From the NCBI GenBank assembly GCA_007693915.1, contig RECS01000105.1, positions 1-64,000 of the forward strand: DNA of 64,000 bases, given 5' to 3'. Positions 1 to 64,000 of this stretch are shown here, one piece after another; the first letter of the stretch is position 1, and each line of letters starts with the position of its first letter. Under the pieces are notes generated by a model. It did no database searches and had not been told where the DNA came from. It saw only the letters and a list, made by a program, of their open reading frames with translations. This DNA is from Saprospirales bacterium. GTDB taxonomy: Bacteria; Bacteroidota; Bacteroidia; Chitinophagales; Saprospiraceae. Both the position numbers and the translations under genes were made by a program.

Positions 1-2
1 TA

Positions 3-866
3 GTGGATGACAATATGCACCTAAAGGGTTTTCTGAGCTTAAAAAAAATTATCCAATCGGATCCGGACACCTTATTAAAAGATTTATATGAGTCTGAATT
101 CGTCTTTTCCTATGTGGATGAGGATAGAGAAGTCGTTGCAGCAAAAGTTGAAAAGTATGATTTAGTGGCTATCCCGGTTCTGAATTCCCAGCAGCAAATA
201 CTGGGAGTGGTTTATCACGATGACGTTATAGAGGTTATCCGAAAAGAACACACCGAGGATATGGAGAAATTTATGGGTATAGTACCCGGTGACGAAATTC
301 TTAATTATAATCAAACTTCAGTAGGGGGGCATTTTAAAAAGCGGGTGGTATGGTTGGCTGCATTGGCTGTTTTGGGCTTGATCTCGGGGATCATTATCCA
401 CAGCTTTGAAGAGGCACTAACGGTTCTAATTATTTTGGCAATGTATATTCCAATGGTTGCAGATACAGGAGGAAATGCAGGTAGTCAGGCGGCTACAGTT
501 GTGATACGTGCTTTAGCCCTAAATCAACTTGCAGTAACGGATTGGCTAAAAATTGTATGGAAAGAGGCGCGAATTGCATTTTTACTGGCTCTTGTTCTCG
601 GGGTGATCGCCTTTGGTAAGGTATTGTGGCTGTCTTGGAATACAGTTTTACCGCCAGAACACAATCTATACTTCCTCGCATTTGGCATTTCTCTTGCACT
701 TAGTTTACAGGTAATCACCTCAACGGTTGTCGGTGCCTGTCTGCCTTTGATTGTGAAAAAATTTGGAGGTGACCCAGCTGTTGCGGCAAGTCCAGCTATT
801 ACAACGACTGTTGACATTACTGGCTTGTTAATTTATTTTGGCATAGCTATGGTTTTGTTTTTCTAA
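3..866 (+). CDS. mgtE: Magnesium transporter MgtE, 5'-truncated by the window edge
   Basis: C-terminal part of an MgtE-family Mg2+ channel in the inner membrane. The reading frame is open to the window edge, so the listed GTG is an internal valine of the first CBS domain (reads VDDNMHLKGFLSL), not a start. Residues ~20-80 are the second CBS domain, which in this family senses cytoplasmic Mg2+. From ~110 to the end come five hydrophobic segments with the family pore signature MVADTGGNAGSQAATVV at about 150-165. Complete MgtE proteins have ~450 residues, so about 160 N-terminal residues (MgtE_N domain and most of CBS1) lie outside the window. Family assignment is secure; transport of other divalent ions is possible. 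Confidence 0.95.
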   Translation: MDDNMHLKGFLSLKKIIQSDPDTLLKDLYESEFVFSYVDEDREVVAAKVEKYDLVAIPVLNSQQQILGVVYHDDVIEVIRKEHTEDMEKFMGIVPGDEILNYNQTSVGGHFKKRVVWLAALAVLGLISGIIIHSFEEALTVLIILAMYIPMVADTGGNAGSQAATVVIRALALNQLAVTDWLKIVWKEARIAFLLALVLGVIAFGKVLWLSWNTVLPPEHNLYFLAFGISLALSLQVITSTVVGACLPLIVKKFGGDPAVAASPAITTTVDITGLLIYFGIAMVLFF

Positions 867-1321
867 TCTGTTTATAAAAAACTATAAAAAAGTAATTTCC
901 TTGGAAGTAGGTAATTGTCATATTATAGTTCAGTACCTTTTTAGGGAATTAGTATGTGTAAAAATTTGATCATAAGTATTTAATAAGTTATGGATAACTA
1001 TTATTTGTAAAATACCCTCTTTTTTTTCTGATAACTTTTGGTCTTTAGATAGAAACAAGTTTTTCCAAGTTTTCTTGTTATAATGTCTGTTTTGATTGAG
1101 GTATTGATTATATACTTCAGCCTAGCTATCCCTCAATTCTTCTAATAATTCTCTAATATTTTTCTTAGGAATTTCTAAAATAATTCTAAGAGGTCTCTAA
1201 CTGCATTCCCACGCAGTGAGATCTACCTTTGCGTTGCCTTTTAGAATAGCAGATGCTGCTATGTTTTCCAAACTAAAATAAATAATGCGATACGAGATTA
1301 ATTATTTACATTTTTACAGGT
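867..1321. other. Intergenic stretch, no intact gene
   Basis: 455 nt, very AT-rich, without an intact ORF. On the minus strand about 1122-1262 there is a weak protein-like trace (ILKGNAKVDL... then PKKNIRELLEELRDS and a stop) that needs at least one frameshift and a stop read-through; it may be the eroded end of an old gene, but I cannot name a family. No convincing terminator was seen for mgtE. Confidence 0.35.
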
Positions 1322-1537
1322 TTGCTTTTTACAATCAGTTCAACTGATATGTTTGCCTTCGGTCAAAATGACGAGATCGTTAATGGGGACGATCAGCTTA
1401 TCGGTCTGGTGTTAAATAAAAGAGGTTATCCATTAATTGGTTTTACAGTATATATCGAAGGACTTAGAAGAAACACTACCACCAACTTAAACGGTGAGTA
1501 TAACCTAAGAGGTATTGGAGGTCTGAATCTATATTAA
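1286..1537 (+). pseudogene. Remnant of a SusC/TonB-dependent receptor N-terminus
   Basis: The frame from 1286 reads a hydrophobic signal-peptide-like stretch (IIYIFTGLLFTISS...FAFGQ) and then GLVLNKRGYPLIGFTVYIEGLRRNTTTNLNGEYNLRGI. This matches the carboxypeptidase-D regulatory-like beta-sandwich that opens SusC-type outer-membrane receptors (pattern G-x-V-x-D-x-x-G-x-P-L-x-G-x-T-V). The frame stops right after that domain; the plug and barrel (normally ~900 more residues) are absent, and no proper start codon or ribosome site is evident (only TTG at 1322). I read it as a decayed fragment rather than a 71-residue gene. Confidence 0.55.
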
Positions 1538-1694
1538 GTCATGTTTTCGCTAATACTATACTCTTACTACTCCCAAGGATATATGATCGATATTGCTCTT
1601 TTATGAATCAACTTAAGATGGATCATTTGAAAAATAATAACGTCAAAATGTTTCCTACTTTGGAATTTTTTTAAAATTTGACACAAAATATGGA

Positions 1695-2039
1695 GTGAAA
1701 GTTAATTTTAAAATTGAGTTATTGCCGGAAGCAATTGATTTTTGGAAAACGTGGATGAAAATGCCCGCTAAAAAATCTACTATAACATCAAAAATCTCAA
1801 TTCTTCAGTGACAAAAAACTCTTCAAAAAACTAAACGATTGCATTTGGGAATTCAGGACTTTGCACAATGAAAAATCATATCCACTTTTTCTTATTGTGG
1901 GACAAATCAGGTGATAAAGAAACATTGGTTATAGCAACTCACGGTATTTTAAAGAAAACCCGGAAAACCCCCTTCCAAAGAAAATAAGAAAGCTGAAAAA
2001 ATTAGGGAACAATTCCTGAAAAGCCGAGTTGAAAGTTAA
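1695..2039 (+). pseudogene. HigB/RelE-type (phage Gp49-like) toxin, multiply frameshifted
   Basis: Reading across frames reconstructs one toxin of ~110 residues: VNFKIELLPEAIDF, then ENVDENAR-stop-KIYYNIK, then FFSDKKLFKKLNDCIWEFRT and LHNEKSYPLF in another frame, then WDKSGDKETLVIATHGILKKTRKTP in a third, then KAEKIREQFLKSRVES. This is the layout of the HigB-like mRNA interferase family (phage-derived Gp49-like), including the typical ATHG..KKT core and basic C-terminus. At least three frameshifts and one stop disrupt it, so no functional toxin can be made. It directly precedes a broken HTH antitoxin, the order expected for a higBA operon. Confidence 0.75.
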
Positions 2040-2047
2040 TAACAATA

Positions 2048-2368
2048 ATGGAAAACAAATTTAAAGCCGTTTCGATTGACACAATGATTGACAAGCACAT
2101 AGGAAACCGAGGTACTCCAAAACTGGAAGCCTTTGAACACGAGTTAAGAATTGACTTACTTGGACAAGTCATAAAGCAAGTAAGAAAAAAGCGTAATTTG
2201 ACTCAGGTATAATTTGACGAACTTGTGGGTGTGCAGAAAACCCAAATTTCAAAAATAGAAAACAGCGTAAAAAACGCCAGGTTTGAAACTATAATGAAGG
2301 TTTTTGAGACATTGAGGGCAAAAGTGAATTTTAAGGTGGAAATGAATAACCAAATGCTTTCTTATTAA
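2048..2368 (+). pseudogene. HigA-type HTH antitoxin with in-frame stop
   Basis: A 106-codon frame starting ATG at 2048 and ending TAA at 2366-2368, interrupted by TAA at codon 55 (2210-2212). It reads MENKFKAVSIDTMIDKHIG..., then QVIKQVRKKRNLTQ-V-stop-FDELVGVQKTQISKIENSVKNARFETIMKVFETL. The second half is an XRE/Cro helix-turn-helix of the antitoxin that partners HigB-like toxins. The family normally has LTQEEFDELVG here, so the Q-V-stop-F reading suggests GAA-to-TAA and GAA-to-GTA changes. With the broken toxin 8 nt upstream this is a dead toxin-antitoxin locus. Confidence 0.8.
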
Positions 2369-2415
2369 CCAATCCGTCTGATTAATGCTGAATTCACACA
2401 TCGTGTATAGCTCAT

Positions 2416-2436
2416 TGCTGGTATTCCTTGCCAGCA
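2416..2436 (+). terminator. Weak hairpin, possible terminator
   Basis: TGCTGG and CCAGCA are separated by 9 nt and followed after ~13 nt by a run of T. The stem is only 6 bp and the T-run is displaced, so termination is doubtful. Confidence 0.3.
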
Positions 2437-2457
2437 TTCAGGCATGATTATTTTTTT

Positions 2458-2465
2458 TATTTTTG
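2458..2465 (+). promoter_or_regulatory. Bacteroidota -7 box TATTTTTG
   Basis: Perfect TAnnTTTG match. It lies downstream of the first ATG of the track ORF (2444) and 20 nt before the ATG at 2486, so it decides the start of the nitroreductase gene. Confidence 0.5.
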
Positions 2466-2485
2466 TGACTTTAAAATACCTGCAA

Positions 2486-3055
2486 ATGAACATTATTGAA
2501 GCCATCAAGTCGCGTCAATCCCTTTTTCCTGAAATGTATTCAGGGGAAATAATTGAAGATAAAGTTATTCTTGATTTACTGGATTTAGCCAATTTTGCTC
2601 CTACTCATAGATTGACCCAACCATGGCGATTTATTGTGATTACAGGGGAAGGAAAGAAGCGTTTGGGATCCTATTTGGCGGAAGAATACAGGCAGGGAAC
2701 TATTTCAGAACAATTCTCTGAAATGAAATATAAAAAGAAATTGACCAACCCCCTTAAAGCTTCCCATATCCTGGCAATTATCATGAAAAGGGATGAAAAA
2801 GAATCCGTCCCTGAATGGGAAGAAATAGCAGCTGTTAGTTGCGCAGTTCAAAATATATGGATCGCTGCCTGTAGTATTGGGTTAGGATGCTACTGGAGTA
2901 CCCCTGAAGATATTATCGGACGTCCGGCCATATTGCCACTAGAGAAAGAGGAAAAGTGTCTTGGTTTGTTCTATATCGGCAAGCCTAAAGCCAAAATTGA
3001 TGTACCAAAAAACCGAACACCGATGAGCGAAAAGATTAGGTTTATGGAGCTTTAA
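2486..3055 (+). CDS. Nitroreductase family protein
   Basis: 189 residues from the ATG at 2486; the track start at 2444 adds a non-conserved hydrophobic leader and lies upstream of the likely promoter. The protein opens MNIIEAIKSRQS and continues LLDLANFAPTHRLTQPWRFIVI, the FMN-binding N-terminal pattern of NfsA/NfnB-like nitroreductases (R-x-S phosphate contact and A-P-T/S-x-x-x-x-Q-P-W-x-F). The C-terminal half has AVQNIWIAACSIGLGCYWSTP, the usual helix and loop near the flavin. It is a cytoplasmic NAD(P)H-dependent flavoprotein; the substrate cannot be told from sequence. It stands alone, convergent with the gene at 3060. Confidence 0.88.
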   Translation: MNIIEAIKSRQSLFPEMYSGEIIEDKVILDLLDLANFAPTHRLTQPWRFIVITGEGKKRLGSYLAEEYRQGTISEQFSEMKYKKKLTNPLKASHILAIIMKRDEKESVPEWEEIAAVSCAVQNIWIAACSIGLGCYWSTPEDIIGRPAILPLEKEEKCLGLFYIGKPKAKIDVPKNRTPMSEKIRFMEL

Positions 3056-3059
3056 AAAG

Positions 3060-3737
3060 CTAAGTTAAGCGATTCTTTTTTTTTACATTGATCAATTTTA
3101 ACCTCCTGTTTACCCGCAGTTGAGACAAAAATTCCTCAAGTTTCTCAATCTCATTTTGTTTTTCAATGGTTGGAAATGGATTTTTTTCACCGGTAATAAA
3201 ATCATTGGTTGTGAAATCCATAGGGACAAGAGGATAAATAATGAGTTTAGGATTGTATTTGTTCTCTCTATCAATTCTAAATGACCGAATATCATTAAAG
3301 TCGATGTAATGAAAATCGGTCTTGTTTTTTCTGTAAAATTTAAAAAAAATGCCATTATCAGTTACAGCATAGGCAGTATTATGATTAGTTTTTCGAAGTG
3401 AAAGTGGAGAAAGTATAATGGAGAATATAAGCGAAATGAAAAAAAATACTCTATCCATTAGTCTGGGGCCTTCAATTATACCGTAAATAGCAAACAGCCC
3501 AGCAAGAACAAGCAGGATAATAACAATATAAGGGTGTAATGGAAATCTTAGATTTCTAAGTGACCAAAGCGTTAAAAAATGTCGAATCATTGGTTTGCCG
3601 GCCCATAATATATTCATATTTCCATGGCTTATTTTATGTATGTAATCCATGAAATGTCTATCCCTTCTGAAACCGTCGATGGCTTTAGGATTGATTGGCT
3701 TTAATTCAGAGATTTTCGACAAAAAATTGGCATTCAC
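3060..3737 (-). CDS. Two-TM membrane protein with PH-like domain
   Basis: 225 residues. After ~65 polar residues come two hydrophobic helices (PYIVIILLVLAGLFAIYGII and VFFFISLIFSIILSPLSL), then a soluble region beginning TAYAVTDNGIFFKF...FHYIDFNDIRSFRID. That arrangement (TM pair, then Y-x-V-T-D-x-x-I and a strand-rich stretch) resembles bacterial PH-domain (bPH_2/YdbT-like) membrane proteins. The end is strongly basic (RRLKLINVKKKN). It follows the MarR gene by 25 nt on the same strand, so the two are probably co-transcribed. A TAGGATT half-site (3751-3757) lies in that gap. Function unknown; the PH assignment is by pattern only. Confidence 0.6.
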   Translation of the reverse strand: MNANFLSKISELKPINPKAIDGFRRDRHFMDYIHKISHGNMNILWAGKPMIRHFLTLWSLRNLRFPLHPYIVIILLVLAGLFAIYGIIEGPRLMDRVFFFISLIFSIILSPLSLRKTNHNTAYAVTDNGIFFKFYRKNKTDFHYIDFNDIRSFRIDRENKYNPKLIIYPLVPMDFTTNDFITGEKNPFPTIEKQNEIEKLEEFLSQLRVNRRLKLINVKKKNRLT

Positions 3738-3762
3738 AATTTTAAGTTTTAGGATTAAAAAA

Positions 3763-4377
3763 CTATATAGCTACCTCTTCATGTTCCGGGCAGTCTATTC
3801 GTAAATCTGCTACCTCTAATTTCTCCATCAGGAGATTACAAAAATGGCTTTTTGAATCGCTTTTATATTGATGATACCGGCAACTTAAACACATTCTCTG
3901 TAGGGTGATAATCCCTGTTTTATTGAGAAATGATATAATATCTAAAAGTTTTAATAGAAGAAGCTCTTTCTCCGTATCATTCATTTGTTCTATGGGCTTA
4001 CGAATATCCTGAGAAAATAAAGAAGTCTTTGCTGCTACCTCCATGCCTTTAGCTGTTAGGTGTAGTATTTGACTTCTGTTGTCGGTTGAATCAAATTCTT
4101 TACGAACCAGTTCCTTTTGTACCAGGACTCTAACGGAATCACTTATAGTAGCCTTGGTCATATTGAATTCATCAGCGAGGTAACTTACTTTTCGCTTTTT
4201 TAAATGGTGATTTTGTAAAAAAATCAGGATCTGAATCATGATGGGACTGAGGGAGAAATCCTTACTTTCCTGCCATAACAAAACCCTGAATGCCTGTGCA
4301 ATCCTCTCCAAAGAGACGACAATCTTACTTTCAATATTCAGGTTTTGAAAATCCAGGTTAAAGTCCGATTCTTTCAT
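3763..4377 (-). CDS. MarR-family regulator with C-terminal Cys cluster
   Basis: 204 residues. Residues ~25-140 form a MarR winged helix-turn-helix: LSPIMIQILIFLQNHH, then VSYLADEFNMTKATISDSVRVLVQKELVRK (recognition helix TKATISDSV), then wing residues DSTDNRSQILHLTAKG. The last 45 residues are unusual for MarR: C163-x2-C166-x13-C180-x15-C196 with His169, His178 and His199 nearby, ending DCPEHEE. That arrangement could bind zinc or an Fe-S cluster, or form a thiol switch. Upstream on the same strand lie a secreted protein and a glutaredoxin-like gene preceded by matching TAGGAATCCTA palindromes, the natural candidates for its operators. No such palindrome is visible before marR itself. Ligand unknown. 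Confidence 0.85.
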   Translation of the reverse strand: MKESDFNLDFQNLNIESKIVVSLERIAQAFRVLLWQESKDFSLSPIMIQILIFLQNHHLKKRKVSYLADEFNMTKATISDSVRVLVQKELVRKEFDSTDNRSQILHLTAKGMEVAAKTSLFSQDIRKPIEQMNDTEKELLLLKLLDIISFLNKTGIITLQRMCLSCRYHQYKSDSKSHFCNLLMEKLEVADLRIDCPEHEEVAI

Positions 4378-4440
4378 AAGTATAGTACATCTATTTTTTA
4401 TTCAATTGCAAGATAATAAAATATTGCCATCTAACTTACA

Positions 4441-4448
4441 CAAAAGTA
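4441..4448 (-). promoter_or_regulatory. Putative -7 box TACTTTTG for the marR gene
   Basis: Reads TACTTTTG on the minus strand, a TAnnTTTG match about 63 nt before the marR ATG and directly after the terminator hairpin of the preceding operon. No clear -33 element. Confidence 0.4.
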
Positions 4449-4452
4449 AAGA

Positions 4453-4478
4453 GGCGTCTGAAAATGCTTTCAGACGCC
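4453..4478 (-). terminator. Rho-independent terminator
   Basis: Perfect 11-bp stem GGCGTCTGAAA / TTTCAGACGCC with the 4-nt loop ATGC. On the minus strand it is followed by a T-rich tract (TCTTTACTTTTG). It closes the glutaredoxin/secreted-protein unit before marR. Confidence 0.85.
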
Positions 4479-4502
4479 CTGTTACTTAGGAACGGAATTA
4501 AA

Positions 4503-5258
4503 TTAATTTTGCTTTTTTACAGAATAGGGTAAAGATAAGTCTCCACTTGCCACTCCGTATACCTTATAAACTCCTAACATCGGCATATCGCCATTTCCAT
4601 GTGAAGAATCGCCCTCTCCATCACCGGTGTTGACCATCATAAAACAGGTGACAACATCAAACTTTAAATCGGTATTGAATCGAATTCTATAATCCGGTAC
4701 AACGACCCTGATTTTGTTGCCGTCTGTAATGATTTGAAAACCAGGAGAGTCCATATACATTGGCATTCCCGGATTTGTCGGAGGCATGACTACTGATTCA
4801 TCCTGAGGATCAAATTCCTTAACGGAAAAGCCACCTTCTACTCTGTCATCCTGATTGAGAACCACCCAATGTGGGTGCCAAATTGCTCCATCGTTATGAT
4901 AGTTTCCATCTCCACTTTCGTCCCACAAAGGTGTGTCATCAAAATCGGGATGAGAAGTTAAAGCTAATGCGAGAATGCCCTCTGCCTTCCCAAAGCCTAC
5001 CACCTCCGGACTGAGATTAGTTGGGAATACATATCCTAGAACCGGAGCTCCATTAAGTTGCCCTGCTGGTACCGGTTTTGTATTACCTGCTAAACCCTCT
5101 ACTTCTACCTCCCAAACTGTGGCAGCTATCCAAGGATGATGGGTAACACTTGCATTTTTAATTTGGAAGTCTTTGTTGTCGTAATTACTACAATTTTCGC
5201 AGGCATATAAATCGAAAAATGAAGCAATGAATACGGTAATAAAAATAAGTTTTTTCAT
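4503..5258 (-). CDS. Secreted protein of unknown function
   Basis: 251 residues starting with a signal peptide (MKKLIFITVFIASFFDLYACENC). The mature part begins with a Cys pair (C-x-x-C) and contains WIAATVWEVEVEGL, GAPVLGYVFPTNLSPEVVGFG, LALTSHPDFDDTPLWDESGDGNYHND, IWHPHWVVLN and a His/Gly-rich DGEGDSSHGNGDMP near the end. Several conserved-looking His and Asp residues (HPDFDD, HPHW) could bind a metal, but I do not recognise the family. It lies 43 nt downstream of the glutaredoxin-like gene, with a TAGGAATCCTA palindrome 11 nt before its ATG, and is followed by a strong terminator. Probably periplasmic or extracytoplasmic and under the neighbouring MarR regulator (inference). Confidence 0.7.
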   Translation of the reverse strand: MKKLIFITVFIASFFDLYACENCSNYDNKDFQIKNASVTHHPWIAATVWEVEVEGLAGNTKPVPAGQLNGAPVLGYVFPTNLSPEVVGFGKAEGILALALTSHPDFDDTPLWDESGDGNYHNDGAIWHPHWVVLNQDDRVEGGFSVKEFDPQDESVVMPPTNPGMPMYMDSPGFQIITDGNKIRVVVPDYRIRFNTDLKFDVVTCFMMVNTGDGEGDSSHGNGDMPMLGVYKVYGVASGDLSLPYSVKKQN

Positions 5259-5269
5259 GATTTGTTAAT

Positions 5270-5282
5270 TTAGGAATCCTAA
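5270..5282 (-). promoter_or_regulatory. Operator-like palindrome TTAGGAATCCTAA
   Basis: A perfect odd palindrome (TTAGGA-A-TCCTAA, 13 bp) in the gap between the two minus-strand genes, 11 nt before the ATG of the secreted-protein gene. Its 11-bp core recurs at 5581-5591. Size and symmetry suit a MarR dimer. Confidence 0.65.
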
Positions 5283-5301
5283 CTAATAGGTTTAAAAAAA
5301 G

Positions 5302-5535
5302 TTAACTAATTAAATCCTCAATTGAAGCTCCATAATTAATATGAAGAATAGTACCTGAAGAAGTGACTAAAGCCGGTACTGATTTCAGACCAGCTTCTTT
5401 TGCAGGTAATATCTTTTCCGGTTGATCTCCTAAATTGACAATCTCGACACTATCCTTATCAATCAATTGGAGAATTTCATTTTCAGCGCTTTTGCAAACG
5501 GAGCAACCCGCATGATAAAAAATGTTTTTTTTCAT
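5302..5535 (-). CDS. Small glutaredoxin/thioredoxin-fold protein
   Basis: 77 residues, no signal peptide. Reads MKKNIFYHAGCSVCKSAENEILQLIDKDSVEIVNLGDQPEKILPAKEAGLKSVPALV. This is a minimal thioredoxin fold: C11-x-x-C14 active site after the first strand and a cis-Pro loop (SVPALV) at ~58-63. It is about the size of a glutaredoxin or NrdH. It should act in the cytoplasm on disulfides or metal-bound thiols. It is the first gene of a minus-strand unit with the secreted protein, driven by a promoter whose -7 box is abutted by the second TAGGAATCCTA palindrome. Precise substrate unknown. Confidence 0.8.
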   Translation of the reverse strand: MKKNIFYHAGCSVCKSAENEILQLIDKDSVEIVNLGDQPEKILPAKEAGLKSVPALVTSSGTILHINYGASIEDLIS

Positions 5536-5570
5536 TGGTAATGTTTTTTATTTAAAATATTTTGTCACTG

Positions 5571-5591
5571 CAAATATAGGTAGGAATCCTA
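5571..5591 (-). promoter_or_regulatory. Promoter with abutting TAGGAATCCTA operator
   Basis: On the minus strand TATATTTG (5571-5578) is a perfect TAnnTTTG -7 box 36 nt before the glutaredoxin-like ATG. Two bases upstream sits the palindrome TAGGAATCCTA (5581-5591), the core of the element at 5270-5282. A protein bound there would block RNA polymerase between the -33 and -7 elements, as expected for a repressor. Confidence 0.7.
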
Positions 5592-5713
5592 ATTAAATAA
5601 ATATTTTACAAGATTTTTTTTAGATGCATTCCATTTTTATCTTTAAGTAGCCATAAAATCGTGGTAATCTTTCATCCGATTTCTAAAAATCTTTTTAAAC
5701 TCTAAAAAAAAAT

Positions 5714-5721
5714 TATCTTTG
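5714..5721 (+). promoter_or_regulatory. Putative -7 box TATCTTTG for hppA
   Basis: TAnnTTTG match 73 nt before the hppA ATG, giving a leader of about 65 nt. No clear TTTG at -33. Confidence 0.45.
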
Positions 5722-5793
5722 CGATCTTTTAAGGTCTTTTATCACATGGGCTTTAATTGAAATTATTCTTTGATTATTTAACAAATCTTCATT

Positions 5794-8076
5794 ATGGAAT
5801 CATTATACCTTTTATTACCACTTTTTGGAGTACTTGGACTGGCGTATATGGCCTGGTTATCTTTCTGGGTTGGAAAGCAAGATCCGGGTAATGAGAAAAT
5901 GTCTGGAATTGCAAAATACATTGCCGATGGTGCAATGGCATTTTTGAAGGCAGAATATACTAGTCTTGCAATATTTGTAGTCATCGCAGGTGCCGCGCTG
6001 GGTATACTGTCTTTTCAGGTGGATACTACACATTGGTTTATAGTAATTGCTTTTGTTATTGGTGCAGGTTTTTCCGCCATTGCCGGAGTAATCGGGATGA
6101 AAATTGCAACGAAAGCAAATGTGAGGACCGCTCAGGCTGCTCGTGAGAGTCTTCCAAAAGCCTTGCAGATTGCCTTTAGGGGTGGTACTGTTATGGGATT
6201 AGGTGTTGCCGGTTTGGCAGTTTTGGGTTTAAGTGCATTATTTGCCATTTTCTTTATCTATTTTATGGGTGGAGAGTGGACTGGTGCAATGATCAATGGA
6301 ACCAATATGGATGCCCATAAAGCAATGACTGTAGTATTGGAAGTATTGGCAGGGTTTTCATTGGGTGCTGAGTCGATAGCGCTGTTTGCCAGAGTAGGCG
6401 GGGGTATTTATACCAAAGCTGCAGATGTAGGAGCTGATTTGGTTGGAAAAGTTGAAGCTGGTATTCCTGAAGACGATCCTCGCAACCCTGCAACTATTGC
6501 AGATAACGTAGGTGATAATGTAGGTGATGTTGCAGGAATGGGAGCTGACCTTTTTGGATCCTATGTAGCTACTATTTTAGCTGCAATGGTACTTGGAAAT
6601 TATGTCATTCGTGATATGGGAGGTGAAATAGCAGATGCATTTGGAGGCTTAGGTCCAATTTTATTGCCGGTCCTTATTGCCGGATTGGGGATTTTGTTTT
6701 CAATTATAGGAACTTGGTTTGTTAGGGTAAAAAGTGATGTAACCTCAGAGGGTAAAGTTCAATTTGCAATGAATCTTGGAAATTGGATGTCAATCGCCCT
6801 TACCGGTGTTGCATCCTATTTTGCTATTAAATGGATGTTACCTGATGTATTAGATATTCAGGTTTTTAGTCAGGGTGAATTTTATATGTCAACAGCTACA
6901 TCAAATGATGTGTTTTTTGCTGTTTTGATTGGTCTTTTTGTTGGTGCGTCAATCGCGTATCTGACTGAGTACTATACCGGTATGGGGAAGAAACCTGTAC
7001 TTGGAATAGTCAGACAATCATCAACCGGGCATGCCACCAATATCATTGCCGGTCTTTCCGTTGGTATGATGTCCACTTTTTTACCTATACTTTTATTCGC
7101 ATTCGCCATTTGGGGAGCTTATGCCTTTGCAGGATTTTATGGCGTGGCTATTGCAGTTAGCTCAATGATGGCTACTACTGCCATGCAGTTGGCAATTGAT
7201 GCCTTTGGTCCTATAGCTGATAATGCCGGTGGAATCGCCGAAATGAGTGAACTTCCTCCTGAGGTTAGAAAAAGAACTGATATTCTCGATAGTGTGGGTA
7301 ACACAACTGCTGCTATGGGTAAGGGTTTTGCAATTGCATCAGCAGCATTGACTGCATTAGCTCTTTTTGCAGCTTATGTCACATTTACCGGAATCAAAGG
7401 GATAAATATTTTTGATGCCAAAGTGCTTGCTGCTCTATTTATAGGTGCTATGATTCCAGTGGTCTTTTCGGCTCTTGCTATTAGTGCTGTAGGTAGAGCC
7501 GCCATGGCAATGGTAGAAGAAGTAAGAAGACAATTCAGAGAGATCCCCGGTATTCTTGAGGGAACAGCAACTCCGGAATATGAAAAATGTGTAGAGATAT
7601 CCACTAAAGCAGCATTGCGTGAAATGTTGTTACCCGGTTCACTTTCTATCGTAGTTCCTGTATTAGTTGGTTTTACAATGGGACCTGAGGCCCTTGGTAG
7701 TTATATGGCAGGTGTTACTGTCTCCGGTGTAATGTGGGCAATCTTCCAAAACAATGCAGGTGGTGCATGGGACAATGCTAAAAAATCTTTTGAAGCCGGT
7801 GTAGAAATTAACGGTGAAATGGTATATAAAGGATCCGAGGCCCATAAAGCTTCTGTAACCGGTGATACTGTTGGTGATCCTTTCAAAGACACTTCCGGTC
7901 CATCAATGAATATTCTCATTAAGTTAACTTGCCTTGTTGGACTTGTTATTGCTCCGGTTTTGGGAGTAATGTACGCAGATCAATTACAGGGAGAGAATAT
8001 GGAAAATAATAACATCCAAGGAATTGAAATCGGTGAACTCAATACTGAGGAAGGTGATATTTATAAATTGGATTAG
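5794..8076 (+). CDS. hppA: Membrane-bound ion-pumping pyrophosphatase
   Basis: 760 residues, a multi-spanning inner-membrane enzyme that couples hydrolysis of PPi to H+ and/or Na+ export. The substrate site is plain: [20 protein letters not shown] (~203-222) and [20 protein letters not shown] (237-256), the conserved lysine and aspartates that hold Mg-PPi. [11 protein letters not shown] begins at 502; Ala at the fifth position of GNTTA(A), where K+-independent enzymes carry Lys, predicts a K+-dependent enzyme. Bacteroidota members of the K+-dependent branch include Na+ and dual Na+/H+ pumps, but the ion cannot be fixed by eye. Single-gene unit followed by a strong terminator. The ~25-residue polar tail after the last helix is slightly unusual. 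Confidence 0.97.
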
Positions 8077-8100
8077 AATAAGATACCTAAATCATAAACC

Positions 8101-8134
8101 AAAGGTCTGGCAATTCCATTGCCGGGCCTTTTTT
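8101..8134 (+). terminator. Rho-independent terminator after hppA
   Basis: AAAGGTCTGGCAA and TTGCCGGGCCTTTTTT pair around TTCCA (a GGCAA/TTGCC core plus an outer AAAGG/CCTTT stem) and end in T6. Confidence 0.85.
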
Positions 8135-8145
8135 GATAAAAGAAT

Positions 8146-9066
8146 ATGAAGAATCTGAACCTTTACTTTTTTATTGCCTTTTTGGCAATTACATTTTTAC
8201 CTTTCTTTTTTACTGGATGTGGTTCTTCTGATAATAGTGAAAATGAAAAGATCACTGCAGGAAATGAATTGGAATCAGTAGAGAATAATATAGATGATGA
8301 TATCTCTGAGCAGGCAAACCTATTATATGTTGCAACCCTTTCAGGTATAAATCTTAGATCAGAACCTTCAACTTCCGGTGAGGTAGTGGATCGTATTGTA
8401 TATGGTCAAGCAGTTGAGCTTATCCGTACCACTGGAATACCTTTTGAAAGCAGTGGCTTTTCCGGGGAGTGGACAGAAGTGAAATACGAGGATAAACAAG
8501 GGTATTTATTTAATGGTTTTTTATTGCCTATTGAGGCTCCAGGATTCAATCCACCGGCTACCTTGTCAGAGTACTTTCATGAGCAATTGCAACCTATAGG
8601 GCGTGAAATTGCACAAAAAAACATAGATCATACAGGTAATGATCATCGGGATTGGAAGGTGATTAGTGAAGATCAATTAGAAATAAAGGGTGAGTCTGAT
8701 TTCTTTCGTACCTACCGGGAATATGCAGGAGGATTTATTTTATATGAAGAAATTGGTTATGAGTACCATGCCTACAAAGGCTTTTTCCCGGGATTAAATC
8801 TTGAGCAAGGTTTCCTCCTTGTTCGCGCTATGTATCCTAAGTTCAAAGCCTATGAGGGTTGTTATTTAGAACTTGGTTCAATGCATTTTCCCAAAGAGGG
8901 GGGTGCATTAAAGGGGATTTCAATGTGTGTATTTACCCTGGAGATTGGTGAAAACAGGTCCGGGCAAAAGTTTATTTCTATCGGCAATGACGAAATGGGT
9001 TATACTGGTTTGGAAGTTAAAGAGGTGAAAGGAGGGATTGAGATAAAGAATTTTTACGCAATGTAA
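8146..9066 (+). CDS. Lipoprotein with bacterial SH3 domain
   Basis: 306 residues. The N-terminus is a lipoprotein signal (hydrophobic stretch then FFFTGC, Cys25), followed by an acidic linker. Residues ~65-125 match a bacterial SH3 (SH3b) domain: YVATLSGINLRSEPSTSGEVVDRIVYGQAVELI ... GEWTEVKYEDKQGYLFNGFLLP. Such domains bind peptidoglycan or other wall ligands. The remaining ~180 residues are a soluble domain I do not recognise. Probably anchored in a membrane facing the periplasm. It follows the hppA terminator by 11 nt, so it has its own promoter, though no good box is seen. Confidence 0.8.
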   Translation: MKNLNLYFFIAFLAITFLPFFFTGCGSSDNSENEKITAGNELESVENNIDDDISEQANLLYVATLSGINLRSEPSTSGEVVDRIVYGQAVELIRTTGIPFESSGFSGEWTEVKYEDKQGYLFNGFLLPIEAPGFNPPATLSEYFHEQLQPIGREIAQKNIDHTGNDHRDWKVISEDQLEIKGESDFFRTYREYAGGFILYEEIGYEYHAYKGFFPGLNLEQGFLLVRAMYPKFKAYEGCYLELGSMHFPKEGGALKGISMCVFTLEIGENRSGQKFISIGNDEMGYTGLEVKEVKGGIEIKNFYAM

Positions 9067-9094
9067 AATAACGATTGACTCAAAAGCCCAATTT

Positions 9095-10165
9095 CTAATC
9101 CAATCGCTTTTCAATATAAAAGGAATTCAGTAGTGCTAATGCTCCCATGTACTTTAAGTCAAAACTAATATAATCTCCTACTTTGTAGTCTTGATGGTTG
9201 TTTCCCAAATTGAGGATTAACATGTCAGAACTTGCATTTACGATTTTAATTTTTTGGTCTTCAGGAATAAGATAATCAGGGGAAATATCCAACAATCCAA
9301 TATCAAGAATAGCTCGGAAACTTGTTTTTCCATAATCTTTTTCATCTACCTCAAAAACTTCTCCTGAAGGATTCTCAGCTAATTCACCAATTGGGATAAC
9401 AGGCTTTTCCGTGATTTCAATTATTTGAGTAAAAAGCTTAAAAACATCCTTATGCATTCCCTTAAAGGTTGTTGAATTCACGAGGTCTGCACCGAAATAC
9501 AGTGTTTCTCCTACACGAAAATGATTAATTCCTGAAGGTAGGGTATGATTAAAAATCATTGGAATAACGACTGAAGTTCCACCTGTAACCCACGGGATGG
9601 TTTTATTGAATTTTGCATCTATAAGTTGTTTGTACAAACTAAGCATAACCAATTTATCCTGAGAAGGCATAACACCATGAAGACAATTCAGATTAGCGCC
9701 TATCCCATTCACTTTTATATTAGGTAGCCTAAAAACTGAATTATAGAAATCAATTAAATGTTCTCCCATAATCCCCTCGCGCAAATCACCGAGCTCTATC
9801 ATGATGATAACTTTGTGCATTCTATTTTGCTTTACAGCCTCATCACTAAGTAATTTAATAGTTCTGCTTTCTGAGTTGAAACTCACATCGGCATACTTTA
9901 TGATATCCGGTATGATTTCCTGAGCTGGTGGTTTAATGTAGACCGTCTGAACTTCAGGATTAATCTCTTTTATCTTTTTTAGATTACTTATTCTGGAATC
10001 ACAAACCTCTTTAATACCCAGATCCAGTACTTCCTTTAAAAATAATCTATTTCCACAGAGGATTTTTGTCACTATAGCCCAATCTATCCCCTTAGATTTG
10101 AATAGTTTATCAAGGTATTTATAGTTTTCTTTCAGTTTCTTACTATTGAGTGTAATATGTGCCAT
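9095..10165 (-). CDS. Alanine/ornithine-racemase-like PLP enzyme
   Basis: 356 residues, a fold-type III PLP enzyme of the alanine/ornithine racemase family (COG3457). The PLP lysine lies in WAIVTKILCGN (K34); later come GDLREGIMGEHL, VTGGTSVVIPMI and SGINHFRVGETLYFG, the phosphate-loop and active-site segments of this group. It lacks the separate C-terminal domain signature of classical Alr but keeps a short beta domain. It sits 11 nt downstream of alr in the same operon, suggesting a racemase of a second amino acid used with D-alanine (ornithine, serine or another residue; not resolvable here). Confidence 0.82.
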   Translation of the reverse strand: MAHITLNSKKLKENYKYLDKLFKSKGIDWAIVTKILCGNRLFLKEVLDLGIKEVCDSRISNLKKIKEINPEVQTVYIKPPAQEIIPDIIKYADVSFNSESRTIKLLSDEAVKQNRMHKVIIMIELGDLREGIMGEHLIDFYNSVFRLPNIKVNGIGANLNCLHGVMPSQDKLVMLSLYKQLIDAKFNKTIPWVTGGTSVVIPMIFNHTLPSGINHFRVGETLYFGADLVNSTTFKGMHKDVFKLFTQIIEITEKPVIPIGELAENPSGEVFEVDEKDYGKTSFRAILDIGLLDISPDYLIPEDQKIKIVNASSDMLILNLGNNHQDYKVGDYISFDLKYMGALALLNSFYIEKRLD

Positions 10166-10176
10166 AATGATAATTT

Positions 10177-11334
10177 TTAACCAACGATTATTCTAGGTAA
10201 ACTTTCCGGTAATCTGGTAAGCAGTTCATAATTAATTTGATTACTGGCATCACCAAAGGATGCAACACTTATTTCGAGATCTCCTTGTTTTCCAATCAAA
10301 ACCACTTCATCTCCTTTTCTAGCGTTAGGTACATCTGTAATATCCACCACAATTAAATTCATATTTACTCTACCTGTGATGGCTACTCTTTTACCCCCCA
10401 CTAAAACTCTTCCTACGTTACTTAGAGATCTGCTATAACCATAACCATAACCCACAGGAACTAAAGCTATTTTAAGGTCTTTGCTTGCCAAATAAATTGA
10501 GCCGTAACCAATATACTCTCCGCGTTTGACATTCTTAATGTCCATAATAGACGTTTTCCAAGAAATAATTCTCTTCAAGGGGTCTGTCTTAATTAACTTA
10601 TCACTGGAGTACTCAATAAAAGTTTCATAACTCGGCCAGAATCCATATTGCATAATCCCAATTCTAGCTAAATCTCCGATCATCTCAGGATACCTCATGA
10701 TTCCAGCTGAACAGCATGCATGAAAATATCTAACATCTCTGAGTTCATCCTGTAAAAAACTACACATCTCAATATACCTAAATTTCTGACGCTCGATTCG
10801 GACATAATTTGATATACTTTCAGCGCCCGCAAAATGAGTGCATGCACCAAAGACTTTTACATAAATATCATTCTTTTTAATGGCATTTAATGCTTCACTT
10901 AAATCTTGGTTTGTTAGACCGGTTCTGTTCATTCCTGTTTCCAATTCAAGATGGATTAAAGCGGGTTTCCCCACTTTTTTGGCTATATTTATCGCCTGGA
11001 ATAAGCGCTCAATGTCAAAAATATAAAACTGAATTTCGTTACTTATTACCCATTCAAGTGCTTCATCAGCTACCATCCCCATAATCATAATATCCGCTTT
11101 CCTTTGTCCCAGAACTTGATAAACTTGAAATGCTTCCTCAGAACTGAATACAGAAAAGTGATTGATATTATTTTCTAATGCTATATTGACAAAAGGTTGT
11201 ATACCATGACCATATGCATTTCCTTTTACAACAGAGGAAAATTTTACATTTTCAGGAAGTTGGCTTTGAATAAATTTCAAATTATTCAAATAGGCGGAAC
11301 GGCTAATCTCGATTTTTGAGGTATGCCAAGTCAT
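10177..11334 (-). CDS. alr: Alanine racemase
   Basis: 385 residues, cytoplasmic PLP enzyme that interconverts L- and D-alanine for peptidoglycan. The N-terminal TIM barrel carries the PLP lysine in FSSVVKGNAYGHG (K38). ELETGMNRTG, CSAGIMRYPEMIGDLARIGIMQYG and, in the C-terminal domain, the catalytic-tyrosine segment GEYIGYGSIY follow in the usual order, ending in GRVNMNLIVVDITD and GKQGD. Length is normal. Second gene of a GNAT-alr-racemase operon on the minus strand (20 nt after the acetyltransferase). Confidence 0.95.
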   Translation of the reverse strand: MTWHTSKIEISRSAYLNNLKFIQSQLPENVKFSSVVKGNAYGHGIQPFVNIALENNINHFSVFSSEEAFQVYQVLGQRKADIMIMGMVADEALEWVISNEIQFYIFDIERLFQAINIAKKVGKPALIHLELETGMNRTGLTNQDLSEALNAIKKNDIYVKVFGACTHFAGAESISNYVRIERQKFRYIEMCSFLQDELRDVRYFHACCSAGIMRYPEMIGDLARIGIMQYGFWPSYETFIEYSSDKLIKTDPLKRIISWKTSIMDIKNVKRGEYIGYGSIYLASKDLKIALVPVGYGYGYSRSLSNVGRVLVGGKRVAITGRVNMNLIVVDITDVPNARKGDEVVLIGKQGDLEISVASFGDASNQINYELLTRLPESLPRIIVG

Positions 11335-11354
11335 AAAAAATTAAGATTGGTAGA

Positions 11355-11807
11355 CTATGAGGGATAGTACCTCATTTCGAGGTATTTACTGGTAAATCCT
11401 ATTTTTTCATACAGGTATCGGGCTGGATTATCCGGTTCAACATGTAATGCAATTGCTCCTTCAGCTTTTTCTATAGCAGCATTCATTAATTTTTTTCCAA
11501 TACCCATACCTCTCTTTTCTCCATTTACCGCAATATACACTAGAATGTTTTCAGGGATATAGCCTTTCATTCCTGTGTCATTTATAATGGTGGCTCCTAC
11601 GATTTCATTTTCGAGAACTGCAGTTACAATAAATCCTCCTTTCCCATTTCCCAAAGTCATGGAATAGTTCAGGCATTTTTCAATATCCTCTTTTTTGTCA
11701 CCATATTGATCAAGGTGGACAAAAAGAAAATCAATGATGTTTTGTTTAATTTCAGGTGTAGGTTGTTGATTTGTATCGTAATAATTTAGCTTAATTGATT
11801 TATTCAT
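11355..11807 (-). CDS. GNAT-family N-acetyltransferase
   Basis: 150 residues. The acetyl-CoA pyrophosphate loop is visible as KRGMGIGKKLMNAAIEKA (Q/R-x-x-G-x-G/A pattern), preceded by ILVYIAVNGE and followed by IALHVEPDNPARYLYEKIGF, the GNAT C-terminal beta-alpha-beta with the typical N-P-A...Y-x-K-x-G-F. Cytoplasmic. First gene of an operon with two amino-acid racemases, so an amino-acid or cell-wall-related acceptor is plausible, but substrate is not predictable. Confidence 0.88.
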   Translation of the reverse strand: MNKSIKLNYYDTNQQPTPEIKQNIIDFLFVHLDQYGDKKEDIEKCLNYSMTLGNGKGGFIVTAVLENEIVGATIINDTGMKGYIPENILVYIAVNGEKRGMGIGKKLMNAAIEKAEGAIALHVEPDNPARYLYEKIGFTSKYLEMRYYPS

Positions 11808-11860
11808 TATTAGGTTTAACTTTTCTATTTATTGCTTATTGAGTCAAATTAAAATAAAAA

Positions 11861-11886
11861 ATACCCATTATTGGAGTAATGGGTAT
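11861..11886 (-). terminator. Rho-independent terminator of the small-gene trio
   Basis: Perfect 10-bp stem ATACCCATTA / TAATGGGTAT with a 6-nt loop; on the minus strand followed by TTTTTATTTTAATTT. It separates the three-gene unit above from the acetyltransferase operon below. Confidence 0.85.
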
Positions 11887-11906
11887 TTTATTTATGGTGT
11901 AAGTAT

Positions 11907-12083
11907 TTAGATATTACTTTCAAGAACAGCAGGATTAACAACATCATATAACCCTCTCTCACATCGTTGATCAAATGCTTTGGATGGTACGGACATAATC
12001 CTATTGGCTTGCATAAGTCTTATCTTGACCTTTCGCTTATTTTTTTCAATAATTTTTACTTTAATTGAATATGGTAAACTCAT
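11907..12083 (-). CDS. Small basic protein, third gene of the trio
   Basis: 58 residues, too short for the supplied track: MSLPYSIKVKIIEKNKRKVKIRLMQANRIMSVPSKAFDQRCERGLYDVVNPAVLESNI. It begins 12 nt after the stop of the 67-residue gene and ends just before a strong terminator, so it is very likely translated from the same mRNA. It is basic at the N-terminus (KVKIIEKNKRKVKIR) and has no signal peptide or TM segment. No family recognised. Confidence 0.6.
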   Translation of the reverse strand: MSLPYSIKVKIIEKNKRKVKIRLMQANRIMSVPSKAFDQRCERGLYDVVNPAVLESNI

Positions 12084-12095
12084 GACACTTTTTTT

Positions 12096-12299
12096 TTATG
12101 ATGATGGTGCACTATCTTCAATAAACTTCTTTCCATTCCATTTTCCAAGCCATTCACAGTTTTTTCCAATTTTCTTGTAGTGCATATATGTTGAAATTGC
12201 TGCTGGTTTAGATTTTCGATTGATTGTAATCATACTATGTCCTGATCTAACCTGGAAATAATATTTTCCGGTTCCCATTGTAAAATTTTTTCTACGCAT
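12096..12299 (-). CDS. Small basic protein, second gene of the trio
   Basis: 67 residues from the ATG at 12299 (MRRKNFTMGTGKYYFQVRSGHSMITINRKSKPAAISTYMHYKKIGKNCEWLGKWNGKKFIEDSAPSS). The track start at 12344 would overlap the end of the preceding gene and adds 15 non-matching residues, so the inner ATG, 22 nt after that stop, is preferred. Strongly basic, alternating polar and hydrophobic, probably a small beta-rich fold. It lies between the nuclease-fold-like gene and the 58-residue gene with short gaps. Function unknown. Confidence 0.62.
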   Translation of the reverse strand: MRRKNFTMGTGKYYFQVRSGHSMITINRKSKPAAISTYMHYKKIGKNCEWLGKWNGKKFIEDSAPSS

Positions 12300-12321
12300 G
12301 TTAATTGATTTTGTTAAAAAT

Positions 12322-12678
12322 TTATATACTGACAACTGTGGCATTTAAACCATAATTCTTAACCAATTTATCGGTAAATGATTTGTGGCCACGTGGAGCT
12401 AAAAGGTACAACTTTCCATTTTTCATTTGCGCTAGAGTAGCGAAAAGTTTCCATTTGGAGACAGTAGATGTTTCATCTTCATTCTTAAGAGCAATTTGAA
12501 AATAATTCTTTGAATTACCTTTCATTGCGGTAATATCTGGTGATAAACTTTTTTCTTCACCACTAGAGAAAGAGGTAGGATCTGCAAAGTCATCATGACT
12601 TGATTTGATTTCGCTATATCCTTTACTTTGGACGAATTCTATTGCCTTTTCAATATACTCAGACGAATTTGTTGTCAT
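12322..12678 (-). CDS. Unknown protein, possible degenerate PD-(D/E)XK fold
   Basis: 118 residues, soluble. The middle reads SPDITAMKGNSKNYFQIALKNED (D48, K65), which has the spacing of a restriction-endonuclease-like core (P-D-x(10-20)-[E]-x-K), but the position of the catalytic Glu is Ala63. It is followed by KWKLFATLAQMKNGKLYLLAPRGHKSFTDKLVKNYGLNATVVSI, an alpha-beta stretch that looks well conserved. I read it as a nuclease-like fold that has lost catalysis, or an unrelated alpha-beta protein. It is the first gene of a tight, terminated three-gene unit. No signal peptide. Confidence 0.6.
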   Translation of the reverse strand: MTTNSSEYIEKAIEFVQSKGYSEIKSSHDDFADPTSFSSGEEKSLSPDITAMKGNSKNYFQIALKNEDETSTVSKWKLFATLAQMKNGKLYLLAPRGHKSFTDKLVKNYGLNATVVSI

Positions 12679-13104
12679 ATAAATTTGTAGTTAATAAAAA
12701 ATATTTGTTTAAAAATGACTAGTATTTAGCGGAAATACATATTACAATTATATTAACGGCGAATGTTAACGTTTTGTTTTGTCCCTTAAAATCCTTATTA
12801 AGAACTTGGACATTAAAAAATCAACCTACCAAAAACCACATAGGAGAATGAACTTTCTCAGACAGAATTTAAGAAAGTGGGGTAAAAAAGAACTAAAATG
12901 TATCTGAATGATCAAAACTACCGCTTAGTAATAGTACAGCCTAAAGATACGATAATTTTTTGATCTAACCAAATGTTACTTTTATTTTAAGTCACTATAC
13001 TGTAGAATTTTACTTTTTGGTTTAGTAGGAAATAAAAATTAAGACTTTTAAATCTGTGTTTTAAAACATAAAGCAATTACTTTTGCGTCAAATTTTATAT
13101 ACCT
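12679..13104. other. Intergenic stretch with purH promoter
   Basis: 426 nt between divergent genes. Two tiny frames on the plus strand (about 20 codons each, 12848-12966) show no conservation signal. Only the purH -7 box near the end is recognisable; I see no RNA gene. Confidence 0.4.
13078..13085 (+). promoter_or_regulatory. Putative -7 box TACTTTTG for purH
   Basis: TAnnTTTG match 19 nt before the purH ATG, giving a leader of about 12 nt. No clear -33 TTTG. Confidence 0.5.
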
Positions 13105-14592
13105 ATGGCTAATAAAAGAATAAAAAGGGTTTTGATTTCTGTTTTCTCGAAAAAAGGAATATCACAAATTTGTCAAGAACTGGATAACCATGATGTGGAA
13201 ATCTTGAGTACAGGAGGGACTGCCGCTTTTATTGAATCACTTGGGATTAAAGTTACTAAAGTTGAAGATATTACAGGCTTTCCATCCATTCTCGAAGGTA
13301 GAGTAAAAACTTTGCATCCGAGTGTTTTTGGTGGAATCCTGGCAAAGAGTGAAGATTCACATTTAAAAACACTACAGGAATATAGTATTCCGCAGATAGA
13401 TGCTGTTATTGTTGACTTGTACCCCTTTTCTGAGACTGTGGCAGATGGAGGAACCCATGAGGAAATTATTGAAAAGATTGACATAGGAGGGGTTTCTCTC
13501 ATCAGGGCAGCAGCAAAAAACTATGCAGAGGTAGTCGTGGTTCCCTCTGCTAACGAATACGCTGGATTCTTAGACCTGATTTTGAAACAATCTTGCTCTA
13601 CAACTTTGGAACAAAGAAAAGAGTTGTCCAAAAAAGCTTTTTTATGCACAGTAAATTATGATAGCGAAATTGCTCAATATTTTGGAGGTTCAAAACAACT
13701 CAGGTATGGGGAAAACCCACATCAGAATGCTGAATTTAATGGAATTTTAGAGAATTGCTTTGTGCAACTAAATGGAAAAGAGTTGAGCTATAATAACTTG
13801 CTGGATATTGATGCCGCATTTGGTATTATGGCCGAAGTGAGTGAAAATCCTCCCACATTTTCAGTAATCAAGCATAACAATATGTGTGGTTTTGCTGAAG
13901 CTCCCACTGTATTGCAAGCCTGGCAAAATGCGTTAGCTTGTGATCCTGTTTCTGCATTTGGGGGAATCATTACAACTAATAGGATCCTTGACCTTGAAAC
14001 CGCTACTGAAATTGATAAAATATTCTATGAGGTTTTAATTGCTCCTGATTATCATGATGACGCCCTTGAATTACTTTTGAGGAAAAAGAAAAGAATCATT
14101 TTAAAATTGAATAAGTACCCTCAACAAAAAAGGACAACACGAACAGTTTTAAATGGTCAGTTGACTCAGGATCAAGATCTTCATCAACACTCAACTGATG
14201 ATTGGAGATTATCGACTAAAGTAAAGGCTTCCTCAGCTCAGCTAGAGGACTTACTATTTGCTAATCGGCTTGTTAAACATTTAAAAAGCAATGCTATTTC
14301 ACTCGTTAAAAATAAAACTTTAATTGGGATGGGCGCTGGTCAGACGAGTAGGGTAGACGCTTTAAATCACGCCATTCAAAAAGCGATTGACAATGGGTTT
14401 GACCTCAGAGGTGCTGTAATGGCATCTGATGCTTTTTTTCCTTTTAATGATTGTGTTGAAATTGCCTATAAGTCAGGTATTACTGCTGTTGTACAACCAG
14501 GTGGATCAATAAAGGATCAGGACAGTATTGACTTTTGCAATGATCATGAAATGTCAATGTACTTAACTGGATTCAGACATTTTAAACATTAA
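13105..14592 (+). CDS. purH: Bifunctional AICAR transformylase / IMP cyclohydrolase
   Basis: 495 residues; catalyses the last two steps of IMP synthesis in the cytoplasm. The N-terminal MGS-like cyclohydrolase domain has LISVFSKKGI, LSTGGTAAFIESLGI, ILEGRVKTLHP and DLYPFSETVADGG. The transformylase part has LRYGENPHQ, ELSYNNLLDIDAAF, VIKHNNMCG and a C-terminal RGAVMASDAFFPF...VQPGGSIKDQD. The usual KHNNPCG proline is Met here, a position that varies between phyla. Length fits the family (~510). It runs into coaX with a 4-nt gap, so the two are probably co-transcribed. Confidence 0.97.
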   Translation: MANKRIKRVLISVFSKKGISQICQELDNHDVEILSTGGTAAFIESLGIKVTKVEDITGFPSILEGRVKTLHPSVFGGILAKSEDSHLKTLQEYSIPQIDAVIVDLYPFSETVADGGTHEEIIEKIDIGGVSLIRAAAKNYAEVVVVPSANEYAGFLDLILKQSCSTTLEQRKELSKKAFLCTVNYDSEIAQYFGGSKQLRYGENPHQNAEFNGILENCFVQLNGKELSYNNLLDIDAAFGIMAEVSENPPTFSVIKHNNMCGFAEAPTVLQAWQNALACDPVSAFGGIITTNRILDLETATEIDKIFYEVLIAPDYHDDALELLLRKKKRIILKLNKYPQQKRTTRTVLNGQLTQDQDLHQHSTDDWRLSTKVKASSAQLEDLLFANRLVKHLKSNAISLVKNKTLIGMGAGQTSRVDALNHAIQKAIDNGFDLRGAVMASDAFFPFNDCVEIAYKSGITAVVQPGGSIKDQDSIDFCNDHEMSMYLTGFRHFKH

Positions 14593-14596
14593 GGTA

Positions 14597-15328
14597 GTGT
14601 TCCTTACATTAGACATTGGAAATTCTAAAACTAAATGGGGCTTGTTTGAATATGACAATCTCATAAGTCGTGGCGTTTTTTTAAACACCTCTAAAACTCC
14701 TGAATTTTGGAATAGCGCCGGAATTACTGATATTGTCTATTCAGCATCTGGAAAAATAGGGGATCCTCTTAAAGATTTCATTAACAATCAACCTCATGCT
14801 TTGAATTTAGGTAACATTCCCTTGCCATTTCTATCCCTATATGAAACCCCGGATACACTGGGTAGAGACAGGGTTGCTGCAATTAAAGGTGCATCAGTTA
14901 AATTTACTAATACTGACTTACTGGTAATTGATGCCGGTTCTTGTCTTACTTTTGATTTTATTGACCAAAATGGTATACACATGGGCGGTACAATTAGTCC
15001 AGGAATAAAAATGAGATTAAAAGCAGTAAATGCTTTTACAGATAAGTTACCTTTGTTATCTGAAATACCAAACGCTATTGAACCACTTGCAAAAAATACA
15101 AGTTCTGCAATTGGACAAGGTGCTTTGCTAGGTTTTTTATACGAAACTGAGGGATACATCAGTTATGTTAAGTCTCACTTTCCAAAACTTAAGATTTTAG
15201 TAACAGGAGGGGACGCTTGGATATTTGTTAAATTCATAAAAATAAAGATATTTGCGGAGCCAAATTTGGTTTTGATGGGGTTGAATGAAATTTTAAAAAA
15301 TTATGTTGAAAAAAAAGGCTGGAATTAA
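14597..15328 (+). CDS. coaX: Type III pantothenate kinase
   Basis: 243 residues with a GTG start 4 nt after the purH stop (no closer ATG keeps the conserved N-terminus). Phosphorylates pantothenate, the first step of CoA synthesis. ASKHA-fold motifs are clear: LTLDIGNSKTKWG at the start, GRDRVAAIKGA, VIDAGSCLTFDFI (phosphate 2/catalytic Asp), GGTISPGIKMRLKAV and LVTGGDAW. Length normal. The 3' end overlaps the next gene by 26 nt, indicating translational coupling. Confidence 0.95.
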   Translation: MFLTLDIGNSKTKWGLFEYDNLISRGVFLNTSKTPEFWNSAGITDIVYSASGKIGDPLKDFINNQPHALNLGNIPLPFLSLYETPDTLGRDRVAAIKGASVKFTNTDLLVIDAGSCLTFDFIDQNGIHMGGTISPGIKMRLKAVNAFTDKLPLLSEIPNAIEPLAKNTSSAIGQGALLGFLYETEGYISYVKSHFPKLKILVTGGDAWIFVKFIKIKIFAEPNLVLMGLNEILKNYVEKKGWN

Positions 15329-16655
15329 ATTACTTATTGCATTAGCTGTTTTTTGTTTTTCCTATACAGAAATCAGTGCGCAAAACGCTGTTGTATCGCC
15401 CTACTCCCGAATAGGTTTTGGTGAAATTCACGGAATGGATTTACCGCATCTTCAAGCAATGGGGGGTCTTGGTTCCTCACATTGGTCCTACAACAATCTA
15501 AATATTAGTAACCCTGCTTCCTATGCGTATTTGCGTACAGCTTCCCTCAATGCAGGTTTTAATATAAAATATAATCATTTTAGTGATGGTGATAATTCTA
15601 CCGGAATATGGAGCGGAGGATTAAATCAACTTATCATTGGTTTTCCTTTGATTAACTCCATCAATGAATTATTGGCAGAAACTTATTCGGATTGGCGATT
15701 TGGTTCAGCTTTTGGAATTTTACCATTCTCTGGTGTGGGATTTGATATCAGATCAGAAGATTTTGATCCTGAAATAGGTTCAGTAATTAGAGACTACAGT
15801 GGATCTGGTGGAACAAATTTGATATTTATCGGACAAGCAGTGAGATATAAAAATACAAGTATAGGGCTAAATATTGGTTACCTGTTTGGCTCTTTAGAAG
15901 AGAATCGGACAGTTACCTTTCCGGATGCTTTTGTACATTATAGAAATCGTTTTGATGATGAAATAAAAATCTCAGGTATTTACTATAAACTGGGTTTTAT
16001 GCAGGACATTATTTTAGAGAGATCTGAAAATGATCCTTATTTTGATGATCGAGGAAAGCCTTTAAGGTATGTCACCCTAGGAGCACATGTAAAACCAAGC
16101 ACCAGTTTTGATAATAAAGCCAATAGCTTTTATTTCTCTGAACATGTCTTTTTGCCTGCGAACAGAGATACCTTGTTATTAAGTGATGGTCAAAAATCTT
16201 CCGGAAACCTTCCACCTGAATTTGGTTTTGGTGCATCTTATATTGTAAAAGACAATTGGCAACTGGGACTAGATTTTTCTTTAGGCTTATGGAGTCAATA
16301 TAAAAATGAAGCAAAACAGGAAGAATTAAAGAATTCCTTCAGATTTGGACTCGGTGGCGCTTATACACCGAATCACAACTCCATAACTAGCTTTTTTGAG
16401 CGGGTTACCTATAGAGCCGGACTTTACTATTTGAATGACCCAAGAAGCGTTAATGACCGCCAGCTCTATGAATATGGTCTTAGTTTTGGAGCCAGTTTTC
16501 CCTTTATAGTCCAAAGACAGGTCAGTCATTTAAATACCTCTTTTCAATTGGGACGAAGAGGTGTAGAGGATGGATTACAAGAAACCTTTTTTAACATTAA
16601 CCTTGGATTTACAGTTAACGATAACACCTGGTTTGTAAAAAGACGTTTTGATTAG
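15303..16655 (+). CDS. Outer-membrane beta-barrel protein
   Basis: 450 residues with a signal peptide (MLKKKAGIKLLIALAVFCFSYTEISAQ). The mature part begins VVSPYSRIGFGEIHGMDLPHLQAMGGLG, a segment typical of Bacteroidota barrels of the FadL/PorV-like kind, followed by many amphipathic strands (FGLGGAYTPNHNSITSFFERVTYRAGLYYL, LSFGASFPF). It overlaps coaX by 26 nt, an arrangement I know from other Bacteroidota where coaX precedes an OM-protein gene. Function not established; lipid or hydrophobic-compound transport or T9SS accessory roles are possible. Confidence 0.75.
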   Translation: MLKKKAGIKLLIALAVFCFSYTEISAQNAVVSPYSRIGFGEIHGMDLPHLQAMGGLGSSHWSYNNLNISNPASYAYLRTASLNAGFNIKYNHFSDGDNSTGIWSGGLNQLIIGFPLINSINELLAETYSDWRFGSAFGILPFSGVGFDIRSEDFDPEIGSVIRDYSGSGGTNLIFIGQAVRYKNTSIGLNIGYLFGSLEENRTVTFPDAFVHYRNRFDDEIKISGIYYKLGFMQDIILERSENDPYFDDRGKPLRYVTLGAHVKPSTSFDNKANSFYFSEHVFLPANRDTLLLSDGQKSSGNLPPEFGFGASYIVKDNWQLGLDFSLGLWSQYKNEAKQEELKNSFRFGLGGAYTPNHNSITSFFERVTYRAGLYYLNDPRSVNDRQLYEYGLSFGASFPFIVQRQVSHLNTSFQLGRRGVEDGLQETFFNINLGFTVNDNTWFVKRRFD

Positions 16656-16687
16656 GACTTTTTAACTACTTATTTAGAACCAAAACT

Positions 16688-18115
16688 ATGAATTTATTAT
16701 CGAACTTTCGTGCAGTAACAATTATCTCAGCTGTTTTCATTTTTTCGGTTGTTGATGTTTTTACACAATGTGAAACATGGATGGATGCACCAAATAGTGA
16801 TGACATAATCAGTGCACATTCTGTTTACAGACAAGCTTTGCGTGTAAATGATATGGAAATTGCTATTGAAAACTGGAAAATTGCTATAGAGGGTGCACCT
16901 GCTGCCGATGGTCAGAGAGATTTTCATTTCACTGATGGGGTGACCATCTACAAATATAAAATCTCTCAGACAGAAGACGAGGAAAAAATTTCCTTCTATC
17001 AAGAAAGAATAATTCAGCTTTATGAGCAAGCAGCTGATTGTTATATCGCCCAAGCCATATCTTTAAGGAGTTGTTCAAACCAGAGTTGTTATGATGAAAG
17101 GGCTGGAGTCCTTTTAGGAAGAATGGTTTATGATATGTTTTATGAGTTTAATTCTCCAACTCAGCTGGTGTATAATGCTTCATTAAGAACTATGGATTTG
17201 GCAGGTAACAAAACTGAGTACATTGTTCTAATTCCTGCAATTGCTGCCGTTAGTCGATTGTATAGATCAGGTCAGATTAGTGATGAAGATGCAGCAAAAA
17301 ATCACAAAAGGATAGAGGAAATTTTAAAATACAATATAGAAAATAATGCCCAATTTGGAGCGCAATTTGAACAGCTAATTCCTTCTATAAATCATTATGT
17401 TGCACAATTTGAAAGGGATCTTTACGATTGTGATTATTTTAAAGAGAGATTACTACCGCAATTCGAAGCTAATCCTGCAGATGGTGAACAAGCAAGAAAT
17501 ATTTTCAGCCAATTAAGATCAAGAGGATGTGATGAAGACGATCCTGATTTAACCGCTATACGGAAAAGAAGTGAAGAGTTCGTAGATAGTGTAAATGTGG
17601 CCATGCAAGCAGACCTCGAAGAGCGTAACCCTGCACTAGCTGCAAGACGTTTATTTGATGAAGGCAATTTTACAGCTGCTGTAGAGAGATATCAGGCTGC
17701 TATTGCGCAAGAGGACAATGATGTTAGAAGAGGTGAATTTTATTTTGCGATGGCCTCAATTCAAGGGAGACAGTTAAATCAATATAATAATGCCAGGAAT
17801 AATGCATTAAGAGCTGCTGAATTAAAACCCAATTGGGGTGCACCATACCTGTTAGTTGGAGATTTATACGCTACCACAGCCCGAAGTTGCGGAGATGATT
17901 GGAATCAAAGATTAGCTATTTTAGCTGCTATAGATAAATACAGACAAGCAGCAAGGGTTGATAGCAGCGTTGCCACTGATGCGCTATCGAGAGCTAATAG
18001 GTATCTTTCGTCCAAGCCTGAGAGAGGTGACGGTCACATGATGGGAATCTCTGAAGGGGACCGTGTGAGAGTGAACTGTTGGATTAATGAAACAGTCTCA
18101 GTTCGTTTTCGTTAA
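16688..18115 (+). CDS. Secreted TPR protein, first of a tandem pair
   Basis: 475 residues. A hydrophobic N-terminus (MNLLSNFRAVTIISAVFIFSVVDVFTQC) is a signal peptide. The body shows helical repeats: AIENWKIAIEGAPAADGQRDFHFTDGVTIYKYKI, later AARRLFDEGNFTAAVERYQAAIAQE and NNARNNALRAAELKPNWGAPYLLVGDLYA, which are TPR units. It ends in VRVNCWINETVSVRFR. The pattern WK..YE.APAA.G...F.DG is common in a Bacteroidota-specific TPR family. The downstream neighbour (22 nt away) is a paralogue matching along its length. Likely periplasmic; function unknown. Confidence 0.78.
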   Translation: MNLLSNFRAVTIISAVFIFSVVDVFTQCETWMDAPNSDDIISAHSVYRQALRVNDMEIAIENWKIAIEGAPAADGQRDFHFTDGVTIYKYKISQTEDEEKISFYQERIIQLYEQAADCYIAQAISLRSCSNQSCYDERAGVLLGRMVYDMFYEFNSPTQLVYNASLRTMDLAGNKTEYIVLIPAIAAVSRLYRSGQISDEDAAKNHKRIEEILKYNIENNAQFGAQFEQLIPSINHYVAQFERDLYDCDYFKERLLPQFEANPADGEQARNIFSQLRSRGCDEDDPDLTAIRKRSEEFVDSVNVAMQADLEERNPALAARRLFDEGNFTAAVERYQAAIAQEDNDVRRGEFYFAMASIQGRQLNQYNNARNNALRAAELKPNWGAPYLLVGDLYATTARSCGDDWNQRLAILAAIDKYRQAARVDSSVATDALSRANRYLSSKPERGDGHMMGISEGDRVRVNCWINETVSVRFR

Positions 18116-18136
18116 CTTTATTTCTAAAAAAATCGT

Positions 18137-19549
18137 ATGCTTAGGTTCTATGTTGGACTCCTTTCCCTTTCGCTTTTTTCCTGTACAGTAGCTACAACGG
18201 AAAAAATAGAGATATCCAAGGAATCGAAGGATGTAGTGCAGGAAGAAACCTTGGACAAAAGATGCCTCACTTTTGAAACAGCAAGAGGAGGTCAATCTTT
18301 AATTGAGGATTTTGTGCTTTACCGGGATTTCTTGAGGGATGGTGATATGAAAGAAGCTTTTGCTTATTGGAAAAATGTTTATAATAGAACCCCGGCAGCG
18401 GATGGCAGAAGGTGGAATGTTTTTACAGATGGGATTAAGTTTTACGAATGGAAACTGACTACTGAAGACGATGAAGAAATAAGGACAGAATACAAAGAGA
18501 AAATTCTTAGTCTGTATGATGATATGGGACATTGTTATCCAGAACAAGTCAATTTTGCTAAAGGATTAAAGGCCTTTGACTTGTATTATAAGTATAGGGG
18601 CTTTAAAGAAGATATCTATATATTTGAGTTATTCAAGAAATCCTTTTATGGATTTGGAGAGGATGTTCCTCCTTTTATTATTAACCCCTTCACAGCTTTA
18701 TTGGTAAGAACGGTTGTAGATGAAATAATTGAGATTAGCGAAGCGAGCAGAATAGCTTTGGACATTCTTGATGCGGTCAACAGTCAGGAAGACGATATGC
18801 ATGATTGGGGAATAGTTAAAACCTATGCACCGCAAAGGTTAGCTGATCTGGAGCGAGTCAGAGGTTTTTATCCCTGTGAATATTATCTGGAAATTTACCT
18901 TCCCTTATATGAAACTTCACCGGAGGATTGCGAAACCTTACAATTGGTTTTATCAAGATTAATATGGGGAAATTGTGATGAGGATTTAGATGTTATAACA
19001 GAAATAAATGCAGGTATTGATCAGTATTGCGTGATTCCTGTAACTGCAACTTCTTTAGTTCGTGATGCTTATCAAGCTTTAAGGGACGCTGAGTATTCCA
19101 AAGCGGTTGAATTTTTTCAAAAGGCAATTGATGAGGAGAGTGACATTAAGAGGAAAGCTGATTATGCCCTAGTAATTGGAAAAATTTATTATAGCCATTT
19201 GAGGGACTTTTCTAAATCTAGAGAATTCGCACAATTAGCATCATCCTTCAGACCTGAATGGGGTGAACCGCACATTCTGATTGGCAAACTATATGCTTCA
19301 AGTGGTCCTTTGTGTGGTCCCGGCACAGGATGGGATAGCCAGGTAGTTACATGGGTTGCCATAGATGAATGGCAACGAGCACGATCAAAGGATAGTAATG
19401 TAGCAGCTGAAGCTATACAGCTCATCAACCAATATACTCAATACATGCCTAGTAGAGAAGATATTTTTAGCCGTACTTTAAATGAAGGTGCTTCTTACTT
19501 TGTGCCTTGTTGGATTCAAAGAAATACGACCATTCGAGCTAAGCCTTAA
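18137..19549 (+). CDS. TPR lipoprotein, second of a tandem pair
   Basis: 470 residues. Lipoprotein signal MLRFYVGLLSLSLFSC (lipobox LFSC, Cys16). Shares with the upstream gene the segments AFAYWKNVYNRTPAADGRRWNVFTDGIKFYEWK, DAEYSKAVEFFQKAIDEESDIKRKADYA, SFRPEWGEPHILIGKLYASSG...CG...W and a C-terminal ASYFVPCWIQRNTTIRA. Thus it is a diverged duplicate: the first copy is secreted by an ordinary signal peptide, this one is lipid-anchored. Probably in one operon with it. No function can be assigned beyond TPR-mediated interactions. Confidence 0.78.
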   Translation: MLRFYVGLLSLSLFSCTVATTEKIEISKESKDVVQEETLDKRCLTFETARGGQSLIEDFVLYRDFLRDGDMKEAFAYWKNVYNRTPAADGRRWNVFTDGIKFYEWKLTTEDDEEIRTEYKEKILSLYDDMGHCYPEQVNFAKGLKAFDLYYKYRGFKEDIYIFELFKKSFYGFGEDVPPFIINPFTALLVRTVVDEIIEISEASRIALDILDAVNSQEDDMHDWGIVKTYAPQRLADLERVRGFYPCEYYLEIYLPLYETSPEDCETLQLVLSRLIWGNCDEDLDVITEINAGIDQYCVIPVTATSLVRDAYQALRDAEYSKAVEFFQKAIDEESDIKRKADYALVIGKIYYSHLRDFSKSREFAQLASSFRPEWGEPHILIGKLYASSGPLCGPGTGWDSQVVTWVAIDEWQRARSKDSNVAAEAIQLINQYTQYMPSREDIFSRTLNEGASYFVPCWIQRNTTIRAKP

Positions 19550-19838
19550 AGTGTGATTTTCGATTATTAGGTTAGAATATCCATATAAACCGCTAATATA
19601 CCTTATCTCCTATCCATCTAATTCAGTGGGTATATTTCATATATCGAATGGAGGTGAATTAATGAAGTTGATAGTTTGAAAGTGTTTCCCCCTATCAATC
19701 TTACGTACGCTAATCCGCAACTTGTTGGAGTGAATGGGATAGTCTCTTCAAGCTTCAACAAAACTCGCTTCACTATACTTGCATTTAATTATTTTTCTAA
19801 GCAGCTCTTTTCTACATTACTAGACTTTCAAGTAACAA

Positions 19839-22800
19839 TTACCTTGTTAGCATAATATCACCAGTATACTCCTCAGTGCTGCCATCAATAAATTTTACCC
19901 TGATAAAATAGACAAATACTGAGGGATTCAAGGTTTCGCCATTAAAAGTACCATCCCATCCAAAAGCATTTTCATTAGCGGGGAAATTTCTTCTTTCAAA
20001 AACCTTAGCGCCCCAACGGTCAAATACCATCATCTCTTCAATTTCTTGTATTACCTCCGTACCAAAAACCATAAAAATATCATTTATCCCATCTGCATTC
20101 GGTGAAAAGACATTTGGTATATATACATTTCTATCTATACGTACAAAAATATTGATATTATCCATATCGCTGCATCCGTTGAAATCTTCAACCACCAATT
20201 CAATAATCCCACTATTCGGTAAATCATAAAGTATTTCAAGCTCATTGCATGGATTACACAATTCTTCTCCATTTATAGACCAGACTATACTTTCTATCCG
20301 ATCAAAACCGATACTTACCTCACCAATTATTAAAGCAGATTCGCCAAATGAAATTTCCACATCTGATCCCAGATTAACAATAACCTCAGGTGGATAAGAT
20401 AAATTTATCACTGTATCTTTAAAACAACCGTTGTCATCTGTTACTGTAATCTCAAACTCCCCTTCACTTAGGTTAGTGAATTCAGGAATTTCAGATTCTA
20501 CCTCGTTAATAGTATAAGTGTAAGGAGACGTCCCACCTTCCACATTTTCAACAACAATGATTCCGGAATTTTCATTGAAACATAATGGATCAATCCCATT
20601 AACAGATATGGAGTTGATGTCGGTTGGATCTAAGGTAACTTCAACAAAATCACTTGCTGAGCAGGATGTAATTATATTTGTAAGCTGCAATTCAAATACC
20701 CCAGCATCAGAGATTTCCTGAATGATTTCATCACCTAAAGATTCTCCAGTTTCAGTGTTTATCCATAAATACTCTAAATCAGCTTGCTGTGAAATTCCTT
20801 CTCCTATAAAGACTGAAGATACAAGGCAGTTGATCTCCTGGTCGATTCCTGCATCTACCATTGGTAACTCATTAACAATGAGTTCAGCTGTTGTCTCGCC
20901 CATGCAGCCATCACCATCAGTTACAGTAACTGTATAGATACCTTGATCGGTCAAGGTTACTGAGAAACCTTCAGCACCAGCTGACCAATTATAAGATTCA
21001 AAATCATCATCCACAGACCATTCTGTTGATTCTCCTTCACAAATTTCAAATTCTCCGGATATCGCAATCTCAATTTTATCCTTGACTTCAAAATCAAAAC
21101 TTGTAGTACCCTCACAATTGTTTTCATCAGTAACCGTCACAGAATAAGTACCTGATTCACTAATGGTTATTGTTGCTTGGTTTTCTCCGGTTGACCATGA
21201 GTAGTTTTCAAAGTCCTGATTAAGTGACAATTCAGTAGATTCACTAAAACAAACCAATTCATCACCAGTGATTTCAGGTTCAGGACTTGGAAACTCTTCA
21301 ACCTCTACACTTGTATCGCCACTGCATCCATCTGCATCCGTTACAGTTATAGAGTAAAACCCCGGGCTTGTAACAGTAATTGAAGGTGTTGTTTGACCAT
21401 TACTCCATAAATAAGTATTGAAGCCCTCGCCCACATTAAGTACTGTACTTTCTTCGGGACAAAAACCTGTTGCTCCTGTAATTGCCGGCTGGAGTTCTTC
21501 ATCTTCCGTAATTGTAATTGATCCTTCCGTCTGACAGCCGTTTTCATCAATTACTGAAACAGTGTAGGTTCCTTCTTCATCTATATTTATTGAAGGCGTA
21601 GTTTCTCCTGTAACCCAATTGATCTCAGCAAAGTCTGCGATACTTATCGTTGTACTGAAGCCGGTACAAAAAGTAGTGGAACCTGTAAATTCAATTACAG
21701 GCAATTCATTAACCGTAAGTTCAAAAATTACAGAATTGATACAACCGTTCGAGGCTGTTACGGTAACGCTATAGGTTCCGGTAGCATCAACATCTATTTG
21801 ATCCGTATTTTCTCCGGTTGACCAATTAAAACTTTCAAAATCTTCATTAAGACTTAGTGTTGTTTGTTCTCCAATACAAATATCAGTATCTCCTAAAATT
21901 TGTGGTTGAGGTAATTCGAGTTCATTGACAACTAAACTATCTGTCGCTATACATCCATTGTTGTCTGTAATTGTGACGCTATATAAACCGGGAGTGGAAA
22001 TTACGACATCACTGCTAATCTCATTGTTTGACCACAATATTTCTGCGAAATCACCTTCAACTGAAAGAATAATATTTTCACCTGAACAAAATTCAGATTC
22101 TCCCATTATTTCTACTGCAGGTTCGGGGAATGAAATGATATCGATAGAAAAAGAATCCTGACATCCGTTATTATCAGTTAAATTGATAGTGTACGTTCCA
22201 CTTTCAGTAATACTAATCAGATCAATGCTGTCGCCAGTATTCCATAAAAATGAATCAATATCATCTTCGGTTTCAAAGCTAAGATCAATACTTTCACCAG
22301 GACAAATGCCATTGTCTGACTGATCAAAATTACCTGCAGGCAAGGGGTTGACAACTACTTCAACTGTATCAAACCCAAAGCACCCTTGACCATCATCTAC
22401 AGTTACAAAATAAATTCCGGGTTCCTCTACACTTATTTCATCGGTAGTTTCCCCTGTGTTCCACAAATAGGAAGGGAAAAGAGGGGCTGTTGTTAATATG
22501 GTAGATTCCCCTGAACAAATTTCCGTCATTCCGATAATAGAAATATCGAGTTCCTCCGCAATGGTAATATTTACACTGTTTTCTCCCACGCAATTATTAC
22601 TGTCCACAACAAAAACATTGACAGGTCCGGGTTCGTTTGTTGTAATAGAAAAAGCTGTATCGGTACCATTCCAAACCGCAAGTTCAAAGTTATCTGATAC
22701 GGATAGGGTAGTACTTCCTGCTTCACAAAAAACAGTTGAGCCCTCAATAGAGGGTTCAGGTGGTGCAAATTCATCTATAAATATTGTAATTTCGCCCCTA

Positions 22801-24719
22801 CATCCTAAAGAGTCAAACGCCACTATCTCTAAAGAATCTGACTCTGTAACTTCAAATTGAAAAGTCCCTTCCTCTCCATTCCAGAATATGGATGTGAAAT
22901 TAGAATCAATAGATATCACAGTTGATTCACCACTACAAAATCCAGGATTACCTAAATAGTCAAATTCAAAATCACCTGTAACCAAAATTGTAAAACAGGA
23001 ATCATTCTGCAACTCGGGGCAGTTGGGTATTATAAATGCAGCGCACACTTCCATAATACCTGTGTCAATAGCAGATATAATTATGGATTGATTAGATTCA
23101 GAAACAGAGATGCCCTCAGCAGATACAGACCAATCGACATTAAATTCCCCTTCCTGATTTTCAATAAAAACTTCAAATTCTGTTCCTATACATACCTCAT
23201 CCGGAAGAATTAAAACGGGTTGAGGGGGTGGAGAAAAGTTTTCAAATAGTTCTATTGTTATGGTGTCTGAGCAGATTAGATCACCAAATAGGCCATTAAT
23301 TATTAAAGTAAATACGCCTGCTGCTCCTGCTTCAATGGTTGGTCCGGTTTGTCCGGGTAATTCATCATCATTGTATAACCATTGGAAATTTACATCATCA
23401 ACAGGAGTATTAAATCCATCGTCTATAAAAACAGCAGTGCTTGATGCCCCAATAATAATGGTTTGGTTTGGACATCGGAGGGTATCTTCAGGAACATCAA
23501 ATTGAACAAAGAAATCTATTTGATAAAAGTTAACAAAATAGCTGCTATCACATCCAAATTGATCAGTTGCAGGAACAAATGTAGTTCCCGGGCCGGTAAT
23601 AGTTTCACTGGTTGGAAAGAAAAAGAATGGAAAATCTTCTTTACATAAAACCGTATCTACATCTTGTGGTTCATTAATAATAATTTCTAAATCAAACTGA
23701 TTCAAGACTTCACATCCATTTGGATCTGTAACAATGAATTCATTTAATCCGGGCTCAGTAAAAAAATTTCCTTCGAGTTCAAATGGAAGGTCTTCTAAAC
23801 AGACAATAAACTCTCCCAGATATTCAATAGGAAAATATACTTCGACTGTCATACAATTTTGCTCAGGTGGATCCTCAACAGGTATGCAAGGATCGTTGCT
23901 TGCATCAACACAAACCTCAAAAGTACCCTCAGTTGGGAAATCTATTTCAAACATAGGCTCGGAGGATAATCCTATTTCATTTCCATTAAGGTACCAATGA
24001 TATAGGGTGGCAGCTGAGAGATTATCTGCTTCGAAAAGTCCTGAAGTACCAACACAAACACTATCAGGTCCCATGAGTGGGTTAGTCCATGGTTCAATTT
24101 CAGCGCTCCCACATTCACCTACTACATTTATTCGGACATCGCAGGATGATCCTGCGCAACCGTCAACCATAAAGTAATAAACTTTACCTATTTCAAGTCC
24201 CTGTAAATCTAAGAGTTTATCATTTTGATTTCCGCAATCGTTTACATTGCATCCGACTTGTTCTGTAAAATTGCAGTCACCATAAATTGCAATTTGGATA
24301 CCTTCTGTACATCCGAATAAATTACATGGAAATTGACAAGGTGATCCATTGGTCCCTGAACAAACGTTTGTACAATTACTAACCTCAACATTTAAAGTTA
24401 ATTCTTCACACCAGGCTATAAAAGCAAACCAGGTTGGGTTATTTGGAACGGAGGGCACACCTATACATAAGGGATCTGGACCATTTTGAGGGTGCTGAAA
24501 TGTGGACATTGAGTATTCAAATCCATCAAGGTCGTCAATTGTACATAATATAGGTGCAGTTTCGCATTGACAGGTTTCCTGTGTGCCGTCATCACATGGT
24601 TCCGGAGGATCAGAGATCTGGGCATTGCTACCAAGGTGAAAAATAAATAAAAATGAAAGTAAAAACAAAGGAACCTTACCGGGAAAAATATCTGTCAAAG
24701 TTGTAAAAAATGACTCCAT
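19839..24719 (-). CDS. Giant T9SS-secreted repeat protein (gliding-motility C-terminal domain)
   Basis: 1626 residues from the ATG at 24719; the track start at 24761 adds 14 residues before a good signal peptide (VPLFLLSFLFIFHLGSNAQ). The N-terminal ~200 residues are Cys-rich (CQCETAPILC, CSGTNGSPCQFPC). Then come Ig/PKD-like domains and ten consecutive ~70-residue repeats, each with C-x-G/E-x-S near its start, a central W(S/N)TGE(T/N) and a closing G-x-Y-x-V-T-V-T-D-x-x-G-C. The C-terminus is VYIPNVFSPNADGINDIF...VFDRWGAKVFE...GWDGTFNGE...GDIMLTR, the CHU_C/type B sorting domain for the type IX secretion system. Therefore exported and probably surface-attached or released, adhesin-like (inference, as for SprB). 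Confidence 0.93.
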   Translation of the reverse strand: MESFFTTLTDIFPGKVPLFLLSFLFIFHLGSNAQISDPPEPCDDGTQETCQCETAPILCTIDDLDGFEYSMSTFQHPQNGPDPLCIGVPSVPNNPTWFAFIAWCEELTLNVEVSNCTNVCSGTNGSPCQFPCNLFGCTEGIQIAIYGDCNFTEQVGCNVNDCGNQNDKLLDLQGLEIGKVYYFMVDGCAGSSCDVRINVVGECGSAEIEPWTNPLMGPDSVCVGTSGLFEADNLSAATLYHWYLNGNEIGLSSEPMFEIDFPTEGTFEVCVDASNDPCIPVEDPPEQNCMTVEVYFPIEYLGEFIVCLEDLPFELEGNFFTEPGLNEFIVTDPNGCEVLNQFDLEIIINEPQDVDTVLCKEDFPFFFFPTSETITGPGTTFVPATDQFGCDSSYFVNFYQIDFFVQFDVPEDTLRCPNQTIIIGASSTAVFIDDGFNTPVDDVNFQWLYNDDELPGQTGPTIEAGAAGVFTLIINGLFGDLICSDTITIELFENFSPPPQPVLILPDEVCIGTEFEVFIENQEGEFNVDWSVSAEGISVSESNQSIIISAIDTGIMEVCAAFIIPNCPELQNDSCFTILVTGDFEFDYLGNPGFCSGESTVISIDSNFTSIFWNGEEGTFQFEVTESDSLEIVAFDSLGCRGEITIFIDEFAPPEPSIEGSTVFCEAGSTTLSVSDNFELAVWNGTDTAFSITTNEPGPVNVFVVDSNNCVGENSVNITIAEELDISIIGMTEICSGESTILTTAPLFPSYLWNTGETTDEISVEEPGIYFVTVDDGQGCFGFDTVEVVVNPLPAGNFDQSDNGICPGESIDLSFETEDDIDSFLWNTGDSIDLISITESGTYTINLTDNNGCQDSFSIDIISFPEPAVEIMGESEFCSGENIILSVEGDFAEILWSNNEISSDVVISTPGLYSVTITDNNGCIATDSLVVNELELPQPQILGDTDICIGEQTTLSLNEDFESFNWSTGENTDQIDVDATGTYSVTVTASNGCINSVIFELTVNELPVIEFTGSTTFCTGFSTTISIADFAEINWVTGETTPSINIDEEGTYTVSVIDENGCQTEGSITITEDEELQPAITGATGFCPEESTVLNVGEGFNTYLWSNGQTTPSITVTSPGFYSITVTDADGCSGDTSVEVEEFPSPEPEITGDELVCFSESTELSLNQDFENYSWSTGENQATITISESGTYSVTVTDENNCEGTTSFDFEVKDKIEIAISGEFEICEGESTEWSVDDDFESYNWSAGAEGFSVTLTDQGIYTVTVTDGDGCMGETTAELIVNELPMVDAGIDQEINCLVSSVFIGEGISQQADLEYLWINTETGESLGDEIIQEISDAGVFELQLTNIITSCSASDFVEVTLDPTDINSISVNGIDPLCFNENSGIIVVENVEGGTSPYTYTINEVESEIPEFTNLSEGEFEITVTDDNGCFKDTVINLSYPPEVIVNLGSDVEISFGESALIIGEVSIGFDRIESIVWSINGEELCNPCNELEILYDLPNSGIIELVVEDFNGCSDMDNINIFVRIDRNVYIPNVFSPNADGINDIFMVFGTEVIQEIEEMMVFDRWGAKVFERRNFPANENAFGWDGTFNGETLNPSVFVYFIRVKFIDGSTEEYTGDIMLTR
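20865..22955 (-). repeat. Ten ~70-residue coding repeats
   Basis: Ten tandem degenerate units within the large T9SS protein, beginning GFCSGES, VFCEAGS, EICSGES, GICPGES, EFCSGEN, DICIGEQ, TFCTGFS, GFCPEES, LVCFSES and EICEGES in order. Each unit is about 210 nt. Units differ at most positions apart from the Cys pair, the W..G core and GxYxVTVTDxxGC, so duplication is old. Confidence 0.85.
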
Positions 24720-24958
24720 ATAATGGCTTTTCTTGAACTGAGTTTTAAATAGTAAAATCAATATTACATATAGTTCAATTCATATTAACTTACCTCAATG
24801 TTAATACATGATTAATGAAATGTTAGCTTCCGACAGAATGATTAATAAATTGGATAAAGTGATGTTTGCAATCGATAAATAAATATTAAAATAATTCATA
24901 ATTCATTTGATAATGATATTAATTGAGTAAATTTATAATGCCTTTAATCTTTATCATG

Positions 24959-24966
24959 TATTTTTG
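24959..24966 (+). promoter_or_regulatory. -7 box TATTTTTG
   Basis: TAnnTTTG match 13 nt before the ATG at 24980. Confidence 0.45.
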
Positions 24967-24979
24967 TAGAAAAACCTAA

Positions 24980-25627
24980 ATGATTTATATTGCCATAATT
25001 ATTGCTTTAAGTTTTGTAGCTATTACCTTGGGAATTAGTGGCTTTACAAAATACATTCGACCTGGTTTAAACCAGATGAAAAAAGATGTCTTGCGTTTAC
25101 GTTCCGCCTCAATATCTGCAGCTGCCAACTTGATACCTTTAAAGCATGATGAAATTGAGTTGCTGAGCAGTCGTGTTGATCTCAAGTCTTTAGGCAATCG
25201 TTTCAGAAAAACTAAATCAGGATTTTTGAACTCCATATACAATGAACCAATGGTTGCTTTTACTATAAAAAGATATCTTGGGAACAATCGAAGGAAAATA
25301 ATTTACGCTAGAACTACAACAGATGAATTTGTATTCATTCAAAAAAAGAATACTGTGCAACTGTACCTAAATGGCAATCCTTTTGGTAAACTTGAAAATG
25401 ACAATTTGTATTTCCTTAAAGACAACAAACGCATAGCTTGGATTGAAGGTGATAGAGGTCAATCGAGACCTCTATATACTCCCAATAAAAAACTCGCATT
25501 AATCAATCCCAACATTCAACTAAATGATTCTTCTTCAAGGACCTTTCAATTCGTGGGGGATTTAAACCCCTCTGAACAAAAAATTTTATTGTCAGTTGTA
25601 GTTTTTAAATTGCTTGAAAATGAATAG
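24980..25627 (+). CDS. Membrane-anchored protein of unknown function
   Basis: 215 residues. One N-terminal TM helix (MIYIAIIIALSFVAITLGISGF) followed by a basic stretch (KYIRPGLNQMKKDVLRLRSAS) that should stay in the cytoplasm. The rest is soluble and strand-rich (KIIYARTTTDEFVFIQKKNTVQLYLNGNPFGKLEND...LYFLKDNKRIAWIEGD), resembling a small beta-domain. It ends with FQFVGDLNPSEQKILLSVVVFKLLE. No catalytic motif and no family recognised. Single gene with its own promoter, divergent from the giant T9SS gene. Confidence 0.65.
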   Translation: MIYIAIIIALSFVAITLGISGFTKYIRPGLNQMKKDVLRLRSASISAAANLIPLKHDEIELLSSRVDLKSLGNRFRKTKSGFLNSIYNEPMVAFTIKRYLGNNRRKIIYARTTTDEFVFIQKKNTVQLYLNGNPFGKLENDNLYFLKDNKRIAWIEGDRGQSRPLYTPNKKLALINPNIQLNDSSSRTFQFVGDLNPSEQKILLSVVVFKLLENE

Positions 25628-25720
25628 TTTATCTCCTTTTATCTAGATTGTTGTAAGTAGTTTATAAAAATAGAGCTGATTTGAAATAGAAATTAAACAA
25701 ATCAATAATTTATTTTGTAT

Positions 25721-25728
25721 TACTTTTG
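25721..25728 (+). promoter_or_regulatory. -7 box TACTTTTG deciding the start of the Nudix-like gene
   Basis: A TAnnTTTG match that overlaps the TTG start of the track ORF (25726). It supports initiation at the ATG at 25759, 30 nt downstream, instead. Confidence 0.5.
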
Positions 25729-25758
25729 TATTTAAGCACCGTACTCAAACTTGTAAGC

Positions 25759-26205
25759 ATGAAGGTTTTTGATAAAGTTAGACTAGTTGTATATCGTATT
25801 CAAGAAAAAGGTCTTGAAGTTTTCCTTGTTGATTCTGAGGACAATAGCAATACTGAAGAATTCTTTACTATACCAGAAGGTGATTCCACACAATCATTTA
25901 TTCAAGCAGTTTCTGATTCGGGTTTAAGGTTAATCAAGCTAGATCCTGTTACTCAGGCTAATGGAACAAAAGTTGCTGCTTACGCCATAGAAGGAGATTG
26001 GCATGACCTTCCTTCCATCAAGGCAATGGTGAACAATGATATAGAAAAAGTGAAAGCTAAAATCCTTGATTTTATCCCCGAGAAGAAACCTGGTGCTTAT
26101 GTTTTAGTTAAAGACGCCTTCAAGAAGGTTCTTCCTTATGAATACTCTATCCTCAAAGAACTAAAAGAGATTCTTACGGAAAAAAATAGTATTCAAAATA
26201 TTTGA
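25759..26205 (+). CDS. Nudix-like protein lacking the Nudix box
   Basis: 148 residues from the ATG at 25759. The start KVFDKVRLVVYRIQEKGLEVFLVDSED...EEFFTIPEGD resembles the first strands and the P-x-G of Nudix (MutT) domains. The catalytic signature G-x5-E-x7-R-E-U-x-E-E-x-G-U is absent; the corresponding helix reads STQSFIQAVSDSGLRLIKLD. So it may be a non-catalytic Nudix-fold protein or unrelated. The C-terminal half is charged and helical (FIPEKKPGAYVLVKDAFKKVLPYEYSILKELKEIL). It lies 13 nt before purC on the same strand, so a nucleotide-linked role is conceivable. Confidence 0.6.
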   Translation: MKVFDKVRLVVYRIQEKGLEVFLVDSEDNSNTEEFFTIPEGDSTQSFIQAVSDSGLRLIKLDPVTQANGTKVAAYAIEGDWHDLPSIKAMVNNDIEKVKAKILDFIPEKKPGAYVLVKDAFKKVLPYEYSILKELKEILTEKNSIQNI

Positions 26206-26218
26206 TCAATCCACTTTA

Positions 26219-27181
26219 GTGAAAACAGTAGATTCCCTCTCTGGTACCGAATTTGAACTGCCTGGTCTCGTAAATTTTTATAAAGGTAAAGTTAGAGATG
26301 TATATTTTTTCCGCGATAAAATAGCACTTGTGGCAACGGATCGGATATCTGCTTTTGACCATATTCTTCCCAATCCTATTCCATTAAAAGGTTTGATTCT
26401 TAACCAACTTGCAGCGTATTTTTTGAAGTCCTGCTGTAAAATCGCACCCAATTGGTTAGAATCCGTTCCTGACCCAAATGTCTCCGTAGGAAAAAGATGC
26501 GAATCAATAAAGATCGAAATGGTCATCCGCGGTTATTTGGTAGGTCATGCTTGGAGGATTTATAAAGCTGGAGGTCGGGAACTTTGTGGTGTTCAATTGC
26601 CTGACGGCATGAAGGAATCAGAACCCTTTCCTGAACCCATCATTACGCCTGCTACAAAAGCAGTTGAAGGACATGACGAAGATATTAGCAGAGATGAGAT
26701 TTTGTCGAAGGGAATTGTGGTAGCTGGGGTTTATGAAAAAATGGAGGAATACACCCGAAAACTTTTTAAGAAAGGTACCGACATGGCAGCTGCACGAGGA
26801 CTAATACTTGTTGATACTAAGTACGAATTTGGTTTTTCTCCCAATGGTGAATTGACCTTAATAGATGAAATCCATACGCCCGATAGTTCAAGGTATTTTT
26901 ATGCTGAATCCTATGAAAAAAATTTAAAAGCAGGTAAACCTCAGCATCACCTGAGTAAAGAATTTGTCCGAGAGTGGTTAATGGAAAATGGATTCCAGGG
27001 TTTAGATGGTCAACAGATACCAGAAATGAATGATGAGATTCTCGAAAGTATAAGTCAGCGTTACCTGAATCTCTATCAGCAACTCACCGGTGAATTACCG
27101 GATATTCCTGATGGTAGTGTGCCCACCCTGCAAAGAGTAGAGAAAAATCTAGTAAATTGGTGCAGGAAACAAAAACCTTAA
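26219..27181 (+). CDS. purC: Phosphoribosylaminoimidazole-succinocarboxamide synthase
   Basis: 320 residues with a GTG start. SAICAR synthase of purine synthesis: joins CAIR and aspartate with ATP. Motifs in order: YKGKVRDVYFF, LVATDRISAFDHIL, KGLILNQLAAYF, VIRGYLVGHAWR, GILSKGIVV-like DEILSKGIVVAGVYEKM, LILVDTKYEFGFSPNGELTLIDEIHTPDSSRYF, and SKEFVREWL. The length (~310 class rather than ~240) matches the longer form found in Bacteroidota and yeast. The 3' end overlaps the convergent gene by 4 nt. Confidence 0.96.
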   Translation: MKTVDSLSGTEFELPGLVNFYKGKVRDVYFFRDKIALVATDRISAFDHILPNPIPLKGLILNQLAAYFLKSCCKIAPNWLESVPDPNVSVGKRCESIKIEMVIRGYLVGHAWRIYKAGGRELCGVQLPDGMKESEPFPEPIITPATKAVEGHDEDISRDEILSKGIVVAGVYEKMEEYTRKLFKKGTDMAAARGLILVDTKYEFGFSPNGELTLIDEIHTPDSSRYFYAESYEKNLKAGKPQHHLSKEFVREWLMENGFQGLDGQQIPEMNDEILESISQRYLNLYQQLTGELPDIPDGSVPTLQRVEKNLVNWCRKQKP

Positions 27182-28377
27182 TTGCCCTTTAAGTAATTTT
27201 CCAGATATTGAAAATAAGGTCCTAACTTACCATCAACTGCAACTGTTGCCCTGACTAAGATATCGCTTTTCACTTTCTTTAACTCCGGTAAAATATGTTC
27301 GATGAATTGTGCACCAAATGCTTCAGATGCATCGCGCGGAAGCTCATTAGGTAAATTGTCAACTGCCATCATGTCAATTGAATTGTCTTGATAAGCAGAA
27401 CACTCTTTCATAGTGATTTTATCTACTCCATAAACTGGCTCTGCAATGGTGCTGGGTCGAATAGTAGTCGGAATAGAGGAAACCGGAGCTATGTCACAGG
27501 TTACATCTGCAATGGTCTTGATTGAAAACCCAGGGTCTAATAAATCCGAAGGCTTGAAGAAGGACGGTGCCTCATTATCCCAATAAATACCGTTAATAAA
27601 TACATCAGCTTTTGAAAGGAATGGCTGAAATGCAGACTCATACTCTGCAGGATTATCATAAAAGTGCTGTAGTTCGAAATCTAACTTATTTTTTGGTCTG
27701 ACATATTCCTTTGGTCCAATCTGACAATAAACAGCTTCATTAGCATGACTTTTTAAAAACTCATCTGAAGTAACTTTTGTAATCCCCATATCATTCAAAA
27801 CTTCAGCAGCGCCATTTGCAACCCTACCGTTTCCTGTAAGAATGATTTTCATTTTTGGAAATTGTATTTTATGATAAACTGCTCTAGCCTCATTGTAGTT
27901 TTTCATATCCTTCATACGAGGCAAGTCAAAAAGCCCTGTTCTTTTACCATAAGCCATTAAGCCATTATGGGCTCCAACCATCCCGGCAAATTTCCCAAAG
28001 GCTATTAACCTTTGACCTTTATCATTGGTCAAAACCTCATAATCAATAAGCCTGATTCTTTTTCGAATAATCTCCCTCAATAATTCACGATTGTATTCCT
28101 GTTCTTTTATGGTATGAGAAAAAAAGAAATAAGTTTTATTTTCGATCAAGGCTTCTAATTTCACTTCTTTTACCCCAATTAAAATATCACAATCATCAAT
28201 ATCATCAACCAATGGCACTCCGGCTTTTTCAAATTCTGAATTGGTGAAGGATCGCTTCTCTGATCTTTGAGCAACAATTTCCCAGCCTCTCTTAATTAAA
28301 AAGGCAGCTTGTTCCGGAATTAGTGGACATCTTGAATCGCCCGGAATTTTCGTCTCTTTGATAATACCAACTTTCAT
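27178..28377 (-). CDS. Saccharopine dehydrogenase (NAD+, lysine-forming)-like protein
   Basis: 399 residues, alanine-dehydrogenase/PNT N-terminal fold plus NAD-binding domain. KVGIIKETKIPGDSRCPLIPEQAAFLIKRGW is the signature start of the LYS1/alanine dehydrogenase superfamily (K-E, R-x-P-L-x-P); IILTGNGRVANGAAEVLNDMG is the Rossmann G-x-G-x-x-A loop; KADVFINGIYWDNEAP and IADVTCDIAPVSSIPTTIRPSTIAEPVY are LYS1/lysine-ketoglutarate-reductase-like. With the LYS9-like gene at 53300 it would complete conversion of lysine to aminoadipate semialdehyde via saccharopine. Convergent with purC; single gene. A catabolic direction is inferred. Confidence 0.82.
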   Translation of the reverse strand: MKVGIIKETKIPGDSRCPLIPEQAAFLIKRGWEIVAQRSEKRSFTNSEFEKAGVPLVDDIDDCDILIGVKEVKLEALIENKTYFFFSHTIKEQEYNRELLREIIRKRIRLIDYEVLTNDKGQRLIAFGKFAGMVGAHNGLMAYGKRTGLFDLPRMKDMKNYNEARAVYHKIQFPKMKIILTGNGRVANGAAEVLNDMGITKVTSDEFLKSHANEAVYCQIGPKEYVRPKNKLDFELQHFYDNPAEYESAFQPFLSKADVFINGIYWDNEAPSFFKPSDLLDPGFSIKTIADVTCDIAPVSSIPTTIRPSTIAEPVYGVDKITMKECSAYQDNSIDMMAVDNLPNELPRDASEAFGAQFIEHILPELKKVKSDILVRATVAVDGKLGPYFQYLENYLKGN

Positions 28378-28670
28378 CCTATTTCAATTTTTGAGAGTGT
28401 AAAAATAAGCGCATAAAAATAAATAGATCGGTCATTCGTGATTTAAATTTAAAGTATCACAGTTTAAAAATTCCTGTAACTAATAAATAATTATAAGCGT
28501 GTCACACAAGGAAAGTATTTTAAAGATTGATAGTAGACAAAATACCTTGCTATATGTACTTTTGGATTAAAATGTTATAATTATAAAATCACCTTATCAT
28601 TTACTCCCACTTTTTTTTATGGTAATTAAAAGTTATTTTTGCATATTTTCGAAAACTAACATCTTACTAC
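28378..28670. other. Divergent promoter region
   Basis: 293 nt, AT-rich, between the LYS1-like gene and the dipeptidase. Contains the dipeptidase -7 box and nothing else recognised. Confidence 0.4.
28634..28641 (+). promoter_or_regulatory. -7 box TATTTTTG for the dipeptidase
   Basis: TAnnTTTG match 29 nt before the ATG at 28671. Confidence 0.45.
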
Positions 28671-29879
28671 ATGGTTCCTTTTATTTTCTTGATATTTGCT
28701 TTATTCGCATTTACTGAGCTCCATACAAATACTAAAAATGATCCCGTAGAAAGGATACACAGAAATATTCTAACTTTGGATACCCATGTAGATACACCAA
28801 TGGGAATGGTCAGAGGTTTTGATGTTGGGATAAGAAATGATGAAGGATTAGGAGGAGGACAACTTGACTTTCCGCGAATGAAGGAAGGTGGTCTTGACGC
28901 AGCCTTTTTTGCTGTTTTCGTTAGACAAAGAGAGCGAAACCCTGAAACCTATACAGAAGCATATGAGAATATGATTAATACCTTCAGTGTTATTCATAGA
29001 GAGGTTGCAAAGTATAATGAGATGGCAGGTATAGCACTCAATCCAAATGATGCTTATCAATTGAAAGAAGAGGGTATGGTGGCAGTTTTTATAGGTCTGG
29101 AAAATGGGTTTTCGCTTGAATACAAAATTGAAAGAGTACAGGAAGTATATGACTTGGGTGCGCGTTATATTGGGCTGTCCCACACCAGCAACAATCAAAT
29201 TTCTGATTCCTCCACTGATGGCGGTGGGTCTGAACACAATGGATTGTCAGATTTTGGGAAGCAGGTAGTAAAGGAAATGAATCGTATTGGCATGTTGATT
29301 GATGTATCTCACATTTCCGATGAAGCCTTTTGGGATGTTCTTGAAATTAGCGAACACCCTGTAGTTGCAACCCATTCTAACGCGAGAGCAATTTGTGATC
29401 ATCCTAGAAATCTCACTGATGAAATGGTCATAGCACTGGCAGAAAGAGGTGGGGTAGTGCAAATTACTTTTCTGCCCTCTTATGTAAAAACCATCGAGCA
29501 GAAACCTGAAGTACTTGCAGCGCGAAGAGCAGTCAGAGAAAAATACAACAACTTTAGAAACCTCGATGACGAAACTATGGCTGAGGGTTGGGCAGCATGG
29601 CAAAGAATAAATGAAGAATATCCCGTTAAACTTCCCACGGTTTCTGATTTCGTTGATCATATAGATCACATTGTTGAGCTTGTAGGTATAGATTATGTTG
29701 GTATTGGTAGCGATTTTGATGGGGGAGGAATTCTTGAAGATTGCCGTGATGTAAGCGAAATGAAAAATATAACTCGTGAATTATTGGCAAGAGGTTACAG
29801 CGAAGAGGATATAGAAAAAATCTGGTCGGGTAATTTTTTTAGGGTATTCAATGAGGTGATTGCTACAAGCTCTAATTAA
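28671..29879 (+). CDS. Membrane/renal-type dipeptidase, peptidase family M19
   Basis: 402 residues with a signal-like N-terminus (MVPFIFLIFALFAFTEL). Zinc-site residues are all present: LDTHVDTPMG (H-x-D), VFIGLENGF (bridging Glu), IDVSHISDEAFW and VATHSNARAICDHPRN (two His ligands), and YVGIGSDFDGGG (Asp). Hydrolyses dipeptides, including many with D- or dehydro-residues, in the periplasm. Length typical of M19. Convergent with yggS, with a 2-nt gap. Substrates in this organism are not known. Confidence 0.94.
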   Translation: MVPFIFLIFALFAFTELHTNTKNDPVERIHRNILTLDTHVDTPMGMVRGFDVGIRNDEGLGGGQLDFPRMKEGGLDAAFFAVFVRQRERNPETYTEAYENMINTFSVIHREVAKYNEMAGIALNPNDAYQLKEEGMVAVFIGLENGFSLEYKIERVQEVYDLGARYIGLSHTSNNQISDSSTDGGGSEHNGLSDFGKQVVKEMNRIGMLIDVSHISDEAFWDVLEISEHPVVATHSNARAICDHPRNLTDEMVIALAERGGVVQITFLPSYVKTIEQKPEVLAARRAVREKYNNFRNLDDETMAEGWAAWQRINEEYPVKLPTVSDFVDHIDHIVELVGIDYVGIGSDFDGGGILEDCRDVSEMKNITRELLARGYSEEDIEKIWSGNFFRVFNEVIATSSN

Positions 29880-29881
29880 AT

Positions 29882-30559
29882 TTAATCATACTTCCGAGGT
29901 CCAAAAATGGCACTTCCTATTCTTACCATATTTCCTCCTGCATCAGCAGCTATGCTATAGTCATTAGACATACCAATTGAAAGCACCTCAAGTGATTTAG
30001 GAGAATCAGTATGTTTTTTTCGCATCTCGACCATAAATTTAGCTAAAGAAATAAATTCACTTTGCACCTGCCCTTCATTATCCGTAAAGGTTGCCATTGC
30101 CATCACCCCCTTCAAAGCCAAGTGTGAATATTGATCCTCCTTAATTAAATTGTCAATAGTTTTCTCTGCCTCTTTAAATGTAAATCCATACTTGGAATCC
30201 TCTTTAGCAATTTTTACCTGAATGAGGATATTTATCTTCTGGTCTCTTTTAGCACCTTCTTTATCCAGGACTTCCAGAAGTTTATGTCTGTCGACAGAGT
30301 GAATAAGGTAGGGAATAGGCTCAAAAAGTTTTACTTTTTTACTTTGCAAGTGTCCAATGAAGTGCCATCGAATATCATCAGGAAATAAATGACATTTATT
30401 TTGTAGTTCTTCGACTCTATTTTCACCAAAGTCTCGATGTCCTAAATCATAGAGGTATTGTATTTTTTCATTTGGTTGTTTTTTAGAAACTGCAATTAAT
30501 TCAATATTTCTAGCAGCACAATAAGCTTTCAGTTCTTTATACTTCTCCTCATTAATCAT
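29882..30559 (-). CDS. yggS: YggS/PLPBP family PLP-binding protein
   Basis: 225 residues. Residues reading LIAVSKKQPNEKIQYLYDLGHRDFGENRVEEL (PLP lysine in AVSKKQ), WHFIGHLQSKK, SVDRHKLL, ILIQVKIAKEDSKYGF and LEVLSIGMSNDYSIAADAGGNMVRIGSAIFG are all diagnostic. The family has no enzyme activity; it binds PLP and helps maintain vitamin B6 and amino-acid homeostasis in the cytoplasm. It follows the deoxynucleoside kinase by 10 nt on the same strand and is likely its operon partner. Confidence 0.95.
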   Translation of the reverse strand: MINEEKYKELKAYCAARNIELIAVSKKQPNEKIQYLYDLGHRDFGENRVEELQNKCHLFPDDIRWHFIGHLQSKKVKLFEPIPYLIHSVDRHKLLEVLDKEGAKRDQKINILIQVKIAKEDSKYGFTFKEAEKTIDNLIKEDQYSHLALKGVMAMATFTDNEGQVQSEFISLAKFMVEMRKKHTDSPKSLEVLSIGMSNDYSIAADAGGNMVRIGSAIFGPRKYD

Positions 30560-30569
30560 TCAAAAGTTT

Positions 30570-31202
30570 TTAAAATAGTCCATTAATTTCACTGTCAACC
30601 AAATTGATTACTTTCCCGAAATCTTCCTGATTGTTCTCGAAGTCAAGATCGTCAACAGGTATGATTAAAAGGTTTCCTTCATTGTATTTGTTTATCCACC
30701 TTTCATATTTTTCATTTAACCTTTTCAGGTATTCCAGACTCATACTCCCTTCATAATCTCGACCTCTTGAATGTATATGGGAAACTAGCTTAGGAATGCC
30801 GGCTCTGAGGTAAATGAGTAAATCCGGAGGTTTAACTTGAGACATCATCGTTTTAAAGAGAGTAGTGTAATTGTTGAAGTCCCGCTCAGACATCAATCCC
30901 ATTTCATATAGGTTCGGAGCAAAAATATAGGCATCCTCGTAAATCGTCCTGTCCTGAATAATAGTCTCTTCACCTTTTCTTATTTGTAAAACTTGTTGGT
31001 ACCTGCTGTTCAGGAAATATATCTGAAGGTGAAAAGACCACCTATTCATGTCATCGTAGAAATCAGAAAGATAAGGATTTACCTCAGTGTCCTCATAATG
31101 GACACCCCATCCAAAATGATTGGCCAGTTTCGTAGTTAAAGTAGTTTTACCTGCGCCGATATTACCGGCAATTGCAACGTGCTTTATTTTTTTATTTGAC
31201 AT
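30570..31202 (-). CDS. Deoxynucleoside kinase
   Basis: 210 residues. Walker A AIAGNIGAGKTTL at the N-terminus, a DRTIYED segment (the D-R-S/T lid region typical of dGK/dAK/TK2-like kinases), and the LID-like SRGRDYEGSMSLEYL arginine stretch. Phosphorylates deoxyribonucleosides for salvage in the cytoplasm. Substrate preference (dA/dG versus dC/T) is not settled by eye. First gene of a unit with yggS; a TAACTTTG box lies 28 nt before the ATG. Confidence 0.93.
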   Translation of the reverse strand: MSNKKIKHVAIAGNIGAGKTTLTTKLANHFGWGVHYEDTEVNPYLSDFYDDMNRWSFHLQIYFLNSRYQQVLQIRKGEETIIQDRTIYEDAYIFAPNLYEMGLMSERDFNNYTTLFKTMMSQVKPPDLLIYLRAGIPKLVSHIHSRGRDYEGSMSLEYLKRLNEKYERWINKYNEGNLLIIPVDDLDFENNQEDFGKVINLVDSEINGLF

Positions 31203-31230
31203 AGATCCATTTTTTAGGGATGATGGAATA

Positions 31231-31238
31231 CAAAGTTA
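31231..31238 (-). promoter_or_regulatory. -7 box TAACTTTG for the kinase/yggS unit
   Basis: TAnnTTTG on the minus strand, 28 nt before the kinase ATG; no evident -33 TTTG. Confidence 0.45.
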
Positions 31239-31334
31239 AAAGCTTATTTAAATATTACTTTACGTATGATTGTTTTTAAATAGAACTTTTGGACTGATTT
31301 TTGTATTACAAAATTTATTAATATAAGTTCAAAG

Positions 31335-31751
31335 ATGAAAACAATTTTTAGACTATTGATAATTGCTATAATTGCACTGATTGTATATAACTATTTTTAT
31401 GGTGACGAAACGGAAAAAGAGACGAGTGCTCAGGTAGTTGATCATGCGCGCCAATTGGGTCAATCCCTCTGGGAGATGATAAGAGTTGAGAAAGATCGCT
31501 TTTCAGATGGAAAGCATCAGGAAATTGTTGACAATATAGGGTCAACGATTGGATTTATCCGTGATAATCGTGAGGCTATGAATATAAGTGATAGTCAATT
31601 AATGGAACTGGAAAAACACCAAAACGAATTGGACTCATTGATTTTGAATCACTCAGAAGAAATACACGATGAAATACATATCTCAGATGAAGCCAAAGAA
31701 AAATTGAGACTTCTATTAGATAGGGTTGAGGGATTGATTGATCGGGATTGA
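31335..31751 (+). CDS. Small membrane-anchored helical protein, unknown
   Basis: 138 residues. An N-terminal TM helix (MKTIFRLLIIAIIALIVYNYFYG) or uncleaved signal anchor, then a charged, almost entirely helical region (HARQLGQSLWEMIRVEKDRFSDGKHQEIVDNIG...ELEKHQNELDSLILNHSEEIHDE...AKEKLRLLLDRVEGLI) with heptad-like spacing that may form a coiled coil. No enzyme motif. Its stop codon abuts the stop of the convergent T9SS gene with no gap. Function unknown. Confidence 0.65.
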   Translation: MKTIFRLLIIAIIALIVYNYFYGDETEKETSAQVVDHARQLGQSLWEMIRVEKDRFSDGKHQEIVDNIGSTIGFIRDNREAMNISDSQLMELEKHQNELDSLILNHSEEIHDEIHISDEAKEKLRLLLDRVEGLIDRD

Positions 31752-33866
31752 TTATCTCAATAGCGTTACATCCCCTTTTAAAGTTCTTGTTCTACCATTG
31801 GGAAGAGTAATTTCAATTACATAGACATAGACATCAGCTGGAGCCTGACTGCCATTTTGTCGTCCATTCCATCCTTCCTCATTATTTTCATTGTCATAGA
31901 CTTTTTGACCCCAGCGGTTAAATATCTTAAAATCGGTAATGAACGATCCATCAAATTCGTCTGCATTTACTACTACCGGTCTGAAAAGTTGATTTATACC
32001 TGTCTGTCCTCCAGGGGAGAAAACATTAGGCACTTCAAATATAGGCTCAACTCCGTCTATAGTTACCTCCAAAATCCTAAGACAACCATTAGCATCGAGA
32101 AATTCTACTCTGATAAAATTATTTTCTCTTTCTTCTATGATTTCGATCATTACAGTCCTAGTTCCGGTTTCTACGAGATCACCATTGTAAAACCAGTTGA
32201 TTTCGTCAACATCAATTGACGGACTTACATTTAAAGTAAATGTTCCCTCAGTCCCAATAGGAATCTCCTCTCCGGGTGAAACATCCAATTCCATAACATC
32301 AGGCATAGGGAATACTCCTATAGTCGCCACACCTATAGATTCGCAGTTGTCCTCATCAAAAGCTCTCAACTCAAACTGAGTATCGGTATTTACAATAGCT
32401 ATAGGTTCAAAACAATCGTCACAGCTTAATTGGTCAGTATTGGAAACCCATTGTGGATTGGAAAAACCTTCAGAATTAACAATAATTTGTATTGGCTCAC
32501 CGGGGCAAGCAATTAAGGGATCTATAGGTATTGGAGGGAAAAAGATATTTACAGTGACACTTACTGAAACCGGGCAACATTCCTCTTTAGTGGCATTGAG
32601 GGTATAGGTTGTTGACTCTGCTGTAGTAACTATTGGATTGGGACAATCTGTACAACTAAGACCTTGTGTAGGTGACCACTCCAAATCGGTTAAATCAGTA
32701 TCATCTATAATGATCTGTACAGGTTCATTGGCACAAACTGTGGTATCACTGAAATTAACTGGTATTTCGGGATCAACAACTTCTATCCAGATGCTGTCCA
32801 TTGACTGACATGCGTTATTGGTATTGGTGCGGATATAGTATTGAGTTGTAAGGGCTATAACTGAAATATTCTGGAATGTTACACTATCTTGAATAGACCC
32901 ATCTTCAGGCCTCCAGTTATAGGTTATGTCCGGAAATCTCTCAGGATTAGCGATGTTACTAAAAATAGTAAAAAAGTCTCCTACACAATATTTTTCACAG
33001 GGATCACGGGGTCCAGGTACGACAGAATAATCAAATTCCGGTAAAGAATCAAGTCTGATAATAACGGTATCAGCATGCATACAACCATCAGGAGTTTCGA
33101 TATTTACAATATACCTTGTCGAAAAGTCCACTGTAGCCAATGGGCTTTGTTCTGTATTTGAACTCAAACTACCGTCATTGGGAAACCATTGAACCTCTGA
33201 TCCGGGAGGATCAACAGTTGTATTCAGACTGATCTGTGGTGAGTCATCGCAGACAAATGCTGTAGGGGGCAATTGGATGTTAACATTATTGGGTAATACA
33301 TTTACAATTACCGAATCGGTAAAAGTGCAATAACCATTTTCACTAGAAATATTGAGTATCAAAACTGTAGTATCTTTAGGAGTTGCCAAAGCATTTGCAA
33401 TGTTCGGATCGCTCACATTTGTATCGGGGATCCATTCGAAAGTCATTGACTCCAAGCCTTCGGTTGTGGTTAATTGAAAATGATCATGTCGACAGACTGT
33501 AGTGTCCCTTGTAGTAAACTCTGGGATTTCAAATTCGTCCACTTCTACAGTTATAGTAGCCGTGATTTCTTCGCTGTTTAAAAAAAATACAACTGCTACT
33601 TCCTGACTGCCTGCCTCATTAAAGACTATGGAAAAGGTCTGCATGTTTTCAGATGAAGCGATGGCATTGCCGTCTAAAGTCCAAATGGTAGAATCTGGTG
33701 TCTGATTTGAAACATACGTAAACTCAATTGCCTCGTTCTGGCAAATAAAAGGATCTATGTCTGTTAAAACTTCCAATTCAATATCTTGAGCGAAAGCAAT
33801 CAGTGGTAAGCAAAATAAAATCAAGACGAAAAAAAACAAAAATCCCTTTATGTTAATATTGATCAT
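31752..33866 (-). CDS. T9SS-secreted protein with gliding-motility C-terminal domain
   Basis: 704 residues. Signal peptide MININIKGFLFFFVLILFCLPLIAFAQ. The body consists of PKD/Ig-like beta-domains with recurrent C-x-x-[DE] and LSC-x-DC segments (ITTAESTTYTL, NTDTQFELRAF), as in many Bacteroidota surface proteins. The C-terminus VPNVFSPGGQTGINQLF...DFKIFNRWGQKVYDNEN...GWNGRQNGSQAPADVYVYVIEI...GDVTLLR is a complete CHU_C type B T9SS signal. Shorter and less regular than the protein at 19839. Surface or released; ligand unknown. Confidence 0.92.
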   Translation of the reverse strand: MININIKGFLFFFVLILFCLPLIAFAQDIELEVLTDIDPFICQNEAIEFTYVSNQTPDSTIWTLDGNAIASSENMQTFSIVFNEAGSQEVAVVFFLNSEEITATITVEVDEFEIPEFTTRDTTVCRHDHFQLTTTEGLESMTFEWIPDTNVSDPNIANALATPKDTTVLILNISSENGYCTFTDSVIVNVLPNNVNIQLPPTAFVCDDSPQISLNTTVDPPGSEVQWFPNDGSLSSNTEQSPLATVDFSTRYIVNIETPDGCMHADTVIIRLDSLPEFDYSVVPGPRDPCEKYCVGDFFTIFSNIANPERFPDITYNWRPEDGSIQDSVTFQNISVIALTTQYYIRTNTNNACQSMDSIWIEVVDPEIPVNFSDTTVCANEPVQIIIDDTDLTDLEWSPTQGLSCTDCPNPIVTTAESTTYTLNATKEECCPVSVSVTVNIFFPPIPIDPLIACPGEPIQIIVNSEGFSNPQWVSNTDQLSCDDCFEPIAIVNTDTQFELRAFDEDNCESIGVATIGVFPMPDVMELDVSPGEEIPIGTEGTFTLNVSPSIDVDEINWFYNGDLVETGTRTVMIEIIEERENNFIRVEFLDANGCLRILEVTIDGVEPIFEVPNVFSPGGQTGINQLFRPVVVNADEFDGSFITDFKIFNRWGQKVYDNENNEEGWNGRQNGSQAPADVYVYVIEITLPNGRTRTLKGDVTLLR

Positions 33867-33893
33867 GTGTTTTATACTTTGTGTTAATTACCC

Positions 33894-33901
33894 CAAAATT
33901 A
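33894..33901 (-). promoter_or_regulatory. -7 box TAATTTTG for the T9SS gene
   Basis: TAnnTTTG on the minus strand 27 nt before the ATG at 33866. Confidence 0.4.
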
Positions 33902-34014
33902 CGATCATTTTTTATATAATATTACAGAGTAACCTTTTTTTTACATTTTTAAAGTAATTGAAGCTAATTATATACTTTGGTAATAGGTGAGGAGGGACAC
34001 TGATTTATTTTTTA

Positions 34015-34022
34015 TATATTTG
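34015..34022 (+). promoter_or_regulatory. -7 box TATATTTG for the M28 peptidase
   Basis: TAnnTTTG match 18 nt before the ATG at 34041 and inside the track ORF that begins at 33987, so it argues for the later start. Confidence 0.5.
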
Positions 34023-34040
34023 CAAAAAAAATCAACTGAT

Positions 34041-35705
34041 ATGAAAAAGCTATATTTATTAATAATGGGTCTGATTCCTTTCTTGCTGTTATACTCCTGT
34101 GGAGAAACAACTGAAAAAACAGACATCGAATTACTTACATTTGATTTGAATATTGACAATCTTGAGAGACACATTGAAACATTGGCCTCTGATGAATTTA
34201 TGGGAAGGATGCCTATGACTGTCGGGGAGGATCTAACATTGGCTTATCTAGAGAATGAACTTTCACAAATGGGTATTCAGCCCGGTAATCATGGTAGTTT
34301 TTTTCAGGAGGTTGGTTTGGTAACTGTTACCTCTAAAACTGATGAAAACTTAGTAATAACTGGTGGTGATGAGAATATCATTTTGAATAACGGCAGTGAT
34401 TTTGTAATTTACTCTCAGTTACTACAGGATGAGATAGTTGTTGAAGATGCAGAATTAGTCTTTTGTGGTTTTGGAGTGGTTGCTCCTGAATACGACTGGA
34501 ATGATTACGAAGGTATTGATATGGAGGGCAAGATAGCAGTTGTACTCGTAAATGACCCGGGCTTTTATATGGATGAAGACAGTGATCTATTTACCGGAAA
34601 TGCTATGACTTATTATGGCAGGTGGACTTATAAATATGAAGAAGCTGCAAGACAAGGTGCTGCCGGAGTTATTATCGTACATAATGACGCCCCCGCAGGT
34701 TATGGTTGGAATGTTGTCGAAACTTCATGGTCTGGAGCAAAAATGCAATTGGATCTTCCTGAAGGTGCTGTAGAAAGATCTCCGCTTCAAGGTTGGATTA
34801 CTTATCCGGTAGCTCAACAACTAATGAATGCTGCAGGTCTAGATAAGGAGGAAATGCTTCAAGCTGCACTTTCACCGAACTTTGAACCGGTACCACTGGG
34901 TTTAAAGACTTCTGCAAAAATGAATAATACTTTCGAGGGGGGTGTATCGCAAAATGTGATAGCAATTATCGAAGGATCAGAAAGACCTGAAGAATATATT
35001 GTTTACAGCACGCACTGGGATCACCTGGGCGTTAGAGCTCCTATTGATGGTGATAGCATTTATAATGGTGCTGTTGATAATGCTACCGGAGTAGCTATTT
35101 TACTTGAAATTGCTAGAATAGTGCAAGCTATGGAAGATAAACCCAAAAGATCTCTTGTATTTCTTTGGGTAACTGCTGAAGAACAAGGATTATTGGGCTC
35201 ATCTTATTATGCTAATAATCCCATATATCCAACCAATCAAACTGTTGCGAACTTGAATGTAGATGGAATTTTCCCTTTTGGTCCTACCAATGACTTGATT
35301 GTAGTGGGTTATAATCAAAATGAGCTGGTTGATTGGGCTAAAGACATTGCTGAAACTCAAGGCAGATATGTTGTTCCCGATCAAGAACCTGAAAAGGGAT
35401 TCTTTTATCGCTCTGATCAATTTAGTTTTGCGAAAGTTGGTGTGCCTGCTTTTTATGCAGGGGGCGGGACTGATCTCGTTGATGGTGGAAGAGAAGTGGG
35501 TGAACCCTTAAGAGCAGAGTATTTGCGCAAATACTATCATCAGCCCGGGGATGTTTATAATCCTGAAACATGGGACTTGAGAGCGATTGCTCAGGATGGT
35601 GAATTCTTCTTACGTTTTGGTATAGACATAGCAAATAGTGACAGATGGCCTGAGTGGAATGAAATTTCTGAATTCAGAGCCATTAGAGCTGCTGACAGAA
35701 ATTAA
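34041..35705 (+). CDS. M28-family metallopeptidase lipoprotein with PA domain
   Basis: 554 residues from the ATG at 34041, which restores a lipoprotein signal (MKKLYLLIMGLIPFLLLYSC). A protease-associated (PA) insert spans roughly residues 110-290 (VVAPEYDWNDYEGIDMEGKIAVVLVNDPG...AARQGAAGVIIVHND). The co-catalytic zinc site follows: VYSTHWDHLG (H-x-D), GAVDNATGVAILLE (Asp), VTAEEQGLLGSSYY (Glu-Glu), LNVDG (Asp) and YHQPGD (His). This is a cell-envelope aminopeptidase/carboxypeptidase-like enzyme. Single gene ending at a strong terminator. Confidence 0.93.
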   Translation: MKKLYLLIMGLIPFLLLYSCGETTEKTDIELLTFDLNIDNLERHIETLASDEFMGRMPMTVGEDLTLAYLENELSQMGIQPGNHGSFFQEVGLVTVTSKTDENLVITGGDENIILNNGSDFVIYSQLLQDEIVVEDAELVFCGFGVVAPEYDWNDYEGIDMEGKIAVVLVNDPGFYMDEDSDLFTGNAMTYYGRWTYKYEEAARQGAAGVIIVHNDAPAGYGWNVVETSWSGAKMQLDLPEGAVERSPLQGWITYPVAQQLMNAAGLDKEEMLQAALSPNFEPVPLGLKTSAKMNNTFEGGVSQNVIAIIEGSERPEEYIVYSTHWDHLGVRAPIDGDSIYNGAVDNATGVAILLEIARIVQAMEDKPKRSLVFLWVTAEEQGLLGSSYYANNPIYPTNQTVANLNVDGIFPFGPTNDLIVVGYNQNELVDWAKDIAETQGRYVVPDQEPEKGFFYRSDQFSFAKVGVPAFYAGGGTDLVDGGREVGEPLRAEYLRKYYHQPGDVYNPETWDLRAIAQDGEFFLRFGIDIANSDRWPEWNEISEFRAIRAADRN

Positions 35706-35765
35706 ACCTTCTATTTTGAATAAGAAAAATATTTTGATTAGTTAATTTTTAAGAACATCATATAT

Positions 35766-35803
35766 ACAGGTCGGCAACTGATTTTCAGCCGACCTGTTTT
35801 TTT
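35766..35803 (+). terminator. Rho-independent terminator after the M28 gene
   Basis: Perfect 10-bp stem ACAGGTCGGC / GCCGACCTGT with a 12-nt loop and a T-tract. Confidence 0.9.
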
Positions 35804-35866
35804 CTCTACAATTTACTTTCAATGAAATTGATGAAGTGATCGATTAATTACTATAAAAAGGTAAGA

Positions 35867-36310
35867 ATGGAAAAGGATAACTTTTATAAAGCAGCATTAG
35901 AAGAGGCAAAAAATGGAATGAGAAACGGAGGAATTCCGATTGGTTCAGTGCTTGTTTATAAAGGAAAGATTATTGGACGGGGACACAATCAGCGTATCCA
36001 AAAAGGAAGTCCAATACTTCATGGGGAAATGGATGCTCTCGAAAATGCTGGCAGACAAAATGCAGCCGTCTATCGCAATTCGGTCTTATATACCACACTT
36101 TCTCCTTGCTCCATGTGTACCGGTGCAATTTTACTATATGAAATTCCCAAAGTCGTAATCGGTGAAAACCAAAATTTTATGGGAGCGGAGGGTTTATTAA
36201 GAAAAAACGGGGTAGAAGTAGTTGTCCTGAATGACGAAGAGACCATTGAAATGATGGGCAGGTTTATCGATTCATTTCCTGAAGTGTGGAATGAGGATAT
36301 CGGGGTGTAG
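35867..36310 (+). CDS. Cytosine deaminase, yeast Fcy1-like
   Basis: 147 residues of the CDA zinc-deaminase superfamily. Zinc site: LHGEMDALENAG (H-x-E) and TTLSPCSMCTGAILLYEIP (P-C-x-x-C). Beyond the common core it resembles Saccharomyces Fcy1 in particular: GGIPIGSVLV, IGRGHNQRIQKGSP, VVIGENQNF, GVEVVVLNDEE and the C-terminal FIDSFPEVWNEDIG. It should convert cytosine to uracil in pyrimidine salvage in the cytoplasm. Alternative: a guanine or tRNA-adenosine deaminase, less likely because of those C-terminal motifs. Single gene. Confidence 0.85.
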   Translation: MEKDNFYKAALEEAKNGMRNGGIPIGSVLVYKGKIIGRGHNQRIQKGSPILHGEMDALENAGRQNAAVYRNSVLYTTLSPCSMCTGAILLYEIPKVVIGENQNFMGAEGLLRKNGVEVVVLNDEETIEMMGRFIDSFPEVWNEDIGV

Positions 36311-36366
36311 AAATTTTGTTATTTTAAACTGTTTTGAAGTAGTTTAAGAAGGAACTTGCGCCACTT

Positions 36367-37596
36367 CTAAATTATATTTTTCTTCTTAAAACACGCTATA
36401 AAAAATCCATCAAAACCGGTTTTTGAAGGTCTGAAATTAACACATTCTATTAACTTAAATTCTCGTCCACGGTCAGATTCTAGAAATGCATTTACCTGAT
36501 TTTCATTTTCTGAGGGGAGAATACTGCAACTTGCGTAAGTCATGATTCCCCCAGGTTTTAACATCTGAGAATAAAAGTTAAGAATATATGCTTGGTTTTT
36601 TTTTATTTCATCCAAATCCTCTGGCTGAAGTGACCATTTGATATCTGGATTGCGGCGTAAAACTCCGAGTCCCGAACAGGGTACATCCAACAATAAGCGA
36701 TCTGCGGACTTGTTAAGTCTTTTTATTGTCTTTGTTCCCTGGATAAACCTTGTTTCTATTATGTTGGATCCTGCTCTTTTGGCTCTCTTCTTAATTCCGG
36801 CAAGCTTCCATTCAGCATTATCCATAGACAGAACTTTTCCCTTATTCTTCATCAGGCAAGCGAGGTGCAAACTTTTTCCACCCATGCCTGCACAGGCATC
36901 TATTACTCGCATTCCCGGTTTTGGATCTAGGTATTCAGCTACCTTTTGTGAGGATGGATCCTGTACCTCAAATAGGCCTTGCTGAAAGCTTTTCGTTTTA
37001 AAAATATTTTGTTTTTGATCGACAAGCAGCGCTGTTTTATAGCCATCAATTAGGGTGGTAGTGATACCTTCTTCAAGCAATCTCTTTTTGAGAGTCTTGA
37101 TATCTGTTTTTAGGGTATTACATCTGAGTGCCATTGCAGCCTGAGTATTCATGGCGTCTATCTCTTTTGCCCAATCTTCGCCTAATTCTAGATAACCAAG
37201 TTCATCTAACCATTCTGGGATGGACAGATAATCAGAACGCTTAAGTTCAGCGGATTTTAATTCGGGTGTTTCTTTTTCAACACTTTCTAAAGGTTCGCTT
37301 TTTATCCTCATTCCATTGAGCTCAAAAAAAGCTTCAATTATTTTTCTGTTAATGGGTCTTCCTGAATGCGCAACCAATAGAGCTCTCCATCGAATGATGT
37401 CATAGGTGATGTCAGCAAACCATCCCTTTAGCCCCTCACCCCAGTTTTTATGCACTGCAAAAACCTTTCCTATGGCTTTGTCTGCGTGTGTTTTCCTTTG
37501 AAAAACCATAAATAAAGCTCCTTCAAGAGATTCGAGAAATTCATCTCCAAAACTGAGGTTTAGGTATTTGTTTATTGGGAAGGGATTCTTTTTCAT
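36367..37596 (-). CDS. RsmB/NOP-family RNA cytosine-5 methyltransferase
   Basis: 409 residues. The N-terminal ~150 residues are a helical region like the RsmB/NusB-like extension. The SAM domain shows VIDACAGMGGKSLHLACLMKNKGKVLSMDN (motif I), LLDVPCSGLGVLRRNPDIKWSL (motif IV with PC) and TYASCSILPSENENQVNAFL (motif VI Cys). Methylates cytosine in rRNA or tRNA, with SAM, in the cytoplasm; the family includes RsmB and RsmF, and the exact target is not certain. Minus strand, downstream of a DUF58 gene. Confidence 0.9.
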   Translation of the reverse strand: MKKNPFPINKYLNLSFGDEFLESLEGALFMVFQRKTHADKAIGKVFAVHKNWGEGLKGWFADITYDIIRWRALLVAHSGRPINRKIIEAFFELNGMRIKSEPLESVEKETPELKSAELKRSDYLSIPEWLDELGYLELGEDWAKEIDAMNTQAAMALRCNTLKTDIKTLKKRLLEEGITTTLIDGYKTALLVDQKQNIFKTKSFQQGLFEVQDPSSQKVAEYLDPKPGMRVIDACAGMGGKSLHLACLMKNKGKVLSMDNAEWKLAGIKKRAKRAGSNIIETRFIQGTKTIKRLNKSADRLLLDVPCSGLGVLRRNPDIKWSLQPEDLDEIKKNQAYILNFYSQMLKPGGIMTYASCSILPSENENQVNAFLESDRGREFKLIECVNFRPSKTGFDGFFIACFKKKNII

Positions 37597-37659
37597 TTAT
37601 TGGCGTTGATTTATAAAAGAGTCCACGAGGACTCAAAGATCAAAAAAGAAGTCAACAAT

Positions 37660-38589
37660 TTAAATTCTCATTTTTGACCTTCTGCCGAGGTAAGATCTAA
37701 GTATTTCAGTATATCCTTTTTTTATATCTGCCTCAACCATATCCATTCTATACTGTAAGCATTTAGTTTTTAACTGTTTGCGGTAGGAATCAACTTTATG
37801 CAAATACTCTTCTCTTACCTCTGAGGGTTGCACCTTAACTTGTTCGCCACTCTCAAGATCGATAAAAATATGTGGTCTTTCGCTAAAGTTAAAGTCAAAT
37901 TCAGTCTGATGGTCAATTACGTGCATGAGGATTACCTCGTGTTTGTTGTGCTTTAGATGCTGAAGAGCAGAAAACAACTCATCCTTATTGTCATTCCGAT
38001 CAAACATATCTGAAAACAAAATCACCAATGATCGCTTATGGATGGTTTCTGCAATCTGATGGAGACATTGAGCAGCATTTGTTGAGACATTTTCGGCAGG
38101 AGTTTGTATGCGTTCTTCCAGTTTGGATAAAAGCAGTTTATAATGGGTCAGACTGGATTTGGGCTTATAATGGGTAATGATCTCAGTATCAAAAAGCGTC
38201 AAACCAAAAGCATCCCGCTGTCTTTTGAGTAGGTTCATCAATGAAGCTGCACCTAAGGCAGAAAACTCAAATTTGGAAAGCTGGAGATTTTTACCTGCTT
38301 TAACTTTAGGATAATGCATAGAAGAGGAGTTATCGATAACTATTTGACATCTAAGATTGGTCTCCTCCTCGTATTTTTTTAGAAAAAGCTTATCAGTCCT
38401 TGCATATACTTTCCAGTCGATATCTTTGGTACTGCTGCCGGGATTATATAGTCGATGTTCAGCAAATTCCACAGAAAAACCATGAAATGGACTTTTGTGT
38501 AAACCTATTATAAAACCTTCTACAACTTCCTTAGCAAGTAAATCAAGATTGCTGATTTCTCTTACTTCAAACTTGTCAAAATAACTCAT
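37660..38589 (-). CDS. DUF58 domain protein (VWA-like)
   Basis: 309 residues. The DUF58 core is visible: GSSTKDIDWKVYARTDKLFLKKYEEETNLRCQIVIDNSSSMH (R-x-I-D/x-W...R-x-x-x-L-x-V-K-x-x-x-E-E and D-x-S-x-S-M). The rest resembles a von Willebrand A fold (RSLVILFSDMFDR, HEVILMHVIDHQTEFDF) that binds a metal through the D-x-S-x-S loop. In Bacteroidota such genes usually accompany MoxR-type ATPases in the Bat operon, but no moxR is next to it here. Cytoplasmic face; function uncertain. Confidence 0.85.
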   Translation of the reverse strand: MSYFDKFEVREISNLDLLAKEVVEGFIIGLHKSPFHGFSVEFAEHRLYNPGSSTKDIDWKVYARTDKLFLKKYEEETNLRCQIVIDNSSSMHYPKVKAGKNLQLSKFEFSALGAASLMNLLKRQRDAFGLTLFDTEIITHYKPKSSLTHYKLLLSKLEERIQTPAENVSTNAAQCLHQIAETIHKRSLVILFSDMFDRNDNKDELFSALQHLKHNKHEVILMHVIDHQTEFDFNFSERPHIFIDLESGEQVKVQPSEVREEYLHKVDSYRKQLKTKCLQYRMDMVEADIKKGYTEILRSYLGRRSKMRI

Positions 38590-38615
38590 CTACTAAATTG
38601 TGGTGATTGGTCAAT

Positions 38616-38656
38616 AAAAAGAACCCTTACATTAAAACAAGGCAAGGGTTCTTTTT
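38616..38656 (-). terminator. Rho-independent terminator of trxA
   Basis: AAAAAGAACCCTT and AAGGGTTCTTTTT pair over 10-13 bp around a 15-nt loop, with A/T runs on both sides, so it can act in both directions. Confidence 0.85.
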
Positions 38657-38674
38657 ATTGGATCTGATGCCGGA

Positions 38675-38992
38675 TTATTTATTGGCTTCAATTTTTTCCT
38701 TTAAAGCTTGTTTAGAGATAACACCTACGTGCTTGTCAACTACTTCACCATTTTTGATAAATAGAATAGTTGGTATGGATCTAATTGAGTATTTACTTGC
38801 TACCTGAGGATTATTGTCTACATCCACTTTGCCAATAACAACCTCTCCATTGTATTCGCTTGCGGCTTCATCAATAATTGGAGCGATCATTTTACAAGGA
38901 CCACACCATACTGCCCAAAAATCAGCAACAACTAATGCGTCAGTTTCAAGTGCTGCTGATTGAAAATTATCATCTGTGAATTCAAATGCCAT
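38675..38992 (-). CDS. trxA: Thioredoxin
   Basis: 105 residues, a typical cytoplasmic thioredoxin: VVADFWAVWCGPCKMIAPII with the WCGPCK active site, IGKVDVDNNPQVASKYSIRSIPTILFIKNGEVVDKHVG with the cis-Pro (SIPT). Reduces protein disulfides using thioredoxin reductase. Stand-alone gene with its own terminator, and a promoter box TAAATTTG at 39024-39031. Confidence 0.97.
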   Translation of the reverse strand: MAFEFTDDNFQSAALETDALVVADFWAVWCGPCKMIAPIIDEAASEYNGEVVIGKVDVDNNPQVASKYSIRSIPTILFIKNGEVVDKHVGVISKQALKEKIEANK

Positions 38993-39023
38993 GTTTTTAA
39001 TTTTAATTTGAAAAAATAATATA

Positions 39024-39031
39024 CAAATTTA
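39024..39031 (-). promoter_or_regulatory. -7 box TAAATTTG for trxA
   Basis: TAnnTTTG match on the minus strand 31 nt before the trxA ATG. Confidence 0.45.
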
Positions 39032-39067
39032 ATACAATTTTTCCTTAGAATTGTTCTTTTTTAAATT

Positions 39068-40165
39068 ATGCCGAATAGGAAATTCATCAAATGGTTTTTT
39101 ATGTCAGCCCTTCTTGGAGGTTGGCTTTTTTATTTTTTCCCATTTTTTACTGATTCAATTTATGGCGCATGGATTTTTCCATCTATCAGATTATTCTTCA
39201 ATACCCTGTCCTTTGTATCGCCCCTCCCCCTTATTTATTTTTTTATTCTTTGGTGCGTCGCTTTACTAGGTAGCTATATTAAAAATAAGTCCTTTTTTAT
39301 GCATTCCTCTGTTAGTAAAAATATTTTGAAAGTGGGTTCCGATTTATTATATTTTATATTATTTATCGTTGCTACATTTTATTGGGCGTGGGGAATGAAC
39401 TACTTCAGAACATCTGAAGCAGCTCGGTTTCAATTAGAAGTTGGAGCAATAGAACAGTATCGTTTGAAAGAATGGATATTGAGTTGGACTGAAAAAGTCA
39501 ACAATAGTAGATTTCTTTTGCATTTTGATGATGACGATGAAATTAGGAATTATCTTACACAAATTGATTTAAACTCTGATTTAGAGAAAAGCTTTTATGA
39601 ACTGAAAAACTTCCATGATTTAACTTCATTTCGTCATATACCAGTTATGTTGTGGCGCCCCAAAGGACTTTGGCTTAGAAATTCCACCGCGGGGTTTTAT
39701 TTTCCATTTACCGGTGAGGCTACCCTTGATAGTGGTTTGCACCCCTATCAGATTCCATTTACTACAGCTCATGAAATGGCGCATGCTGTTGGCTTTACAG
39801 ATGAAGGCATTTGCAACTTGCTCGCACTTCTCGTTTGTATGTCTGCTGAGGATGAATTCATAAAGTATTCAGGTAAATTAGCACTTTGGAGGTATTTAGC
39901 ACGGGAGGTCAGAAGATTAGATCCAGAATTTTATACCACCATTTTTGAAGAAAAATTATCTGATAAAGTAAAAAACGATTTAAGGGCCATCCACCGAAAT
40001 AGTCAAAAATACCCGGACTGGTTTCCCGGCCTGCAGAGAAGGGTTTATGACACCTATTTAAGGGCTCATGGCGTGAGAGAAGGAATTGCTAGCTATAATG
40101 AGGTTTTAATGTTGGCTGAGTCCTACTTTTATTTATTCAGAGAGCGTGAGAATGATGTCGATTAA
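39068..40165 (+). CDS. DUF3810 membrane metalloprotease-like protein
   Basis: 365 residues. Three TM helices in the first ~115 residues (FFMSALLGGWLFYFFPFF, PLPLIYFFILWCVALLGSYI, LLYFILFIVATFYWAWGMNYF), then a soluble domain with TTAHEMAHAVGFTDEGICNLLALLVCM (HExxH plus downstream residues), as in zinc peptidases. This matches DUF3810. Target unknown. Its last 33 nt overlap the 3' end of the convergent gene at 40133. Confidence 0.82.
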   Translation: MPNRKFIKWFFMSALLGGWLFYFFPFFTDSIYGAWIFPSIRLFFNTLSFVSPLPLIYFFILWCVALLGSYIKNKSFFMHSSVSKNILKVGSDLLYFILFIVATFYWAWGMNYFRTSEAARFQLEVGAIEQYRLKEWILSWTEKVNNSRFLLHFDDDDEIRNYLTQIDLNSDLEKSFYELKNFHDLTSFRHIPVMLWRPKGLWLRNSTAGFYFPFTGEATLDSGLHPYQIPFTTAHEMAHAVGFTDEGICNLLALLVCMSAEDEFIKYSGKLALWRYLAREVRRLDPEFYTTIFEEKLSDKVKNDLRAIHRNSQKYPDWFPGLQRRVYDTYLRAHGVREGIASYNEVLMLAESYFYLFRERENDVD

Positions 40166-40795
40166 GTTGGTATTCAGAAGTGATATGGCTTGCTTCTTAT
40201 TGTCAAGTAAATTTGCTTCAACTTCATTTTTTGCTAATGTAGCCCTGATCGAAAGGAAATTTATTTTTTCCATTATCGCTACAAAAAAGACTGCACTATT
40301 GTCCTTTGTGAGCAATAAAGATGCCCCATGATTTTTACTCAAAGTTTTTATTGCTTTTTTTTCTAATCGTCCTGAATTCAGTGTGATGCTAACAGCAAGA
40401 GGCAAAAATTGACCTGTTTGGGGGTTTTTAAATTGGTCATTTTCAAAGGGTAATTCAGAATGACTATTTGCATCAATTAATTCAGACAAGTTTCTATCAA
40501 TTATTTTCTCACTAAAAAAAATATCATTGGATACTTGATATACTTTTGCTTCTTCCAACTCTCCACTTAATCTAATTGCTAATCCGCTATGAATAAAAAA
40601 GTCTGTCGATTGGTGCTGAAAGTAGCGGGTCAATGCATAGGTTGTCCTTAAAATATCTTCACCCGTAATGAGGATTTGAATTTCCAAGCTTTTAAACCTA
40701 AAGTGAAAAGGTTTTATTTGTTGAGCCTGATTCTGTAAAAAAGTGATTAATGCACTAACTTCTTCAAATTTTGCGGCGGCAATGGCTAATTTCAT
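40133..40795 (-). CDS. MqnB (futalosine hydrolase)-like protein with lost active site
   Basis: 220 residues with the order of a nucleoside phosphorylase/MTAN-type fold: KLAIAAAKFEEVSALITFL at the start, IQILITGEDILRTTYALTRYF, FFIHSGLAIRLSGELEEAKVYQVSNDIFF, and a C-terminal VSITLNSGRLEKKAIKTLSKNHGASLLLTKDNSAVFFVAIMEKINFLSIRATLAKNE. In MqnB/MTAN the last region reads V-E-S/M-E-G-A-A-F...I-R-x-V-S-N/D. Here the catalytic Glu segment is LLTKDNSAV and the S-N/D that binds the base is A-T-L. It looks like a degenerated relative of futalosine hydrolase of the menaquinone pathway. Its ATG directly follows the stop of the upstream OM gene (TAAATG). Confidence 0.6.
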   Translation of the reverse strand: MKLAIAAAKFEEVSALITFLQNQAQQIKPFHFRFKSLEIQILITGEDILRTTYALTRYFQHQSTDFFIHSGLAIRLSGELEEAKVYQVSNDIFFSEKIIDRNLSELIDANSHSELPFENDQFKNPQTGQFLPLAVSITLNSGRLEKKAIKTLSKNHGASLLLTKDNSAVFFVAIMEKINFLSIRATLAKNEVEANLLDNKKQAISLLNTNLIDIILTLSE

Positions 40796-41605
40796 TTAAT
40801 AGTTTTTCTGATATGAAAATCCGGCAGAAGGACTAAATCCCAATGGCTGATGATAGGCTGCTGCTGATTGAATCTGCCATTCTGAAAGATTAAATAGAAC
40901 TCCAAATGAAACTGAAGAAGGCGTTGTAATCGTACCTAATATAATAGTGATGGAAGGATGGATATGATAATGGATAGCTGCCTTAAAACCAATATCATAA
41001 TCTATGTCTTTTACCAATCCCCCTCCTAAAACTAATTGATCAGATATTCGCCATTCCAGATCAATATTGAAAACCGAGGGCAAAGGACTATCCTCATAGA
41101 TTTCAAGACCTAGTGGATTGACGATATGTACTCCTATGCTAAAACCTGAAAATAGGTCATAGATAAATCCTAGTCTAAAGGACAGTTGATTAGCTTGACC
41201 GTAATTACTAATACTCATTTGATACCAATCTATTTGAGCACCTAAACTAAAGTCAGGTCCCATTTTCATCCCGTAGGTAAGCCCGATTCGATTTTGTCTG
41301 AATTCCTCAATTCCATAAGTATTGAAATTAATACCCACTGCTGAAAAATCACCCGCAGGTAATGCGAGGGCAAGACCAACATTGTGGAAGTCTGGTAGTA
41401 AAAAAGTTTGTTCTGCATATGCTGCGGCTGAAAAGCCGCGGACCTCACTAAGGCCTGCCTGATTAGCAAATGAGGACTGTATGTTTTTGTTAGTATAGGA
41501 CCAGCCGGAAGATGCTCTTCCACTAACTGGCATGGATTCAATTTGTGCCATTGCTTCCGCACCTATGAAGAATAAAATTAAGACAAAGGGGATCCCGATT
41601 TTCAT
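40796..41605 (-). CDS. Outer-membrane beta-barrel protein
   Basis: 269 residues from the ATG at 41605; the track start at 41641 lies upstream of the probable transcription start (-7 box 41628-41635). Signal peptide MKIGIPFVLILFFIGAEAMAQ, then an all-beta barrel with typical alternating strands (ANQAGLSEVRGFSAAAYAEQTFLL, VGLALALPAGDFSAVGINFNTYG, LSFRLGFIYDLFSGFSIGVHIVNP, NIDLEWRISDQLVLGGGLV, SVSFGVLFNLSEWQIQSAAAYHQ). Resembles PorV/OmpA-barrel-like Bacteroidota proteins of unknown role. Translationally coupled to the MqnB-like gene. Confidence 0.72.
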   Translation of the reverse strand: MKIGIPFVLILFFIGAEAMAQIESMPVSGRASSGWSYTNKNIQSSFANQAGLSEVRGFSAAAYAEQTFLLPDFHNVGLALALPAGDFSAVGINFNTYGIEEFRQNRIGLTYGMKMGPDFSLGAQIDWYQMSISNYGQANQLSFRLGFIYDLFSGFSIGVHIVNPLGLEIYEDSPLPSVFNIDLEWRISDQLVLGGGLVKDIDYDIGFKAAIHYHIHPSITIILGTITTPSSVSFGVLFNLSEWQIQSAAAYHQPLGFSPSAGFSYQKNY

Positions 41606-41627
41606 TTTATCAAAATACATTTCAATG

Positions 41628-41635
41628 CAAAAATA
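41628..41635 (-). promoter_or_regulatory. -7 box TATTTTTG deciding the OM-protein start
   Basis: TAnnTTTG match on the minus strand 22 nt before the ATG at 41605; it overlaps the first codons of the longer track ORF. Confidence 0.5.
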
Positions 41636-41641
41636 ATCCAA

Positions 41642-41957
41642 AATTTGAAAGTATCAATTAAATGCCATGCATTGGGTTTGGTTTTGCCGTGCAATAAAAG
41701 AAGAATTCAATTCCGGGTTTGAAAGGAATAGGCTGTCAGGACCGGCATCTTTTTTATCCTCACTATAAAAAGTCACATAGTAATTGATAAATCAACCCAA
41801 AACTGAGATTTGAATAGATTTAAAGTGTTGAAAAATAATAAAATATAAAACATTTAAAATTGGTTTATTCAACCTATATTAAATATTTTAACACATTTTA
41901 CATCTCAAATTTTCCCTCGATAAATAATTAGAAGTTTATTGAGTTAAAGCTTTTTAT
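41642..41957. other. Intergenic stretch before topA
   Basis: About 316 nt, AT-rich, between divergent genes. I see no ORF, repeat copy or RNA gene in it. Confidence 0.35.
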
Positions 41958-41965
41958 TAGCTTTG
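41958..41965 (+). promoter_or_regulatory. -7 box TAGCTTTG for topA
   Basis: TAnnTTTG match 31 nt before the topA ATG. Confidence 0.45.
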
Positions 41966-41996
41966 CGCTCAAATTCATCTTTCAAATTTACCACAT

Positions 41997-44570
41997 ATGG
42001 CTAAAAACTTACTTATTGTAGAATCACCCGCTAAGGCCAAAACCATTGAAAAATATTTAGGAAAGGATTTTAAAGTAAAATCCAGTTTTGGACATATACG
42101 AGACCTCGATAAAGGCTCGAAGGGTGTTGACATTGAGAATAATTTCAAACCTAAATATGTTATTAGTCCGGATAAAGCCAGAGTGGTTAAAGAATTGAAA
42201 GGGGAGTTAAAAAAAGTTGAAAACGTATGGTTGGCCACGGATGAGGACCGCGAAGGAGAGGCCATTTCTTGGCATCTATGTCAAGTATTGGGATTGGATG
42301 AGAAAACAACACGCAGGATTGTTTTTCGTGAAATCACGAAAAATGCTATTCAGAAGGCTGTTCAAAAACCAGGAAACCTCGATCTCAACCTTGTAGAAGC
42401 ACAACAGGCAAGGAGGATATTAGATCGATTAGTTGGTTTTGATTTGTCAGGCCTTTTGTGGAAAAAGGTTAAAAATAAATTATCAGCAGGTAGGGTGCAA
42501 TCTGTAACGGTAAAGCTAGTAGTTGAAAGGGAAAGAGAAATAAATGATTTTGAGGTAAATAATTTCTATAAACTCGTTGCAATTTTTAATGTTCAGCCGG
42601 ATAAGGGAGAAGTGGTTCAACTGAAGGCTGATTTTTGCAGGAGATTACCCGATGAAAAAACTGCAAGACAGGTCCTTGAAAGCTGCAAAGGGGCGATTTA
42701 TTCTATAACAGACATAGAGCAAAAGCCTTTAAAGAGAAGACCGTCTGCTCCTTTTACTACCTCCACTCTTCAACAGGAGGCCAGTCGCAAGCTTGGTTTT
42801 GCTGTAAAAAGGACCATGATAGCTGCTCAACGGTTATATGAATCAGGTCATATAACGTATATGAGAACGGATTCAACTATTTTGAGTGATACTGCCATTA
42901 AAGCAGCTGCAGCTGTGGTCCATGATCAATTTGGTGCAAAGTATCATCAAGCTAGAAAATTTGCAGGAAAGAAAAAATTAAGTCAGGAGGCTCACGAAGC
43001 GATCAGACCATCTTATATGGACAAGGAATCTGCGGGTTCGGATCGGGATCAGATGCGTTTGTATGAATTGATTTGGAAGAGAACCATTGCATCGCAAATG
43101 GCGGATGCTGAGTTAGAAAAGACTACTGTTAAAATTGATATTTCCACTGTGAAGCAAGATTATTTTCAGGCTACAGGGGAAGTTTTGATGTTTGATGGAT
43201 TTTTAAAGGTATACATGGAATCCAGAGATGATGATGATGACGATGAGAAAAGCGGTATTCTGCCTCCGTTAAAATTAGGACAAGAACTTCCACTTCTGCA
43301 TATGACTGCTACCGAACGCTTTACCAGACCTCCTGCACGATACACAGAGGCATCACTTGTGAAAAAGCTAGAAGAATTAGGCATTGGTCGCCCATCCACT
43401 TATGCACCTACCATCACCAAAATCATGGAACCCGATCGCGGTTATGTGATCAAGGACACAAGACCTGGGGTAGAGAGAAAATTCAACGTATTGGTACTCC
43501 AGGATAATCAACTTAGCGAAAAAGTAGATAATGAAACTACAGGTGCTGTCAGTAACCGACTTTTCCCCACAGATATGGGTATGGTAGTAACTGACTTTTT
43601 GGACAAGTACTTTAAAGTTGTCATGGATTATAGCTTTACTGCTGAGATTGAAAAGCAGTTTGATACAATAGCAGATGGTAAGCTTCAGAGAGGGAAAATG
43701 CTAAAGGACTTTTATGAGGATTTCAATGCTGTTGTCAAAAAAACTGAGGAAGAAGCGGACCGTGAGACAGGAGAGCGAGTATTGGGTACGGATCCCAATA
43801 CAGGGCATTCCGTTTTAGCTCGAATTACCAGATATGGACCAGTCATTCAGATAGGCAGCAAGGAAGAAGTAGGGGAGGAAGGTAAACCTAAATTTGCTTC
43901 TTTGCGTCATAACCAAAGTATTGAGACCATTACTTATGAAGAGGCAATGGAACTATTTAAACTTCCCATGGATCTTGGAGAGTATAAAGATAAACCGGTA
44001 AGTATTGGTGTAGGTCGCTTTGGACCATATGTCAAATGGGGAGATAGTTTTATTTCTTTACCTAAAGGAATTGATCCGCTTACTGTTGATTACGACCAAG
44101 CAATACCTATAATTCAGGAAAAAGAGAGGGCAGACAAACCACTTTTTGAATACAATGGTAAACCTGTAACAAAAGGTAAGGGGCGTTTCGGTCCATTCCT
44201 TAAGTGGGATGGGATGTTTATTAATATTCCGCGAAAATATGACCCAGAAACGATCAGTCAGGAGGAGTCTGTTGAATTGATAAAAGCTAAGATTGAGAAG
44301 GAAAAAAATCGGTACATTCAACGATGGGAAGAGGAGAAAATAGCTCTGGAAAATGGTCGTTGGGGACCCTTTATAAGATATGGAAAAAAGTCAGTCAAAT
44401 TGCCTAAGAAAAAAGATGATTCAAAGTACACACCTGAGGAAGCAGCTGAATTGACCATAGATCAGGTCAAAAAGTTTATTGAAGCGGAAATCCCGGGGGC
44501 CTTTAAGAAAAAAGCTGCTAAGAAAACAGTGAAAAAGCCTACCAAAAAAGCTACAGCTAAGAAGAAGTAA
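41997..44570 (+). CDS. topA: DNA topoisomerase I
   Basis: 857 residues, type IA topoisomerase that relaxes negative supercoils. Toprim domain LLIVESPAKAKTIEKYLG and WLATDEDREGEAISWHL; active-site tyrosine Y288 in GHITYMRTDST; LGIGRPSTYAPTI later. Instead of Cys zinc fingers it has several C-terminal Topo_C repeats (ARITRYGPVIQIG, VGRFGPYVKWGDSFISLPKG, GRFGPFLKWDGMFINIPRKY, GRWGPFIRYGKKSVKLPK), followed by a Lys/Ala-rich tail (AAKKTVKKPTKKATAKKK) that probably binds DNA. Followed by a MITE copy beginning 27 nt past the stop. Confidence 0.97.
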   Translation: MAKNLLIVESPAKAKTIEKYLGKDFKVKSSFGHIRDLDKGSKGVDIENNFKPKYVISPDKARVVKELKGELKKVENVWLATDEDREGEAISWHLCQVLGLDEKTTRRIVFREITKNAIQKAVQKPGNLDLNLVEAQQARRILDRLVGFDLSGLLWKKVKNKLSAGRVQSVTVKLVVEREREINDFEVNNFYKLVAIFNVQPDKGEVVQLKADFCRRLPDEKTARQVLESCKGAIYSITDIEQKPLKRRPSAPFTTSTLQQEASRKLGFAVKRTMIAAQRLYESGHITYMRTDSTILSDTAIKAAAAVVHDQFGAKYHQARKFAGKKKLSQEAHEAIRPSYMDKESAGSDRDQMRLYELIWKRTIASQMADAELEKTTVKIDISTVKQDYFQATGEVLMFDGFLKVYMESRDDDDDDEKSGILPPLKLGQELPLLHMTATERFTRPPARYTEASLVKKLEELGIGRPSTYAPTITKIMEPDRGYVIKDTRPGVERKFNVLVLQDNQLSEKVDNETTGAVSNRLFPTDMGMVVTDFLDKYFKVVMDYSFTAEIEKQFDTIADGKLQRGKMLKDFYEDFNAVVKKTEEEADRETGERVLGTDPNTGHSVLARITRYGPVIQIGSKEEVGEEGKPKFASLRHNQSIETITYEEAMELFKLPMDLGEYKDKPVSIGVGRFGPYVKWGDSFISLPKGIDPLTVDYDQAIPIIQEKERADKPLFEYNGKPVTKGKGRFGPFLKWDGMFINIPRKYDPETISQEESVELIKAKIEKEKNRYIQRWEEEKIALENGRWGPFIRYGKKSVKLPKKKDDSKYTPEEAAELTIDQVKKFIEAEIPGAFKKKAAKKTVKKPTKKATAKKK

Positions 44571-44596
44571 TTTATCAAGGTATTGAAGAGAATTAG

Positions 44597-44771
44597 CCCG
44601 GATTATTCACAAAATTTCTACTGCAAAGCCAAACTGTCAGCTATAATAGAAAATGCTCGAAATTTATTATCCTCAAAATTGGGCTACAATTCCTTCGGAT
44701 AAAAATTTCTGCGCTTCCCAATTCTATTGACATTTTTGCTTTTCGAAACGAAATCTCATTAATAATCCGGG
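44597..44771 (+). mobile_element. MITE copy 1 (175 bp), TSD TTAG
   Basis: Ends are perfect 11-bp inverted repeats CCCGGATTATT ... AATAATCCGGG, flanked on both sides by TTAG (44593-44596 and 44772-44775), a 4-bp target duplication. The interior (for example AAAATTGGGCTACAATTCCTTC and TTCTGCGCTTCCCAATT) recurs in opposite orientation at 60422-60597 with few differences. It has no coding capacity. Terminal CC..GGATTATT and a 4-bp duplication fit the IS1380 group as a possible donor, but no such transposase is in the window. Confidence 0.85.
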
Positions 44772-44802
44772 TTAGGAAGTCTTGAATTTTGGAAAGAAGT
44801 AT

Positions 44803-44835
44803 AAAAAAAAGCCGCTTCATTGAAGCGGCTTTTTT
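44803..44835 (-). terminator. Rho-independent terminator of the PUR-domain gene
   Basis: AAAAAAAAGCCGCTTCA-T-TGAAGCGGCTTTTTT, a perfect 10-bp GC-rich stem flanked by A and T runs; suitable in either direction. Confidence 0.9.
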
Positions 44836-44836
44836 A

Positions 44837-45223
44837 TTACCAACTCATATCTTCTTTATCGATCGATTCGTCTGAATCGCTAGCTTTGTTTTCATCATCA
44901 TCCTGAGGTATGTAATTTCCTTCATCATCGTATCTGTCTGCAAATTCGTTGTAGTCATAATTTGGCATCAAATCATTCTTGATGTGATTAACAACGTCTT
45001 CTAGGTTTTCAACAAATCGATTGAAATCTTCTTTATAAAGGAATATTTTATGTCTGTTGTAACCATTTCCATCAAAACGTCTGGTGCTCTCAGTTAATGT
45101 GATATAGAAATCATCACCCTTCGTTTGTTTAACATCAAAAAAGTAAGTTCTCTTTTTTCCCGCCCTAACTTTCCTGGAGTAAACTGACTCTTTGTTGTAA
45201 TTATCTTTTTCCACAATTTTCAA
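44837..45223 (-). CDS. PUR-family nucleic-acid-binding protein (DUF3276)
   Basis: 128 residues. VYSRKVRAGKKRTYFFDVKQTKGDDFYITLTESTRRFDGNGYNRHKIFLYKEDFNRFVENLEDVVNHIK is the single PUR-repeat domain (DUF3276) widespread in Bacteroidota and related to Borrelia BpuR, which binds RNA and DNA. The tail is Asp/Glu-rich (DDDENKASDSDESIDKEDMSW). Cytoplasmic; probable single-stranded nucleic-acid binding. Single gene with promoter box TACATTTG (45250-45257) and its own terminator. Confidence 0.88.
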   Translation of the reverse strand: MKIVEKDNYNKESVYSRKVRAGKKRTYFFDVKQTKGDDFYITLTESTRRFDGNGYNRHKIFLYKEDFNRFVENLEDVVNHIKNDLMPNYDYNEFADRYDDEGNYIPQDDDENKASDSDESIDKEDMSW

Positions 45224-45249
45224 GTTTAATCAAAAAAATATTATCACTG

Positions 45250-45257
45250 CAAATGTA
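45250..45257 (-). promoter_or_regulatory. -7 box TACATTTG for the PUR-domain gene
   Basis: TAnnTTTG on the minus strand 26 nt before the ATG. Confidence 0.45.
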
Positions 45258-45316
45258 ATAATAAATGGTTAATTATTAAAAAAAAATAAATATTTGTGTT
45301 TTTAAACTAACATTCC

Positions 45317-47401
45317 TTAATACTCCAAGACTTCCCGAATTGCGATAGCCACTTTTTCTGCATTTGGAATCATAGTTTTTTCCAGAATTTCATTAAGGGG
45401 TATTGCTGGCATATTCTCCGATCCTATGGTTTTTACGGGAGCATCAAGGTGTTTAAAGCAATTCTCTTGAATGCGGGCTGCCACACTTTGAGCGAAAGTG
45501 TTGTTTACCGGCTCCTCAGTGACGACAAGACAGCGATTATTTTTCCGGACAGATTCGTAAATGATACTTTCATCAAGTGGATAAATGGATCTCAGGTCAA
45601 CAATTTCCACCCTACCATTAAATTCTTTAGCGGCATTCATGGCCCAATGCACCCCCATTCCATAAGTGATAATACTAAGCCGGCTATCCTCGATGTTTTT
45701 ATCTGCCATCTGCACATACCGCCCTTTACCGATGGGTACTTTATAGTCTCTTGAAGGCTCAATAGTTCTTGCAGCAAGTGTGCCTGGTACTTTTGACCAG
45801 TACAAGCCCTTATGTTCCAAAATGACTACCGGATTAGGATCTTCATAAGCTGCTTTTATCAATCCCTTCAGATCAGCTCCTGTTGAGGGATAGACCACTT
45901 TTATTCCTCTGATATTAGCCAATACAGATTCTACACTTGATGAGTGATATGGACCTCCACTGCCATAAGCGCCAATTGGCACACGGAGTATCATGCTTAC
46001 CGGATATTTTCCATCGGAAAGAAAACAGGAACGACTGACTTCCGTAAATAATTGATTTAATCCCGGCCAGATGTAATCTGCAAATTGGACCTCGACTATT
46101 GGTTTTAGTCCAACTGCCGACATTCCGACCGTGCTACCTACAATAAAAGCCTCTTGTATTGGTGTATTGAAAACCCGCTCATCTCCGAAAGTTTGAGCAA
46201 GGGTGGCAGCTTCACGAAATACACCACCTAACCTTCCTCCGACGTCCTGACCGTAGAGTAGACATTCTTTGTTATCCTCCATTAACTCTTTTATCGCAAA
46301 AAGCGCACAATCCACCATTACTTTCTCTTCCCCACCTTCAGGTTCACGCGTTCCCGATTCATCCAATACTGGAGTTTTAGCAAAATCATGAGTGAACAAA
46401 TCCTCAGGCTGCGGATCGGGAGCATGTAAAGCTTTTTCGTAATCTGCTGCAACCTTTTCTTTCGCTTCATTTTCTAGAGAGAGAAGGTCTTCTTCACTTA
46501 CTCCAATTTCGTTTAAAAAGCTCCTTAGTTTAGGCCAAGGGTCTCTACTTTTATGTTCTTCTAGATCATCTCTATACCACTCTTTGCGCACTCCTGAAGT
46601 GTGATGATTTAGTAGGGGAACTTTAGCATGTAGTAAAAAAGGTCTTCTTTCTTGCCTGATGATGCTTAGAATTTCTTTTATTTCTTGGTAACACGCCAAA
46701 AAGTCAGTACCATCTATGGTCCTTGCTTCCATTCCTTTGAAACCACTGGCAAATTCGTAGGCATCCTGTGCTCTCGTTTCTGCTGCGTTGGCTGATATAT
46801 CCCATTCATTATCCTGTACAAGGTAAAGTATTGGCAGTTGTCTCAAAGCTGCCATCTGAAAAGCTTCAGATACCTCACCCTCGGTTACGGATGCGTCACC
46901 AAGTGAACAAACCGCAACAGCTTTTTCAGTCATTTCGGGATCAATGAGGCCGACCTGTTCCTGATATTGAAGTCCTAATGCAACGCCCGTAGTCGGAATC
47001 GCTTGCATCCCGGTAGCGGAAGATTGGTGGGGTATTTTGGGCATATCATCGCGCTTTAGAGAGGGATGGGAATAATAGGTTCTCCCTCCGGAAAACGGAT
47101 CATCTTTCTTGGCAAGCAATTGTAGCATCAATTCCCGTGGCTCCATTCCAATGCCGAGTAAGATACTTTCATCTCTATAATAAGGTGATACGAAATCCTG
47201 TGGTAGCAACTGCATCCCCAGCGCCAGCTGAATAGCTTCATGTCCGCGTGAAGTGGCGTGCACATATTTAGAAACTACTTTAAAATTTTCTTCGTAAAGC
47301 TCCGTCATGGATTTAGCTGTGCACATAAGTTTATACGCATGTAATAGTGTATCGAGACTTACTTGTTCCTTTTTGTTGGCAGATTTTACTGTATCAGGCA
47401 T
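45317..47401 (-). CDS. 2-oxoacid dehydrogenase E1, alpha-beta fusion
   Basis: 694 residues combining both E1 subunits. The alpha part (1-~330) has YVHATSRGHEAIQLALG, SPYYRDESILLGIGM, the TPP motif VCSLGDASVTEGEVSEAFQMAALRQLPILYLVQDNEWDIS, and AKVPLLNHHTSGVRKEWYR with the regulatory-loop-like position. The beta part (~355-694) has LLYGQDVGGRLGGVFREAATLAQTFGDERVFNTPIQEAFIVG, VEVQFADYIWPGLNQL and RVPIGAYGSGGPYHSSSVES. Decarboxylates a 2-oxoacid and passes the acyl group to an E2 (not in the window). Closest in style to branched-chain E1. Last gene of an operon with a PaaZ-like and an enoyl-CoA hydratase gene. Confidence 0.88.
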   Translation of the reverse strand: MPDTVKSANKKEQVSLDTLLHAYKLMCTAKSMTELYEENFKVVSKYVHATSRGHEAIQLALGMQLLPQDFVSPYYRDESILLGIGMEPRELMLQLLAKKDDPFSGGRTYYSHPSLKRDDMPKIPHQSSATGMQAIPTTGVALGLQYQEQVGLIDPEMTEKAVAVCSLGDASVTEGEVSEAFQMAALRQLPILYLVQDNEWDISANAAETRAQDAYEFASGFKGMEARTIDGTDFLACYQEIKEILSIIRQERRPFLLHAKVPLLNHHTSGVRKEWYRDDLEEHKSRDPWPKLRSFLNEIGVSEEDLLSLENEAKEKVAADYEKALHAPDPQPEDLFTHDFAKTPVLDESGTREPEGGEEKVMVDCALFAIKELMEDNKECLLYGQDVGGRLGGVFREAATLAQTFGDERVFNTPIQEAFIVGSTVGMSAVGLKPIVEVQFADYIWPGLNQLFTEVSRSCFLSDGKYPVSMILRVPIGAYGSGGPYHSSSVESVLANIRGIKVVYPSTGADLKGLIKAAYEDPNPVVILEHKGLYWSKVPGTLAARTIEPSRDYKVPIGKGRYVQMADKNIEDSRLSIITYGMGVHWAMNAAKEFNGRVEIVDLRSIYPLDESIIYESVRKNNRCLVVTEEPVNNTFAQSVAARIQENCFKHLDAPVKTIGSENMPAIPLNEILEKTMIPNAEKVAIAIREVLEY

Positions 47402-47405
47402 GAAT

Positions 47406-48185
47406 TTAATTTTTTCGGTTTTTAAATGCAGCTATTGTTTTTTTGGAAAAATCGGATAAAATGAGTTGACCACTCATTGTTGCCCTTTCCTCAAGTAATT
47501 CTCCCCAGTTTTCAGTTCCTTCCCAGAAAACCTTTTTTAATTTATTCAATGCTTCAGGATTGTAAGATGTTAACTCTTCGATTATGTTATTGATATGCGT
47601 ATCTAGATCTTCCGTTTTTTCAAAAATTTCTGAGTACAAGCCTTTTTCTTTTGCATATTGGGCAGTTTGCCATTGATTTGGACTTAATGCCAAAGTTGAA
47701 AAAGCAGACATACCTGTTTTTCTCGCTACAGCAGGACCGATGACAAAGGGACCGATGCCGACGGCAAGTTCGCTTAAACGAATAGATGCGAATTTAGTGG
47801 CAAAACAATAGTCAGTAGCGGAAAGCAACCCCACTCCACCTCCTACAGCTTTTCCCTGCACTCTTCCAATTACTAATTTCCCACAAGTTCTAATGGCATT
47901 GATGACGTTAGCAAATCCCATAAAAAACTTTTTCCCTGTAACACCATCTTCAATAGCTATCAATTCATCAAAGCTGGCTCCCGCACAAAATGTCCTATTT
48001 CCAGCACTTTTTAACAAAATCAGCACGGTGCCCGGATTCTTGCCTGCATCCAGAATCTGATGACTAAGTTCACTTAATAAGTTTCCCGGAAGTGAATTAT
48101 GTGAAGGGTGATAAAATTCAATCTCAGCTGCAACTCCAAATTGTGTTGTTTTTACGTAGCCTGTACTTTTGATATCTTTACTCAT
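47406..48185 (-). CDS. Enoyl-CoA hydratase/isomerase family protein
   Basis: 259 residues of the crotonase fold: VLILLKSAGNRTFCAGASFDELIA (first oxyanion-hole segment), VIGRVQGKAVGGGVGLLSATDYCFATKFASIRLSELAVGIGPFVIGPAVARKTG (second oxyanion hole and the E at the catalytic site). Adds water to, or isomerises, enoyl-CoA. Between PaaZ-like and E1-fusion genes with gaps of 12 and 4 nt, so surely co-transcribed. Substrate unknown; aromatic or branched-chain acyl-CoA are candidates. Confidence 0.92.
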   Translation of the reverse strand: MSKDIKSTGYVKTTQFGVAAEIEFYHPSHNSLPGNLLSELSHQILDAGKNPGTVLILLKSAGNRTFCAGASFDELIAIEDGVTGKKFFMGFANVINAIRTCGKLVIGRVQGKAVGGGVGLLSATDYCFATKFASIRLSELAVGIGPFVIGPAVARKTGMSAFSTLALSPNQWQTAQYAKEKGLYSEIFEKTEDLDTHINNIIEELTSYNPEALNKLKKVFWEGTENWGELLEERATMSGQLILSDFSKKTIAAFKNRKN

Positions 48186-48197
48186 TCTGTTATTTTA

Positions 48198-50249
48198 TTA
48201 TTGACTTTGATCCAGTTTTTTGACCATGGTTAAAATTGTCGCAATGGCGACTGTTTCTCCGGTTTCGTCATAAACATCAACCAGGTATTTTACGATTCCC
48301 TTAGCAATGTCGTCTTCACTTCTTTTCTCCTGATCTACTTTTTCTTTTACAGTTAATCGCACACCAATAGTGGCGCCTGCATATACAGGTTTGGTGAATC
48401 TACATTCCTCTAGTCCATAATTAAGTAATACAGGTCCCTTTGCAGCATCCACAAATAAACCTGCTGCGGCAGAAAGTATAAAATATCCGTGAGCAACTCT
48501 TTTTTCAAAAATAGTACCATCCAGAGAGGTCTCGTCGGTATGCGCATAAAAGTGATCCCAACTGACATTGCCAAAATTAACTATGTCTGCCTCGGTTATG
48601 GTGCGCTTGTGAGTGATGACCGTTTCGCCAACTTCCAGTTCTTCAAAATGCTTTCTGAACAGGTGTTGACCAGGGTCTTTGTATTTTCCACCTACCTGAT
48701 ATTGTTGCGTAATTTCGGAAAGGGTAGTGGGTGACCCCTGAATAGCGCATCTTTGCATATAGTGTTTTACTCCACGCACTCCACCCATTTCTTCACCTCC
48801 ACCGGCGCGACCCGGACCTCCGTGAACAAGAAGCGGCATAGGCGATCCATGCCCGGTACTTTCTTTAGCGCAATCCCGATTTAAAATAAGAATTCTCCCG
48901 TGATGAGATGCAGATCCAAGAGTGTATTCTCTTGCAATATTATTATCGTAGGTGGCAATTGAACTGACAAGCGAACCTTTCCCCATTTTAGCCAATTGTA
49001 TGGCTTCATCCAGATTTTTATAAGGAATGATCGTGCTCACTGGTCCAAAAGCTTCCACTTCGTGCACCGCTGTATTTTCAAAAGGTTTTTCCTCAATAAG
49101 TAAGACGGGAGAGATAAAAGCGCCTTTTTCTAGGTCACCACCCAATACCTTCAGGATTCCATTGTCACCGTAAACAACCTTAGCAGTTTTTCGCAATTCT
49201 GCAATTCTCTCTTGAACTTCTTTTACCTGTTCCTTTCCGGCGAGGGCTCCCATTCTAACACCTTCTACTCTTGGATCTCCAATAGTTGTTTTTTGTAACT
49301 GAGCACTCAATTGAAGCTGAACTTCTTCCACCCATTTTTCTGGTACAATAATTCTCCTAATGGCAGTACATTTTTGTCCGCATTTAACGGTCATTTCTTT
49401 TCTTACCTCCTTAATGAAAAGGTCAAATTCAGCTGTGCCCGGAGCAGCATCAAGACCTAGTATTGAACTATTAAGCGAATCAGCCTCCATATTAAAAGGG
49501 ACTGCCTCAGAAATGATGCGTGGATGAGATTTAAGCATCCGACCGGTATCTGCTGAACCGGTAAAAGTTACTACATCTTGTGATTCAACACTGTCGAGTA
49601 GTGTTCTTGCCGAACCACATATGAGTTGTAGAGCGCCTTCCGGAAGTATTTTTGATTTAATGATATCCCTCACCATCGCTTCAGTAAGATATGAAGTAAG
49701 TGTTGCAGGCTTAACTACCGCGGGTACACCGGCGAGTAGATTAACTGCAATCTTTTCCAACATACCCCAAATGGGGAAGTTAAAAGCATTGATGTGTACA
49801 GCTACCCCCTCTTTAGGAACCATAATGTGATGTCCGATAAAAGTATTTCCCTTGGATAGAGGGGCATGTTCTCCATCAATATAATAGGGTTGGTCAGGGA
49901 ATTTTTTTCTCAAAGAGGCATTGGCGAAAAGATTTCCGATTCCACCTTCAATATCAATCCAACTATCTATTTTGGTAGCCCCAGTTTGATAGGATACAGT
50001 ATAGTACTTATCTTTCATTGAAAAAAGGTGGAGTGCAAGAGCTTTGATCATCCTTCCTCTTTCCTGAAAAGTCATTTTTCTCAGGGCGGGGTTTCCTTTT
50101 TTTCTACTGTAATCTAGCACCTGACCGAAGTCAATGCCTTCAGTAGAAGCATAACTAATGAGTTGTCCATTGGAAGCATCCACAAGAGGTGTACCATCGC
50201 CTGCGCCTTCCGTCCATTGTCCTAAAATGTAATTACCGACTTTATTCAT
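48198..50249 (-). CDS. paaZ: PaaZ-like bifunctional aldehyde dehydrogenase / enoyl-CoA (MaoC) hydratase
   Basis: 683 residues, the exact size of PaaZ. Residues 1-~520 form an aldehyde dehydrogenase: HINAFNFPIWGMLEKIAVNLLAGVPAVVKPAT, VTFTGSADTGRML, NMEADSLNSSIL and catalytic Cys in EMTVKCGQKCTAIRRIIVPE. Residues ~530-683 form a MaoC hot-dog domain: HKRTITEADIVNFGNVSWDHFYAHTDE and VAHGYFILSAAAGLFV. In phenylacetate catabolism PaaZ opens oxepin-CoA and oxidises the aldehyde. No other paa genes are in the window, so the ring-opening role is likely by family but not shown. First gene of the operon, with a full -33/-7 promoter at 50307-50338. Confidence 0.9.
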   Translation of the reverse strand: MNKVGNYILGQWTEGAGDGTPLVDASNGQLISYASTEGIDFGQVLDYSRKKGNPALRKMTFQERGRMIKALALHLFSMKDKYYTVSYQTGATKIDSWIDIEGGIGNLFANASLRKKFPDQPYYIDGEHAPLSKGNTFIGHHIMVPKEGVAVHINAFNFPIWGMLEKIAVNLLAGVPAVVKPATLTSYLTEAMVRDIIKSKILPEGALQLICGSARTLLDSVESQDVVTFTGSADTGRMLKSHPRIISEAVPFNMEADSLNSSILGLDAAPGTAEFDLFIKEVRKEMTVKCGQKCTAIRRIIVPEKWVEEVQLQLSAQLQKTTIGDPRVEGVRMGALAGKEQVKEVQERIAELRKTAKVVYGDNGILKVLGGDLEKGAFISPVLLIEEKPFENTAVHEVEAFGPVSTIIPYKNLDEAIQLAKMGKGSLVSSIATYDNNIAREYTLGSASHHGRILILNRDCAKESTGHGSPMPLLVHGGPGRAGGGEEMGGVRGVKHYMQRCAIQGSPTTLSEITQQYQVGGKYKDPGQHLFRKHFEELEVGETVITHKRTITEADIVNFGNVSWDHFYAHTDETSLDGTIFEKRVAHGYFILSAAAGLFVDAAKGPVLLNYGLEECRFTKPVYAGATIGVRLTVKEKVDQEKRSEDDIAKGIVKYLVDVYDETGETVAIATILTMVKKLDQSQ

Positions 50250-50616
50250 TTGGGTAGTTATTTTTAAATTGTTATCCTAATAAAATGGGAAATTCAAATG
50301 AGAGTTCAAAAGTACGAATTTGATATGAGTTGAACAAATATTCCTACATTCAAAGCCTAGATAAAAGTGATTACAAATTCAGGGGAAAAGTATCCCAAAA
50401 ATGGATTAACACTCATTGCTATGTTGCGGCATTAATTGTTTTTGCGAATCCATCATCTCTCAAACCATGTTAATCCAAATAGGGACGAAAATATGGCTAA
50501 AGGTTATTTTGTTTTAAAATGAAATTTTCCTCAAACTTCAAGTCAAAAAAGCTTTACAAACTTTAAAGATCTCTTTAACTCTTTAGCTCAGGACATCGCT
50601 ATATAAACTCAAAATC
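50250..50616. other. Intergenic stretch with the paaZ promoter
   Basis: 367 nt separating two minus-strand genes. Apart from the promoter at 50307-50338 it holds nothing I recognise; no good recG terminator. Confidence 0.4.
50307..50338 (-). promoter_or_regulatory. Bacteroidota promoter of the paaZ operon (TTTG-N20-TACTTTTG)
   Basis: On the minus strand TTTG (50335-50338) is 20 nt upstream of TACTTTTG (50307-50314), matching the Bacteroidota -33/-7 consensus at the right spacing. The -7 box is 58 nt before the paaZ ATG. Confidence 0.7.
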
Positions 50617-52740
50617 TCACCCAATTCTCCCCAACAGACCTCTTTTTTTGTCCCCTTCTATGAGTTTTTTGATAAGTAAATTATCCGGGTGAGTCAATTC
50701 CGGATCTCTTTCCAAAATGACTTTTGCAATTTTACGTGCGGCTTGCAGTATCTCGATATCGCGAGCGAGGTTGGCTACTTTGAGTTCGAGGTCACCGCTT
50801 TGACGGGTTCCTTCTATTTCTCCGGGTCCTCGGAGCTTCAGGTCTTCATCGGCAATGACGAAACCGTCATTGGTACTGCACATGATTTCCATTCGTTTGC
50901 GAGCAACTTTGGTGAGTTTGTAACCTGTCATGAGAATACAGTGACTTTGTTCGGCTCCCCGACCAACTCGGCCCCTTAGCTGATGGAGCTGAGACAAACC
51001 AAATCGCTCGGCATTCTCAATGACCATTACTGAGGCATTGGGAACGTTGACTCCCACTTCAATTACAGTAGTAGAGACAAGTATATTGGTTCTACCCTCC
51101 ACAAAGCGCTGCATTTCATAATCCTTGTCTTCTGGTTTCATTTTGCCGTGGACTACGCCAATCTGATACTGAGGTCTTGGGAATTGACCGAGCAACGCCT
51201 CGTAGCCATCATTCAAATTGGAGAGATCGAGTTTTGCTGATTCCTCGATCAGGGGATACACTACATAAATCTGTCTTCCCTTAGCGATTTCTGATTTAAG
51301 AAAACTGTTTAATCGAGCACGGTATTTGTCCCTTGTTTGAGTGGTTTTGATAGGTTTTCTTCTAGGAGGGAGTTCGTCAATGACGGATATGTCGAGGTCT
51401 CCGTATAGTGTCATAGCGAGGGTTCTCGGGATGGGCGTAGCAGTCATTACCATAACATGGGGAGGAATACTGCCAGCTTTTTTCCATAGTTTAGCGCGCT
51501 GTTCTACACCAAAGCGGTGTTGCTCGTCAATAATTACCAAACCCAAGCTTTTAAAAACAACAGGATCTTCAATAACTGCGTGGGTGCCGATCAGCAAATT
51601 GACATCTCCTTTATCCAGATCTTCTAGTATTTGTTTTCTTTTCTTCCCTTTTACTGTACCACTAAGGAATTCTGCTCTAAGACCTATTCTTTTAAATTGT
51701 TCAGATATTTTTGAAAAGTGTTGACTTGCCAGAATCTCCGTAGGTGCCATCATGCAAGACTGAAAACCATTATCTACAGCTAAGAGGATAGCCATGACTG
51801 CCACTATAGTTTTTCCGCTGCCCACATCTCCCTGAACTAGTCTGTTCATTTGGATACCAACAGATGTGTCTTTTCTGATTTCTTTAATTACCCTTTTTTG
51901 TGCACCCGTCAGCTCAAAGGGGAGTTCATTGTTAAAATAGGTGTTGAAGTAATGTCCAACCTCCTTAAACACGTAACCTTTGAGTAGCTTCTTCCTACTT
52001 GTCATCCTAAACAACATCTGTAATTGCATCTCAAATAATTCCTCAAATGCAAGGCGCTTACGGGCAGCTTCCAATTGCATATTGTCTATAGGGAAATGGA
52101 TTGCTTTTATGGCTTCGAATTTAGAGGTCAGCCTGAATTTGTTAAGCAAGTATTCTGGCAGAGTTTCAGGTATGTCCTGTACATTAAGTTTGCTTATGAT
52201 CTCCTGAGTAATCCGTCGTATTCCCCTAGTATCGAGTCCTCGACTATTCAGTTTTTCTGTACTGGAATAAACAGGTTGGAGGCCGGTTTTTCTCTTGTTA
52301 TCTGTAGTTGTTGGATCAATTATTTCCAATTCCGGATGAGCTAAGGTCTTTTGTCGATTAAAAAAGCCAAGCCTTCCGAAAATGATGACTCTCAATCCGG
52401 GTCTGATTACTTTTTCTAGACGACTTGCTCCTTGGAACCAAATCAAAGAGAGGGTTCCGGTCTCATCGGCAAATATGGCATTTAACCTTTTTTTTCTGGC
52501 TACACCTGTTGTGTTTACCTGTTTTATGACCCCTTTTAATTGCACATGGGCACCCTCATCGAAAATTTCCTTTACTGTTTGAAATTGTGTTCTATCAATA
52601 TAGCGAAAAGGAAAATCCAATAGCATATCAGCCTGAGTAAAGATTTGCTTTTCTTTTTTTAATAATTCAGCTTTAGCCGGACCCACTCCCTTTACATAAG
52701 TGAGCTCCTCCATTAGCTTTTTTGAACCGGCGGCATGCAT
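50617..52740 (-). CDS. recG: ATP-dependent DNA helicase RecG
   Basis: 707 residues, branch-migration helicase that reverses stalled forks. N-terminal wedge: LTYVKGVGPAKAELLKKEKQIFTQADMLLDFPFRYIDRT, OB-fold VQLKGVIKQV. Helicase motifs: VQGDVGSGKTIVAVMAILLA (I), MAPTEILASQHF (Ia), LIGTHAVIED, VIIDEQHRFGVEQR (II, DEQH), MTATPIPRTLA (III), and VSTTVIEVGVNVPNA...ENAERFGLSQLHQLRGRVGRG (V-VI). All family elements present. The real start may be the internal Met at MEELTYV, 10 codons in. Divergent from rbfA. Confidence 0.97.
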   Translation of the reverse strand: MHAAGSKKLMEELTYVKGVGPAKAELLKKEKQIFTQADMLLDFPFRYIDRTQFQTVKEIFDEGAHVQLKGVIKQVNTTGVARKKRLNAIFADETGTLSLIWFQGASRLEKVIRPGLRVIIFGRLGFFNRQKTLAHPELEIIDPTTTDNKRKTGLQPVYSSTEKLNSRGLDTRGIRRITQEIISKLNVQDIPETLPEYLLNKFRLTSKFEAIKAIHFPIDNMQLEAARKRLAFEELFEMQLQMLFRMTSRKKLLKGYVFKEVGHYFNTYFNNELPFELTGAQKRVIKEIRKDTSVGIQMNRLVQGDVGSGKTIVAVMAILLAVDNGFQSCMMAPTEILASQHFSKISEQFKRIGLRAEFLSGTVKGKKRKQILEDLDKGDVNLLIGTHAVIEDPVVFKSLGLVIIDEQHRFGVEQRAKLWKKAGSIPPHVMVMTATPIPRTLAMTLYGDLDISVIDELPPRRKPIKTTQTRDKYRARLNSFLKSEIAKGRQIYVVYPLIEESAKLDLSNLNDGYEALLGQFPRPQYQIGVVHGKMKPEDKDYEMQRFVEGRTNILVSTTVIEVGVNVPNASVMVIENAERFGLSQLHQLRGRVGRGAEQSHCILMTGYKLTKVARKRMEIMCSTNDGFVIADEDLKLRGPGEIEGTRQSGDLELKVANLARDIEILQAARKIAKVILERDPELTHPDNLLIKKLIEGDKKRGLLGRIG

Positions 52741-52759
52741 ACTTGTTTATGGTTTTTAA

Positions 52760-52793
52760 TTTGTGTGTAAATGTGTTTTTTTAACTACATTTG
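52760..52793 (+). promoter_or_regulatory. rbfA promoter TTTG-N22-TACATTTG
   Basis: TTTG (52760-52763) is 22 nt upstream of TACATTTG (52786-52793), a good -33/-7 pair; the leader to the rbfA ATG is about 70 nt. The recG -7 box lies 5 nt downstream on the other strand. Confidence 0.65.
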
Positions 52794-52797
52794 CGGT

Positions 52798-52805
52798 CAA
52801 AATTA
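52798..52805 (-). promoter_or_regulatory. -7 box TAATTTTG for recG
   Basis: TAnnTTTG on the minus strand 58 nt before the recG ATG, and only 5 nt from the rbfA -7 box, so the two divergent promoters are nearly back to back. Confidence 0.5.
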
Positions 52806-52869
52806 AGAATAACCTCAGAAATGGGTGGTTAACTTAAACCATTTTACAAAAAAAACTTAAGGTAATTAC

Positions 52870-53244
52870 ATGGCATCAAAAAGACAATTGCAGGTAGCAG
52901 AGACGATTAAAAGACATTTCAGCGTAGTATTACAAAGAGAGGGCTATCTAATTTATGGATCAGAACCATTAGTGACAGTCACCGGTGTGAGTATAACTCC
53001 TGATCTGAGTCAAGCAAGTATCTATTTGTCTATTTACAATGTCGCTAAAAAAGAAAATGTGATTGAAGCTGTTTCACACCACGGAACTAAATTACGTCAG
53101 TCACTCGCCTCAAGAGTTAGAAAGCATATGCGTCGAGTGCCTTTTCTCGAATTTCATTTGGATGAATTACTGGATGAAATGGAAAAAGTAGATAACTTAT
53201 TTGAACGTCTTTATGCAGAGGACCAAATGGGGGAAGAAGAGTAA
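52870..53244 (+). CDS. rbfA: Ribosome-binding factor A
   Basis: 124 residues, KH-like fold that helps mature the 16S rRNA 5' end in the 30S subunit. RQLQVAETIKRHFSVVLQRE, VTVTGVSITPDLSQASIYLSIYN (V-S-x-D-L-x-x-A) and KLRQSLASRVRKHMRRVPFLEFHLDELLDEMEKVDNLFERL (R-x-V-P-x-L-x-F-x-x-D) are typical. Usual length. Followed by the LYS9-like gene after 55 nt. Confidence 0.95.
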   Translation: MASKRQLQVAETIKRHFSVVLQREGYLIYGSEPLVTVTGVSITPDLSQASIYLSIYNVAKKENVIEAVSHHGTKLRQSLASRVRKHMRRVPFLEFHLDELLDEMEKVDNLFERLYAEDQMGEEE

Positions 53245-53299
53245 ATAGACCGGTTGATCATGGACTAAATCATGTTAATAAAGTGAAATTTTCTTAAAA

Positions 53300-54634
53300 A
53301 TGAGTACAATCTTAGTTATTGGTGCCGGAAGGTCTTCCTCTGCACTCATCAATTATTTATTGGATCAATGCAGTAGAAACAACTGGCAGCTTATTGTTGC
53401 TGACATGGATCTCGAAATGGCAAAGGCCCGAATAGGTAATAATGCTGTAGGTAAAGCAGTTCAGGTGGATATAATGGATATCAATTCCAGAAGAGAGTTG
53501 ATCAAAGAGTCTGATTTGGTAATTTCACTTTTGCCGGCTTTCTTACATACCAAAGTAGCAAGAGATTGTCTGGAATATAGCAAGCATCTGGTTACAGCTA
53601 GTTATGTTTCTTCAGAAATGCATGAGCTGGCGGAAAAGGCCCGAAATAAAGGTTTGATGTTTATGGGTGAAATGGGTCTTGATCCCGGAATTGACCATAT
53701 GTCAGCCATGGAAAAACTAGATGAAATCAAGGCTGATGGGGGCAATGTTCATTCTTTCAAGTCCTATACCGGTGGATTGATTGCTCCTGAATCCGACGAC
53801 AATCCCTGGCACTATAAATTTACCTGGAACCCCAGAAATGTGATACTAGCAGGACAGGGTACAGCACAGTTTTTAAAAAACGGCAGGTTTAAGTATATTC
53901 CATATAACAGATTATTTACCCGTTACGATCTGGTGGATATTCAGGGTATGGGATCCTATGAAATGTATCCCAACAGAGATTCTCTTTTGTATCGCTTTGC
54001 CTATAATATTGAGGATATCCCTACTATAATCAGAGGAACTTTAAGACACAAAGGCTTTTGCGATGCCTGGAACGTTTTTATAAGGCTTGGATTGACAGAC
54101 GATACTTACCCTATTGTGAACAGTGAATATTTGACTTACAAAGAATTTGTTCAGGCCTATCTGCTTGATGATTCCAACCGCCCTCTAGTTGAAAAAGTTG
54201 CTGATTTTATAGGTGTTCATAAGCATTCAGAGGTAATGAAAAAGATAGAGTGGACAGGCTTGTTCAGCGATGAAAAAATTGGCATCTCAAATGCCACACC
54301 TGCTAAAATTCTTGAACATCTTTTAAGAGGTAAATGGAATCTAAAACCAGAGGATAAGGATATGATCATCATGCAGCATGAATTTGAATACACCTTGGGT
54401 GATAAAGCTAAAAAGTTAACTTCTACCATGATTCTTAAAGGTGAAAATGCTGAGGATACTGCCATGAGCAAACTGGTGGGATTGCCTTTGGCTATATTTG
54501 TCACTTTATTTCTTAAAGGTACTCCTTTTTCTACGGACTCAAGTATTCCGGTAAAACGAGAGATTTATGCTCCAGTACTCAAAGAGCTTGAAGAGCATGG
54601 AGTTATTTTTAAGGAGAAGATTGAGGATATGTAG
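53300..54634 (+). CDS. Saccharopine dehydrogenase (LYS9/SDH-like)
   Basis: 444 residues. Rossmann start STILVIGAGRSSSALINYLLDQCS, DLVISLLPAFLHTKVARDCLEYSKHLVTASYVSSEMHELAEKARNKGLMFMGEMGLDPGIDHMSAMEKLDEI (saccharopine dehydrogenase core) and a substrate region GGNVHSFKSYTGGLIAPESDDNPWHYKFTWNPRNVILAGQG (the family's Y-x-G-x-L/P-A-P-x-x-x-x-x-P-x-x-Y-K-x-x-W). It corresponds to the glutamate-forming SDH half of animal and plant LKR/SDH, producing aminoadipate semialdehyde. The partner LYS1-like reductase is at 27178. Cytoplasmic. Confidence 0.88.
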   Translation: MSTILVIGAGRSSSALINYLLDQCSRNNWQLIVADMDLEMAKARIGNNAVGKAVQVDIMDINSRRELIKESDLVISLLPAFLHTKVARDCLEYSKHLVTASYVSSEMHELAEKARNKGLMFMGEMGLDPGIDHMSAMEKLDEIKADGGNVHSFKSYTGGLIAPESDDNPWHYKFTWNPRNVILAGQGTAQFLKNGRFKYIPYNRLFTRYDLVDIQGMGSYEMYPNRDSLLYRFAYNIEDIPTIIRGTLRHKGFCDAWNVFIRLGLTDDTYPIVNSEYLTYKEFVQAYLLDDSNRPLVEKVADFIGVHKHSEVMKKIEWTGLFSDEKIGISNATPAKILEHLLRGKWNLKPEDKDMIIMQHEFEYTLGDKAKKLTSTMILKGENAEDTAMSKLVGLPLAIFVTLFLKGTPFSTDSSIPVKREIYAPVLKELEEHGVIFKEKIEDM

Positions 54635-54735
54635 CGGGAGAAGTAGGTTTGATGTGTTTGAGAAGAAATTGTTTCTTCGAGTGAAAAGTATTAAAATTAG
54701 TCATATAATTTAAAGCCTGAACTTTTGTGATTCTA

Positions 54736-55175
54736 TTATTTTCCGGGAAGAAAAATATTTGTATTAAATATTTTTACCATTTTCCTAAGGATTTGAATGA
54801 CTTCCTTTTCACTCATTTCTATGACCGTAGCAATAAATTTAATTTCTTGCCCAAGATCATACATTTTAAGTATCAAATTTTGTCTTTCTTCTTGTCTCTT
54901 CTTATGCTTTCCTTTTAGGGATACGGTTTCTAATGCACTATTTGAAATCCGGACATTGGTTAAATATTCATCGTATTGTTGTTTAGTGGTTGCGTCCATT
55001 TTGTCGTAATTTAATTTTTCATTTAATTGACTAAGTCTCTTTGCTCTATATTTTTTAGGCAAGTTAGTATTTTTTAAAAAATAAATCCATTCGTCCAGTG
55101 AAGTTATTGCAATATCATCAAAATTGTTAACTTATTTCAAGTACCCTTCAGGAAAAATTTCAGAAGGGTATTCAC
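54736..55175 (-). pseudogene. C-terminal remnant of an Rpn/PD-(D/E)XK family transposase-like nuclease
   Basis: The frame reads (upstream of a TAA) CEYPSEIFPEGYLK-stop-VNNFDDIAITSLDEWIYFLKNTNLPKKYRAKRLSQLNEKLNYDKMDATTKQQYDEYLTNVRISNSALETVSLKGKHKKRQEERQNLILKMYDLGQEIKFIATVIEMSEKEVIQIL. This follows the second half of Rpn/PD-(D/E)XK transposase-like proteins: DEWIYFLKN, a YxxYL...S-x-L-E-T helix, a basic linker (normally E/G-rich) and a final short HTH-like helix (I-A-x-x-x-x-x-S-x-x-E-V). The catalytic N-terminus is missing and a stop interrupts it. The track ORF begins at a TTG well inside. Confidence 0.65.
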
Positions 55176-55379
55176 AAGAGAACTTCTTTTTTTAAACCCA
55201 ACTACTTATCTACTTGATCCTATTTAAACATCCAGAATTCAAGCTATTGGTTTAATTAATTTTTTGAAAGCTTTTTATCCTTTCATCTGACAAAGGAGAT
55301 TTTTATAAATAACCATCAGCTTTTCAAAAAAATGTTCAATTTTGTATTCTATTTTAATAGTATTGGGGCTAAACACTGA

Positions 55380-56717
55380 ATGAATAAAAGCAAGTACATA
55401 AAAAAAATCTTCTCCTCCTCCACAGATGTCAATGCTATGCAAACGGCGGCTTTTATCCGCTTTGCGCTGGTATGGGCGATTTATATCGCTTTGGCTCAAT
55501 CCGATACTCCACTTGAATGGATTGGAAGGTATGAGTTGTTCATTTTTTTGGCAAATCTATTTGCATTTGCGCTTCTCAACGGTGGAAAAAATGCAGTGCT
55601 CAATTACGACTTTGGGGAAGATGACGAAAAATTATCTGCACTTTTGGCAGGTGCTTTTGTAGTTTTCTCGGCTGCTGGCATTCTATTATCCACTATATTT
55701 TTGTTGGTGAGTTTGTGGCATGAATCCATTCCATCACTCTCAGGAATGGTGGATTTTCGCTACTATTTGGCAGCTTTTATTTTTCTTTTGGTTTCCTCCT
55801 CTGTACTTGATTTTTTTCTTTTACTAAAGAAAAGGTTTAAGTGGATCATAAGTCAGGCCGTGTTTTTCAACGCATTAACGGTAGTGGCAGTCATTGTGGC
55901 TGTGATTTATTTCAAGAGTCTTGAATTGGCCTTTTTGCTGATGGCTGTAGTTTTGTTTTTACAGACCGTATTGGTTTTGATGTTTTGTAGGTCGGGCTTT
56001 AGGCAGTTGTATTTATTTGATTTTACCTCTTTTTTGAAAAAAGGTTTTTTGCCCTTGACTTTATTTGCCCTATTGGGTGGATTATCCAATTATATTGATG
56101 GATTTTTGGTGCTCATTCTATCGGGATCGGAGGAGTTGTTCGCCGTATTTCGATATGGAGCAAGAGAGTTGCCCGTTTCAGTTTTGCTAACGGGGGGGCT
56201 AGTCAGTGCCATGGTTCCGCTCGCAGTGAGCGACAAGTTATTGGCTTCACAAAAACTTAAACGAGAAATGGCCACTTTGTATCATCAACTCTTTCCCCTC
56301 ACCATTGGTCTTGTGCTGCTGAGTCCATGGATTTATCCCTTGGTTTTTAGCTCAGATTTTGCAGCCTCAGCCGGAATTTTTAATATTTATCTGCTACTAT
56401 TATTCAGTCGACTGTTGATGCCTCAGGTATATCTTTACGCTTTTAAGAAAAACAAGATTTTGTTGATTGCTGCAGGCATCGAGATAGTAGTAAATTTCAG
56501 TCTCAGTTTGTGGTGGTATTCATTGTATGGAATATATGGTATCGCCTGGGCATCAGTAATCGCTTATATGTCCTCTAAATGCGTGATGCTGTATTATCTT
56601 TCAGTCAAAGAAAAAATTGAGATTAAGGAGCTGGTTCTCGTGCGTCCATATTTTATTTATGGATTGGTATTGGTCCTAGCTTATTTGATTTCATTGCTTT
56701 ATACCACGCCCATATAG
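55380..56717 (+). CDS. Polysaccharide flippase-like membrane protein (MATE/Wzx superfamily)
   Basis: 445 residues, about 12-14 TM helices covering nearly the whole protein (FIRFALVWAIYIALAQS, LFIFLANLFAFALLNGG, LLAGAFVVFSAAGILLSTIFLLVSLW, FFNALTVVAVIVAVIYF, etc.). FLPLTLFALLGGLSNYIDGFLVL and FRYGARELPVSVLLTGGLVSAMVPL resemble the MOP superfamily core (flippases for lipid-linked oligosaccharides). No glycosyltransferase neighbours, so the substrate is unclear. prmC follows by 8 nt on the same strand. Confidence 0.75.
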   Translation: MNKSKYIKKIFSSSTDVNAMQTAAFIRFALVWAIYIALAQSDTPLEWIGRYELFIFLANLFAFALLNGGKNAVLNYDFGEDDEKLSALLAGAFVVFSAAGILLSTIFLLVSLWHESIPSLSGMVDFRYYLAAFIFLLVSSSVLDFFLLLKKRFKWIISQAVFFNALTVVAVIVAVIYFKSLELAFLLMAVVLFLQTVLVLMFCRSGFRQLYLFDFTSFLKKGFLPLTLFALLGGLSNYIDGFLVLILSGSEELFAVFRYGARELPVSVLLTGGLVSAMVPLAVSDKLLASQKLKREMATLYHQLFPLTIGLVLLSPWIYPLVFSSDFAASAGIFNIYLLLLFSRLLMPQVYLYAFKKNKILLIAAGIEIVVNFSLSLWWYSLYGIYGIAWASVIAYMSSKCVMLYYLSVKEKIEIKELVLVRPYFIYGLVLVLAYLISLLYTTPI

Positions 56718-56725
56718 TTTTTTTT

Positions 56726-57553
56726 ATGCAAAAAAAGTATTTAAAATCTTTGGAGGAAGTTTTTGATAAAAGAGAAGCTAAAGCCATGATTCGTGCCCTG
56801 TTGGAAGATCTTGAATGGGATGGATTGCCCTGCATTCAATTAGCTGAAAAAGATCAAGAGAAGTTGTTGGAATCTGCTGTTGCAAAAATTATTCAAGGTA
56901 TTCCGCTACAATACATAACTGGCAAGGCTAATTTTTACGGACGCTTTTTTAAGGTGGATGAAAACGTATTAATACCTCGGCCGGAGACTGAAGAATTAGT
57001 ATATTATGCCTTGAAAAAAATCCCTAAAAATGAACAACTCAATATTTTGGATGTTGGCACAGGCAGTGGTTGCATAGCCATTACCATTGCTATAGAAAGA
57101 CCTGATTTGACTGTTTATGCTCTTGAAGTTAGTCTCGAAGCCTTGGATATAGCGATGAAAAATGTAGAGAAATTGGGTGTCAAAAATATGAAGTTTATCC
57201 ACGCTGATTTTTTACATAATGACTCTTGGTTCATAGATTTACCGAAATTTGATGTTTTAATCAGCAATCCCCCTTATATATGTTCTAAAGAGAAAAATAA
57301 TATGAGTAAGTCTACTCTGGAAGAAGAACCCCATCTCGCACTTTTTGCTCCAGATAAAGATGTTTTGGCTTTCTACAGAATGATTGCAGAGTTGATGCCA
57401 GCAATCATGAATAAAAATTCCTATCTTTTTATGGAGATCAATGAATTCAGGTCAAAAGAAACAATGAAAGTTTTTGAAGAAATAGCGAAAAGGGTAAAGC
57501 TCATTCAGGATATGCAGGGAAAGGATCGGATGCTGGAAGTAAAAGTTAATTAG
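56726..57553 (+). CDS. prmC: Peptide chain release factor glutamine methyltransferase
   Basis: 275 residues. IPLQYITGKANFYGRFFKVDENVLIPRPETEELV is the HemK/PrmC N-terminal substrate segment; ILDVGTGSGCIAITIAIERPDLTVYALEVS is the SAM motif I; FDVLISNPPYIC carries the NPPY catalytic motif that methylates the Gln of the GGQ loop of RF1/RF2. Length normal. Located directly after the flippase. Confidence 0.96.
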   Translation: MQKKYLKSLEEVFDKREAKAMIRALLEDLEWDGLPCIQLAEKDQEKLLESAVAKIIQGIPLQYITGKANFYGRFFKVDENVLIPRPETEELVYYALKKIPKNEQLNILDVGTGSGCIAITIAIERPDLTVYALEVSLEALDIAMKNVEKLGVKNMKFIHADFLHNDSWFIDLPKFDVLISNPPYICSKEKNNMSKSTLEEEPHLALFAPDKDVLAFYRMIAELMPAIMNKNSYLFMEINEFRSKETMKVFEEIAKRVKLIQDMQGKDRMLEVKVN

Positions 57554-57597
57554 TGTTGATTGGACCCTGTTAAAAGGTTACTCTGTAAAGCTTTCTG

Positions 57598-57915
57598 TTA
57601 ATCTTCCTCACTAATTTCCTGAAGAGATTGAAATAGTTCTCGGTAGGCGTGATTGTCTTGAAGCTTTTGGGCAACCAAGAGCCCAGCCCGGTAAATTTGA
57701 ATAGCATTTTCTCTTTTGTTTAATTTTTCCAAAACTCCTCCGTAATGATAGTAGGTACCCACATAATCAGGGTGTTTTTCCATGAGTTGATCGTACTTTT
57801 TCATAGCAGTTTGAAGTTGTCCCTTGTTCTCCAACTCCTTTGCAATGGCATATAGAATAAAAGGATCGTTGGGGGATTCTTTTAGTAAATTTTCAAGTTG
57901 CTCAAGTCTGTCCAT
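57598..57915 (-). CDS. Small TPR protein
   Basis: 105 residues, cytoplasmic. Two TPR units: FILYAIAKELENKGQLQTAMKKYDQLMEKHPDY and VGTYYHYGGVLEKLNKRENAIQIYRAGLLVAQKLQD (W/Y-x-x-x-G-x-x-L..Y-x-x-A pattern), then an acidic tail. Widespread small TPR proteins of this kind have no fixed function. Minus strand, convergent with prmC, divergent from etfB. Confidence 0.75.
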   Translation of the reverse strand: MDRLEQLENLLKESPNDPFILYAIAKELENKGQLQTAMKKYDQLMEKHPDYVGTYYHYGGVLEKLNKRENAIQIYRAGLLVAQKLQDNHAYRELFQSLQEISEED

Positions 57916-58010
57916 TATATAGCTTGTTTTTCCATAGTTTAAAATTGAATTCGGAAGATAAAGTTATTCAACTTAGCACCAAAAAGACAGATAAATTGAA
58001 ACAATACCGA

Positions 58011-58018
58011 TATATTTG
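58011..58018 (+). promoter_or_regulatory. -7 box TATATTTG for etfBA
   Basis: TAnnTTTG match 33 nt before the etfB ATG. Confidence 0.5.
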
Positions 58019-58051
58019 CATTGCAATTATATAAAAAAAATTTGATCTAAA

Positions 58052-58792
58052 ATGAATATACTTGTTTGTGTTAGTAAAACGCCTGACACTACTGCAAAGG
58101 TAGATTTTATCGGTGATGCTAAAAAGTACAATGAGGAAGGGAAACAGTTCATCATGAATCCTTACGATGAATGGTATGCGTTGGTAAGAGCAATGGAGTT
58201 AAAAGAAAGCAACGGCGGTGAAGTAACTATTATCAACGTTGGTCCTGCTTCAAACGATCCCATTCTAAGAAAGGGGCTTGCTATCGGTGCGGATAAAGCT
58301 ATTCGCGTAGATGCTGAAGATACGGATGCTTTTTTTGTTGCTTCCCAAATTGCTGCTTATGCAGTTGATAACGGTTTTGATTTGATTTTTTGCGGAAAAG
58401 AAACCATCGATTACAATGGAAGTTTAGTTGGAAGCATGGTCGCTGAATTATTAAATCAACCTTTTATTTCCTATGCAAGTAAGATGGAGTATACAGATGG
58501 CACAGCAATAGTGAACAGGGACATAGAGGGAGGAATAGAGGTACTAAAACTAAAGACCCCATTTGTACTTAGTGCTGCGAAAGGACTTGCTGAGCAGAGA
58601 ATTCCCAATATGCGTGGAATCATGATGGCAAAAAGAAAACCATTGGATGTGATTCCTGCCGTTGATGCAGGTAGTGGTCTGAGTATTGAAAAATTTGAAT
58701 TACCGGCTGATAAGGGGTCTGTAAAAATGGTAGATCCGAATGATATGGATGAGTTAGTTAGGTTACTACACGAAGAGGCTAAAATTATTTAA
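58052..58792 (+). CDS. etfB: Electron transfer flavoprotein subunit beta
   Basis: 246 residues. NILVCVSKTPDTTAKVDF at the start, IMNPYDEWYALVRAMELKESNGGEVTIINVGPASNDPILRKGLAIGADKAIRVDA and FDLIFCGKETIDYNGSLVGSMVAELLNQPFISYA are the ETF-beta nucleotide-binding segments (AMP site), and LAEQRIPNMRGIMMAKRKPL closes the family core. With EtfA it accepts electrons from acyl-CoA dehydrogenases and passes them to ETF-quinone oxidoreductase. First gene of etfBA, followed by a nuclease gene. Confidence 0.96.
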   Translation: MNILVCVSKTPDTTAKVDFIGDAKKYNEEGKQFIMNPYDEWYALVRAMELKESNGGEVTIINVGPASNDPILRKGLAIGADKAIRVDAEDTDAFFVASQIAAYAVDNGFDLIFCGKETIDYNGSLVGSMVAELLNQPFISYASKMEYTDGTAIVNRDIEGGIEVLKLKTPFVLSAAKGLAEQRIPNMRGIMMAKRKPLDVIPAVDAGSGLSIEKFELPADKGSVKMVDPNDMDELVRLLHEEAKII

Positions 58793-58810
58793 AAGAAAAA
58801 AAGATAAATT

Positions 58811-59770
58811 ATGATATTGGTTTTTGCAGAAACTAAAGATGGAAAACTAAAGAAAAACGCTTTTGAACTTTCTTCATTAGCATCTAAAATAGCAGCTGAG
58901 TTGTCCACTCAAGCTGTAGCAGTTGTAGTAGGTGCATGTGATCAGCCACAAGAGATCGGTAAATACGGTATTTCAAAGGTTTTTCACTATGATAACAGCA
59001 GTTTGAATGATTTTGATGATTATGCTTATCGCGATGTCATAATCGGTTTGGCTGAAGAAATTGGAGCGCACTTAATATTGCTTTCTCATACAGCCATAGG
59101 GAAAGCCCTTTGTGGTCGACTTTCTGTTAGATACAAGGCAGATTGCATCAGTGCAATAAACGGACTTAGCGTTGAAAGTGGGCAAATTAAGTACATCAAG
59201 CCGGTTTTCAGTGGTAAAGCTTTTGCCCATTATTCATCCTCGGCTGAGCGGGTAGTAGCATCTCTTATTCCGAATTCTGTTTCATTTAGTGCTGGCGAGG
59301 GTAATGCAGAAGTGGAGAACAGATCAGATGCTGTTGAGCGTTCAGCTGTTGAAATTATCAAACGAGATGTGATAAGTGGTACGGTTCCATTACCTGAAGC
59401 AGAATTAGTGGTATCTGCGGGAAGGGGCATGAAAGGTCCTGAAAATTGGGGAATTGTTGATGAACTAGCGGATATATTGGGTGCGACAACAGCTTGTAGC
59501 CGCCCCGTATCTGATACCGGGTGGAGGCCTCATCACGAGCACGTAGGACAAACCGGTATTGCGATCAGACCTAATTTGTACATTGCTATAGGTATCAGTG
59601 GTGCTATACAGCATTTAGCAGGGGTCAATAATTCGAAGGTGATTGTCGTTATTAATAAGGACGCAGAAGCTCCTTTCTTCAAAGCTGCGGATTATGGAGT
59701 TTGTGGAGATTTGTTCGAAGTGGTTCCAAAATTAACTGAAGCCTTTAAACGTTTCAAAGCTGAGAATTGA
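58811..59770 (+). CDS. etfA: Electron transfer flavoprotein subunit alpha
   Basis: 319 residues. N-terminal alpha/beta domain, then the C-terminal FAD domain: LVVSAGRGMKGPENWGIVDELADILGATTACSRPVSDTGWRPHHEHVGQTG (R-G and S-R-P/x-V-D), IAIGISGAIQHLAGVNNSKVIVVINKDAEAPFFKAADYGVCGDLFEVVPKL (A-I-G-I-S-G-A-I-Q-H-x-x-G diagnostic). It forms the FAD-binding part of the EtfAB dimer. 18-nt gap after etfB. Length normal. Confidence 0.97.
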   Translation: MILVFAETKDGKLKKNAFELSSLASKIAAELSTQAVAVVVGACDQPQEIGKYGISKVFHYDNSSLNDFDDYAYRDVIIGLAEEIGAHLILLSHTAIGKALCGRLSVRYKADCISAINGLSVESGQIKYIKPVFSGKAFAHYSSSAERVVASLIPNSVSFSAGEGNAEVENRSDAVERSAVEIIKRDVISGTVPLPEAELVVSAGRGMKGPENWGIVDELADILGATTACSRPVSDTGWRPHHEHVGQTGIAIRPNLYIAIGISGAIQHLAGVNNSKVIVVINKDAEAPFFKAADYGVCGDLFEVVPKLTEAFKRFKAEN

Positions 59771-59797
59771 TTGCCTAAGGGCTGAAAAAGAAACTTT

Positions 59798-60400
59798 ATG
59801 AGTAAAATTGAATTGGAGATAGTTGCATTGTCACATAGCTTGAGTCAGTCTCATAACTATGCTGTAGTACTGGGAGAGAGGGACGGGAATCGCAGATTGC
59901 CAATTGTGATTGGTTCTTTTGAAGCTCAGGCAATAGCTGTAGCGATGGAGCGAATGACGCCCAATCGACCACTTACTCATGATTTATTTAAAAATACCCT
60001 TGATACATTTGATATTGTGCTGAAGGAGGTTATCATCAATAAGTTGTATGACGGAATATTTTATGCCAGATTAGTTTGCGATAAAAAAGGTGAGATTTAT
60101 GAAATCGATGCCCGTACCTCCGACTCTTTGGCTATGGCGGTAAGATACAATTGTCCGATCTACACCTATGATTTTATTCTTGATGCCGCTGGTATTTCTT
60201 ATGATGAAGCACAAGGAGATGAAACAGAACAGGATGCTGGTTTTCAACCCAAATCAGGAAAGTCCAAGCCTTCTAATATGGCAGCTATGTCAACTCAGCG
60301 TTTAAAGGAAGTTCTTGATCAGTCCTTGAAAGAAGAAGATTACGAAAAGGCGGCAGAAATACGTGATGAGTTGAATAAAAGGAAGTCGGCAGGTTCTTAA
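59798..60400 (+). CDS. Bifunctional nuclease domain (DUF151) protein with UVR motif
   Basis: 200 residues. Residues ~1-130 match the BFN/DUF151 domain: IVALSHSLSQSHNYAVVLGERDGNRRLPIVIGSFEAQAIAVAMERMTPNRPLTHDLFKNTLDTF and YEIDARTSDSLAMAVRYNCPIYT (D-A-R-P/T-S-D-A/S-L-A-L). The end has a UVR coiled-coil motif: STQRLKEVLDQSLKEEDYEKAAEIRDELNKRK. Plant and bacterial BFN proteins hydrolyse RNA and DNA; the UVR motif may link it to Clp or Uvr partners. 27-nt gap after etfA, so perhaps in the same operon. MITE copy 2 starts 21 nt after the stop. Confidence 0.9.
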   Translation: MSKIELEIVALSHSLSQSHNYAVVLGERDGNRRLPIVIGSFEAQAIAVAMERMTPNRPLTHDLFKNTLDTFDIVLKEVIINKLYDGIFYARLVCDKKGEIYEIDARTSDSLAMAVRYNCPIYTYDFILDAAGISYDEAQGDETEQDAGFQPKSGKSKPSNMAAMSTQRLKEVLDQSLKEEDYEKAAEIRDELNKRKSAGS

Positions 60401-60421
60401 ATAAAGTCTCCTAATTTTTGA

Positions 60422-60597
60422 CCTGGATTATTCATCAGATTTCGCTACGAAAAGCAAAAATGTCAATAAAATTGGGAAGCGCAGAAGTTTTTTATCTGAA
60501 GGAATTGTAGCCCAATTTTGAGGATAACAAATTTCGAGCATTTTCAAGTATAGCCGACATTTTGTCTTTGCAGTAGAAATTTTATGAATAAATTAGG
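60422..60597 (-). mobile_element. MITE copy 2 (176 bp), inverted relative to copy 1
   Basis: Reverse complement of the element at 44597-44771, one base longer. Matching stretches include TGCGCTTCCCAATT (as AATTGGGAAGCGCA), GTAGCCCAATTTTGAGGATAA and AATTTCGAGCATTTTC. Ends are CCTGGATTATTCAT and ...ATGAATAAATTAGG, so the terminal repeat has decayed at the right end (CCTAATTTATT against CCCGGATTATT). No clear target duplication remains (TTGA left, TAAA right). It is in an intergenic gap and codes for nothing. Confidence 0.8.
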
Positions 60598-60735
60598 TAA
60601 AGAACCTAATTTAGTTGATTGTTCAGCAGAGTGCATTGAATATTTAACGGGTTTAGTTAGCACAACAGTTCAAGACCATTGCTAAAAAATTTTATCCCGA
60701 CAGTTGATTTGGAGAAAGATTTAAAAGGGTAATGA
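60598..60735. other. Intergenic remainder after MITE copy 2
   Basis: AT-rich, with no ORF or hairpin terminator recognised, between the MITE and the TlpA-like gene. Confidence 0.3.
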
Positions 60736-61233
60736 TTACTTTAAAATCTCTCTTATCTTCTCCTCTAATTCATATTCATCTCCAGGGACATATCCGGTAT
60801 GCGAATAAACAATATTTCCTTTTTGATCAATTAAAAAGCTTTGTGGTATGGTTTGAAAATTCAGCGCATTTTTAAGGTCCTGATTGGTATCGGTATAGAT
60901 AATAAATGGCCACCCGTTTTGTTGTACCATAGGTCTGACCCTTGATACAGCTCGTGAATCATCAATAGAAATGGCTACTATCTCAAGATCAAATTCCTCC
61001 TTCCAGTCCTCGTAAATATCAGTCAGTGCATCGAGTTCTCTCCGGCATGGTACACACCAGGTAGCCCAGAAAGTCATAAAAGTTATCTTGCCGTTTTCGG
61101 CGTGTTCAGTGATGTTTACAGATTGACCTTCAAGGGTTCTGACCTGTATTTCCGGCAATGTTCTTTGCCCGAATAATAATGAAGTGGAGAGCAATAAGAA
61201 AAAGATAATCAAAGAAGAATAAAGAAGTTTCAT
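60736..61233 (-). CDS. TlpA/ResA-type thiol-disulfide oxidoreductase
   Basis: 165 residues. Signal or anchor MKLLYSSLIIFFLLLSTSLLFGQ, then a thioredoxin fold: GKITFMTFWATWCVPCRRELDAL (active site C-V-P-C), LEIVAISIDDSRAVSRVRPMVQQNGWPFIIYTDTNQDLKNALNFQTIPQSFLIDQKGNIVYSHTGYVPGDE. Faces the periplasm; reduces disulfides, for example in apocytochrome maturation or in envelope proteins. Divergent from the DUF6029/Omp28 genes; the Omp28-like neighbour is also thioredoxin-like. Confidence 0.93.
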   Translation of the reverse strand: MKLLYSSLIIFFLLLSTSLLFGQRTLPEIQVRTLEGQSVNITEHAENGKITFMTFWATWCVPCRRELDALTDIYEDWKEEFDLEIVAISIDDSRAVSRVRPMVQQNGWPFIIYTDTNQDLKNALNFQTIPQSFLIDQKGNIVYSHTGYVPGDEYELEEKIREILK

Positions 61234-61380
61234 CGATACAATTTTTATTTAAAAATTTAAAAACGTAAAGCTAAATAACTTACTAGACTTAATCTTTATT
61301 TTAAAAAAACTTTTCCTGACATTAATATACAAAGGTCATTTTTTTATCTTCACCCTTTGAAATAATTAAAGTTACTGTAG

Positions 61381-63021
61381 ATGAAAAGTCTGAAAATTTT
61401 ATTTTTAATTCTTTTTAGTAGTTTTTCTGTAATCCAAATAACTGATGCTCAGTCTGATGGAGGTCGCCTTTTTGGTAATCTTGAAATGAATGCCAATTTT
61501 TATATGAGGGATTCAGCGATTGGTGCTGATAATACTCCTCAGTATGACAATCAACTTTTTGGGGTAGATGCGTGGCTTACATTAAATTACTCTAATTGGG
61601 GCTTCGATTTTGGATTGCGATTTGATATGTTTCACAATTCAGCATTGCTCAATCCTACCGGCTCTTATAATGACCAAGGTATAGGTAGGTGGTATATTCA
61701 CAGGAGAATTGACGATTTAAGCATTACTGCGGGCTATATCTATGATCAGATTGGATCCGGAGTGATATTCAGAGCTTATGAAGAGCGACCTTTGCTAATT
61801 GATAACGCACTATTTGGTGTGCGCCTAGCTTATAATTTAACACCAGATTGGACAGTAAGGGCTTTTACCGGTCGACAAAAAAGGCAATTTGATACTTATG
61901 GATCTGTGATCCGAGGATTAGCCATAGATGGTTTTTATCAAACAAGTAGTGAGCGTCCCATATCTTTTGCTCCCGGATTTGGTGTAGTCGCGCGAACACT
62001 GGATAACAATACAGTGGACAGATTGGTAAATACACTTCGATTTTACACACCAATGGATAGGGAAGGAATTGATATTACGTACAATACTTATGCATTTAGT
62101 TTGTATAACATGCTTACTGCAGGCCCTATTAGTTGGTATGTGGAAGCAGCATACAAAACCCCTGAATTAATATTTGATCCGTTTGCTTTGAGGGAAGATG
62201 GATTAGGCGGTATGACGCAAGGAAAACTGGTACAGGAGTCTGGAACCGTATTTTACTCGACTCTATCTTACTCTGCTTCAGGTTGGGGCATAACATTGGA
62301 AGGAAAACGAACTGAATATTTCTCTTTCAGGACGGATCCTCAATTAGAGTTAAATTTTGGTCAGATCAATTTTTTACCTCCAATGAGTCGTCAAAATACA
62401 TATCGTTTGACTACTCGTTATGTTCCTGCAACTCAGGAATTAGGCGAATTGGCTTTGCAGGCTGATGTTCGATATTCACCAAATAGGACATGGGGTTTTG
62501 TTGGGAATTTTGCTAACATTACCGACCTGGATGGCAATGATCTTTACCGGGAGTACTTATTGGAAGTAAGGTATCGATATCAGAGGAAATGGACTTTAAC
62601 AGGTGGCGTTCAAAGGCAGGAATACAATCAGGATCGCTTTGAAGGGAAACCACAGGCTCCTATTGTAGAAACATTGACCCCTTTTGTTGAATTCCTATAC
62701 AGAATTGATAGAAGACGTTCTTTAAAGTTAGAAGCACAATATATGGATACTCAACAGGACTTCGGTAGTTGGTTGTTTCTTGGTGCTGAATATAGCATAG
62801 CTCCACGTTGGATATTTTCCGGATCCCTCATGTACAATTCTGATCCTGTATTAACTGATGAAATTTTATACCCAACGTTATCGGTGGTTTATAATACAGG
62901 AGCAAATAGATTTTCGCTTAGTTACGTTAAGCAAGTTGAAGGTGTTGTTTGTACTGGAGGTATTTGCCGGTTAGAGCCTGCCTTTAGCGGGGTTAAATTC
63001 ACCTTAAACTCAAATTTCTAA
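61381..63021 (+). CDS. DUF6029 outer-membrane protein
   Basis: 546 residues, signal peptide MKSLKILFLILFSSFSVIQITDAQ, then a large beta-barrel (LFGNLEMNANFYMRDSAIG, WLTLNYSNWGFDFGLRFDMF, IYDQIGSGVIFRAYEERPLLIDNALFGVRLAYNLTPDWTVRAFTGRQKRQF, SWYVEAAYKTPEL, LFLGAEYSIAPRWIFSGSLMYN). Segments match the Bacteroidota DUF6029 family. A Cys pair near the end (VVCTGGICR) is notable next to redox neighbours. Probably co-transcribed with the Omp28-like gene 16 nt downstream. Function unknown. Confidence 0.82.
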   Translation: MKSLKILFLILFSSFSVIQITDAQSDGGRLFGNLEMNANFYMRDSAIGADNTPQYDNQLFGVDAWLTLNYSNWGFDFGLRFDMFHNSALLNPTGSYNDQGIGRWYIHRRIDDLSITAGYIYDQIGSGVIFRAYEERPLLIDNALFGVRLAYNLTPDWTVRAFTGRQKRQFDTYGSVIRGLAIDGFYQTSSERPISFAPGFGVVARTLDNNTVDRLVNTLRFYTPMDREGIDITYNTYAFSLYNMLTAGPISWYVEAAYKTPELIFDPFALREDGLGGMTQGKLVQESGTVFYSTLSYSASGWGITLEGKRTEYFSFRTDPQLELNFGQINFLPPMSRQNTYRLTTRYVPATQELGELALQADVRYSPNRTWGFVGNFANITDLDGNDLYREYLLEVRYRYQRKWTLTGGVQRQEYNQDRFEGKPQAPIVETLTPFVEFLYRIDRRRSLKLEAQYMDTQQDFGSWLFLGAEYSIAPRWIFSGSLMYNSDPVLTDEILYPTLSVVYNTGANRFSLSYVKQVEGVVCTGGICRLEPAFSGVKFTLNSNF

Positions 63022-63037
63022 AACCAAAAATTTTGAT

Positions 63038-63889
63038 ATGAAGCATTATCTTAATCTTGTTTATTTTGCTTTTTTTACCTCTGTTTTGATTCTTTTTTCT
63101 GCCTGCGATGAAAAAGAAGTACTAATTCCGGATTTCGTCCTTCCGGATTCTGATAGGGTGGTGGTCATTGAAGAGTTAACGGGTGTTAGATGTCCCAATT
63201 GTCCTGGAGGTAGCAGAGAATTGAAAAGAATACAAGAACAATTTGGTGACAATGTAGCTATTGTAGGTATCCATTCAAACATTCTTGCCAATCCATTTCC
63301 GAATAGTAAATATGACTTTAGAGCACCATTTAATGATCAAATACAGGATTATCTAGGTTTGCCAATTGGGAAACCTTCTGCATATATTAATAGACGTTTT
63401 TTTTCGAACGAAAATAACAGAGCAATTCCAACGGTGGGTAGTTGGGCAGGATACGTTGCCCAGGAACTTGAATCTTTTGCCACCCTAGAGATTGATGCAT
63501 CACATAATTTTAATCCCGAGTCAAGGGAGTTGGATATCTCCCTTATTATCAATGCTAAATCTTTACTGGAGGGCAGATATCAACTCACCGTCTATCTGAC
63601 AGAATCAGGTATAATTGATCCGCAATTAGATCAAACAGTGGGAGTCATTGAAGAATACGTACATAATTTTGTGCTCAGGGAAGTGCTCACCAATGTAACA
63701 GGTGATGTATTGCCCGATGTGCTGAATCCCGACCAACCAATAAACAGGGCGTTTAACTTTACCATCCCGGAGGAAGATGGTTGGTGGAATGTTTCCAACA
63801 TGAATGCCATTGCATTTGTCACCTCATATGATGTGGAAAATCCTGATATAAGGGAGATTATCCAGGCAGTTCAATTTAGTTTGTTGTAA
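63038..63889 (+). CDS. Omp28-like thioredoxin-fold lipoprotein
   Basis: 283 residues. Lipoprotein signal ending LILFSAC (Cys23). Then RVVVIEELTGVRCPNCPGGSRELKRIQEQFGDNVAIVGIHSNILANPFPN, a thioredoxin-like domain with a C-P-N-C site, as in Omp28-related outer-membrane proteins. YLGLPIGKPSAYINRRFF supplies the cis-Pro-like region. The C-terminal half is a beta-sandwich (LEIDASHNFNPESRELDISLIINAKSLLEGRYQLTVYLTESGI). Follows DUF6029; the trio ResA-DUF6029-Omp28 is likely a functional neighbourhood for envelope thiol chemistry (inference). Confidence 0.85.
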   Translation: MKHYLNLVYFAFFTSVLILFSACDEKEVLIPDFVLPDSDRVVVIEELTGVRCPNCPGGSRELKRIQEQFGDNVAIVGIHSNILANPFPNSKYDFRAPFNDQIQDYLGLPIGKPSAYINRRFFSNENNRAIPTVGSWAGYVAQELESFATLEIDASHNFNPESRELDISLIINAKSLLEGRYQLTVYLTESGIIDPQLDQTVGVIEEYVHNFVLREVLTNVTGDVLPDVLNPDQPINRAFNFTIPEEDGWWNVSNMNAIAFVTSYDVENPDIREIIQAVQFSLL

Positions 63890-64000
63890 GAAATATATTG
63901 AATATTTTTATTACTACCATACTGGTTGTGTGCCTTTTTGATGTGATCGTTTTTTCATTTTGTTCCTTCTAAGTCTTCTTTGAAGGTCATTTTATTATCT

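Follow-up and report, generated by a model that had tools for sequence, protein, structure and literature searches.

The MarR-family regulators AdcR and ZitR bind zinc reversibly, and do so at sites other than a tail of the kind described here. Protoglobin, truncated haemoglobin and cytochrome c'-beta are all haem proteins that bind gases or NO, and the first two also bind O2 and CO. According to a 2025 review no cytochrome c' has an established physiological role, a function in NO defence having been proposed, and the Thermus protein TtCP-beta forms an FeNO complex (PMC11928373). The NO regulators that have been reviewed are NsrR, NorR and the Crp/Fnr-type proteins HcpR, NnrR and DNR, and no MarR-type regulator is found among those covered there (PMC1274295, PMC13370916). 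NsrR recognizes the motif gATGyAT-N5-ATrCATc (PMC1274295).

The window, that is, the whole stretch of 64,000 nucleotides analysed here (contig RECS01000105.1 of a Saprospirales bacterium), contains a short-form operon, TRX-SEC-MarR, with the following features:

3763..4377, minus strand: MarR-family winged-helix regulator, 204 aa, assigned from Pfam MarR_2, orthologues and an AlphaFold2 model
3781..3891, minus strand: C-terminal tail of the regulator, residues 163-199, candidate sensor site (C-x2-C-x13-C-x15-C plus H178 and H199)
4441..4448, minus strand: TACTTTTG, -7-like TAnnTTTG box before MarR, probable separate MarR promoter, judged by its position after the terminator
4452..4479, minus strand: intrinsic-terminator-like hairpin between SEC and MarR (12-bp stem, -18.7 kcal/mol, z -6.7)
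4503..5258, minus strand: SEC, exported protein of unknown function, 251 aa, putative target
5268..5284, minus strand: operator 2, 17 bp, one mismatch, core 5271-5281, between TRX and SEC
5302..5535, minus strand: TRX, small thioredoxin-fold protein, 77 aa, CSVC active-site motif, putative target
5571..5578, minus strand: TATATTTG, -7 box of the TRX promoter
5578..5594, minus strand: operator 1, 17 bp, two mismatches to AGTTAGGANTCCTAACT, core 5581-5591

The MarR fold of the regulator is ordinary. The protein scores 33.7 bits against Pfam MarR_2 (PF12802, cut-off 27), its AlphaFold2 model (pLDDT 83) matches MarR structures of the MepR/ST1710 type with E 4.5e-7 and, at the sequence level, the neighbouring genes have a palindromic operator at their promoter, as is characteristic of the family. 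One scan of species genomes yielded 72 full-length or near-full-length orthologues with 47-81% identity, and no second copy was found in the 3.43 Mb of the source genome. Scores stay under every NCBIfam MarR equivalog cut-off, including that of AdcR/ZitR (NF038251, 29.6 bits against 175). All four cysteines of the regulator (C163, C166, C180 and C196) lie in the tail and the core has none; hence the reactive cysteine that OhrR-type proteins have near the N terminus is absent.

The full operator is a 17-bp palindrome, AGTTAGGANTCCTAACT, of which TAGGAATCCTA is the core. The preliminary description of this DNA had located two identical cores at 5271-5281 and 5581-5591, the first within the 13-bp palindrome TTAGGAATCCTAA (5270-5282), and had noted a -7 box abutting the second by 2 nt; all of this was confirmed, TATATTTG lying on the minus strand two bases from the core at 5581, and only the length had to be extended, from 11 to 17 bp. 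A TTTA at 5598-5601, 19 bases upstream of this box, occupies the position of the TTTG found in relatives. Pattern searches of the whole 3,434,146-base genome (TAGGAWTCCTA) returned the core twice, both times at this locus, and the reversed control pattern once. The hairpin at 4452-4479 is strong and terminator-like in both directions. As it is followed by the box TACTTTTG, MarR in the window is probably transcribed from a separate promoter, one that lacks a full palindrome.

Two labels had to be changed. The gene called glutaredoxin-like scores 13 bits against the Glrx-like domain, where 26 are needed. Its product is a small protein with a CxxC motif and a thioredoxin fold, related to PDB 2k8s; the family profile matches 2k8s, deposited as Thioredoxin, with E 1.4e-30. 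The gene called PH-domain shows no PH match in Pfam or NCBIfam and has a counterpart only in the closest relative (L001). As the window holds 13 such 7-mers, the TAGGATT half-site before it is a chance occurrence, so that the gene was rejected as a regulon member. A membrane protein with weak STM3941-family similarity, encoded at 3060-3737, is retained beside the regulator only in that same relative.

Orthologues of the regulator occur mainly in Bacteroidota, and also in Balneolaceae, Ignavibacterium (Ignavibacteria) and Acidobacteria; Thermus and Proteobacteria have remoter relatives. Since the tail had supplied some of the words of the first orthologue search, 297 Bacteroidota genomes were searched again by profile. 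The regulator is present, patchily, in 22 of them (about 7%), and in none of the five other sampled genomes of the source genome's own family. Plasmid matches, those of Bacteroidota included, have about 30-46% identity to the regulator, and the plasmid relatives in Thermus, Ensifer, Paraburkholderia and Sphingomonads keep the four cysteines. At 73 loci the same-strand companions are TRX (66), DUF2024 (50), SEC (22) and sometimes a globin. The DUF2024 protein has a PDB relative, 2hfq. SEC is a conserved family with no match in Pfam, NCBIfam, PDB sequences or PDB folds, the fold comparison resting on a low-confidence model (pLDDT 72; other models 33-51).

The palindrome recurs at orthologous loci, which the preliminary description had proposed as a check. 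Allowing one mismatch, AGTTAGGANTCCTAACT was found at 45 places in 28 of the 37 orthologue-bearing genomes searched, against 3 for the reversed control, and all 45 copies fall, by their coordinates, in the operon of the regulator. At this stringency the regulon would thus be confined to the operon. Only one of these copies lies outside the collected loci, in a second TRX-DUF2024-MarR operon of Parapedobacter (G026, L079) that has its own operator. Sixty genomes without the regulator gene contained one near-exact site, as did the control, and the difference in operator presence between carriers and non-carriers is highly significant (Fisher p 2e-15, counted on genomes). With up to two mismatches 161 sites were found in the loci, 139 of them a short distance upstream of a gene that belongs to one of the operon families: TRX (64), DUF2024 (31), SEC (27), protoglobin (8), MarR (7) or truncated haemoglobin (2). 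A site equivalent to operator 1 stands upstream of TRX in 71 TRX loci (up to four mismatches), the equivalent of operator 2 follows the TRX stop in most relatives, and an operator precedes SEC in most SEC carriers. The pairing of operator and regulator is strongly supported by this comparative evidence, and it is very likely that the regulator binds AGTTAGGANTCCTAACT as a local regulator.

Upstream of TRX the operator sits within TTTG-N19-TATATTTG, filling the spacer between the TTTG (-33) and TAnnTTTG (-7) promoter boxes, and in 57 of the 71 TRX promoters the palindrome and TAnnTTTG share one base, the last of the former and the first of the latter, that is, the offset is fixed. Since a protein bound there would cover the spacer, steric repression, rather than activation, is the natural reading. 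The geometry is that expected of a repressor and fits the earlier proposal that the MarR core represses its neighbours.

The palindrome of the TRX-DUF2024 gap is enclosed in a longer dyad, GCCCYRYAA...TTRYRGGGC. Its pairs covary, and as RNA it is predicted to form a stable hairpin (z about -6); the TATCTTTG box overlaps the 3' end of this hairpin in 22 of 38 cases. The element looks like a TRX terminator merged with an operator and promoter that serve the genes downstream. In the TRX-DUF2024 or TRX-MarR gap of L009, L010, L016, L026, L047, L054 and others, the loop of this covarying hairpin holds the operator and a TATCTTTG box overlaps its 3' end, terminator, operator and promoter thus occupying one sequence. 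In the TRX-SEC gap of L048, L050, L052, L054 and L063 two neighbouring repeats that resemble the operator make up a larger inverted repeat in front of SEC. Directly after the TRX -7 box about 32 loci (e.g. L063, L053 and L024) have a conserved dyad, GGCAATANTGCC, with the variants GACA..TGTC and AGCA..TGCT, always 11 bases past the operator and at the likely mRNA 5' end. A 4-4-4 dyad occupies this position in 35 of 71 TRX promoters, where 5.8 are expected, and is missing from the window; it is possibly a 5' hairpin or the site of a second regulator.

The tail agrees with its first description as C-x2-C-x13-C-x15-C with three histidines (169, 178 and 199). Its cysteines were conserved in 100% of 73 orthologues, with H178 in 67 and H199 in 69, and all four are kept in all of the approximately 100 homologues examined, so that the loss among orthologues that had been named as a refuting result did not appear. 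They were retained even in divergent homologues retrieved without the tail as a search word. Of 100 sequences nearly all have a third gap of 15 residues, and the middle one ranges from 10 to 17. Almost no variation is seen at R193 and D195 either, and a QRMC motif leading into the tail is common to the orthologues. No significant match to any known domain was obtained in PDB, Pfam or NCBIfam. The sole Pfam family matched by more than one tail was HiPIP (PF01355; 4 of 27, best E 0.021, below the cut-off). In hhalign only the CxxC was aligned with HiPIP, and 9 of 150 shuffles with fixed cysteines did equally well, hence the likeness is mostly that of the CxxC. The tail may well be a metal or Fe-S site and is likely to be the sensor of the signal.

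The nature of the signal is suggested by the partner genes in other species. Within the first set of 73 loci protoglobin is encoded at L005, L013, L018, L066 and L068; TRX is missing in four of these five, against 7 of 73 overall, so that protoglobin tends to replace TRX behind the operator. Divergent loci repeat the association, with protoglobin behind the operator or directly before MarR in L094, L096, L099, L103 and L108, and a cytochrome P460/c'-beta-fold gene directly before MarR in L097, L100, L101 and the Thermus plasmid pTT27 (L110). An exact palindrome lies 40 nt upstream of this gene in L097. The best PDB match of the L097 protein is 6hih (McCP-beta) and that of the Thermus protein is 7ead (TtCP-beta), identical over the aligned mature chain, which places both in the c'-beta branch. 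In T. thermophilus HB27 the pTT27 gene order is TtCP-beta, tailed MarR relative, YwiC-like gene. Further genes were met in or near single loci: HTHP and hmpA near the regulator in Hymenobacter, RIC/YtfE with hemerythrin in L052, L053, L055 and L060, RIC in L029, and an HPP membrane gene behind an operator site in L053. NosZ is present in 15 of 22 carriers against 85 of 275 non-carriers (p 7e-4), a statistic that ignores phylogeny; by genus, with phylogeny likewise ignored, the figures are 14/19 and 60/122 and the difference is borderline (p 0.05). RIC was rejected as a co-occurring marker, its frequency in carriers (11/22 against 97/275) not being significantly raised (p 0.17). Both RIC and NosZ are absent from the source genome, whose operon has no haem protein; these points speak against an NO signal, as does the binding of O2 and CO by protoglobin and truncated haemoglobin. 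With RIC and NosZ lacking, NO exposure would be external or nitrite-derived in this organism.

These partners make NO or reactive nitrogen the best single reading of the signal, held somewhat above even odds, and the regulator is probably an undescribed switch of that kind. The best explanation as a whole, to which we give a probability of about 0.55, is a local MarR switch that responds to NO or reactive nitrogen through a Cys4-tail sensor. A repressor, dimeric as assumed from its family, would occupy AGTTAGGANTCCTAACT and block transcription of TRX and, via the second operator copy, of SEC. Its Cys4 tail would hold a metal or an iron-sulfur cluster and act as sensor; attack by NO or reactive nitrogen species would disrupt it and the repressor would leave the DNA. 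Derepression would then supply proteins for thiol repair and NO binding, Trx and SEC here, and elsewhere protoglobin, truncated haemoglobin or cytochrome c'-beta. The small redox- or metal-responsive regulon of the preliminary description is thus retained as a regulon, given the recurrent palindrome and the conserved cysteines, with partners that point more specifically to NO or reactive nitrogen.

At most loci the only partners are Trx, SEC and DUF2024, which would fit other thiol stresses equally well. The main rival is therefore a switch for thiol oxidants or electrophiles (HOCl, peroxide, quinones, disulfide stress) in which oxidation of a Zn(Cys4) tail derepresses Trx and SEC and the haem proteins are secondary additions. 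CxxC...C...C patterns often bind Zn, the commonest partner is a Trx-like gene (66 of 73 loci) and Sphingomonads show USP-MarR-Trx-redoxin around the regulator relative; however, protoglobin, truncated haemoglobin or cytochrome c'-beta recur at the same position in distant lineages and no peroxidase, catalase or Msr family is a recurrent operon member, so that this explanation is rather unlikely. A sensor of Zn, Fe, Cu or haem, with the tail binding its effector reversibly, would suit the four cysteines and conserved histidines and the weak resemblance between the core and the AdcR family (29.6 bits), but that score is far under the cut-off of 175 and genes for metal transporters, siderophores or chaperones are not recurrent in the loci, which makes it improbable. 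Least probable is a tail that serves as a structural Zn or Fe-S knob while a small molecule is sensed in the usual pocket, at the dimer/wHTH junction where most known MarR proteins take their ligands, since the tail cysteines, surviving to Thermus and Proteobacteria, vary less than most of the core, itself well conserved.

Returning to the switch for NO or reactive nitrogen, operator and regulator together mark out a compact stress regulon, present in about 7% of the sampled Bacteroidota genomes, and provide a functional context for DUF2024 and SEC, two families previously without one. Cytochrome c'-beta and protoglobin, both lacking an established physiological role, become tied to one testable inducer, and the pTT27 locus of T. 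thermophilus HB27 offers a tractable model system. Nothing relevant was found among open-access papers on MarR proteins with such a tail, on DUF2024 function, on NE0084, or linking MarR with protoglobin or P460; the tailed subfamily, its operator and its regulon appear to be new, without description in the open-access literature searched. A broader proposal, which we hold at slightly less than even odds, is a new class of NO sensors: MarR repressors with a C-terminal Cys4 iron-sulfur (or Zn) tail, distributed patchily from Bacteroidota to Acidobacteria and distantly in Thermus and Proteobacteria, that would control cytochrome c'-beta, protoglobin, truncated haemoglobin, DUF2024 and SEC.

The regulator shares with MepR, ST1710, AdcR/ZitR and OhrR the winged-helix core, a palindromic operator overlapping the promoter and a location beside its targets, but it differs from them in the additional C-terminal Cys4 tail and, with respect to OhrR, in the missing N-terminal cysteine. 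The likeness to NsrR is one of analogy, that of an Fe-S/Cys sensor repressor that acts at a palindrome and controls globins and RIC, whereas the protein family is another (MarR rather than Rrf2) and the NsrR motif (PMC1274295) differs from AGTTAGGANTCCTAACT. HcpR, NnrR and DNR likewise respond to NO or nitrite stress, and HcpR is present in Bacteroidota (Bacteroides), but their fold and motifs are those of Crp/Fnr. The cytochromes c'-beta (McCP-beta, 6hih; TtCP-beta, 7ead) enter the comparison as target or partner genes in Thermus and the divergent loci, the open-access literature searched giving no connection of theirs with a MarR protein. If the tail is indeed an Fe-S sensor of NO, a further protein fold would be added to those of NsrR, NorR and the Crp/Fnr-type NO regulators.
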